This document shows positions 1-43,442 of a stretch of DNA of 43,442 nt, piece after piece; positions within the stretch are counted from its first letter, which is position 1, and the number at the start of each line of letters is the position of its first letter. Source of the DNA: Chloroflexota bacterium (GTDB lineage Bacteria > Chloroflexota > Limnocylindria > Limnocylindrales > CSP1-4); assembly GCA_025935415.1 (NCBI GenBank), contig JAICVI010000004.1, positions 1 to 43,442 on the forward strand, written 5' to 3'. The position numbers and the translations under genes are program-made. The notes beneath the pieces are model-generated. The model did no database searches and had not been told where the DNA came from. It was given only the letters and a program-made list of their open reading frames with translations.

Positions 1-3000
1 CGCCGCCTGGCCGCCCGACAGCGCCCGCAGCGCGATCGTGACGGGGCCGCCGGAGAGCTCGACGGTGCCGGTCGTGATCCCGGCCTCGGACGGGGGCTGC
101 TCGCGCAGGACGCGGTCGGCGAGGGTCTCACGGGCCACGGCGGCGAGGGACGGCTCGACCTCCGCGGGCAGCCCCGCGACCCACAGCTCGATCCGTGCGT
201 CGAGGTCGAGCCCGGCGTCCTTGCGCAGGTCCTGGATGGCCCGCTGGAGCTCCCGGGCATCGCCCTCCGCGCGCAGCTCCGGCGTGAGCTGCGTGTCGAT
301 CACCACAACGAGGCCCTCGTCATGGGCGACGGCCGTGCCAGGCCTGGGTGTCGCCAGGATCTCGACCTCGTCGGGGGCGAGCGTCGCGCCACCGAGCGAC
401 ACGGAGCCGTCGGGCTGGATCTCGAAGGCGCCGTCTCGTGCGGCGGCCATGACCGCCGGGATCCCGGCGCCGAGGCGCTTGCCGATCTTCGGCAGGAGCG
501 GCCGGACACGCCGCTCGACGAGCTCGGAGTCGTCGCCGATGACCTCGACGGCCTTGACGTTGAGCTCGTCCGCGATCAGGGCGAGCAGCTCTTGCCCGAC
601 CTCGATCCCCCGCTCCGGGATCGCCAGCCAGGCCCGCGCCAGCGGCTGCCGGACCCGCAGCCCCGCTTGCGAGCGAAGGGTTCGCGCGAGCTCGACGGCG
701 CGCCGCGCAATCGCCATCGCCGCCTCGAGGCCCGTGTCGCGGAACGGCGCCATCTCCGCGGCCGGCCAGCTCGTGAGATGGACGCTGTCCGGCACCGCGC
801 CGGCCGCGCTGACCTCGACCATGAGGTTCTGGTAGATGTCCTCGGTCAGGAAGGGCAGCAGCGGCGCGAGGGTCCGGGCGAGGCTCACCAGGACGGCGTG
901 GAGGGTCGCGAACGCGGCATCTCGATCCGCAGGCTCCGCCGAAGCGCGCATCCGATCACGGGAGCGTCGCAGGTACCACGTCGAGAGGTCATCGATGAAG
1001 GCGCGAATGACGCGGGTCGCTCCGAGCGCGTCGTAGTCCGCGAGCCGGGCGCCCGCGTCCTCCGCGACCCCGGCGGCGCGCGACAGGATCCAGCGATCCA
1101 GCGCGGACCAGGAAGCGGCCCCGGCCATTGTCTCGTCGATGCCGCGCTCCGGCCTCCAGCCGGCAAGGCGCGCGTACGTCACGAAGAAGGCGTAGACGTT
1201 CCAGAGCACGAGCAGCTCGCGCCGCGCCTCGTCCGCGGCGTGCCAGCCGAACAGGATGTTGTCCTCCGGCCGAGCCGACGTGTACATCCAGCGCATGACG
1301 TCGACGCCCATTCGCTCGGCCGCCTCGTCGAACTCGATCGAGTTGCCCCAGCTCTTGTGCATCGGCCGGCCGTCCTCGCCGAAGAGCGTGGCGTAGCCGA
1401 AGATCGTCTTGAACGGTGGCTCGCGCCGGAGGACCGTCGACATCGCGAGCATCGCGTAGAACCAGTTCCGGAACTGGCCGGGGAAGCTCTCGGTGATGAA
1501 GTCCGCCGGGAACCACTTCTCCCAGAACTCCCTGTCCTCCCGGAAGTGCAGCGTCGAGAACGGCACGATCCCGGCGTCCAGCCAGGGGTTGCCGACGTCC
1601 GGGATTCGCGTCACCGGCTCGCCGCAACCGTGGCAGCGCAGCGTGACCTCGTCCACGTAGGGACGGTGGGGCGTATGGCCCTTGAACTTCTCCCAGCCGT
1701 CGAGGGCGCGCTCCTCGAGCTCCTCCACCCCACCGACGACGTCGAAGGTGCCGCAGTTCCTGCAGTCGTAGATCGGGAGCGCCAGGCCCCAGTAGCGCTT
1801 CTTCGAGATCATCCAGTCGTGCATGTTCGTGAGCCAGTCGAGCTCACGCTCGTACCCGAACCCGGGGATCCACCGGATCTGGTCGACCACGTCCATGATC
1901 TGGTAGCGGAGGCTCGCGTCCTTCTCCGCCGGCGTGACCTCGGTCCGGGGCTTGTCGTAGACGGGGCCCATCGAGATGAACCACTCGTCAACGAGTCGGA
2001 AGAGCAGCGGCGTTCCGCAGCGCCAGCAGTGCGGGTAGCGGTGGTTGTAGGCCTCCAGGTGGTAGAAGAACCCGCGTCGCTCGAGGTCGTCGACGATCTC
2101 GTCCGCGACCTCCGGGGCGGCCTTGCCCGAGAGCCAGTCGAAGCCCGCGTAGTAGCGCCCGTCCTCGTCGATCGGGCCGATGACCGGTAGGCCGAGCGAC
2201 TTCCCGAGCTGGTAGTCCTCCGCGCCCGCGCCGGGCGCGATGTGGACGATGCCGGTGCCCTCGTCTTCGCCGACCTCGGTCCAGGGCACGACGCGGTGCA
2301 CGTACGGGGTCGCGGGCTCCTCCCGCGTTCCCTCGGCAAACGCCTTCTGAACTGCTGGCAGCGCGTCGAAGGGGCCTTCGTACCGCCACCCGACGAGCTC
2401 CGAGCCCTGCTTCTCCTCGAGGACCTTGAATGGCCCCTGCACGGCGCGCCTGACGACGCCCTTCCCGACCCAGAAGGTCCCATCGGCCTGCTCGACCCGC
2501 AGGTAGGTGAGATCCGCCCCGACCGCCGCGGCAACATTGGCAGCGAGCGTCCACGGGGTCGTCGTCCAGACGAGCAGCGCTTCTCCCGGCCGGTCGACCA
2601 GCGGGAATCGCACGGTCAGCCCGGGGTCCTCGCGGTCGGCGTAGCCCTCGGTCATCTCGTGCTGGCTGATCCCGGTGCCGCAGCGCGGGCACCACGGCAT
2701 CGAGTCGTGGCCCTTGTAGATCCAGCCGCGCCGGTGGCACTCCTTGATGAAGCCCCAGATCAGGTCGTTGTTCTCGTTGGAGAAGGTGAAGTACGAGCCG
2801 CCGACATCGGGCATGCCGAGGCGCCCGACGAGCATCTCAACGGTGTCCGTGACGGGGCCGTCCGGCCCCTGGATGGTCGTGACCTGCTGGGGGTCCGCGG
2901 CGAGGAGGTCGCGGAGGCGCCGGAGCTCATCGGGATCGTTCCAGTTCATCCACATGCCGAGGCGGATCGACTGCTCCGTCTGGCGCGCGGCGTAGGTCAG

Positions 3001-3372
3001 CACCCGCTGCTTGCACAGCGACACGAACTCGGCGATGCCGTAGGCCTCGATGTCGCGCTTGCTCTTGAAGCCGAGGTCCCGCTCGACGTTGACCTCGACC
3101 CAGAGGCCCTGGCAGTCGAAGCCGTTCTGCCAGCGCTGGTCCTCGCCGAGCATGGCGTGATAGCGCTGGAACACGTCCTTGTACGTCCGGCCCCAGGCGT
3201 GGTGCACGCCCATGGGGTTGTTGGCCGTGATCGGTCCGTCGAGGAAGCTCCAGTGGGGCCCGCCCGCGTTCTGCGCGCGCAGGCGCGCGAAGGTCGAGCG
3301 CTCCTGCCACTGCCGCAGGAGGCCGTGCTCCTTCGCGACGAGGTCAGGGCGCGTCGAAACGGGTTGGAACAT
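1..3372 (-). CDS. ileS: Isoleucyl-tRNA synthetase, C-terminus truncated by window edge
   Basis: Open minus frame from ATG at 3372 to the window edge (absent from the ORF track because it has no stop in the window). Reads MFQPVSTRPDLVAKEHGLLRQWQERSTFARLRA...GPITANNPMGVHHAWGRTYKDVFQRY...NGFDCQGLWVEV...PMHKSWGNSIEFDEAAERMGVDVMRWMYTSARPEDNILFGW, i.e. class I IleRS with anticodon-binding domain. Confidence 0.95.
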   Translation of the reverse strand, partial: MFQPVSTRPDLVAKEHGLLRQWQERSTFARLRAQNAGGPHWSFLDGPITANNPMGVHHAWGRTYKDVFQRYHAMLGEDQRWQNGFDCQGLWVEVNVERDLGFKSKRDIEAYGIAEFVSLCKQRVLTYAARQTEQSIRLGMWMNWNDPDELRRLRDLLAADPQQVTTIQGPDGPVTDTVEMLVGRLGMPDVGGSYFTFSNENNDLIWGFIKECHRRGWIYKGHDSMPWCPRCGTGISQHEMTEGYADREDPGLTVRFPLVDRPGEALLVWTTTPWTLAANVAAAVGADLTYLRVEQADGTFWVGKGVVRRAVQGPFKVLEEKQGSELVGWRYEGPFDALPAVQKAFAEGTREEPATPYVHRVVPWTEVGEDEGTGIVHIAPGAGAEDYQLGKSLGLPVIGPIDEDGRYYAGFDWLSGKAAPEVADEIVDDLERRGFFYHLEAYNHRYPHCWRCGTPLLFRLVDEWFISMGPVYDKPRTEVTPAEKDASLRYQIMDVVDQIRWIPGFGYERELDWLTNMHDWMISKKRYWGLALPIYDCRNCGTFDVVGGVEELEERALDGWEKFKGHTPHRPYVDEVTLRCHGCGEPVTRIPDVGNPWLDAGIVPFSTLHFREDREFWEKWFPADFITESFPGQFRNWFYAMLAMSTVLRREPPFKTIFGYATLFGEDGRPMHKSWGNSIEFDEAAERMGVDVMRWMYTSARPEDNILFGWHAADEARRELLVLWNVYAFFVTYARLAGWRPERGIDETMAGAASWSALDRWILSRAAGVAEDAGARLADYDALGATRVIRAFIDDLSTWYLRRSRDRMRASAEPADRDAAFATLHAVLVSLARTLAPLLPFLTEDIYQNLMVEVSAAGAVPDSVHLTSWPAAEMAPFRDTGLEAAMAIARRAVELARTLRSQAGLRVRQPLARAWLAIPERGIEVGQELLALIADELNVKAVEVIGDDSELVERRVRPLLPKIGKRLGAGIPAVMAAARDGAFEIQPDGSVSLGGATLAPDEVEILATPRPGTAVAHDEGLVVVIDTQLTPELRAEGDARELQRAIQDLRKDAGLDLDARIELWVAGLPAEVEPSLAAVARETLADRVLREQPPSEAGITTGTVELSGGPVTIALRALSGGQAA

Positions 3373-3393
3373 GGGGCCGCTATCCTAGCCGCG
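3373..3393. promoter_or_regulatory. Candidate bidirectional, near-leaderless promoter between ileS and the LCP gene
   Basis: Only 21 bp separate the two divergent ATGs. TATCCT on + (3381-3386) and TAGGAT on - (3387-3382) both fit TANNNT and overlap. Confidence 0.45.
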
Positions 3394-5169
3394 ATGCAGG
3401 CGGGCCACGACATTCCGGTGCGTGGCCGCTCGCCATTCGTGGCGGCCTTCCTGTCGCTCCTCTTCCCCGGCCTCGGGCACGTCTATCTCGGCGCCTACCG
3501 GCGCGGGGTCGGGATCGCGGCCCCGATCGTCCTCGCGATGGCCCTCGCGGGCGGCTTCGCCGTCCGGATGGATGCCTTCGCCCTTGCCGGCCTCGCCGTC
3601 CAGGACTGGTTCCAGATCGGCGTCTTCGTCGTCAACCTCGTGCTGCTGGTCTACCGGGCCTGGGCGATCGTGGACGCCTGGTCGATCGCCCGCGCGCTGG
3701 GTGGCCCCGCGGTCTCGCGGGCAGCCGCCCGCCAGGCCGGCGTCATCTCGGTGGCGGGGCTCGCGGGCGTGCTGCTCGTCATGAGCGGGGCGCATCTGGC
3801 CGTCGCGCGCTACGACCTGCTGCTGTCGAACACGTCCGCGTGCATCTTCGACACGGATCCGACCGGCTGCGACTCGGCGCCCTCGCAGGCGCCCGACGAC
3901 GAGACGGCGGCGCCTTCGGACGAGGCGACGCCGGCGGCAACCCTCGGTCCCGACGTCTCCGGCGCGCCCATTCCGCAGTGGGACGGCAAGGAGCGGCTGA
4001 ACATCCTCCTCGTCGGTGTGGACGAGCAGGGTGGCGCCTTCAACACCGACACGATGATCACGGTGTCGATCGACCCGGCCACGAACCAGGTGGTCATGTT
4101 CCAGCTGCCGCGCGACACGGTCGACGTTCCGACGCCGCCGGGCGGCCCGCGCAACTACTACGGGGCCGTCTACCACGGGAAGATCAACAGCTTCGCCGCC
4201 AATGCCAACCGCACGGACTGGTTCCCGGGAAATGTCAAGGCCCACGTCCCGGGCCTGAACGCGCTGAAGGCCATCCTCGGGAACCTCTACGGCCTCGACA
4301 TCAAGTACTACGTCCAGGTCAACTTCGACGGCTTCAAGAAGGTCGTCGACGCCCTCGGCGGCGTGACCATCAACGTCCAGGTGCCCGTGCTCGACGACAA
4401 CTTCCCCTCCGGCTCCGGGCACCGCGAGCGACTCTTCATCCCGGCCGGCGTCCAGCACATGACCGGAGCGGACGCCCTCGCCTACGCGCGCTCGCGCAAG
4501 AGCACGTCCGACTTCGAGCGCGCCGCGCGCCAGCAGCGCGTCATCGTCTCGTTGCGAGAGCAGGCGGACATCGGCCAGGCGATCCAGAACATCGATCCGC
4601 TGGCCGCCGCGATCGGGCAATCCATCCACACGGACATCCCACGCGACATCGTGCCCCAGCTGCTCGGCCTCGCGGACCGCGTCGACACGCGCTCGATCAG
4701 GTCGGTGATCTTCACGCCGCCGTTCTTCCAGACCGAGTGCCTGAACTGCCCGCCGCGCGGCTACATCATCCAGCCGAAGGTCGATCGCATTCGCCAGGCC
4801 GTGACCGATGCCTTCGACGTCGATCCGAACTTCGCCGCCGCGCGCGACGCGCTGCTCGCCGAGGGCGCGGAGGTCTGGGTCCTGAACGGCAGCGGTCGGG
4901 ACGGCGAGGCGGGCAGGCTGTCCGAGTACCTGAGCTACCTCGGGATCGCCGCGAGCGCCCCGAACCAGAAGCCCGACCTGCGCGGCAGCCTGACCACGAC
5001 GATCCGGGCCTACAACGGGGCCGAGACGTCCCTGCCGCTGACGGCCGCGGCGCTGCAGACCGCCTTTGGCGTGACCGTCACGCCCGTGTCCGACCCGTCC
5101 ATCAGGGTCGACTTCGCCGTGATCACGGGCGGCTCGACACCGCAGCTGACTCCCCCGCCAGCCCCCTAG
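3394..5169 (+). CDS. LytR-CpsA-Psr (LCP) family protein with N-terminal multi-TM region and C-terminal LytR_C-like domain
   Basis: Start MQAGHDIPVRGRSPFVAAFLSLLFPGLGHVYLG; LCP core RLNILLVGVDEQGGAFNTDTMITVSIDPATNQVVMFQLPRDT...GALTYARSRKST-type signature (DALAYARSRKSTSDFERAARQQRVI); C-terminus EVWVLNGSGRDGEAGRLSEYLSYLG. Confidence 0.9.
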   Translation: MQAGHDIPVRGRSPFVAAFLSLLFPGLGHVYLGAYRRGVGIAAPIVLAMALAGGFAVRMDAFALAGLAVQDWFQIGVFVVNLVLLVYRAWAIVDAWSIARALGGPAVSRAAARQAGVISVAGLAGVLLVMSGAHLAVARYDLLLSNTSACIFDTDPTGCDSAPSQAPDDETAAPSDEATPAATLGPDVSGAPIPQWDGKERLNILLVGVDEQGGAFNTDTMITVSIDPATNQVVMFQLPRDTVDVPTPPGGPRNYYGAVYHGKINSFAANANRTDWFPGNVKAHVPGLNALKAILGNLYGLDIKYYVQVNFDGFKKVVDALGGVTINVQVPVLDDNFPSGSGHRERLFIPAGVQHMTGADALAYARSRKSTSDFERAARQQRVIVSLREQADIGQAIQNIDPLAAAIGQSIHTDIPRDIVPQLLGLADRVDTRSIRSVIFTPPFFQTECLNCPPRGYIIQPKVDRIRQAVTDAFDVDPNFAAARDALLAEGAEVWVLNGSGRDGEAGRLSEYLSYLGIAASAPNQKPDLRGSLTTTIRAYNGAETSLPLTAAALQTAFGVTVTPVSDPSIRVDFAVITGGSTPQLTPPPAP

Positions 5170-5173
5170 CGGT

Positions 5174-5200
5174 CTCGGCGCGCCGGCAAGGAGCGCCGAG
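5174..5200. terminator. Terminator-like hairpin after the LCP gene
   Basis: Perfect 8-bp inverted repeat ctcggcgc/gcgccgag, 11-nt loop, 5 bp after the stop codon; no T-tract. Confidence 0.35.
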
Positions 5201-5286
5201 CGAAGCGACCGATCGAGCGCACCTGAGGATGCGTGGGGAGGAAGCCCGGCGAGCAAACCCGCCCGAGCCAGACCCGCGCGAAGGGA

Positions 5287-6279
5287 TCAGCGCGAGGGAA
5301 TCGGGGTGAGCCAGTGGGCGAAGCGCGAATCCTTGCCGCGCACCGCAGCGAAGTACGCCTCGCTGAGCTGCCGCGTGATCGGACCGACCGCACCGCCACC
5401 GATCGGGCGGTGGTCCAGCTCAACCACGGGCGACATCTGGACGCCCGTGCCACAGAGGAACATCTCGTCCGCGATGTAGATCTCGGATCGGTCGATCGAT
5501 CGGAACTCGGTCGGGATGCCGAACGCGTCCGCGAGCTCCAGCACCGCGCGGCGGGTCACGCCCTCGAGGATGTCGTCGTTGACCGGCGGCGTGAGCAGGA
5601 TGCCGTCGCGAACGACGAACATGTTCGCGGCGGACGCCTCGGAGGCATGGCCGTCGGCCGTGAGGACGAGCGCCTCGTCGAAGCCGTTGAGCTCCGCCTC
5701 GGACTTCTGGAAGGCCATGTTCACGTAGCCGCCGACGATCTTGCCGCGCGCCGGGAGCGCATCGTCGGCATTCCGGCGCCAGCTCGAGGTCATGAGGCGG
5801 ACGCCCGCCTCCGTGTCGATGTAGTTCCCGAACGGCAGCGCCACCACGACGAACTCGTGCGGCAGGTTGTGCAGCTTGACGCCGATCGACTGGCCCGACT
5901 TGTAGAAGCAGGGCCGGACGTAGACGTCGGTCCGGAAGCCGTTCCGCCGGATCGTCTCGACCACGACCCGGACCAGCTCGTCCACCGGCGGCAGATCGGT
6001 CATGAGGAGCATCCCGGCGTTCCGCCGGATCCGCTCCATGTGCTCGCGGAGCTTCAGGCCGTAGAGCACGCCCTGGTCCTCGTTCCAGTAGGCCCGGATG
6101 CCCTCGAACACGGCCGTGCCATACATGAATGCATGGGTCAGGACGCTGACCTTCGCGTCGCGCATCGGGACGTACTCGCCCTGGAAGTAGGCGACGAGGT
6201 CGTCCATCGAGGCCGGCGAGCCGTGCGCGTCGCTGTGCGGGTCGGTCGCCGGGTGGGCCTTTGGCTTCTCGGTGAGCAT
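5287..6279 (-). CDS. ilvE: Branched-chain amino acid aminotransferase
   Basis: MLTEKPKAHPATDPHSDAHGSPASMDDLVAYFQGEYVPMRDAKVSVLTHAFMYGTAVFEGIRAYW...YVRPCFYKSG...EASAANMFVVRDGILLTPPVNDDILEGVTRRAVLELA; class IV PLP fold. Start with GAGGAG SD at 6279; alternative upstream ATG at 6318. Confidence 0.93.
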   Translation of the reverse strand: MLTEKPKAHPATDPHSDAHGSPASMDDLVAYFQGEYVPMRDAKVSVLTHAFMYGTAVFEGIRAYWNEDQGVLYGLKLREHMERIRRNAGMLLMTDLPPVDELVRVVVETIRRNGFRTDVYVRPCFYKSGQSIGVKLHNLPHEFVVVALPFGNYIDTEAGVRLMTSSWRRNADDALPARGKIVGGYVNMAFQKSEAELNGFDEALVLTADGHASEASAANMFVVRDGILLTPPVNDDILEGVTRRAVLELADAFGIPTEFRSIDRSEIYIADEMFLCGTGVQMSPVVELDHRPIGGGAVGPITRQLSEAYFAAVRGKDSRFAHWLTPIPSR

Positions 6280-6421
6280 GATGCGGCTCCTCGCTGGCGA
6301 CGGTCGCCGGCGAGCCATCGGTGCTCGTCAGCGATGGGAAGGTTCTCGAAGCCGAGTATACGCAGGGCTCTCAGGAAGCCGGCCCGGCCCGCTTGTCCCG
6401 GTACCGGCCCGATTTCGGGAC

Positions 6422-7471
6422 CTACCCGGTCGCGATTCCGATCCCGACGATCACCAGGTAGACGGCGTAGAACGCCCCGCCCAGGAGGAGCAACCGCCCC
6501 CGCAGCTTGCCGGTGCGCCACATCGGGATGAAGATCGCGCCGCTCGCGAGGAAGGCGATGCCGGCGGAGGCGAAGGCCAGGTAGCTGCCGGGCTCGACGA
6601 CCCAGGTGTGCGGCGCGAAGAGCAGCGCCACGGACACCGGGATGGCCGACTGGAAGACCATCGCGCCGGTGATGTTGCCCATCGCGAGCGTGTCCTTGCC
6701 CTGGCGGATCCAGATGATCGAGTTGAACTTCTCCGGCAGCTCCGTCGCGATCGGGGCGATCACGAGCGCCAGCAGGACCTGGCTGACCCCGAGCGATGCG
6801 GCGACGTGGCCCACGGCGTCGACGAACGCGATCGCGCCGATGACGATCAGGCCGAGCGCGACGATGACCTGGAAGTTGATGACGCGGAGCCGCGGCGATC
6901 CATCGGCGGGATGCGTCCGGCCGGCGTCGAAGCGATGGAATCGCAGCGGCGCGAGATCCTCCACGTCGACCGAGGGGTCCGCCTCGAAGTGGCCCTTCAC
7001 GTACCACGCATAGACGAGGAGCAGGAGCACCGCGACGACGATCTTCGGCCAGGTCGGGTCCGAGGGGAGGAACAGGGCCGCCGCGATCGCGATGCCGTAG
7101 GCGATCACGAACGTCCGCATGTCGGCTCCGAGGACCCTGGTGTCGACCGGCATGACGTCGCCCGCGGGGCGGGTCCGCGCCTGGACCATCACCGCAACGC
7201 CGGTCACGAACATCGCCAGCGTCGCCAGCATGAAGGGCGCCCCGAGGATCGCCCCGACGCCGATGTCCTCGGAATGCTCGCCGGTCGAGAAGAGGATCGC
7301 GATGATCGGGATCATCGTCTCGGGCAGCGCCGTGCCGACGGCGGCCAGGACGGAGCCGACGGCGCCCTCCGCGAGGCCGAGCTTCCGCCCGAACCACTCG
7401 ATGCCGTTCGTGAAGAGCTCCGCGCCCGCCAGGATGATGACGAACGAGACGAGGAGGATGAGGAGGTCCAT
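6422..7471 (-). CDS. Sodium/calcium exchanger (CaCA) family antiporter
   Basis: MDLLILLVSFVIILAGAELFTNGIEWFGRKLGLAEGAVGSVLAAVGTALPETMIPIIAILF and second alpha repeat VSQVLLALVIAPIATELPEKFNSIIWIRQGKDTLAMGNITGAMVFQSAIP. Confidence 0.88.
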   Translation of the reverse strand: MDLLILLVSFVIILAGAELFTNGIEWFGRKLGLAEGAVGSVLAAVGTALPETMIPIIAILFSTGEHSEDIGVGAILGAPFMLATLAMFVTGVAVMVQARTRPAGDVMPVDTRVLGADMRTFVIAYGIAIAAALFLPSDPTWPKIVVAVLLLLVYAWYVKGHFEADPSVDVEDLAPLRFHRFDAGRTHPADGSPRLRVINFQVIVALGLIVIGAIAFVDAVGHVAASLGVSQVLLALVIAPIATELPEKFNSIIWIRQGKDTLAMGNITGAMVFQSAIPVSVALLFAPHTWVVEPGSYLAFASAGIAFLASGAIFIPMWRTGKLRGRLLLLGGAFYAVYLVIVGIGIATG

Positions 7472-7479
7472 CTGCCTTT

Positions 7480-7878
7480 TCAGCGTGCCATGACGCCGAC
7501 GATGACGCCCACGGCGATCACCGCGAGGACGCCGGCGGAGATCGCGACCATGCGCCCCTCGCCCCGTCGCGCGAAGCCGAGGAGGGCGCGCCCGACCCGG
7601 ATCGCCGGCGTGGACAGGACGCCGACGATGCCCAGCCACAGGAAGCCGGCCGGGCGCAGCGCCACGATGTCGCCGGGGATGGCCGGAAGGTCGAAGGCCG
7701 GCCCACCGGCCAGCGGCGAGCCGCCACCGACGAGCAGCAGGATCACACCGGCCGCCACCAGGGCCACCGAGACGTACGTTCCGAGCTGGAGGATGTGGCC
7801 GAGCCCCACCTCGAGGCTGGCGGGCGCCGGCCCCTCGAGTGCGCGACGCTCGCGCAATGGATCCGGTCCGACGGGCAT
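7480..7878 (-). CDS. DUF1634-like small membrane protein
   Basis: 132 aa, three predicted TMs (LQLGTYVSVALVAAGVILLLVGG; FLWLGIVGVLSTPAIRVGRALLGF; AVIAVGVIVGVM); adjacent to TSUP gene with overlapping stop/start TGATG. Confidence 0.7.
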   Translation of the reverse strand: MPVGPDPLRERRALEGPAPASLEVGLGHILQLGTYVSVALVAAGVILLLVGGGSPLAGGPAFDLPAIPGDIVALRPAGFLWLGIVGVLSTPAIRVGRALLGFARRGEGRMVAISAGVLAVIAVGVIVGVMAR

Positions 7879-8738
7879 CAGATCTCGAGGGCCCGGCGGG
7901 CCATCTCGACCGCCGTGTAGACCATGACCGCGACGAAGAGCAGCCGCAGCAGCCGCAGGTCGACCCGGTGCCCGATCCGGGACCCGAGGCTCGCGCCGAT
8001 GAAGACGCCGATGGCGGTCGGGCCCGCCGCGTACGCATCGATCCCGCCGCGGAGCAGGTAGACGACCGCGCTCGTCGAGGCCGTGATCCCGACCATCAGG
8101 TTGCTCGTCGCGGTCGAGACCCGCAGGGGAACGCCGAGAACGAGGTGCATCAGCGGAACCTTGATGATTCCGCCGCCGATCCCGAGGAGCGCAGAGGCCA
8201 ATCCGGCGCCCAGGCTCGCCACCGCCGCGAATGGCATCCGCGACAGGAAGACGGGCCTGAGGCCCAGCGTCGCCGCGTCGGCATCGACGGTCCGGGCATC
8301 GTCGTCGGGCTCAGCGTCGACCTGGTCCTCGTCGGTCGCGGTGGAGGCCTCGTCGGGCGTCGGCGGCTGCGCCGTCCGACGGGCGCCGCGCAGCATGGAG
8401 AGGGCCATGTACGCGAGGATCGCGGCGAAGATTCCCGCGAGCATCCGTTCGTCGAGCAGGAACGCGATCGCGCCGCCGACGACCGCCCCGATCGCCGTGA
8501 ACAGCTCCAGCACCATGCCGAGCCGGAGGTTGGCCTGGCGCCGCTGCAGGTAGACGCCCGCGGATGCGCTGCTGGTCACGATCACGCAGACCAGTGAGAC
8601 GCCGACGGCCTCGCGCAGCGGCAGCCCGAATCCGATGGTCAGCAGCGGCACGATGAGCAGCCCGCCGCCCAACCCGAGCAGCGACCCGAACGCCCCCGCG
8701 GCGATCCCGCCGGCGAGCAGGAGAAGCCCGACCTCCAC
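7878..8738 (-). CDS. TSUP (TauE/SafE) family sulfite/anion permease
   Basis: MEVGLLLLAGGIAAGAFGSLLGLGGGLLIVPLLTIGFGLPLREAVGVSLVCVIVTSSAS...LGAGLASALLGIGGGIIKVPLMHLVLGVPLRVSTATSNLMVGITAS duplicated TSUP repeat. Confidence 0.9.
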   Translation of the reverse strand: MEVGLLLLAGGIAAGAFGSLLGLGGGLLIVPLLTIGFGLPLREAVGVSLVCVIVTSSASAGVYLQRRQANLRLGMVLELFTAIGAVVGGAIAFLLDERMLAGIFAAILAYMALSMLRGARRTAQPPTPDEASTATDEDQVDAEPDDDARTVDADAATLGLRPVFLSRMPFAAVASLGAGLASALLGIGGGIIKVPLMHLVLGVPLRVSTATSNLMVGITASTSAVVYLLRGGIDAYAAGPTAIGVFIGASLGSRIGHRVDLRLLRLLFVAVMVYTAVEMARRALEI

Positions 8739-8870
8739 GAGACCTGGAGGGCGAGCGCCGTCAGCCGAGCTCAGCCGAGGGCGGAGTCCAGCACGGTCGC
8801 GAGCACACCTGGACGGTGCGTGAGCGACCGCGCACAGACCACGCCACCGGGCCGAGCCGGATCACCGGCG

Positions 8871-9140
8871 CTAGGGCCGGAGATGTTGAGGCGCGTAGGG
8901 GAGAAGCGCGACGTGACGAGCGCGCTTCAGGGCAACACTCAGCTCGCGCTGGTGCCCGGCGCAGGTGCCGGTCTTCCGTCGCGGCTCGATCTTGGCCCGC
9001 TCGGAGAGGTAGCGGCGGAGGCGGTTGACCTCCTTGTAGTCGATCTGGACGGTCTTGTCGGCGCAGAAGGCACAGACCTTCCGGCGCCGGCGGTCGCGGT
9101 AGAAGTCGTCGCGCTTGCGCGATCGGCTGGCAGGTGGCAT
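8871..9140 (-). CDS. rpsR: 30S ribosomal protein S18
   Basis: [66 protein letters not shown]; CxxC present. Confidence 0.97.
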
Positions 9141-9154
9141 CGGGTGGGAATCTC

Positions 9155-9598
9155 CTAGAAGGGAAGCTCGTCGATCTCGGTGTCGTCGAAGCCGCCGGGC
9201 CGGCCGCCGCCGGCAGGGGCGCCCGCAGCAGCGGGTGCGCCGGCGAAGGTGCCGTCGGCGTTGGCCTCGCGCTTGTCGAGCCCCAGGACGGTGTCCGCGG
9301 TGATGTCGAGCGACATCCGCTTCTGGCCGTCATTGGCCTCGTACTCGCGGGCCTTGAAGCGCCCGTCGACGAAGACGCGCGCGCCCTTGCGGAGGTTCTC
9401 CGCGACACGCTCGCCGCGATCGCCCCAGACGCTCACGCGGAACCAGTCGGTGGCCTCGATCCACTCGCCGGTCTGCTGGTTCTTCGTCGACTGGTTGACC
9501 GCGACGGTGAAGCTCGCCACCGGGCGGCCGTTCGGGGTGTAGCGGAGCTCGGGGTCGCGCCCGAGGTTGCCGATGATCTGGATCTTGCTCAGCGCCAT
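9155..9598 (-). CDS. ssb: Single-stranded DNA-binding protein
   Basis: [81 protein letters not shown]...C-terminal [10 protein letters not shown] acidic tip. Confidence 0.97.
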
Positions 9599-9610
9599 CG
9601 TTCCGCCCTC

Positions 9611-10045
9611 TTACTCGATTGCCGCGGGAGCCGCTTCGCTTTCCGACTCGTCGATCCGCTCGCGACCATCATCCTCTTCTTCCTCGTCCTCTGCGGAGGG
9701 CAGAAGCGACTCGTCGTCACCCTCCTCGCCGGCGCCCGCGTCGCGCATCGCGCGGGCAGGACGCTCCTGGCGGACGATCAGGTGGCGGAGGATCTCCTCG
9801 GTGATCAGCAGGCCGCGCTCGAGCTCGACGATCGCCTCGGTCGGCGATTCGAAGACCACGATGTGGTAGGCGCCCTCGCGGTGGCGGTCGATCGCGTAGG
9901 CGAGCCGGCGGCGGCCCCAGGGCGCGACCTTGACGATCTGGCCGCCGGCGGCGGTGACCTGGCGGGTGGTGCGATCGATGATCGCGGAGATTCGATCGTC
10001 CGGCGCGTCCGGACGGAAGACCAGCATGAGCTCGTAGCGGCGCAC
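9611..10045 (-). CDS. rpsF: 30S ribosomal protein S6, GTG start
   Basis: (V)RRYELMLVFRPDAPDDRISAIIDRTTRQVTAAGGQIVKVAPWGRRRLAYAIDRHREGAYHIVVFE; acidic C-terminal extension; upstream of ssb-rpsR. Confidence 0.95.
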   Translation of the reverse strand: MRRYELMLVFRPDAPDDRISAIIDRTTRQVTAAGGQIVKVAPWGRRRLAYAIDRHREGAYHIVVFESPTEAIVELERGLLITEEILRHLIVRQERPARAMRDAGAGEEGDDESLLPSAEDEEEEDDGRERIDESESEAAPAAIE

Positions 10046-10198
10046 GGCCGTCGGCGCTCCTTCCTGTGGGGATGCCCGGCTCACGACGACGTCGACGCCG
10101 AGCAGAAAGGCAAGACCGCCGGAGTCTAGCACGGGCTTCGCGGCAGCCCGGTTGTATCCTCTGGCGGCGCAAATTCCCCCCAAGCCCCTGGGAGACCC

Positions 10199-11413
10199 GT
10201 GACCGACACGCGAATCGTCCTGCTCGGCAACGCCTCGAGCGATCCGCTTGCCAAGATCCTGGGCAAGAGCGGCCGTGCCCTGACACGCGTCGAGGACCCG
10301 AATGCCCTGATCGGCGCGGCGGCGGACCAGGATGTCATCGTCCTCGACCTCGTCACGCCCCCGAAGACCATCGTCGAGCTGGCCCGCGAGATCCGTGCCG
10401 TTCCCGGGCTCGCGGAGGTGCCGATTCTCGCCATCACCGCATCCGACGACGTCGAGGAGCGCATCCGCCTCCTGGAGGCCGGGGCGGATGACGTCATGAT
10501 CCGCCCGGTCGACGATCGCGAGCTCGACGCCCGGGTGGAGGCGCTCGATCTGCGGCATCGGCGGTCGAAGGAGCTCCGGGGCTCGAGCACCATCGTCGCC
10601 ACGACGCGCCGTCCGGGGAAGCGCCTCATCGCCGTCTACTCGCCGAAGGGCGGCGTCGGGACCACGACCGTCTCGGTGAACCTGGCCCTGGCCATCGCGG
10701 CTCGGAACCCGGACCAGACCGCGCTGGTGGACCTGACACCGATGGGCGGGCAGGTGGCGACGCATCTCGACCTCCAGCCGAAGCTGACGATCGCCGATCT
10801 CATCCGCGACAGCGCCGGCATGATCAGCCCGGAGATCCTCCGGACCACCTACCTCGGCCGGCACGAGACGGGGCTGCTGGTGCTCGCCGGCTCGCCCGCA
10901 CCGAGCACGCAGGCCCTGATGCCGGGACCGGAGGCAACACGGATCCTCGAGGCCGTCCTTGCCGCGGTGTCGACGGTCGTCGTCGACCTTGGCTCCGCGC
11001 TCGACGATCGGGTGATGGCCGCGCTGGATGCCGCCGACGACGTGATCTTCGTCGTGACGCCGGACTTCCCGGCGCTGAAGTCGGTGCACGGGATGCTCGA
11101 GTACCTCGGCGAGGCCGGCGGCGAGCGCGCCGACCCGACGATCGTCGTCAACGAGACGTATGCGCTCCAGACGCTGACACCAGGCGACATCGAAACGGCA
11201 CTCGGCCGGCGAGTGGCGATCAGGATCCCGTACGACCCGCTGCTGTATCTGCGCGCCGTCAACGCCGGCACACCGGTCTTCGCGAGCGCCCCGACCTCGC
11301 AGCCATCGCGACGCTTCGACCAGCTCGCTGCGGTGGTGCTCGGTGAGGACGCGCCGGCCTCGCTGACCGAGGCGCGCCGCCGCGGCATCGGCGGGTTCTT
11401 CGGGCGCGGCTAG
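10199..11413 (+). CDS. CpaE-like ATPase: N-terminal REC-like domain plus MinD/ParA-type P-loop ATPase
   Basis: DQDVIVLDLVTPPKTIVELAREIRAVPGLAEVPILAITASDDVEERIRLLEAGADDVMIRPVDDREL (REC-like) then LIAVYSPKGGVGTTTVSVNLALAIAARNPDQTALVDLTPMGGQVATHLDLQP (deviant Walker A). GTG start with GGGAG SD. Confidence 0.85.
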   Translation: MTDTRIVLLGNASSDPLAKILGKSGRALTRVEDPNALIGAAADQDVIVLDLVTPPKTIVELAREIRAVPGLAEVPILAITASDDVEERIRLLEAGADDVMIRPVDDRELDARVEALDLRHRRSKELRGSSTIVATTRRPGKRLIAVYSPKGGVGTTTVSVNLALAIAARNPDQTALVDLTPMGGQVATHLDLQPKLTIADLIRDSAGMISPEILRTTYLGRHETGLLVLAGSPAPSTQALMPGPEATRILEAVLAAVSTVVVDLGSALDDRVMAALDAADDVIFVVTPDFPALKSVHGMLEYLGEAGGERADPTIVVNETYALQTLTPGDIETALGRRVAIRIPYDPLLYLRAVNAGTPVFASAPTSQPSRRFDQLAAVVLGEDAPASLTEARRRGIGGFFGRG

Positions 11414-11820
11414 GAAGCTTCCTCACCCGCGCGCTCGCCGTCGCCCGCGAGCGCCTTCTGGTCGCGGCCTGGGTCGTCCGGCTGGCGGCGCAGCGGATCT
11501 GCCTCGTCCAGGGAGGGTTCGCCGTCAGCGGCGAGGACCTCGTAATGCGCGACGTGGATGTCGTCGATGAGCTCACGTACGCCGGGGATCAGGCGTGGCT
11601 CGACGAGGTTCGGGCCGACCCAGCCATAGAGCGACGCGGGGTCCTGCCACTCCTCGAACAGGATGGCTTCTTCGCTGCCGTCCGCCTGCAGCCGGCGCGC
11701 GAGCCGGACGTAGACGAGCCCGGGCTGCTCCCGCATCAACGCCACCTGGCGCCGGAGCAGGGCATTGAACGCGCCAACGCGACCCGTGCGCACGTTGGCC
11801 CTGAGGACGCGGACGATCAC
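11410..11820 (-). CDS. Antibiotic biosynthesis monooxygenase (ABM)-like domain protein
   Basis: (V)IVRVLRANVRTGRVGAFNALLRRQVALMREQPGLVYVRLARRLQADGSEEAILFEEWQDPASLYGWVGP...VAHYEVLAAD; ferredoxin-like ABM pattern. Confidence 0.65.
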   Translation of the reverse strand: MIVRVLRANVRTGRVGAFNALLRRQVALMREQPGLVYVRLARRLQADGSEEAILFEEWQDPASLYGWVGPNLVEPRLIPGVRELIDDIHVAHYEVLAADGEPSLDEADPLRRQPDDPGRDQKALAGDGERAGEEAS

Positions 11821-12008
11821 TGATTCACCGCTGCTTGGGCTCAGCCGGCACTGCCCTGCTGGCATTGGCGACCGCCGCCGACCGCTTTCCCCAAGTCTGC
11901 CAACTCACCACTGGCGCGCCAAGGGCCTGACCTTGCGACGGTATTGCAATCGCTCCGAGATCCGCTCTCTGGTTCGCGCCGCGGTGTCGGATTCGTGTCG
12001 GGAGGCGG

Positions 12009-12091
12009 TGCCGAAGGCGGGATTCGAACCCGCACGCCCTCGCGGGCAGCCGATTTTAAGTCGGCCGCGTCTGCCATTCCGCCACTCCGGC
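12009..12091 (-). tRNA. tRNA-Leu(TAA), CCA not encoded
   Basis: GCCGGAGTGGCGGAATGGCAGACGCGGCCGACTTAAAATCGGCTGCCCGCGAGGGCGTGCGGGTTCGAATCCCGCCTTCGGCA; long variable arm; anticodon loop CTTAAAA. Confidence 0.95.
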
Positions 12092-12095
12092 GGGG

Positions 12096-12671
12096 TCAGC
12101 GTACCGTGCGCGCCTCGGTCTTCTGGGCGTTCGCGGCGTTCTCGGCGTCCTGGCCGTCGCGGTCGTCACCGCGCGACTCCCCGCGCATGCCCGCGGGATG
12201 CGGCGTCAATCCCCCGCCCCGGACCGTTGCCCCCACGGCCATGGCGGCGCCGATCAGGACCAGGTTCTTGATGATGTACTGGCCCTCGAGCGTCGGCACC
12301 AGCGGAAAAGCCGAGAACGTCTCCTGCGGGAACAGCAGCAACGGCATGAACGTACCCGCCATCTGGAGCGCCAGCAGGAGCAGGATCCCGCGCAGGCCCC
12401 GCCCGATGATGAGCCCGATGCCGATCAGGCTCTCCCATGCGGCAAGAAAGGGCACCGACACGGACGGTTCGACGAGCCCCAGCGTCAGCCGGTCGATCGT
12501 CCGCCCCACCAGCGTCTCCGCGGGGCTGAGGTTCGGAAAGAACTTGAGAGCGCCGAACCACAGGAAGACGATCCCCAGCGCGATCCGAAGCGTCGGGATG
12601 GCCAGGCGAGCCAGGGTTGCGGTGATGCGGGCGTCGACCCGGTCGATGGGGGCAGGAAGGCGGGTAGCCAC
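12096..12671 (-). CDS. DoxX-family membrane protein
   Basis: LARLAIPTLRIALGIVFLWFGALKFFPNLSPAETLVGRTIDRLTLGLVEPSVSVPFLAAWESLIGIGLIIGRGLRGILLLLALQMAGTFMPLLLFP; four TMs. Confidence 0.75.
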   Translation of the reverse strand: MATRLPAPIDRVDARITATLARLAIPTLRIALGIVFLWFGALKFFPNLSPAETLVGRTIDRLTLGLVEPSVSVPFLAAWESLIGIGLIIGRGLRGILLLLALQMAGTFMPLLLFPQETFSAFPLVPTLEGQYIIKNLVLIGAAMAVGATVRGGGLTPHPAGMRGESRGDDRDGQDAENAANAQKTEARTVR

Positions 12672-12706
12672 GGCGTCAGCGTAGTGGCCGCCAGGCTGCG
12701 GGGACG

Positions 12707-13108
12707 TTAACCCGTGCCTTCGGCTCGCGAGGCTGCCAGCGTCGCCGCGTCCCGATAGCGCTGATGCGCCGCCGCTTCCTCGACCTCGGCCTGCGCCACG
12801 TCAGTCTCGGCGTCGGCGACATCCGACCGGGAGGTCTGGATGACCGCCCGCGCCGCGGTGGCGGTCTTCTGCGCGGAGCTCTCCGCGAGGGCCGCGGCGG
12901 TGACCGCCTGCCTGGCGGCCTCTGCCGTCGCCGCGGCGGCGGCAGCCGTTGCCATCGCCGCGTCAGCGGCCTCTCCGGCGGCTGCCGCGGCAGCTTCCGC
13001 TGCGACCCGACCTCGTCGCGCGACGGCCACCGTCCGTTCGGCCGCGCGCCATTCCTCGAGGGCGGCGGCGGTCGTCTTGATGTCCTGTCGCTGCTGGTCC
13101 GTTGTCAT
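12707..13108 (-). CDS. Ala-rich, low-complexity helical/coiled-coil hypothetical protein (133 aa)
   Basis: MTTDQQRQDIKTTAAALEEWRAAERTVAVARRGRVAAEAAAAAAGEAADAAMATAAAAAATAEAARQAVTAAALAESSAQKTATAARAVIQTSRSDVADAETDVAQAEVEEAAAHQRYRDAATLAASRAEGTG; GGAGG SD upstream of ATG. Confidence 0.65.
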   Translation of the reverse strand: MTTDQQRQDIKTTAAALEEWRAAERTVAVARRGRVAAEAAAAAAGEAADAAMATAAAAAATAEAARQAVTAAALAESSAQKTATAARAVIQTSRSDVADAETDVAQAEVEEAAAHQRYRDAATLAASRAEGTG

Positions 13109-13171
13109 CGGGACGGCCTCCGCGGGCTGGGAGGGCGAGTCTAGGCCGAACGGCTCTGGGAGCCGAGGCGT

Positions 13172-13248
13172 TGGAGGCGACGACCGGATTCGAACCGGTG
13201 AATAGAGGTTTTGCAGACCTCCGTGTTGAACCACTTCACCACGTCGCC
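13172..13248 (-). tRNA. tRNA-Cys(GCA), CCA encoded
   Basis: GGCGACGTGGTGAAGTGGTTCAACACGGAGGTCTGCAAAACCTCTATTCACCGGTTCGAATCCGGTCGTCGCCTCCA. Confidence 0.95.
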
Positions 13249-13296
13249 TCGGGGCCCGCGGATTGTGCCACGGCGGGTGCCGCCGGGCCCGGGAGC

Positions 13297-13370
13297 TGGT
13301 TGCCCCTCGAGGATTCGAACCTCGCCTAACGGATTCAAAGTCCGCTGTCCTACCACTAGACGAAGGGGCA
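13297..13370 (-). tRNA. tRNA-Gln(TTG), CCA encoded
   Basis: TGCCCCTTCGTCTAGTGGTAGGACAGCGGACTTTGAATCCGTTAGGCGAGGTTCGAATCCTCGAGGGGCAACCA. Confidence 0.95.
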
Positions 13371-13421
13371 GCACGCGCTCGGTAGCATACCGGTGGCCCC
13401 ATCCGCGTCCGGGCAAAGAAA

Positions 13422-13497
13422 TGGAGCGGAAGACGGGACTCGAACCCGCGACCCTCACCTTGGCAAGGTGATGCTCTACCAACTGAGCCACTTCCGC
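13422..13497 (-). tRNA. tRNA-Gly(GCC), CCA encoded
   Basis: GCGGAAGTGGCTCAGTTGGTAGAGCATCACCTTGCCAAGGTGAGGGTCGCGGGTTCGAGTCCCGTCTTCCGCTCCA. Confidence 0.96.
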
Positions 13498-13526
13498 TCG
13501 GGGGCATGCGCAACGCCGGTGATTGT

Positions 13527-13602
13527 TGGTGCCGAGAGCCAGAGTCGAACTGGCGACACCGCGATTTTCAGTCGCGTGCTCTACCAACTGAGCTATCTCG
13601 GC
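13527..13602 (-). tRNA. tRNA-Phe(GAA), CCA encoded
   Basis: GCCGAGATAGCTCAGTTGGTAGAGCACGCGACTGAAAATCGCGGTGTCGCCAGTTCGACTCTGGCTCTCGGCACCA. Confidence 0.96.
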
Positions 13603-13660
13603 CCGGCGGTGTCCATCGGTCCGGATCGACCCGTCCCGACGGCTGCCGAAGGGTAGCACG

Positions 13661-13675
13661 GGCCCTTTCGGGCCT
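13661..13675 (-). terminator. Short hairpin directly after the winged-helix gene stop
   Basis: Minus strand TGA-AGGCCC-GAAA-GGGCCC: 5-bp stem with GAAA tetraloop immediately after the stop codon. Confidence 0.4.
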
Positions 13676-14791
13676 TCAATCGAGGCCGGACACCTCGACG
13701 GGACGGCCGAGGAAGGCCTCGAGTCGAGCGATCGCCGTCCCGATGGCGGCGCGCTGTGGGGCGTCGAGCGCGACCTTGGGCTCGACGGCGACGGCGGTCG
13801 ACCCGCCGGCGTCCTTCCAGCTCCAGCCGCCGATGACGAGCCCGTTGCGGACGACCACGTGGGCGAGAATCTCCGCGGCCGCCCGTGCCGGCGGCGGCAG
13901 GTTCGGGTCCATCGCGTCGGATCGATCGCGGAACGCGACCAGCAGCTCGTCGTAGTTGGGCAGGAGGTGCACGCTCGGCGGCTCCGCGCTCGGGAAGAGC
14001 TGCGCCTCCCCGCGATGAACCCAGAACGTCCGCCCGTCGACGGTTTCCCGGGCGAGCGCGGTCCCCGCGGCCTCGAGGGCCGTGCGGGCCTCCCGCAGCG
14101 TCAGTCCCGACCACCACGCGAGATCGACGTCCTGGGCCGGACCATGCCCCTGCACGTACCGCGTCGCCAGCTCGGCGAGGGCCTCGTCTCGCTCCCGTGG
14201 CCGGCTCCGCGGAACCCGCTCGTCCAGGAGCGCGTACGTCTGGCGACGACCGCGGCGTGGCCCGCTGCAGACGACGGCCTCGAGCTCCGCGTCGATCAGC
14301 ATGTAGCCCAACCGGAGCCGCGATCCGAGGACGCCCGCGTCGGCCATCGCCCCTGCAAGCTCCTCCCGAAGCAGCGCCCGGCCACCATGCAGCAGGCCGC
14401 GGATGACATCGCGGCTCCGCTTGCGCGTCTCGAGGTCGAGCTCCAGCTGGCGGTATTGGTAGGCGCTTGCCTGGTGCACCCGCGGCGCGGTCAGCTGGAG
14501 CAGCCAGCGGAGGTCTTCGGCGGCCACGAAATGCCACGTCGGGCGCATGACGTGGGTCCGCAGCAGCTCGCCGGCGTCGAACCGGCGGTCGATGTCCGCG
14601 TCGGTCGCGCCCGCGACGCGCTGCGCGAGCCCCCACTTCGCGCCCGGGTAGTCCTGCGATTGGACGGCGAGCAGGTGGCGGACGGCCTGGGTCGGGTCGT
14701 CGAACCTCTCGCCCGTGAGGCCCTGTGCGCGCAGGCGCCGGGCCGCGATCGCGTTGGCGGAACGCTCGTCCAGTCCGTCGACCGCCGTCAG
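13676..14791 (-). CDS. Winged-helix DNA-binding domain protein (HTH_42/AlkZ-like); start uncertain, annotated ATG at 14548 is internal
   Basis: Family-like N-terminus SANAIAARRLRAQGLTGERFDDPTQAVRHLLAVQSQDYPGAKWGLAQRVAGATDADIDRRFDAGELLRTHVMRPTWHFVAAEDLRWLLQLTAPRV extends upstream of the track's Met. End set at a candidate CTG; could instead be CTG at 14773. Confidence 0.75.
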   Translation of the reverse strand: MTAVDGLDERSANAIAARRLRAQGLTGERFDDPTQAVRHLLAVQSQDYPGAKWGLAQRVAGATDADIDRRFDAGELLRTHVMRPTWHFVAAEDLRWLLQLTAPRVHQASAYQYRQLELDLETRKRSRDVIRGLLHGGRALLREELAGAMADAGVLGSRLRLGYMLIDAELEAVVCSGPRRGRRQTYALLDERVPRSRPRERDEALAELATRYVQGHGPAQDVDLAWWSGLTLREARTALEAAGTALARETVDGRTFWVHRGEAQLFPSAEPPSVHLLPNYDELLVAFRDRSDAMDPNLPPPARAAAEILAHVVVRNGLVIGGWSWKDAGGSTAVAVEPKVALDAPQRAAIGTAIARLEAFLGRPVEVSGLD

Positions 14792-14804
14792 TCGAGGCCC
14801 GCCG

Positions 14805-15791
14805 TCAGTCCAGCCCGGCGAGCGCCTGGACGTCGCTCGGGTTGAGGGGCCCCTCGCCGGTGAGCTGGCGAAGGCGGTTGATGCGATCGAGGACGGCCGG
14901 GTGGGTCGAGAACAGCGACGACGACCGCTCCTCGAACTTCTTGATCGGGTTCGTGAAATAGAGATGCTGGGTCGCGCGGTTCGCGACCTCGAGGACCTCG
15001 CGGTCGCTGGCGATCTTCGCGAGCGCGCGCTCGAGCCCGATCGGGTTGCGGGTCAGCTCGACGGATGACGCGTCGGCGAGGTACTCCCGCTGGCGGCTCA
15101 CGGCCAGCTGGACGAGGCGCCCGATGATCGGGGCCACGACGGCCAGGACGATTGCGAGGATGAACATGATCGCGACGAGCCCGCCCCCGCCCCGGTCTCG
15201 GTCGCCGCCCCGGCCACCGCGCCCGCCGCCCCAGAACGTGAACCGCAGGAAGAAGTCCGCCAGCAGCGCGATGGAACCGACGAGGACCGCGACCAGCAGC
15301 GAGAAGCGGATGTCGAAGTTGCGGACGTGAGAGAGCTCGTGGCCCATGACGCCCTGGAGCTCCTCGCGATCGAGCTTCTGGAGCAGGCCGGTCGTGATCG
15401 CGACCGAGGCGTGCTTGGGATCCCGGCCCGTCGCGAAGGCGTTGGGCGCGGTGTCGTCGATGATGTAGACCTTCGGCATCGGGACGTTCGCCGCGATCGC
15501 CATCTCCTGGACGACGTTCATCAGCTGCGGCGCGGCCTGCTGGGTGACCTCCTTCGCGCCCGAGGTCGCGAGCACGAGCTTGTCCCCGGCGAAATACGAA
15601 CCGACCGACAGGAGCATCGCCAGGACGATCGCGCCCGTGGTGACGCCGAACGCGCCCTCGACGTAGCCGGTGGTGCCGTAGCCGATCGCGAAGCCCAGCG
15701 CGGCGAGCAGGAGCGTGACCAGCACGATGAGCACGACCGAGTTGCGGCGGTTGGCCGACTGCTGCTCGTGGAACGTCGATCTCGTCTGCAT
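14805..15791 (-). CDS. htpX: M48-family zinc metalloprotease HtpX
   Basis: PMPKVYIIDDTAPNAFATGRDPKHASVAITTGLLQKLDREELQGVMGHELSHVRNFDIRFSLL (HExxH = HELSH); SRQREYLADASSVELTRNPIGLERALAKI. Confidence 0.96.
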   Translation of the reverse strand: MQTRSTFHEQQSANRRNSVVLIVLVTLLLAALGFAIGYGTTGYVEGAFGVTTGAIVLAMLLSVGSYFAGDKLVLATSGAKEVTQQAAPQLMNVVQEMAIAANVPMPKVYIIDDTAPNAFATGRDPKHASVAITTGLLQKLDREELQGVMGHELSHVRNFDIRFSLLVAVLVGSIALLADFFLRFTFWGGGRGGRGGDRDRGGGGLVAIMFILAIVLAVVAPIIGRLVQLAVSRQREYLADASSVELTRNPIGLERALAKIASDREVLEVANRATQHLYFTNPIKKFEERSSSLFSTHPAVLDRINRLRQLTGEGPLNPSDVQALAGLD

Positions 15792-15915
15792 CGGGGTTCG
15801 GTTCGGCTCTCGGGCTACGTCCGCTGCCCGGCTCGCGTCCGGATCAGGGCACCACGCCCGCCGGCCCGTTGGGCGCGGCGGGACGGGGCGTCAGCTCGAT
15901 GGACGAGCCCGGAGG

Positions 15916-16482
15916 TCAGCTCAGGCTGAGGTCGACCGTCGGGACGTTCGCCGCTTCCGGCTCGGCCTCGAAGAACTCGCGCTTCGTGAAGCCGAACATT
16001 CCCGCGAGGAGCACGGCCGGGAAGACCTGGATCGCGTTGTTGTACTCGAGCACGCTGGCGTTGTAGTGCTGGCGGCTGAACGAGATCTGGTTCTCGGTCG
16101 TGGTCAGCTCCTCCTGGAGCGAGAGCACGTTCTGGTTGGCCTTGAGGTCGGGGTAGTTCTCGACGACCGCGAACAGCGAACGAAGAGCACCGGTCAGCGC
16201 GTTCTCGGCCTGGGCCTGCTGGGCGACGCTCCCCTGAGCGCCGGCGGTGACTGCCGAGGCGCGGGCGTTGGTGACGTCCGTCAGGACCTTCTGCTCGAAG
16301 TTCATGTAGCCCTTGACGGCATTCACGAGGTTCGGGATCAGGTCGTGTCGACGCTTCAGCTGGACCTGGATCTGTGCGAGGGCTTCGTCGATCCGATTGC
16401 GGCGGCTGACGAGCCCGTTGTAGATGCCGATCACGACTGCGACCACGACGGCCACGATGACCAGCAGGATGATCAATTCCAC
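15916..16482 (-). CDS. LemA family protein
   Basis: MELIILLVIVAVVVAVVIGIYNGLVSRRNRIDEALAQIQVQLKRRHDLIPNLVNAVKGYMNFEQKVLTDVTNARA...FPAVLLAGMFGFTKREFFEAE. Confidence 0.95.
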   Translation of the reverse strand: MELIILLVIVAVVVAVVIGIYNGLVSRRNRIDEALAQIQVQLKRRHDLIPNLVNAVKGYMNFEQKVLTDVTNARASAVTAGAQGSVAQQAQAENALTGALRSLFAVVENYPDLKANQNVLSLQEELTTTENQISFSRQHYNASVLEYNNAIQVFPAVLLAGMFGFTKREFFEAEPEAANVPTVDLSLS

Positions 16483-16640
16483 GTTGTGAACCCTCCACGA
16501 CGGCTCGCGCGTTCCGGCGCACGTCGCCGACTCCGGTCAGTCTACTGTTCTGTCGCGGGCTGTCACCCTGGGCCGGGGGAGCGTTTCGTGGACGTTGCCC
16601 GGGTCACCGATCCGAAGAGCGCGGTCCGGTAGGCTTTCGA

Positions 16641-16717
16641 GGGCGGTTAGCTCAGCTGGTCAGAGCACCTCGTTTACACCGAGGGTGTCGGGGGTTCGAG
16701 TCCCTCACCGCCCACCA
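16641..16717 (+). tRNA. tRNA-Val(TAC), CCA encoded
   Basis: GGGCGGTTAGCTCAGCTGGTCAGAGCACCTCGTTTACACCGAGGGTGTCGGGGGTTCGAGTCCCTCACCGCCCACCA. Confidence 0.96.
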
Positions 16718-17139
16718 ACCACCGCACGGGGGCGGCAGACGCCCGCGCGCCGCGGGTGCGGCTGGGTCTTCCGCGCGGCGCCGGGAGCAGCTTTCCGCGC
16801 GGCGTCACCAATCTTCGCGCCGGGCGCCCCGCGCGACGCGCCTGACAGCTATCGCCGCGTCCCGCTGCGCCCCCGGGCCCTCAGCTCTTGCCCAGCGCGT
16901 GATTTTCCTTCGCTTACCGCTCCCCGTGGTATTCGACGGAAGGATCGCCTCCTGGGGAACGCATCGAACGGTCGCCGAGCGTGGGTCGATGGCGACGAGC
17001 ACCTTTGGAGGCTCGATTCCCGCCCAGTACCACTCGGGGCGGTAGGTGAAGGAAGCGAGGGGCGCGGAGGCTCGGTATACCGCCGGGGCTGGTAGCCGGA
17101 GGTGGGCGCCAGCGCCCGGCTCCGGAACCGAGCCGCGCG

Positions 17140-17305
17140 AGGCGAGGGGCGGGGGCGAGGCACGCGGCGCGAGCGGCGGGACGGGGCGGGACGGGCGGGG
17201 CGAGGGGCGGGACGGGGCGGCGGAACGGGCGGGGCGCGAGGCACGCGGCGCGAGGGGCCGCGGGGCGAGGGGCCGCGGGGCGCGAGGGCGAGGGACGCGG
17301 CGCGA
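17140..17305 (+). repeat. G-rich degenerate repeat tract with potential G-quadruplexes
   Basis: GCGAGGCACGCGGCGCGAG at 17155 and 17236 (variant at 17288); perfect 15-bp tandem CGAGGGGCCGCGGGG x2 at 17251-17280; GGGACGGGGCGGGACGGGCGGGG runs at 17178-17234. Confidence 0.8.
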
Positions 17306-17360
17306 AACCCGAGAGGCCGAGCGGCCAGCGGAGCCGCGCGAATTGGAATCAGGAAAGGAG

Positions 17361-17445
17361 TGGTGCCCAGGCCGGGACTTGAACCCGGATGAGTTGCCTC
17401 ATACGCCCCTCAAACGTACGCGTATACCAATTCCGCCACCTGGGC
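17361..17445 (-). tRNA. tRNA-Leu(GAG), CCA encoded
   Basis: GCCCAGGTGGCGGAATTGGTATACGCGTACGTTTGAGGGGCGTATGAGGCAACTCATCCGGGTTCAAGTCCCGGCCTGGGCACCA. Confidence 0.94.
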
Positions 17446-17497
17446 ATCAGGTGCGCTGCGGGCTGCCATTCGTGGATCAGCGAGGTGTCGAGGGGAT

Positions 17498-17584
17498 TGG
17501 TACCGAGGACGGGACTTGAACCCATACGCCCTTGCGGGCACTAGCTCCTGAAGCTAGCGCGTCTGCCAATTTCGCCACCTCGGC
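17498..17584 (-). tRNA. tRNA-Leu(CAG), CCA encoded
   Basis: GCCGAGGTGGCGAAATTGGCAGACGCGCTAGCTTCAGGAGCTAGTGCCCGCAAGGGCGTATGGGTTCAAGTCCCGTCCTCGGTACCA. Confidence 0.94.
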
Positions 17585-17612
17585 GTGAGATCCACGGCGA
17601 CCCGAAAGGGCC

Positions 17613-19373
17613 TTAGCTGCCGTCGGCGAGCCGCCATGTTAGCACGTCCCAATAGCGGTCCCCGGGGCCCCCGACCGGCCTCGATTCGGGTCCCCTGACG
17701 GTGTCCCGGAACAGGGCGTACTCATCCCGGAAGGCCAGCGGCAGCACGTACCTCTGGGCGGTGAGGCGCGCCTGGAGCGCGGCGTAGGCCGCCACCCGGG
17801 CATCGTCCGCGACGGGCGTTCGAGCGGCGACGAGAAGGGCGTCAAGCGCCGGGTCCTGCAGGCCTGCGATGTTCGAGCCGCCGGTGCGTGTCTGCGACGC
17901 GGCGAGCAGCGGGTAGAGGTCCGGGTCCAGCCCGATCGCGAGCGGCACCATCGCCACCTGGAAGTCGCCCTGGGCGATCCGGTCCCCGAGCAGCTCGGAA
18001 GCCGGCAGCGGGACGAGACGTGCCGCGAAGCCAAGGTCGTGCCAGGCCCCGACGACGAGCTGCGCCGTCGTGTAGGCCACGGGGTTGGCGGACTCCTCCG
18101 GGCTGAGCACCTCGAGCACGAGCGGATCCTTGGCGCCCTTCGGCGTCCAGCTGACATCGCCGGCCTTCCAGCCCGCGGCCTGGAGATCCTTCTTCGCGGC
18201 GCTGAGGCTGGTCTTCAGGACGGGCGAGGCCTTGGCATCGAACATCGGCGAGCTTGGCGGAATCAGGGAATCGGCCCGAGCGCCGAGGTCGGAAAGCACG
18301 TCCTGCACGATCGCGTCCCGGTCGATCGATTCGAGGAGCGCCCGGCGGACGAGCGGATCCTGGAACTCGCGGTGCCCGGCCCGGAGGTTCAGCGTGGCCG
18401 CGAGCAGCGTCGTGCCGGGGTACTGGACGACGCGCCCGGGGGCCGCTGCCTGCAAGGTCGCGAGATCGGCCGGTTGGACCCCCGAGACCGCGTCGAGGTC
18501 GCCATCCCGCCAGGCGTCGGTCAGGGACTCCAGGTCGTCGAAGTAGCGCAGCTCGAAGCTCGAGATATAGGGAACGGCCAGGTTGGGCCGGGCGGTCGGC
18601 GGGGCGGTCGCCAGGGAATCGGTCGGGCGTGGTGTGCGGAAGTTGGGGCCGCCGGGGTCGCTCGGCGGCTCGACGGGAGTGGCGGCGACGAGGGTCGCGC
18701 GATTGGCCTGCAGGAGCTCGAGGCGGTAGGGTCCCGAGCCGACCGGCTGGCTGCCGAATGGGTCGTCCGGCAGCGCCTCCGGCGGGATCCCGGCGAGCAG
18801 GTGTGCCGGCGCGATCGGCTGAGTCGCGGCCTGGAGGAAGTCGCCGAGGGGCGTGGTGAGGTGCAGCGAGACGGTCAGCGGGTCCATCACGGTTGCCCTG
18901 ACGTCTCGCCACGAGGCCGCGCCCGGCCCGGTGTACTCGGGATCGCCGAGCACCGAAACCGTGAACGCCACGTCGTCGGCGGTGAGCGCCGCACCGTCCT
19001 GCCACCGCAAGTCGGGTCGCAGGTGGAACGTCCACGTCCGGCCGTCCGGCTCGACCTCCCAGCGGCTCGCCAGGTCCCCCACGATCGTGCTGCCGGGTCC
19101 GAGTCGGACGAGGCCCCGGAACAGCAGCGCGACGAGCCCACGGTCCGCCGCCGACCGCGCGCCGAAGGGGCTGGCATTCGTGGCGCGCCCGAGCACGCCC
19201 TCGACGTATCCGGGGGCGGGTGACGCCCCAGGCGTCGGCTCGACCGAGCCGCCCGACGATCCGACCGACGGCGCCAGCGCCCAGACGGAGAACCCGACGA
19301 GGGCGAGGCTGAGCAGTCCCGCGACGAGGCGGTCGGGAAGGTTGAAGGACGGCGCGACCCGACGTCGGCGCAC
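17613..19373 (-). CDS. ABC transporter substrate-binding protein, family 5 (peptide/solute)
   Basis: ADRGLVALLFRGLVRLGPGSTIVGDLASRWEVEPDGRTWTFHLRPDLRWQDGAALTADDVAFTVSVLGDPEYTGPGAASWRDV; N-terminal TM/signal. Confidence 0.88.
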   Translation of the reverse strand: MRRRRVAPSFNLPDRLVAGLLSLALVGFSVWALAPSVGSSGGSVEPTPGASPAPGYVEGVLGRATNASPFGARSAADRGLVALLFRGLVRLGPGSTIVGDLASRWEVEPDGRTWTFHLRPDLRWQDGAALTADDVAFTVSVLGDPEYTGPGAASWRDVRATVMDPLTVSLHLTTPLGDFLQAATQPIAPAHLLAGIPPEALPDDPFGSQPVGSGPYRLELLQANRATLVAATPVEPPSDPGGPNFRTPRPTDSLATAPPTARPNLAVPYISSFELRYFDDLESLTDAWRDGDLDAVSGVQPADLATLQAAAPGRVVQYPGTTLLAATLNLRAGHREFQDPLVRRALLESIDRDAIVQDVLSDLGARADSLIPPSSPMFDAKASPVLKTSLSAAKKDLQAAGWKAGDVSWTPKGAKDPLVLEVLSPEESANPVAYTTAQLVVGAWHDLGFAARLVPLPASELLGDRIAQGDFQVAMVPLAIGLDPDLYPLLAASQTRTGGSNIAGLQDPALDALLVAARTPVADDARVAAYAALQARLTAQRYVLPLAFRDEYALFRDTVRGPESRPVGGPGDRYWDVLTWRLADGS

Positions 19374-19397
19374 GACGGTGATCCCGGCCGCGCCGGG

Positions 19398-19625
19398 TCA
19401 GGCGGCCGGCGTCAGGACGTAGGCCGCGAGGGAGAACGCCACGAACAGCCCGATCAGGACGATCGTGAACTGCCACAGCCGTCGCTCGATCCCGCGCCGG
19501 CTCCGGTAGACGGCCGAGTCACCGCCGAAGGTGCCACCGAGACCGGATCCGCGCGACTGCAGCAGCACGGCGAAGGTCAGGGCGATGGCGACGATGAGCT
19601 GGCCGGCGGCCAGGACGGGGTTCAC
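19398..19625 (-). CDS. secG: Preprotein translocase subunit SecG, GTG start
   Basis: (V)NPVLAAGQLIVAIALTFAVLLQSRGSGLGGTFGGDSAVYRSRRGIERRLWQFTIVLIGLFVAFSLAAYVL; GTGA overlap with gpmI. Confidence 0.93.
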   Translation of the reverse strand: MNPVLAAGQLIVAIALTFAVLLQSRGSGLGGTFGGDSAVYRSRRGIERRLWQFTIVLIGLFVAFSLAAYVLTPAA

Positions 19626-21226
19626 GGTGCGGGTTCCTCCTCGATGACCGCGGGATGGTACGCGAGAAGCGAACGGCCCGTCATGCCGGGCCACGGCGCG
19701 AGGCCCGCCAGCTCGCAGATCGTCGGCGCGACATCGGCCAGGACTCCATCGTGCAGCACCCTGCCTTCGGCCGCCGCGCCGGCGACCAGGACCGGCACCG
19801 GGTTGAGCGAGTGCGCCGTCACGGGATTGCCCGCTTCGTCGCGCAGCTGGTCGGCGTTGCCGTGGTCGGCGGTGATCACGAGGAGGGCCCCGGACGTCGC
19901 GAGCGGGTCGAGCGCCTCCACGATCCGCCCGATGCATCGGTCGACCTCCTCGACCGCGGCCACCGTTGCCGCCCAGTCCCCGGTGTGGCCCACCATGTCC
20001 GGGTTCGCGAGGTTGGCCACCACGACGTCGTAGTCGCCGCCGGCGACGCCCGCCAGCAGCGCGTCCGTGACGCCCTCCGCGCTCATCGCCGGCTGGAGGT
20101 CGTACGTGGCGACCTTCGGACTCGGCACGAGGACGCGATCCTCGCCCTCGAAGGGAGCCTCGCGGCCACCGTTCAGGAAGTACGTCACGTGCGCGTACTT
20201 CTCCGTCTCGGCGACGTGGAGCTGGCGCCAGCCGGCGGCCGAGATCGCGCCGGCGAGGCACGCGACCACTGCGGGCGGGAACGCGACCTGGACCGCCAGG
20301 CCCTCCTCGTACTCCGTCATCGTGACCACGAGCAGGTCCCGCGGCGCCTCGCGACCGGCGGGCGAGCGCCGATCGAAGCCCGCGAAGTCGGCGTCGGCGA
20401 GCGCATGCGTCAGCTGGCGGGCGCGATCGGCCCGGAAGTTCGCATGGATGATCGGATCGCCGTCGCGGACCACGCCATCGACGCCGTCGATGACGGTCGG
20501 CTGGACGAACTCGTCGGTCTCTCCGCGCTCGTAGGCCTCCCGTACCGCCGCGCTCGCGGATCCGGCGTGGCGCCCCTCGCCGTGCACGATCGCGTCGTAG
20601 CCCTTCTCGGTGCGGTCCCAGCGCTGGTCCCGGTCCATGGCGAAGTAGCGGCCGCCAACCGTGGCGATTCGCGCGTCAGGGTGGGCGGCCGCGAGCCGCC
20701 GCTCCAGGTCCTCGATGAATCCGAGCCCGGAGCTCGGCGGCGTGTCGCGCCCGTCCAGCAGCGCGTGGACGCGAACCCGCGGGACGCCACGTCGCCGCGC
20801 AAGCTCCGAAAGGGCAACGAGGTGGCGGTCGTTGGCATGGACCCCGCCGGGGCCCACGAGGCTGATCACGTGGAGGCTCCCGCTCCGGTCCACGGCGCGT
20901 TGCGCGGCCGCGACCAGGGCGGGCGTCTCGAAGAACGAGCCGTCGGCGATGGCCGAATCGATCCGCGGCAGGTCCTGCAGCACCGGCCGGCCCGCGCCGA
21001 TGTTGAGATGCCCGACCTCGGAGTTGCCCATCTGGCCCGGTGGCAGCCCCACCGCCTCGCCGGAGGCCTCCAGGCGGGCGTGCGGCCAGCGCGCCAGAAG
21101 GGCCCGCCAATGGGGCATGTCGGCGGCCGCGACGGCGTCCGCGCCCCTGTCCTTGCCGAGCCCGAAGCCGTCGATGATGAGGAGCACGATGGGCCGCGGC
21201 CGCGCCTGGTCTGCCTGGCCGGGCAC
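19622..21226 (-). CDS. gpmI: 2,3-bisphosphoglycerate-independent phosphoglycerate mutase, GTG start
   Basis: RPIVLLIIDGFGLGKDRGADAVAAADMPHWRALLARWPHARLEASGEAVGLPPGQMGNSEVGHLNIGAGR...TYFLNGGREAPFEGEDRVLVPSPKVATYDLQPAMSA...VVVANLANPDMVGHTGD. Confidence 0.95.
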   Translation of the reverse strand: MPGQADQARPRPIVLLIIDGFGLGKDRGADAVAAADMPHWRALLARWPHARLEASGEAVGLPPGQMGNSEVGHLNIGAGRPVLQDLPRIDSAIADGSFFETPALVAAAQRAVDRSGSLHVISLVGPGGVHANDRHLVALSELARRRGVPRVRVHALLDGRDTPPSSGLGFIEDLERRLAAAHPDARIATVGGRYFAMDRDQRWDRTEKGYDAIVHGEGRHAGSASAAVREAYERGETDEFVQPTVIDGVDGVVRDGDPIIHANFRADRARQLTHALADADFAGFDRRSPAGREAPRDLLVVTMTEYEEGLAVQVAFPPAVVACLAGAISAAGWRQLHVAETEKYAHVTYFLNGGREAPFEGEDRVLVPSPKVATYDLQPAMSAEGVTDALLAGVAGGDYDVVVANLANPDMVGHTGDWAATVAAVEEVDRCIGRIVEALDPLATSGALLVITADHGNADQLRDEAGNPVTAHSLNPVPVLVAGAAAEGRVLHDGVLADVAPTICELAGLAPWPGMTGRSLLAYHPAVIEEEPAP

Positions 21227-21234
21227 GACCCCGC

Positions 21235-22056
21235 TCAGGACCGCGCGGGAGCGAGGCCGCGCGCCGCGGCCGTCAGGCCCGCCCGCGCCACGATCGCCGC
21301 CATCTCGTCCGGTTTCAGCGATGCGCCACCGACGAGCGCGCCATCGATCTCCGCCTCGGCGAAGAACTGGTCGATGTTGGCACCGGTCACGCTCCCGCCG
21401 TAGAGCACCGGCGTGTCCGCCCCGCGCAGGCCGATGCTGTCGCCGGACGCGGCATCGACCGCGCGACGGATCGCCTGGGCCATGGCCGCGGCGTCGGCGC
21501 CGCTCGCATTCCGGCCGGTGCCGATCGCCCAGATCGGCTCGTACGCGATGACCAGCCCGCTCGTCGCCAGGGCCTCGCCCGTGGTCGGCTGAAGGGCATC
21601 CATGACCTGATCCGCGACGAGCGCCTCGGCGACGTGAGCGCCCTCCTCGCGGACCTCGAGCTCCTCGCCGACGCACAGGATCGGGCGGAGGCCGTTCTCG
21701 ATCGCGCGGGCGACCTTCTCCGCGACCATCTCGTTCGTCTCGTGGTGGTACCGCCGTCGCTCCGAGTGGCCGACGATGACCCAGGTCGCGAGGTCGCGCA
21801 GCATCGGTGCCGAGATGTCGCCCGTGAAGGCGCCGCCGAGGTGGTGGTGGACGTCCTGGGCGCCGACTCCGACGTTCTGGCCCGCGAGCGCGTCGCGGAC
21901 CGGGGCCAGGCAGACGAACGGCGGGCAGAGCACCCGCGTGACGCCGGGAACCCGCGTTCGCGCCTCCATGGTGCGCGCCAGCTCGGCCGCGTCCGCGGGC
22001 GTGGTGTGCATCTTCCAGTTGCCCGCAACGATCACCGGTCGCATCGGGGGAATCAT
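21235..22056 (-). CDS. tpiA: Triose-phosphate isomerase
   Basis: MRPVIVAGNWKMHTTPADAAELARTM...WVIVGHSERRRYHHETNEMVAEKVARAIENGLRPILCVGE...VIAYEPIWAIGTGRNASGADAAAM...VLYGGSVTGANIDQF; ATGA overlap with whiA. Confidence 0.97.
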   Translation of the reverse strand: MIPPMRPVIVAGNWKMHTTPADAAELARTMEARTRVPGVTRVLCPPFVCLAPVRDALAGQNVGVGAQDVHHHLGGAFTGDISAPMLRDLATWVIVGHSERRRYHHETNEMVAEKVARAIENGLRPILCVGEELEVREEGAHVAEALVADQVMDALQPTTGEALATSGLVIAYEPIWAIGTGRNASGADAAAMAQAIRRAVDAASGDSIGLRGADTPVLYGGSVTGANIDQFFAEAEIDGALVGGASLKPDEMAAIVARAGLTAAARGLAPARS

Positions 22057-22811
22057 GTCAGCGCCAGCCGCTCGATGCGGTCCAGGGCCCGCTGGACCGC
22101 CGAGCGGTGGATCGACAACCGCTCCGCCAGCTCGCCGAGCGTCGCCTCCGGGGTCTCGCGGCGAGCTGCCGCCACGCTCCGGACGGTCGCCGATTCGGTG
22201 GCCAGGCGACCGTCCGCGGCGAGGCTGTCAATGGCCCCGATCTGACGCCCCGCTGCCTGGACCGTGCGCGAGAGGTTCGCGGATTCGGCGTTGATGACGC
22301 GGTTGAGCTCGCCCCGGAGGGCCCGCGCGACCTGGCGAACCTCCAGCTCGAGAAGGCTCGGGCCGGCACCCATCCGCCGCAGCACGAGGCCGACGGTCTC
22401 GGCGCTCTTCCAGGTGATCACGCCCATGCCGCGCCGGACCCGGTAGCCGGCGGGCATCCCGGCGGCGGCGAGCCCGGCGGCCAGGGCCTGCGCCTCCGCC
22501 GCGGGAATTACCAGCTCGAGGTGCGTCCGACCATTGGCGACGCTGAGCGATCCGCGGGCGAGGAATCGGCCCCGCAGCCAGGCCATCCGGCAGTGGTCCG
22601 GGCGGGCGGCCCAGTCGAACGGCCCTGGCGGCGCATGCCGTCCCTCGTGGCGTGCAAGGCGGACCGCAAGCCGGGCGAGGGTCGCGTCGCGCCAGCGGGT
22701 GCCGGGCTCCAGGCCCGCGCGCTCGGCCTCGCGATCGCACTCCCGCGCCGGGTCGATCGCGGCGAGCTCGGCGCGCAGCGCCGCGACGAGGTCGCGATCC
22801 GCGCTGGTCAC
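22053..22811 (-). CDS. whiA: WhiA-family DNA-binding regulator, GTG start
   Basis: CRMAWLRGRFLARGSLSVANGRTHLELVIPAAEAQALAAGLAAAGM...LRGELNRVINAESANLSRTVQAAGRQIGAIDSL...TPEATLGELAERLSIHRSAVQRALDRIERLA. Confidence 0.9.
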   Translation of the reverse strand: MTSADRDLVAALRAELAAIDPARECDREAERAGLEPGTRWRDATLARLAVRLARHEGRHAPPGPFDWAARPDHCRMAWLRGRFLARGSLSVANGRTHLELVIPAAEAQALAAGLAAAGMPAGYRVRRGMGVITWKSAETVGLVLRRMGAGPSLLELEVRQVARALRGELNRVINAESANLSRTVQAAGRQIGAIDSLAADGRLATESATVRSVAAARRETPEATLGELAERLSIHRSAVQRALDRIERLALT

Positions 22812-24160
22812 GCCACGCGGGCGGAGCGTTCCCGCCGGAGCTCCGGACCCTCTTGCTCGATCGCGCGAAGGATCGCCGCGGCCAGCCGCTCGGGATCGTG
22901 GTGATGCGGATCCTCGAGGCTCGCCACGGAATCCGTGACCAGGTGCGGCGCCGGATCCACGCCCGGCGGCCACCGCGGCTGGACGGCGTCACTCGGCCAC
23001 GGCTTGTCCTCGCCGTTGAAGCGATCGTTCGCGAGCACGATGTCGAGAAGGTCCGGCTGGGTGTGGGCGAGCAGCGCGACCACGTGATCGGCAAGGTCCA
23101 TGCCCTCGGTCTCGCCTGGCTGCGTCGCGACGTTGCAGGCATACAGGCGAACACCGGGCGCCGACGCGACGGCTCGGCGGATCTCCGGGATCAGCAGGAC
23201 GGGCAGCACGCTCGTGTAGAGGCTGCCCGGGCCCAGCACGACGATCTCGGCCTCCGCGATCGCCGCGACCGCGTCCTCCGACGCGCGAACGTCGCCGGGT
23301 TCAATCCAGACGCGCTTGATGCCCGCGGTGCGCATGATGGTCGACTGCCCGCTGACCGTTGCGCCGTCGCGCGTCTGGGCCACGAGGTTCACCGGCGTGG
23401 CCGAGGCGGGCACCACCTGCCCACGCACCGCGAGGACGCGATTCATCTGCCGCACGCCTTCCTCGAAGTCACCGCCCTCGAGCGCCGTCATCGCGGCCAG
23501 GAGGAGGTTCCCGACGGCGTGCCCGCGCAGGCCCCCAGGCTCCGTCTCGACCAGGCCGCTCTCGCCGCGGGTGTAGCCCGGGAAGCGATAGCCGAGCAGC
23601 TCGCTCATGAGCGGCTCCGCGTCTGCGAGCGCGGCGATGCAGTTGCGAATGTCCCCCACCGGCGGGATTCCAAGCTCCTCGCGAAGCGCCCCGGAGGAGC
23701 CGCCGTCGTCGGCGACGGTCACGATCGCGGTGAGGTTGCTGGTGTGCTGCTTGAGCCCGCGAAGCAGCGTCGAGAGCCCGGTCCCGCCGCCGATCGCGAC
23801 GATTCTCGGTCCTCGGGCGAGGAACTTCTTCTGGTAGATGACGTCGGCGAGCGGCGTCTCCTCGTCCGTCCGGAGGGGCCGCGTGAGCGCGACCGCCAGC
23901 CGCCACGCCCCGACCACGATCAGCGCCGTCCCCGCGACCCCGGCGATGAACCCCCGGAGCGGGAATGGCAGGAACTGGAGGGTGATGAGGTCCACGACCG
24001 CGTCGGCGAGGCCGCCCGGCTGGATGTCCTGCGTGACCTGCCGGATGACGTGGGCCGCGCCCAGGGCGAGCACCAGCATCCCGGCGAAGATCAGGAGCAG
24101 CCAGCGCTTCACGCCCATCCCGGGTTGGAGCCAGCGGCGGAAGCGCATCCTCGCGATCAA
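22808..24160 (-). CDS. yvcK: YvcK/CofD-like gluconeogenesis factor family protein with N-terminal TM segments
   Basis: RGPRIVAIGGGTGLSTLLRGLKQHTSNLTAIVTVADDGGSSGALREELGIPPVGDIRNCIAALADAEPLMSELLGYRF; GTGA overlap with whiA. Confidence 0.95.
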   Translation of the reverse strand: MIARMRFRRWLQPGMGVKRWLLLIFAGMLVLALGAAHVIRQVTQDIQPGGLADAVVDLITLQFLPFPLRGFIAGVAGTALIVVGAWRLAVALTRPLRTDEETPLADVIYQKKFLARGPRIVAIGGGTGLSTLLRGLKQHTSNLTAIVTVADDGGSSGALREELGIPPVGDIRNCIAALADAEPLMSELLGYRFPGYTRGESGLVETEPGGLRGHAVGNLLLAAMTALEGGDFEEGVRQMNRVLAVRGQVVPASATPVNLVAQTRDGATVSGQSTIMRTAGIKRVWIEPGDVRASEDAVAAIAEAEIVVLGPGSLYTSVLPVLLIPEIRRAVASAPGVRLYACNVATQPGETEGMDLADHVVALLAHTQPDLLDIVLANDRFNGEDKPWPSDAVQPRWPPGVDPAPHLVTDSVASLEDPHHHDPERLAAAILRAIEQEGPELRRERSARVA

Positions 24161-24176
24161 GCCCGGCGGCGCCCGC

Positions 24177-25133
24177 TCACGTCCGCTCGAGCTCGCGGTG
24201 GAAGACCGCGACGGGCTCGACGCCGGCCTCGCGCAGCCGGCGCGCGAGCTCCTCCGCGAGGACGATCGAGCGGTGCCGGCCTCCGGTGCAGCCGATGCCG
24301 ATGGTGAGCCGGCTCTTGCCCTCGGCCGCGAACGCCGGGATGCCGAACTCGAGGACCTGCTGGATCAGGCCGAGGTACTCCTCCGCGCCGGGCTGCGCGA
24401 GGACGAAGTCCCGCACCGGTGCCGTCAGGCCGGAGTGCTCGCGCAGCTCCGGGACGTAGTAAGGGTTCTGGATGAACCGGGTGTCGAAGACGAGGTCGGC
24501 CTCGAGGGGGATCCCGAACTTGTAGCCGAAGCTGATGATCTGGATCGGCATCGTGTCCGGCTGGAGATCGCCGAGGCGCGCGAAGATCCGCTCCCGGAGG
24601 TCGCGCAGCGGCAGGTCCGTCGTGTCGATCACCACGTCGGCCTCGGCGCGGATCGGATCCAGGAGCCGCCGCTCCAGTGCGAGCGCGGCCTGGGTGCTGC
24701 GACCGGTTGCCAGCGGGTGAAGGTGGCGGGTCTCGGAGAACCGGCGGATCAGGGCCTCGTCGCTGGCCTCGAGGAAGAAGACCTGCGGCCGGATCCCCCG
24801 CCCCTCGAGGGCGCCGCGCATCGCCCGGTAGGCGGTCTCGGCATCGCCCGCGCGGACGTCGAGGACGATCGCGACCCGCGCGAAGCGGTCCGGATCGTTG
24901 ACGACCAGCTCGGCGAGATTCGCGAGGAGCTCTCCGGGCAGGTTGTCGACGACGGTGTAGGAGAGGTCCTCGAACAGCTTCGCGGCGGCCGTCTTGCCGC
25001 CGCCGGAGAGGCCGCTCAGCAGGACGACGTGCTGCCCGCCGGCGCCTGCGAGTTCGGGGCCTGCCCCTGAACCCGCCGCTGGGCCTGCGCCGGCCGCGGC
25101 GTCCACCTGGTCGTCGATGCGGTCTTCGGTCAT
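24177..25133 (-). CDS. rapZ: RapZ/YvcJ-family nucleotide-binding protein
   Basis: HVVLLSGLSGGGKTAAAKLFEDLSYTVVDNLPGELLANLAELV...IQIISFGYKFGIPLEADLVFDTRFIQNPYYVPELREHSGL...IGIGCTGGRHRSIVLAEELARRL. Confidence 0.96.
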   Translation of the reverse strand: MTEDRIDDQVDAAAGAGPAAGSGAGPELAGAGGQHVVLLSGLSGGGKTAAAKLFEDLSYTVVDNLPGELLANLAELVVNDPDRFARVAIVLDVRAGDAETAYRAMRGALEGRGIRPQVFFLEASDEALIRRFSETRHLHPLATGRSTQAALALERRLLDPIRAEADVVIDTTDLPLRDLRERIFARLGDLQPDTMPIQIISFGYKFGIPLEADLVFDTRFIQNPYYVPELREHSGLTAPVRDFVLAQPGAEEYLGLIQQVLEFGIPAFAAEGKSRLTIGIGCTGGRHRSIVLAEELARRLREAGVEPVAVFHRELERT

Positions 25134-25143
25134 CGCGTGAACG

Positions 25144-25872
25144 CTACCGCCCGCTCCGGCGGATGAACACCACCGTGCCCTCGTACAGCACGTACAGGGT
25201 GAGCCCGAGCACGAAGGGGCTGACGAGGTCGCCGCCAGGCGTCACCACGGCAGCGAAGACCGCGATGGCGAGGATCGTCAACCGGCGCGAGCGTCGCAGC
25301 CGCTCGGAGGTGACGATCCCGACCTTCGACAGGCCCACCAGCAGGATCGGGAACTCCATCAGCACCCCGAATGCCAGGAAAAGGCTGGTGATGAAGTCGA
25401 AGTAGCTCCGGATGTTGATGTTCCGCTCGACCCCTGCCGGGACGAACTGGAGGAGGAACTGGGACGCGAACGGCAGGATCACGAAGGCGATCGTCACGCC
25501 GATCAGGAAGAAGAGGAGGGCCATGGGGATCCACGGCAGGACCGCACGACGCTCCCTGGCCGTCAGCCCCGGAGCGATGAACCGCCAGACGTGCCACAGC
25601 AGGACGGGCATCGCCAGCACGACGCCGACGACGAAGGCGATCTGGAGGTGGATCGCGAAGCCATCGCCGAGCTCGATCTGCTGCAGCTTCACGTCGGCCG
25701 GGAGCTGGCCCTGGAGGAAGGTGATCAGCTGGTCGCCGAACACGAATCCGATCGAGGCGCCGACCGCAACCGCGAGGATCGACCACAGGAGCCGGTTCCG
25801 GAGCTCCGTGAGATGCCCGGTCAGGGACATCGTCGCAGGCTCGATGACGGCGGTGGAGGAAGCGGTGCTCAT
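25144..25872 (-). CDS. tatC: Sec-independent protein translocase TatC
   Basis: MSLTGHLTELRNRLLWSILAVAVGASIGFVFG...IALFVGVVLAMPVLLWHVWRFIAPGLTARERRAVLPWIPMALLFFLIGVTIAFVILPFASQFLLQF-type hydrophobic pattern; six TMs. Confidence 0.95.
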   Translation of the reverse strand: MSTASSTAVIEPATMSLTGHLTELRNRLLWSILAVAVGASIGFVFGDQLITFLQGQLPADVKLQQIELGDGFAIHLQIAFVVGVVLAMPVLLWHVWRFIAPGLTARERRAVLPWIPMALLFFLIGVTIAFVILPFASQFLLQFVPAGVERNINIRSYFDFITSLFLAFGVLMEFPILLVGLSKVGIVTSERLRRSRRLTILAIAVFAAVVTPGGDLVSPFVLGLTLYVLYEGTVVFIRRSGR

Positions 25873-25908
25873 CGTCGACGGGACCCGGCGCGGCGCGCGC
25901 GGTCCGCG

Positions 25909-26271
25909 CTACGAACGGTTCGGATCGCTCGCCGTTGAGGCCGGCGCGGCCTCGGTTTCAGCGGCGCCGGGAGTCGCGACCGGCGCGGCCGCCACCGGCG
26001 CGGGAGCGGGTGTCACGGGTGCTGGTGTCGCGGGAGCGATGTCGGGCGCCTGGGCGGAGAGCGGCGCTGCCGGAGGTGTGGCCTGCTCCGACGGCGGCGG
26101 GACGTCGATCTTGCCCGCGTCCGTGATGTCGGTGGCCGCCTTGCGGAACTCGCGAACGCTCTTGCCGAGCGACTGGGCCACGTCCGGAAGCTTTCCTGGT
26201 CCGAGCACCACCAGCGCGATGATGAGGATGAGGATGAGCTCGCCGGGACCGATGTTTGGGATCGGCAACAT
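25909..26271 (-). CDS. tatA: Twin-arginine translocase TatA/B-like protein with Pro/Ala-rich tail
   Basis: MLPIPNIGPGELILILIIALVVLGPGKLPDVAQSLGKSVREFRKAATDI. Confidence 0.93.
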   Translation of the reverse strand: MLPIPNIGPGELILILIIALVVLGPGKLPDVAQSLGKSVREFRKAATDITDAGKIDVPPPSEQATPPAAPLSAQAPDIAPATPAPVTPAPAPVAAAPVATPGAAETEAAPASTASDPNRS

Positions 26272-26277
26272 CGCGGT

Positions 26278-27204
26278 TTACGGTAGCACAGGGAGCTTCT
26301 CGGACCAGCTTCGCGCGGCCTCGTGGAGCCGTTCCGCGAGGTCCACCGCCGAGTCGGCGGAGGCCGCCGAGGCGCTCGCGCCGCCGCCGCCCGCGGACGC
26401 CCCGGCCGCCGATGCAATCCCCCGCGAGACGTTCACGACGAGCCCGCCACCCGGACGCCCGCCGGCGGGAGGCGCCAGCGCCGGGCCCGACGCCAGGACG
26501 GGCTCGATGGCGCCGCCCTGGCTGCCGACCCCGGGCACCAGGATGGCCAGGCCCGGCGCGATCGAGCGCACCACGCGGAGCTCCTCCGGCGCCGTTGCGC
26601 CGACCACGAGGCCGGCGGTGCCGCCAGGGCCCCACGTCGCGACGCGCCGGGCGACTCGCGCCCAGAGCGGTTCATCCGGTGCGACGAGGGCCCCGTCGTC
26701 CGCCCAGTGGGCGCGGACTGCCAGCGCCTGCAGCTCGGCCGCGCCCGGGTTGGACGTCCGGCAGAGCACGTAGGCGAACCGGTGCGGCCGCTCGAGGTAG
26801 GCGGCGATCGCCTCCTCGCCCAGGTACGGGCTGATCGTGACGGCGTCGACGCCGAGGCTGTCGTAGTAGCCCACGACCTGCCGCGCCGTGGTCGAGTCGA
26901 TGTCCGCCCGCTTCGCATCCGCGATGACCGGCAGGTCGGCGGGGATCGCCGCCCTCACCCGCTCCAGCGCCGCCCAGCCGGCCGAGCCGAAGGCCTCGAA
27001 GAATGCGAGGTTGGGCTTCACCGCCGCGGCGAACTCGCTGGCCGCCTCGACCAGCAGCAGTGCGAAGCGCTCGATGCCCGCGACGTCACGCGAGAAGCCC
27101 TCGGGGAGCGTCGCCGGATTCGGGTCGATGCCGAGGCAGAGCACGCTTCCGACCGCCTTGCTTCGCGCCCCCAGGCGCTCGAGGTAGGTGCCCTCCATGG
27201 TCAC
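26278..27204 (-). CDS. pyrF: Orotidine 5'-phosphate decarboxylase (type 2), GTG start
   Basis: GSVLCLGIDPNPATLPEGF...FALLLVEAASEFAAAVKPNLAFFEAFGSAGWAALERVRAAIPADLPVIADAKRADIDSTTARQ...ILVPGVGSQGG. Confidence 0.95.
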   Translation of the reverse strand: MTMEGTYLERLGARSKAVGSVLCLGIDPNPATLPEGFSRDVAGIERFALLLVEAASEFAAAVKPNLAFFEAFGSAGWAALERVRAAIPADLPVIADAKRADIDSTTARQVVGYYDSLGVDAVTISPYLGEEAIAAYLERPHRFAYVLCRTSNPGAAELQALAVRAHWADDGALVAPDEPLWARVARRVATWGPGGTAGLVVGATAPEELRVVRSIAPGLAILVPGVGSQGGAIEPVLASGPALAPPAGGRPGGGLVVNVSRGIASAAGASAGGGGASASAASADSAVDLAERLHEAARSWSEKLPVLP

Positions 27205-28430
27205 GGCGTCGTCGCGCTTGCCGACGGGGTCGCGGTCCCGTTCGCAGACGCGGCCGGCGTCGCCGTCGGCAGCGGCGGGAGCTGGTCCGGGGGGATGAAC
27301 CAGGCCGGTCGCGAGGAGGCATCGAGCCCGGCGGAGATCGTGAGCGCCAATGGGTCGCCCGCGGTCCAGTTCGGGCCGCTGCCCGCGAGCGGCACCAGGT
27401 ACAGGTCGACGACGCCATGGGTCACGCGGAAGAACGCGATCGAGTCGCCCTTCGGCGACCAGATGGGATCGAAGGACTGCTCATCGGTGGTCACCCGCAG
27501 CAGCTCCACCCCGGTCTTCCCGTCGAGGATCACGACATCGGTCCCGAAGTTGCTCGTCTTCGTCGCGGCGATGTAGCGGCCGTCCCGCGACCACGACGGG
27601 TCGGCATAGCCACCGCCGGTGATGGCCGTCGACTTCCCGGTCGCCACGTTCATCCGGTAGATCGCGGGGACGCCCCGCGCGCCTTCGCGCGCGTTCCGGA
27701 CGTAGAGCAGGGAGCGCCCGTCCGGCGACCACGTCGGGTCCTGGTGGCCGAGGCCCTGGGTCTCCCCGAGCCTGGGATCCGTGAGGTCGAGCGAAGCGAC
27801 GTCCAGGAGCTTGACGACCACGTCGCTCCGGGTCGGATTCGGACCGTCGGTCACGATTGCGATGGTCTTGCCGTCGGGCGAGATCGCCGGCTCGCGGATG
27901 AAGTACGACCAGCTGTTCGAGCCCTGCTTGAACTTGCCGGTCAGCAGGCCATCCGGGGTGCCCGTCCCATCGGCCTTCATCCGGTAGAGGGTCGGGACGT
28001 CGAGGTCATACGCCTTGATCTGCCCCGCCGACGGCCAGCGGCCCGTTTCGGACGCTGTCCGCACGAAGTAGATCGAGCTGCCGTCCGGCGACCAGGCCGG
28101 CATGGCGTCGTGGCCGTCGCTCGTGAGCTGGCGTGCCGTATCGCCCGCCTGGATCCAGATGTTCCCGTCCTTCACGTAGAGCAGCGACCCCGGCACCCTG
28201 GTGCGCGGATCGACCACGACGATGTTCGACGGTGTTGCGGTCCGGACCGGGCCGCCGGGACCCTGGTTGCCGGCCCCCGGGATGGAGCCGCCGAACAGCG
28301 CCAGCGTGACCAGCGCGATGACGACCAGGCCGACGATCGACAGCGCCGGAGCGACGTCGAACGGCAGCCGCCCGCCGCTGGCCGGGCTCGGGCTGCGGGG
28401 CGCGCGCGGGCTCGGATTGGCTCGGGTCAT
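27201..28430 (-). CDS. Membrane-anchored TolB-like (PD40/WD40-like) beta-propeller protein
   Basis: TM ALSIVGLVVIALVTLALFGG then repeats SDGHDAMPAWSPDGSSIYFVR, REPAISPDGKTIAIVTDG, GHQDPTWSPDGRSLLYVRN, YADPSWSRDGRYIAATK, SFDPIWSPKGDSIAFFR. Confidence 0.85.
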   Translation of the reverse strand: MTRANPSPRAPRSPSPASGGRLPFDVAPALSIVGLVVIALVTLALFGGSIPGAGNQGPGGPVRTATPSNIVVVDPRTRVPGSLLYVKDGNIWIQAGDTARQLTSDGHDAMPAWSPDGSSIYFVRTASETGRWPSAGQIKAYDLDVPTLYRMKADGTGTPDGLLTGKFKQGSNSWSYFIREPAISPDGKTIAIVTDGPNPTRSDVVVKLLDVASLDLTDPRLGETQGLGHQDPTWSPDGRSLLYVRNAREGARGVPAIYRMNVATGKSTAITGGGYADPSWSRDGRYIAATKTSNFGTDVVILDGKTGVELLRVTTDEQSFDPIWSPKGDSIAFFRVTHGVVDLYLVPLAGSGPNWTAGDPLALTISAGLDASSRPAWFIPPDQLPPLPTATPAASANGTATPSASATTP

Positions 28431-28484
28431 GGGTGGATCACCGCGCGGATTATCGGCCGGACGGCGTCGTCGGGTGTGCGGGGC

Positions 28485-30251
28485 TCAACCGGCCGAGGCC
28501 AGGCCGACGGCCGGCCCCAGCCCGACGGCCACGGGCGCGGCCTCGAGGATGGCGCGCGCCTCCGGGTGATGGCCGGACGGCGCGGCGTCGCGGATGTCCA
28601 GCTGGAGCGATTCGATCCCGCCGAAGCGCCGGCTCCGGAGCTGCGCCACGACGTCGATCTGGGCACCCTCGGTGACCGCTCGCGCCAGCTCCGGCCAGCC
28701 GAAGGCGATCCCGTCGAGCACGTCGAGGCGGCGCTTGAGCACGAGCTGGCTGTGGCCGCCGCCACCGGCTTCGCGCGCGCGCATGACCGTCAGCCCGAGG
28801 ATTGCCACGAGCGGCTCGGGGTTGCCGCTCCCGCAGGGCGCAAGCCGCTGGAGGTCGCGATGGAGCGCGTAGTCGACGTCGCGGGCGCGGAGCGCCACGT
28901 CGATGGCGAGCGAAGGGACCGGATCGGCCGGTCCCGCCGCCGCGGCGATGGCGAGGAACCGCTCGCGGAAGTCCGGCCAGCGCGCGGTCTCGATCTCGAA
29001 TCCCGCCGCGCCGGCATGGCCGCCGTGGCGGAGGAGGATGTCGTCACACGACGCAAGCGCATCGGCCAGGTGGAAGCCGCCGGCGCTGCGGCAGGAGGCG
29101 CGAATGACCGCGCCCAGCTCCGCGCCCACGATGGCGGGCCGGAGACGCTCCTCGGCAAGCCTGGAGGCGACGAGCCCGACGATCCCGACCGGCCACGGCC
29201 CGCGGACCACCACCGCAGCGGCGTCGTCGACGGCATCGGGCGAGGTCCGGGCCTCCGCCACCGCCGTCCGCATCAGGTCGCGCCGCGTGGCGTTCGCCGC
29301 CTCCAGCGTCGCGGCGAGGGACGTCGCCTCCTCCGGGTCCGAGGTGAGCAGGAGCTTCGCGGCATCGAAGGCCTCCCCCACCCTGCCCGCCGCGTTGAGG
29401 CGTGGCGCGATGGCGAACCCCAGATCCTCGAGCTCGACCTCCGCGGGCACCACGCGCGCGGCGGCGAGCAGCGCCGACAGGCCCGGACGGGGACCGGCAC
29501 GGAGCAGCTCCAGCCCGAGGCGGACGATGGCCCGGTTCTCGCCGAGCACGGGCGCGAGATCCGCCACGGTGCCGATGGCCGCGAGGTCCGCGAGGGCCAG
29601 CGCGGCGTCGCCGAGAAGGACTCGCGCCAGCGTGAAGGCGACGCCACTGCCGGCGAGCCGGCGGTCGGGATACGTGGCATCGGGGCGGTGCGGATTGACG
29701 ACCGCCAGCGCCGCCGGCAGGACCGCCGGGACGCGGTGGTGGTCGGTGACCAGGACGTCGATTCCCGCGGCATTCGCCGCGGCGACCTCTGCGACGCTCG
29801 ACGAGCCGGTGTCGACGGTGACGATCACGCGCGCCCCGGCTGTCCGCGCCGCCTCCACGGCCGCCAGCGAGAGCCCGTGGCCCTCCTCCAGCCGCGACGG
29901 TACGTACGGGATGACCTCGACCCCCAGTCGCCGGAGGGCAAGGGTCAGGATCGCGAGACCGGTGATCCCGTCGGCATCGAAGTCGCCGAACACGAGCACC
30001 TGCTCCCGGCGGTCGCGCGCGGCGACGATCCGGTCGCGGAACACCCCCGCGTCGGGCAGCCGTGCGGGGTCATGCAGCCCCGCTGCCGCGTCACCCAAAA
30101 ACCCCCGCAGCTCCGCCTCGGAGGTCACGCCGCGGGCGGCGAGCAGGGCCACCACGCGCGGTCCGAGCCCGAGGTCGCGCCCGGCATCGAGGAGCGGCGC
30201 CGGAACGGTGCCGGAGGTGGGAAAGAGCCAGCGGCTGCGCGGTGCGAGCAC
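28485..30251 (-). CDS. recJ: Single-stranded-DNA-specific exonuclease RecJ
   Basis: EQVLVFGDFDADGITGLAILTLALRRLGVEVIPYVPSRLEEGHGLS...VLVTDHHRVPAVLPAALAVVNPHRPDATYP...GSGVAFTLARVLLG...LRHGGHAGAAGFEIE. Confidence 0.94.
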   Translation of the reverse strand: MLAPRSRWLFPTSGTVPAPLLDAGRDLGLGPRVVALLAARGVTSEAELRGFLGDAAAGLHDPARLPDAGVFRDRIVAARDRREQVLVFGDFDADGITGLAILTLALRRLGVEVIPYVPSRLEEGHGLSLAAVEAARTAGARVIVTVDTGSSSVAEVAAANAAGIDVLVTDHHRVPAVLPAALAVVNPHRPDATYPDRRLAGSGVAFTLARVLLGDAALALADLAAIGTVADLAPVLGENRAIVRLGLELLRAGPRPGLSALLAAARVVPAEVELEDLGFAIAPRLNAAGRVGEAFDAAKLLLTSDPEEATSLAATLEAANATRRDLMRTAVAEARTSPDAVDDAAAVVVRGPWPVGIVGLVASRLAEERLRPAIVGAELGAVIRASCRSAGGFHLADALASCDDILLRHGGHAGAAGFEIETARWPDFRERFLAIAAAAGPADPVPSLAIDVALRARDVDYALHRDLQRLAPCGSGNPEPLVAILGLTVMRAREAGGGGHSQLVLKRRLDVLDGIAFGWPELARAVTEGAQIDVVAQLRSRRFGGIESLQLDIRDAAPSGHHPEARAILEAAPVAVGLGPAVGLASAG

Positions 30252-30313
30252 CTCGTCAGGATGTCACGCGGCGATGCACCGCGGCTTCGCTGGAACGCGA
30301 CCGGGGCGCCGCG

Positions 30314-31438
30314 TCAGGCGGTTGCGCGCCGGGTCTTCGTGGGCGTCTGCAGCCGGCCCTTGCGCCGATCCTCCCACTCATGCCAGACGACGAGCAGCGG
30401 CGCGGCGTTGAAGATCGACGAGTACGTCCCGGAGACGATGCCGATGAGCAGCGCCAGCACGAACTCCTGTGTCGCCGAGCCGCCGAAGAGCAGCAGCGTC
30501 GTCAAGGTGAGGATGACGGTGAAGCTCGTCGTGATCGAGCGGCCGAACGTCTGCAGGATCGAGTGGTTGACGACCTCCGAGAACGCCTCGCCGGCGTGGC
30601 GCGCACGGTTCTCGCGCACGCGGTCGAAGACCACGATCGTGTCGTGCACGCTGAAGCCGATGACGGTCAGCATGGCTGTGACGAACAGGCCATCGACCTT
30701 GACGCCGAAGAACGTTCCGAGGATCGCGAAGATCCCGAGCACGACGATGACATCGTGAAGCAGCGCCACGAGCGCCGTGACGCCGAACTTCACGTCTCGG
30801 AAGCGGAGCGTGATCCAGAGAAGGATGCCGACCGATCCGACGAGGATCAGGATCACGGCCTCCTGGATGAGGTCGGCGCTCACGACGGCGCCGATCGAGC
30901 TCAGCTTGGCCTGTTCCGCGATCGGGCCGAACTTCGCCTGCAGCGCCTTTGCGATCGCGCCGATCTCGCCGGCCGTCGGGATCGTCGTGGCCTGTCCCGG
31001 GATGGCCGTCGGGGCCGGCGACCCGGTCGGGCCAGGCGACGGCGAGGGGCTCGGCGACGGCGCGGTGGTCGGCACGCCCGGCCCGATCGGCGCGACCGAC
31101 GAGGAGGGCGCCGCGCTCGGGCTCGGGAGGGCGGTCGGCTGGGGCGTCTCCTCGAGGTCGAGGCCGCTCATGCGAATGTCCAGGAACCCGCGGCCGGTGC
31201 GCGTGACCGACGCGTCCTCCTGGCCGAGGCTGATGAGCTCCTGTCGGACCTGGTCGGCGGTGACGTCCGGATTCTGGAACCGGATCGACCACTCCGAGCC
31301 GCCCGTGTAGTCGATCGAGAACTTCAGGCCCTCCGCGCCGTTGGTGATCGGCGTCAGGAGGATGAAGAACAGCCCCGGGATCGTGATGAGCGCGGAGAGG
31401 ATGAAGAACCAGCGGCGCTTGCCGACGATGTCAAGCAC
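30314..31438 (-). CDS. secF: Protein translocase subunit SecF with Pro/Ser/Thr-rich periplasmic insert, GTG start
   Basis: VGKRRWFFILSALITIPGLFFILLTPITNGAEGLKFSIDYTGGSEWSIRFQ...FRDVKFGVTALVALLHDVIVVLGIFAILGTFFGVKVDGLFVTAMLTVIGFSVHDTIVVFDRVREN. Confidence 0.95.
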   Translation of the reverse strand: MLDIVGKRRWFFILSALITIPGLFFILLTPITNGAEGLKFSIDYTGGSEWSIRFQNPDVTADQVRQELISLGQEDASVTRTGRGFLDIRMSGLDLEETPQPTALPSPSAAPSSSVAPIGPGVPTTAPSPSPSPSPGPTGSPAPTAIPGQATTIPTAGEIGAIAKALQAKFGPIAEQAKLSSIGAVVSADLIQEAVILILVGSVGILLWITLRFRDVKFGVTALVALLHDVIVVLGIFAILGTFFGVKVDGLFVTAMLTVIGFSVHDTIVVFDRVRENRARHAGEAFSEVVNHSILQTFGRSITTSFTVILTLTTLLLFGGSATQEFVLALLIGIVSGTYSSIFNAAPLLVVWHEWEDRRKGRLQTPTKTRRATA

Positions 31439-32813
31439 TGCGCGGCTCCCGGCGGAGCCCACGGGTCGACGGGCGCGCCGTGAACTCCGACTCGCTCACG
31501 CCGTACAGCCAGGCCTTGCGGGCCCACTCGTAGCGCACGATCACGCGCAGGACCGAGCGGGTCACGACGATCGCGGTGAACATCGAGGCCAGGACACCGA
31601 TGATCAGAACGAGCGCGAAGCCCTGGATCACCGAGGACCCGAAGAGGTACAGGATCATCGCGGTGATCAGGCTCGACACGTTCGAGTCGAGGATCGAGTT
31701 CCAGGCCCGGGTGAAGCCCGCCTCGATCGCCTGTGCCAGCGACTTCCCGGAGCGCAGCTCTTCCTTCGTCCGCTCGAAGATCAGGATGTTGGCGTCGACC
31801 GCCATGCCCACCGAGAGCACGAAGCCCGCGATGCCGGCGAGGGTCAGGGTCACCGGGATCAGCCGGAAGAGCGCCAGGACCAGGGCCGCGTAGTACAGGA
31901 GCGCGAAGCTTGCGACACCGCCTGGCAGCCGGTAGTGGAGGAGCATGAAGAAGATCACGAGCAGGATGGCGATCGTGCCCGCGAGCAGGCTGCTCTTGAG
32001 GAACTCCGCACCGAGCGTCGGGTCGATGGTGTCGCTGGCGAGCTCCTCCACGGGGAACGGCAGTGAGCCGAACCGCAGGACGTTGACGAGCTCGTCGGCG
32101 TCCGCCTTTGCGAAACCGCCAAGGCCACCGCCGGTGATCTGCCCGGAGCCGCCCGTGATCGCGCTGTTGATCGAGGGAGCGGAGATCACGTTGCCGTCGA
32201 GGACGATGGCGAAGAACTCGCCGATGTGCGCGGCCGTATAGGTCCCGAACAGCTTTGCGCCCTCATCGGCGAGGCGGAAGGCGACGACACGCTTGCCCTG
32301 CTGATCCGTCGCGACGTTGGCGCTCGTGACCTGGTCGCCGGAGAACAGCACCGTCTCCTGCGTTGGCAGTGGCTGGCCCTCGGTCGCGACCCGCGGCCCG
32401 GGGTTGCTCGCCGTCCCGTAGTCGCTCGCGGGGAGCGGCACGAAGTCGAGGCGGCCGGTCTGCCCGACCAGCTTGCGGATGGCCTCGGTGTCGCTGATGC
32501 CCGGGACCTCGACCACGATCCGGTCGCTGCCCGAGGTGAGCACCACCGGCTCGGACACGCCGGTCGCGTTCACGCGTCGTTCGATGATCTGCTTGACGAC
32601 CTCGACGTCGCCGGCGCTGGGCGTCTTGCCGCCCGCGGGGACCACCCGGTATTCGACCTTCAGCCCGCCCTGGAGGTCGAGGCCGAGCTTCGTCTCGATC
32701 TTGCGGCTCCCCTGGTCGCCCGAGAATGCGGGCAGGTACAGGTTCGGCCAGAAGTCGATGACGAGCGCCAGCACGCCGACGATCGCAATGAGGAGGGGAC
32801 CGGCTCTACGCAC
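31431..32813 (-). CDS. secD: Protein translocase subunit SecD
   Basis: TKLGLDLQGGLKVEYRV...VEVVKQIIERRVNATGVSEPVV...DRIVVEVPGISDTEAIRKLVGQTGRLDF...GFVLSVGMAVDANILIFERTKEELRSGKSLAQAIEAGFTRAWNSILDSN. Confidence 0.97.
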   Translation of the reverse strand: MRRAGPLLIAIVGVLALVIDFWPNLYLPAFSGDQGSRKIETKLGLDLQGGLKVEYRVVPAGGKTPSAGDVEVVKQIIERRVNATGVSEPVVLTSGSDRIVVEVPGISDTEAIRKLVGQTGRLDFVPLPASDYGTASNPGPRVATEGQPLPTQETVLFSGDQVTSANVATDQQGKRVVAFRLADEGAKLFGTYTAAHIGEFFAIVLDGNVISAPSINSAITGGSGQITGGGLGGFAKADADELVNVLRFGSLPFPVEELASDTIDPTLGAEFLKSSLLAGTIAILLVIFFMLLHYRLPGGVASFALLYYAALVLALFRLIPVTLTLAGIAGFVLSVGMAVDANILIFERTKEELRSGKSLAQAIEAGFTRAWNSILDSNVSSLITAMILYLFGSSVIQGFALVLIIGVLASMFTAIVVTRSVLRVIVRYEWARKAWLYGVSESEFTARPSTRGLRREPRSA

Positions 32814-32858
32814 GAGCGCGGATGATACAGGCGCGAGCGGAGCGCCGCCGCGATGCCG

Positions 32859-34934
32859 TCACGCCTCCAGGGCCGCCTTGATCTTGCTCGCCAGCGCAGG
32901 CCCGATGCCGGGGACCGCCGCGATCTGCTCGACGGGAGCTTCGCGGACCCGCTTGATCGAGCCGAACACCCGGAGCAGCGCGCCACGACGGCGCGGACCG
33001 ACGCCCGGGAGGTCGTCGAACTTCGAGCGGACCGAGGCCTTCCGGCGCAGGTCACGGTGATAGGTGATCGCGAAGCGGTGAGCCTCATCGCGGATCCGCT
33101 GGACCAGGTAGAGCGCCTGTGACGTCGGCGGCAGCACGACCGGCTCCGAGTGGCCGGGCTGGAAGAGCTCCTCGCGCTCCTTCGCGATGCCGGCGAGGGG
33201 AAGCTCGTGCAGGCCGAGCTCGTCGAGGACGCCTTTGGCCGCGCCCACCTGGGGCTTGCCGCCGTCGATCAGGACCAGGTCGGGCATGGCCCAGCGGCGC
33301 TCCTCGCCGGAGCCCTCGTCACCGGGCCGCGGCCCCCGGAAGCGGCGGCGAAGCACCTCGCGGTGGGAGGCGACGTCGTTGGGACCCTCGACCGACCGGA
33401 CCCGGAAGCGCCGGTACTCGCCGGTCCGCGGCTTGCCATCCTCGAAGACCACCATGCTCGCCACGGTCTCCGCGCCCTGGAAGTTCGAGACGTCGTAGCA
33501 CTCGATCCTCGCCGGCAGCGTCGGCAACCCGAGCGCCTCGGTGAGCTCCTCCAGGGCGGCCAGCGTCTTGCCCTGGTCCGCGAGCCAGCGTGCCTGCTCG
33601 CGGGCCAGCATCTCCTCGGCGTTCCGGGTGGCGAGCTGCATGAGCTGGCGTCGCTCGCCCCGCTGCGGCACGACGAGCCGAACGGGTCTCGTCTCGCCCG
33701 CACCCCGTGCCCGCCGTCGCGTCACCCGCACGGCGTCCGGCCGCGGGACCGTCAGGTTCTCGACGCGGCTCAGCGACCCCTCCGGCCTCGCACGGGCCGT
33801 CACGCCGTCCCCCGAAGCGTCGGCGGACCCGGCGACGCTGGCTGCGGCTGCGGCGCCTGCCGCGCCTGCGGCGCCTGCGGTGCCGGTCGCGTCCGCCCCG
33901 CGCCGATCCGACAGGAATCGCTCGAGGTCCTCCGCGTCCGGCAGAGCCGCCGGGACCGCGATCTCCGGCGGCACCGACGAGGCTCGCCCGTAGTACTGCA
34001 CGAGGAAACCGGAGACGACGTCCGCGTCGCTCACGTCGCGCGGCGTGTCGAGGAGGTAGACGTCGCGTCCCAGGGCCTTGCCGCCGCGGATGACGAACAG
34101 CTGAACGGCGGCCTGGTTGTCGCGCCGCGCCAGGCCGAGGAGGTCCAGGTCCGTCCGCGCGAACGCCGCCATCTTCTGGCTCTCCATCGTCCGCTCGATG
34201 GCCTTGATCTTGTCGCGGGTGATCCCGGCGTGCTCGTAGTCGAGCCGGTCGGAGGCGCGCTTCATGTCGTCGCGAAGCGCCCGGACCAGCGATTCCTGGC
34301 GGCCCTCGAGGAACAGCTCGACCTGCTCGATGTCGGCCCGGTACTCGGCCTTGGAGATGGCCTCGATGCAGGGGCCCTGGCAGCGCTTGATGTGGTAGAG
34401 CAGGCACGGACGCTGGAGTGCCCGCTCTCCTTCCCTGATCTCGATGGTGCAGGTCCGGAACGGGAACAGCCGCCGGACGAGGTTCATGGCCTCGTCGACG
34501 CTCGATGCGGACGCATACGGCCCGAAGTAGCGCGAGCCGTCGTTCGGCAGCTTCCGCGTCCGCTCGATGCGCGGGAAGTCGTCGTTCGTCGTGATCTTGA
34601 TGTACGGGTAGCTCTTGTCGTCCTTCAGGCGTACGTTGAACGGCGGCTGGAAGCGCTTGACGAGGTTGCCCTCGAGCAGGAGCGCCTCACCGACCGAGTC
34701 GGTGACGGTGTACTCGACGTCCACGACACGATCGATCACGGACCGGATCAGGTGCTGCCCGAGTCCGGGCGCGTCGGCCTTCTGCCAGTAGCTCCGCACG
34801 CGGTTCCGCAGGCTCTGCGCCTTGCCGACGTACAGCACCTGCCCGCGCGCGTCCTTCATCAGGTACACGCCGGGCTTCGTCGGCAGCTTGGCCAGGGTCG
34901 CCTGGAGCTGTGGGGGTTGGCTCGCGATGGTCAT
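32859..34934 (-). CDS. uvrC: Excinuclease ABC subunit C with Ala/Gly-rich insert
   Basis: MTIASQPPQLQATLAKLPTKPGVYLMKDARGQVLYVGKAQSLRNRVRSYW...RIECYDVSNFQGAETVASMVVFEDGKP...LPLAGIAKEREELFQPG...C-terminal HhH VPGIGPALASKIKAALEA. True start at 34934; the track's longer ORF is an upstream extension. Confidence 0.96.
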   Translation of the reverse strand: MTIASQPPQLQATLAKLPTKPGVYLMKDARGQVLYVGKAQSLRNRVRSYWQKADAPGLGQHLIRSVIDRVVDVEYTVTDSVGEALLLEGNLVKRFQPPFNVRLKDDKSYPYIKITTNDDFPRIERTRKLPNDGSRYFGPYASASSVDEAMNLVRRLFPFRTCTIEIREGERALQRPCLLYHIKRCQGPCIEAISKAEYRADIEQVELFLEGRQESLVRALRDDMKRASDRLDYEHAGITRDKIKAIERTMESQKMAAFARTDLDLLGLARRDNQAAVQLFVIRGGKALGRDVYLLDTPRDVSDADVVSGFLVQYYGRASSVPPEIAVPAALPDAEDLERFLSDRRGADATGTAGAAGAAGAAAAASVAGSADASGDGVTARARPEGSLSRVENLTVPRPDAVRVTRRRARGAGETRPVRLVVPQRGERRQLMQLATRNAEEMLAREQARWLADQGKTLAALEELTEALGLPTLPARIECYDVSNFQGAETVASMVVFEDGKPRTGEYRRFRVRSVEGPNDVASHREVLRRRFRGPRPGDEGSGEERRWAMPDLVLIDGGKPQVGAAKGVLDELGLHELPLAGIAKEREELFQPGHSEPVVLPPTSQALYLVQRIRDEAHRFAITYHRDLRRKASVRSKFDDLPGVGPRRRGALLRVFGSIKRVREAPVEQIAAVPGIGPALASKIKAALEA

Positions 34935-35041
34935 GGCGCATGAATCGTAGGCATTCCGCCGCGGACCACCTGCGACGGCCTCCGATCGCTTCCGGCTGGC
35001 GGTCGCGAAGGATGGATACCGACCGCCGCGAGAATCGAAGA

Positions 35042-35063
35042 GGCCGGGCCTTGCGGCCCGGCC
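35042..35063 (-). terminator. Hairpin downstream of the 5'-nucleotidase gene
   Basis: ggccgggcc-ttgc-ggcccggcc perfect 9-bp stem; on minus strand the loop is GCAA (GNRA). Confidence 0.6.
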
Positions 35064-35088
35064 CCTCCAATGCAGGTCAGCTCCTCCC

Positions 35089-36954
35089 CTATGGGCAGGG
35101 GCAGATCGTGATGCGGTCGAGGGCGTAGCTCGACGGGTCGAGAACGCCGCCGATGTCCTGGAGGTACGCGAGGAAGGAGTTCGCGTCGCGGTCGCGGCTC
35201 GTTCCCTGCCCGTCCGCGAGCATGAAGTACGAGTCGCCGCCGTTGTTCGTGAAGTCCGTGGTCGCGAAGGTGTACGTGGTCGCGTCGGGCAGGATCGGCG
35301 TCCCGTCCGACAGCGACACGGACGTGATCCGACCGCCGCTCGCAGCGCAGGTCCACGAGCCCTTGACCTCGGTGCCCGAGCACCCGGATGCCACGCTCTT
35401 GTCGAACGTGAAGTCGATGCCCGACACCTGCGGGAACCGGCCGTCGCAGGTCTGGCCATCGTTGTTCGGGTCGTAGTCGGTCGGGCAGTGGCTGACGCCG
35501 TTCTCGAGCGTTCGCCAGAGCTGCTCGCCGGTCACGGTCCGGGTGACGATGTTGTTGCCGAACGGCAGCACCGTGTAGACGTCGCCGATGACGAGGTCGA
35601 GCGGCGTTCCACTGCCGTACCCGGTGCAGGTGATGATGTTCACGTGCTGGGGCGGATGGTCCTTGTCATCGAGGTAATTGGCCCGGTTCAGGCTGGTATC
35701 GACCGGGTGGTAGCCACACGCAGGGAACTGCGAACGGATGCTGCCACCGGTGTAGTAGCCGATCTGGACGCCGTACCTCGCGACGAGGCTGTCGGCCAGG
35801 AGGTCGCCGAGCGGCACCTCCTGCCGGCGCTCGATGTTCGATCCGCGGTCGAATGGCGCCGTCGTCGTGCCGATCGAGCCATCGAGGGCTGCTGCGAGCT
35901 GGACCCGGAAGGGAACGAGCATGTCGACGATCGCCTGGTCACAGAACGACAGCGAGCCACAGGAGGTGTTGTTCGAGCTCAGCGCGCCGGGGATCGCGGG
36001 ATCGACGAACGTCACCGACTTGGAGATGACGCCGGGGCCATTGCCCGGGCGAACCGAGAGGAACGTCTTCGCGTAGGAGTTGCCGAAGCTGGCGTTCTCG
36101 TGGAACAGGATGCCGTTCAGCGCCCCGGTGCCCGAGTACTTGATGTTCGTGTGGTCGCCGATCACCAGGTCGACGAGGCCGCCCGGAAGCGCGTTGACGA
36201 AGTCGGTCAGCGGGCCCGTGCCGGCGGTCGCATCGGTCACGCCCTTGTGGGTGATCACGATGACGGCCTGCGCGCCGGCCTTGCGGGCCTCGCGCGCCGC
36301 GCTCTTGGTGGCGGCGACACCGTCCGTCACCTGGATCGTGCCGAAGTTTCCGACGCTCACGAGCGTCGGCGCCTCTTCGTTCACGATGCCGATGATCGCG
36401 ACCTTGATCCCCCCGAGCGTGAGGTACTTGATCCGCTCCACACCGGAGAGGTTCGAATCCAGGTTGGCGAGGTTCGTTGCGACGTAGGTGAACGGCTGGC
36501 CGGGATGTGCCCCGGCGGTGCCGGTGCTCGGGGCCGCGGCAAGGTCGATCATCGACTGCAGGTGCGTCAGGCCGCGGTCGAAGTTGTGGTTGCCGAAGGT
36601 ATTGACCTGGATGCCCATCAGGCGCTGAGCCTGGATCGAGGGCACCTCGTCGAAGAAGCCGGACAGGGGTGGCGCCGCGCCGAAGTCATCCCCCGCCGTC
36701 AGCGTGAGGGTCGGGCCGTTGAAGGCCGCTCGATCGGCCGCCCAGCGCGCCGAGATGTTCCAGGCGCCGCCGCTCGTGCTGCTCGCCGGGTCGAGGTTGG
36801 CGTGCCAGTCGGACACGTTCAGGATCTGGATGTTCACCGGCGCCGCGGGCCTGGCGGCGAGGACGGCGCCAGGGATGACGAGCCCGAAGAGCGCCAGGAC
36901 CGCCAGCGCGAGGGGCCCGCGCCGATGGCGACGGGTAGAGACGGACAAGGGCAC
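35089..36954 (-). CDS. Secreted bifunctional metallophosphatase/5'-nucleotidase (UshA-like), GTG start
   Basis: Signal peptide RRHRRGPLALAVLALFGLVIPGAVLA; NIQILNVSDWHANLDP...NTFGNHNFDRG...FTYVATNLA...VIVITHKG; C-terminal 5_nucleotid_C EVPLGDLLADSLVARYGVQIGYYTGGSIRS. Strong SD GGAGGAGG. Confidence 0.9.
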   Translation of the reverse strand: MPLSVSTRRHRRGPLALAVLALFGLVIPGAVLAARPAAPVNIQILNVSDWHANLDPASSTSGGAWNISARWAADRAAFNGPTLTLTAGDDFGAAPPLSGFFDEVPSIQAQRLMGIQVNTFGNHNFDRGLTHLQSMIDLAAAPSTGTAGAHPGQPFTYVATNLANLDSNLSGVERIKYLTLGGIKVAIIGIVNEEAPTLVSVGNFGTIQVTDGVAATKSAAREARKAGAQAVIVITHKGVTDATAGTGPLTDFVNALPGGLVDLVIGDHTNIKYSGTGALNGILFHENASFGNSYAKTFLSVRPGNGPGVISKSVTFVDPAIPGALSSNNTSCGSLSFCDQAIVDMLVPFRVQLAAALDGSIGTTTAPFDRGSNIERRQEVPLGDLLADSLVARYGVQIGYYTGGSIRSQFPACGYHPVDTSLNRANYLDDKDHPPQHVNIITCTGYGSGTPLDLVIGDVYTVLPFGNNIVTRTVTGEQLWRTLENGVSHCPTDYDPNNDGQTCDGRFPQVSGIDFTFDKSVASGCSGTEVKGSWTCAASGGRITSVSLSDGTPILPDATTYTFATTDFTNNGGDSYFMLADGQGTSRDRDANSFLAYLQDIGGVLDPSSYALDRITICPCP

Positions 36955-37118
36955 GGGGTTCCTCCTCCAACGATGCACTGATGCCGCCGCGGCGGGCCCG
37001 GGCTGCGTCTCGACGCCAGCCCTAGGCCGGTCAAGATATCGCGCGGTCGCCGGCACGTCGCCTCGATTCCGCACGTTCCGCGGTGCGTCCTCGCAACGCG
37101 CCGCGGCCGGACAACGAG

Positions 37119-37146
37119 CGAGGAGGGCCGTTGCCGGCCCTCCTCG
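37119..37146 (-). terminator. Strong hairpin downstream of the secreted phosphoesterase gene
   Basis: cgaggagggccg-ttgc-cggccctcctcg: perfect 12-bp stem; minus-strand loop GCAA (GNRA); 22 bp after the stop. Confidence 0.65.
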
Positions 37147-37168
37147 TGTCGCGCTGACGCCGCGTCTG

Positions 37169-38293
37169 TCAGTGCTGGAGCAAGGTCGTCATCGAGGAGA
37201 CGTTCTCGGAATCCGCGGCGTAGCCGAGGTAGCCGAGACCCCAGACCTGCTCGATCGTTCGGAGCAGCGAGTAGTGGTTGTAGGGGGTGTCGTCCTTCAG
37301 GCCGCGCGGCCCGTGGGTGGTCACGACGATGGCGGGGATGAGGCCGCCGCCGAACGGGCCGGACCAGGGGTGCGAGCCGTTGTCGATGAGGACGTAGCCC
37401 TCCGGGAGGCCGGGTGCGCTGCCGTAGCCGGGCGAGTCGCAGCAACCGCGAACATCGGCCCAGAGGTCGGTGTCCGTGGCAGAGCCGTCGAAGTCGGCCT
37501 CGTCGGTCATGATGAAGATCGCGCTGTTGCCGGTCCAGGCCTTCGACGAGCGGATGGTGTCGACGGCGGACTCGACGAAGGCATCGGCCTTCTGCTTGAG
37601 CGCCGCGTCGTTGGCGTCGTCGACGGTCGAGCCGTACGGACAGGGCGTCTCGGGATGGCCCTCGACCGCCACGTAGACGCCACCGTGCATGTCATTGCAC
37701 TGGTTCGGGCTGATCCACACGAAGTCGGGCGCGTTCGACGAGTTGAGGTCGGACGCCAGGTCCGTGTACGGCTTGATGTTGGCGAGGCGGTCCGGGTTCG
37801 AAGAGATGTCGTCCATGAGCACGAACGGGTTGTGCTTGTTCGTGTACAGGGCCACGCTCCCGGGCGCCGTGAAGCCCGTGTAGCCGGCGGTCGGCATCGT
37901 GTCCATGTACGCGCCCCAGGTCTTGCCCTTGGCCTCGAGCTGATCGACGAGGTTCGGCAGGGCGAAGTGGTTCGTGAACGTGTCGTTCATCTGGTCGAGG
38001 TCCAGCTGGCCGGTGATCGCCGCGACGTAGTTCGGCTGGCTGGGATGGGTCACGCCGTAGTAGTTGGTCGCCTCGGCATAGTCGTTGGCGAGGCTGGTGA
38101 TGAACGGCGCATTGACGTCGCCGATGACCGTCGACTTGCTGTGGTTCTCCAGCATGATCACGAAGATCCGCTGGACCGCGGCGTGCTCGCCGCTGCTGGA
38201 GCTGTGCGCCGAGGCCGCGGTCATCGGCACGGCGGTCAGCGCCACGATTGCGCCGAGACTCAGCCATCGCAGGATGGTTCGTCGACTTGGCAC
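37169..38293 (-). CDS. Secreted phosphoesterase/acid phosphatase family protein, GTG start
   Basis: Signal RRTILRWLSLGAIVALTAVPMTAASA; VQRIFVIMLENHSKSTVIGDVNAPFITSLANDYAEATNYYGVTHPSQPNYVAAITGQ...IFIMTDEADFDG...PAIVVTTHGPRGLKDDTPYNHYSLLRTIEQVWGLGYLG. SD GGAGGAGG. Confidence 0.85.
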   Translation of the reverse strand: MPSRRTILRWLSLGAIVALTAVPMTAASAHSSSSGEHAAVQRIFVIMLENHSKSTVIGDVNAPFITSLANDYAEATNYYGVTHPSQPNYVAAITGQLDLDQMNDTFTNHFALPNLVDQLEAKGKTWGAYMDTMPTAGYTGFTAPGSVALYTNKHNPFVLMDDISSNPDRLANIKPYTDLASDLNSSNAPDFVWISPNQCNDMHGGVYVAVEGHPETPCPYGSTVDDANDAALKQKADAFVESAVDTIRSSKAWTGNSAIFIMTDEADFDGSATDTDLWADVRGCCDSPGYGSAPGLPEGYVLIDNGSHPWSGPFGGGLIPAIVVTTHGPRGLKDDTPYNHYSLLRTIEQVWGLGYLGYAADSENVSSMTTLLQH

Positions 38294-38475
38294 GTTGCCT
38301 CCTCCTTCGTTCAAGGGCGTTCCGTGGACTGTTGGCCCCCACGGTAGGACGACGCGCGGATTCGGTCCGTCAGCGCGACATGGGGGTGTGGCACAGGGTC
38401 GCCGCGGGCGGCGCCGGCGGCGCGGGCCTTGCCCAGGCAATCGCGAGGTAAGCCGCCCAGGCGAGACTCCGCGGG

Positions 38476-40134
38476 ATGTCCCACCCGGCTGTCGTCGAAC
38501 GCCTGGCGAGGCTGCAGGTCGACCAGCGTCGGGCCGCGACGGCGCCGCCCGGACCGGTGCTCTGCGTCGCTCCGGCGGGCTCCGGGAAGACGACGACGCT
38601 GGTTGCCCGCATCGCCTGGCTGCTCGACGAAGGCGCGGCTCCGGAGGAGATCTGCGCCATCACGTTCAACCGCCGCGCCGCCGAGGAGCTGCGGGAGCGG
38701 GTGAACCTCGCGCTCGAACCACTCGGTGATGGGCTCGCGGACCGGGTGCGCATCCGGACGTTCCACGCGCTCGGGCTCGAGATCCTCCGAGCGGCCGGGG
38801 AGGCCGTCGAGCCGCTCCTGGACCGAGACGAGGTGCTTCGCGCTGCCCGTCCGGAGCTCTCCGGCCCGGAGCGGCGGCGGTTCGACACGCTGCTGTCGCG
38901 TTTCAAGCTCGACCTCGACGTCGACGCACGGGACATCGAGGACGATCCGGAGGCCGGGCCGGTCGCGCGCACGTATGCCGCGTACGAGGCCGAGATCCGG
39001 CGGCGCGGCGGGCTCGACTTCGACGACCTCGTCGCTCGCGCCCTGCGCCTGCTCCAGGCTCGGCCGGAGGTGCTCGCCCAGTGGCGCCGGCGATGCCGGC
39101 ACCTGCTCGTCGATGAATCGCAGGACCTCGACCGGGCCCAGCTGCGGCTCGCGCTCCTGCTTGCGGCGCCCGCCAACCAGATCTTCCTCGTTGGCGACGA
39201 CGACCAGTCGATCTACGGCTGGCGGCTGGCGGACGTTCGCCGGCTCCTGCGTCTTGCCGACGAATCGCTGCCGGGGCTGCTGCGTGTCGACCTCGAGACC
39301 AACTACCGCTGCCCGGGGCCGGTCCTGGCACGCGCAGTCCGGCTCGTCGAGCACAACGACGAGCGGTTCGTGAAGGTCATCCGCGCGCGCCCGAAGGCCG
39401 AAGGGCGGTTGGTGCTGGCGCCGACCGCCGCGGACGACATCGACCGGGCGGCGGCGGTACTTCGCTCCTGGCCAGATGACGGCGGGACGCGTGCGGTCCT
39501 GGCCCGGACGAATCGCGAGCTCGTGCCGGTGGTCGGCGCGGCGATCCGGCTCCGAATGCCCTTTCGGGCGGCCGGCCTCGTGCTCCCGATCGAGTCGCCG
39601 CTCGTCGATGCGCTCCTGGAGCTCGCGGCTGCCGCGGCGCCTCACGAGGTGGCCGGGATCGCCATCGCACAGCTGGCCGAGCGGCGCGAGGCGCCGCGCA
39701 CGGCCACGATCGATGCCGAGGACGACCCCGCGACGGACCGCCGGGCGATTGCCGCCGCGCTGCAGGGCTGGACCGCTGGGGTCCGCAGCCTTCATGACCT
39801 CCGGACGATGATCGAGCGGACGCGGATCCTGCTGGGAGAGCTGCGGCAGGACGACGCTCTCCTGACGCTCGCCACCGCCCATGGCACGAAGGGCCTCGAG
39901 TTCGACCACGTCGCGGTCATCGGGCTCGACGACGGTCGCTTTCCGAGCGCTCGCTCCATCGCCGACGCCCTCGAGCCGGGGCGGGCGCTGGAGGAGGAAC
40001 GGCGTCTCGCCTACGTGGCGTGGACTCGGGCTCGCCGCAGCCTCACCCTCGTCTACGATCCGGCGTCACCTTCGCCGTTCCTGCTGGAAGCGTTCGAGCC
40101 CGAGGAGCTCGGCATGGATCGAGGCCGACGCTGA
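38476..40134 (+). CDS. Compact UvrD/Rep-like SF1 DNA helicase
   Basis: VLCVAPAGSGKTTTLVARIAWLL (motif I), ITFNRRAAEELRERV (Ia), HLLVDESQDLDRAQ (II), IFLVGDDDQSIYGWR (III), VDLETNYRCPGPVL (IV), LATAHGTKGLEFDHVAVIGLDDGRFP (V), RRLAYVAWTRARRSLTLVY (VI). Confidence 0.9.
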   Translation: MSHPAVVERLARLQVDQRRAATAPPGPVLCVAPAGSGKTTTLVARIAWLLDEGAAPEEICAITFNRRAAEELRERVNLALEPLGDGLADRVRIRTFHALGLEILRAAGEAVEPLLDRDEVLRAARPELSGPERRRFDTLLSRFKLDLDVDARDIEDDPEAGPVARTYAAYEAEIRRRGGLDFDDLVARALRLLQARPEVLAQWRRRCRHLLVDESQDLDRAQLRLALLLAAPANQIFLVGDDDQSIYGWRLADVRRLLRLADESLPGLLRVDLETNYRCPGPVLARAVRLVEHNDERFVKVIRARPKAEGRLVLAPTAADDIDRAAAVLRSWPDDGGTRAVLARTNRELVPVVGAAIRLRMPFRAAGLVLPIESPLVDALLELAAAAAPHEVAGIAIAQLAERREAPRTATIDAEDDPATDRRAIAAALQGWTAGVRSLHDLRTMIERTRILLGELRQDDALLTLATAHGTKGLEFDHVAVIGLDDGRFPSARSIADALEPGRALEEERRLAYVAWTRARRSLTLVYDPASPSPFLLEAFEPEELGMDRGRR

Positions 40135-40155
40135 CCACATGGCGCGTGGCGAACC

Positions 40156-40479
40156 TCAGCGGTGCGCGTCGAAGCGCGCGATTGCCTTCTGGAGGCGATC
40201 GACCGCCTTGAGGAGCGGCTCGGTCACGAGCTCCGGCAGGGCATCCCTGATCGAGTCCTTGGGCCCGAACGCCGCGCGTGCGACCCGCGCGGCGGCCCGC
40301 ACATCCTGCAGCGGCTCGTCCCGCAAGCGCTCTGGCAGCCGTTCGAGGTAGCGAACCCAGCGCTCCGATTCCATCTCCCGCGCGATGGCGAGGGCGTCGT
40401 CCGCGGCGCGCGCGGCGACGAGAGCCGCGGCGTCGATCTCGCCGAGCTCGTGGCGCGGCGGATCGGAACGGGCGGGCAC
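40156..40479 (-). CDS. Small hypothetical helical protein downstream of uvrA
   Basis: VPARSDPPRHELGEIDAAALVAARAADDALAIAREMESERWVRYLERLPERLRDEPLQDVRAAARVARAAFGPKDSIRDALPELVTEPLLKAVDRLQKAIARFDAHR; GTG 16 nt after the uvrA stop; a longer in-frame start at 40566 overlaps uvrA. Confidence 0.6.
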   Translation of the reverse strand: MPARSDPPRHELGEIDAAALVAARAADDALAIAREMESERWVRYLERLPERLRDEPLQDVRAAARVARAAFGPKDSIRDALPELVTEPLLKAVDRLQKAIARFDAHR

Positions 40480-40495
40480 GGAGTGGCGAGTCTCG

Positions 40496-43442
<2,947 letters not shown>

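Follow-up and report, generated by a model that had tools for sequence, protein, structure and literature searches.

How can two divergent genes be transcribed when only 21 bp lie between their start codons? The window analyzed here, the whole stretch of 43,442 nt, comes from contig C161 of the 2.39-Mb assembly of an uncultured Chloroflexota bacterium. It contains such a spacer, GGGGCCGCTATCCTAGCCGCG, between an ATG at 3372 on the − strand and an ATG at 3394 on the + strand. Within the spacer, TATCCT (+) and TAGGAT (−) overlap in TATCCTA, and TATCCTA and its complement TAGGATA share the key A and T positions. The initial annotation described overlapping −10 motifs in this 21-bp divergent spacer, with 7 nt from TATCCT to the LCP ATG and 9 nt from TAGGAT to the ileS ATG. 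Direct reading of the sequence confirmed the spacer exactly, as well as the placement of both hexamers (Table 1).

Table 1. Coordinates of the spacer, the two putative −10 elements and the flanking genes in the window
Feature	Position	Strand	Basis
Intergenic spacer between both ATGs	3373–3393	.	Sequence read directly
TATCCT, putative −10 of the LCP gene, 7 nt ahead of ATG	3381–3386	+	Genome-wide TANNNT peak at that distance; kept before LCP in relatives
TAGGAT, overlapping putative −10 of ileS, 9 nt ahead of ATG	3382–3387 (read 3387–3382)	−	Invariant equivalent of A3387 in 40 symmetric loci; in most asymmetric loci, ileS with a −10 of its own
TATCCTA, the overlap	3381–3387	both	
LCP-family gene (LytR-CpsA-Psr glycopolymer transferase, includes LytR_C domain); mRNA predicted to be leaderless	3394–5169	+	Pfam, NCBIfam
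ileS, isoleucine–tRNA ligase, runs off contig end, predicted 0–3 nt leader	1–3372	−	Pfam, NCBIfam; conserved start

Both genes were assigned by profile. The + gene belongs to the LCP family (LytR_cpsA_psr, 7e-31; LytR_C), and the − gene is ileS by TIGR00392 (627.5 bits against a cut-off of 621.4). Five codons ahead of the ileS ATG, its reading frame is closed by a TAG stop, which excludes a start further upstream. The ileS N-terminus, MF[RQ]PV...PD.V..EH, begins at the window's ATG codon in most relatives.

Leaderless signals and the LCP side of the spacer

Genome-wide statistics were based on 242 kb of the window's genome (G000) and 400 kb of its congener G003, with genes called by a simple home-made codon-usage caller. 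TANNNT peaks 6–9 nt ahead of the called starts, in 21 of 177 genes in G000 (8, 10, 2 and 1 at 6, 7, 8 and 9 nt, respectively) and in 55 of 341 genes in G003 (28, 12, 9 and 6). The background is flat, with 0–3 genes at each other distance. The commonest hexamers are TACGAT, TAGGAT, TAGCCT and TAGGCT, with TATCCT close behind. Given this peak and these common spellings, the TATCCT located 7 nt before the LCP gene represents a widespread type of signal and is typical of it. Overall, about 15% of called starts carry TANNNT 6–9 nt upstream without a −35 (G000 and G003; window and L033–L072). Leaderless signals are thus frequent in this Chloroflexota group, which comprises relatives of Ca. Limnocylindrales and is represented here by metagenome assemblies. 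TANNNT signals are established as marks of leaderless genes (PMC3160421, PMC12340547), and a 2011 survey reported 4.0–5.7% leaderless genes in four of 12 Chloroflexi genomes (PMC3160421). Compared to those surveyed genomes, the fraction of starts with the signal is higher in this clade.

We compared 61 loci, the window and 60 relatives, in which both genes are present; in one of them, L076, another gene intervenes. TANNNT occurs 6–9 nt ahead of the LCP start in 57 of the 61; hexamer positions 1, 2 and 6 were fixed by the search pattern, which failed in only four loci. Conservation of the shared hexamer had been set beforehand as a check on the initial annotation, and TATCCTA precedes LCP in 40 of the 61 loci with zero substitutions. 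The other LCP elements are TATGATC, TATCATG, TATCATT, TATCATC, TAGCATT, TACCATT, TACGCTC and TATCCTG, and the LCP −10 holds its distance across the order even when the hexamer differs. Judged by this conservation, a leaderless LCP mRNA from TATCCT is well supported.

A further explanation is chance, with TA-containing bases that carry no meaning in the gap between neighboring genes. In the 43-kb window there is one TATCCTA against 0.16 expected, and TATCCTA-N3-9-ATG is found a single time in the 2.39-Mb assembly. CAT-N8-TANNNTA-N6-ATG occurs once among the ten genomes searched, at the window locus. TANNNT-N7-ATG by itself occurs twice in the window against 0.79 expected, which is weak evidence and only slightly above what chance would give. 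Against chance stand the 40 loci without a substitution despite wide variation in spacer length. In the + direction the comparison of relatives already refutes chance, and we assign this explanation a negligible probability.

Conservation extends beyond the hexamer. A 16-mer, TATCCTACCCGCGATG, is present in exactly one copy in each of 31 of the 107 family genomes, while the reversed 16-mer used as a control has zero occurrences in the 107; the window differs from it at one base (TATCCTAGCCGCGATG). The conserved flanks (ACCCGCG) go beyond what a −10 requires, which we counted against a shared promoter. A rival reading is that the block is mainly the binding site of a regulator overlapping the LCP promoter, which would explain the invariance of TATCCTACCCGCG. 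Conservation reaching the discriminator and the upstream GTCC bases would fit such an operator, as would the single copy of the 16-mer per genome. However, asymmetric clades (defined below) vary freely in the middle bases and flanks, whereas TANNNT and its spacing stay, and the spelling is typical of the leaderless −10s of the clade. A partial inverted repeat, CGGGT/ACCCG, was considered as the operator and rejected, as it is missing in the window and several relatives. An operator as the main function is therefore very improbable.

Evidence from the ileS side

The 40 loci with TATCCTA are referred to as symmetric and the other 21 as asymmetric. The gap between TAGGAT and the ileS ATG is 9 nt in the window, 10 in L075, 12 in L073 and 28–138 nt in the other symmetric loci. 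For TANNNT, a gap of 9 nt is among the longest that are usual (1 of 177 and 6 of 341 genes), which counts against use by ileS. A separate minus-strand TANNNT for ileS was found in only two of the 40 symmetric loci (L127 and L076) compared to 19 of the 21 asymmetric loci (Fisher 1e-11 for the raw table, which ignores relatedness). On the tree, four changes of symmetry suffice, giving two to four independent pairs. In a tree-aware pair test nearly all pairings agree or are neutral, and the pairs are too few for significance.

The rate of change also differs between the groups. In symmetric clades, whose LCP-tree length is 12.9, none of the seven positions changed, whereas asymmetric clades, with a length of 6.7, show 8 changes at positions 3–5 and 4 at position 7. 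Position 7 defines the groups, so its rate is partly circular; positions 3–5 are free of this circularity. Among other leaderless promoters, the hexamer is followed by A in just 3 of 76. Together with the invariance in symmetric clades, this rarity is explained most simply by a −10 that is constrained on both strands. On the minus strand, an A lies exactly 7 nt past TAGGAT in 28 of the 40 symmetric loci, well above neighboring positions. Use of TAGGAT by ileS is supported in this comparison by the lack of another −10 in symmetric loci and its presence in most asymmetric ones, as well as by the preferred A at the predicted minus-strand +1 and the invariant, otherwise rare seventh base.

Conservation of a −10 in a single direction would yield much of this pattern. 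TATCCT could drive the leaderless LCP gene alone, with TAGGAT as a by-product and ileS transcribed, with a longer leader, from a promoter inside the LCP gene. However, a minus-strand TANNNT is missing from the first 150 bp of LCP in the window, L073 and L075. The seventh-base A, which the LCP −10 does not need, is invariant in the 40 symmetric loci and drifts where ileS has its own −10, and the preference for A at the minus-strand +1 is likewise at odds with one-way use. We consider one-way transcription from TATCCTA unlikely.

Asymmetric clades differ in what precedes ileS. In a clade of eleven asymmetric loci, TAGACT (TATCCT or TAAACT in two) lies 50–56 nt upstream of ileS. The conserved TAGACT block, mostly after TTCCG, is seen in L092, L095, L105, L106, L113, L115, L119, L123, L142, L146 and L148, and is probably a separate ileS promoter in this clade, which has an asymmetric LCP −10. 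In four loci of a five-locus asymmetric clade, TATCCT occurs 8–10 nt ahead of the ileS ATG. For L090, L093, L097 and L122, the minus-strand TANNNT that was counted is 182–207 nt away, near LCP; by eye, a TTGAC-like or GACGCT-like promoter nearer ileS is the better candidate. No clear TANNNT for ileS was seen in the asymmetric loci L108 and L143. In L076, from the same genus (G014), about 1.5 kb of other coding sequence separates the two genes. There, LCP retains TATCCTA and ileS has its own TACGAT 9 nt ahead of the ATG, in an upstream sequence (TACGATAGCGGCCCC-ATG) nearly equal to that of the window's ileS.

The gap to ileS determines the predicted leader. In the window, the base 7 nt past TAGGAT is C and the next A, at 10, is that of the ileS AUG, so the predicted ileS start is at the AUG or leaves a leader of 1–3 nt. 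In most relatives the ileS leader would be about 20–130 nt. The initial annotation had both mRNAs leaderless or nearly so. For LCP this prediction extends order-wide, while a near-leaderless ileS is confined to the window's small clade, with gaps of 28–138 nt in most relatives. The near-leaderless ileS is, on this distribution, a local derived state, and the leadered form is probably older, because most relatives, near and far, have it. The leadered form often has GAGG just before the ATG and is missing in the window, L073 and L075. L074 keeps it though placed inside the window's small clade, which implies either repeated loss of the leader or an error in the branching at this point. GAGG recurs 4 nt before the ileS ATG in relatives, closer than the peak of Shine-Dalgarno-like words in G000 (6–10 nt), and its role as the ileS Shine-Dalgarno is only suggestive. 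A T-box or other RNA leader element was also considered for the ileS leader, with no Rfam match in 11 loci.

A proposed shared −10 and comparison to known promoters

The initial annotation had placed any −35 elements within the opposite coding sequences, and we found no sign of them there. The best matches in the window were 1/6 and 2/6, and among the 40 symmetric loci only 1 and 0, on the two strands, reached 4/6 at 16–18 nt. Upstream of the 76 leaderless −10s, a −35-like match was present in 6 compared to 3 of 76 at a control distance, which is no real enrichment. A scan with the sigma-70 consensus found nothing. With no sign of a −35 in either gene, the promoters look −10-only.

In this comparison of species, hexamer conservation, the contrast between symmetric and asymmetric loci and the preferred minus-strand A largely back the symmetric bidirectional promoter initially proposed. 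TATCCTA is quite likely a shared −10 that works in both directions with a housekeeping sigma factor and lacks a −35. RNA polymerase would bind these 7 bp facing either way, and its orientation would decide which gene is read. Facing right, it would start on or beside the A of the LCP ATG and produce a leaderless LCP mRNA. Facing left, it would start 7–10 nt past TAGGAT and produce an ileS mRNA with 0–3 nt before the AUG. The two orientations would be mutually exclusive, making this one polymerase-binding site common to both genes. Where transcription really starts, whether translation is leaderless, whether the orientations exclude each other and whether regulation benefits are what we infer from this arrangement; the same holds for competition between the genes and for a possible coupling of ileS to growth of the cell wall. 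We lean, by a modest degree, towards a wider proposal of a doubly leaderless promoter, in which two housekeeping genes would have, as their complete intergenic signal, a single symmetric 7-bp −10 that lacks a −35. In it, ileS and the cell-wall transferase gene would compete for one polymerase site through much of the order, and the arrangement would evolve by one-sided leader loss and, wherever symmetry disappears, by a second promoter.

Bidirectional promoters with a shared pseudo-symmetric −10 were described by Warman, Grainger and colleagues in E. coli and Salmonella, where the commonest spacing between start sites is 18 bp (PMC12825309, PMC10268837). As in those reports, the −10s at our locus overlap in a TANNNTA core with reciprocal key A and T positions, and a −35 would not be needed. 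An A 7 nt past TAGGAT and a canonical + start 7 nt past TATCCT place the predicted starts 18 bp apart; a + start at the LCP AUG instead would place them 19 bp apart. For the window, the predicted distance is about 18–22 bp. Unlike the E. coli and Salmonella promoters as described, the window's two mRNAs are predicted to be leaderless or nearly so, and its whole promoter is the 21-bp gap between start codons. For E. coli, the bidirectional promoters are reported to have low basal activity, with modest interference unless one side is activated (PMC12825309).

The locus also resembles the −10-adjacent leaderless promoters of Deinococcus-Thermus (PMC12340547) and high-GC bacteria (PMC3160421), which have TANNNT with T1, A2 and T6 fixed, 6–7 nt before the start codon, in high-GC genomes. 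It differs from these, as they are reported, in that a single motif is common to two divergent genes. The principles are already known, and are here packed unusually tightly into a real conserved element of compact form. Most knowledge of bidirectional promoters comes from mapping start sites in model bacteria, whereas the evidence for the present one is conservation between species. The comparison suggests that use by two coding genes is what keeps a symmetric −10 symmetric, and it supplies natural cases of lost symmetry in which the partner gene is usually served by a promoter of its own. The 21-bp spacer is a minimal testable unit for the choice of polymerase orientation and for leaderless starts that arise by leader loss.

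Doubly leaderless bidirectional promoters were not found in the open-access literature searched, and doubly leaderless shared promoters look rare even within this clade. In the 642 kb scanned, divergent starts sharing TANNNTA with 5–9 nt on each side are the window locus, its G003 orthologue and one further candidate, against two in reversed sequence that lack open frames. The further candidate is a compact shared −10 between divergent open frames in L033 (G003:C30), near 13930 (CATCCCCTTACTCTAGACCTGTG). A divergent pair in L058 (G000:C6, 3670–3713) has a 44-bp spacer and a separate −10 for each gene, with gaps of 6 and 7 nt. Separate −10s of this kind are the ordinary alternative to a shared −10 in close divergent pairs.
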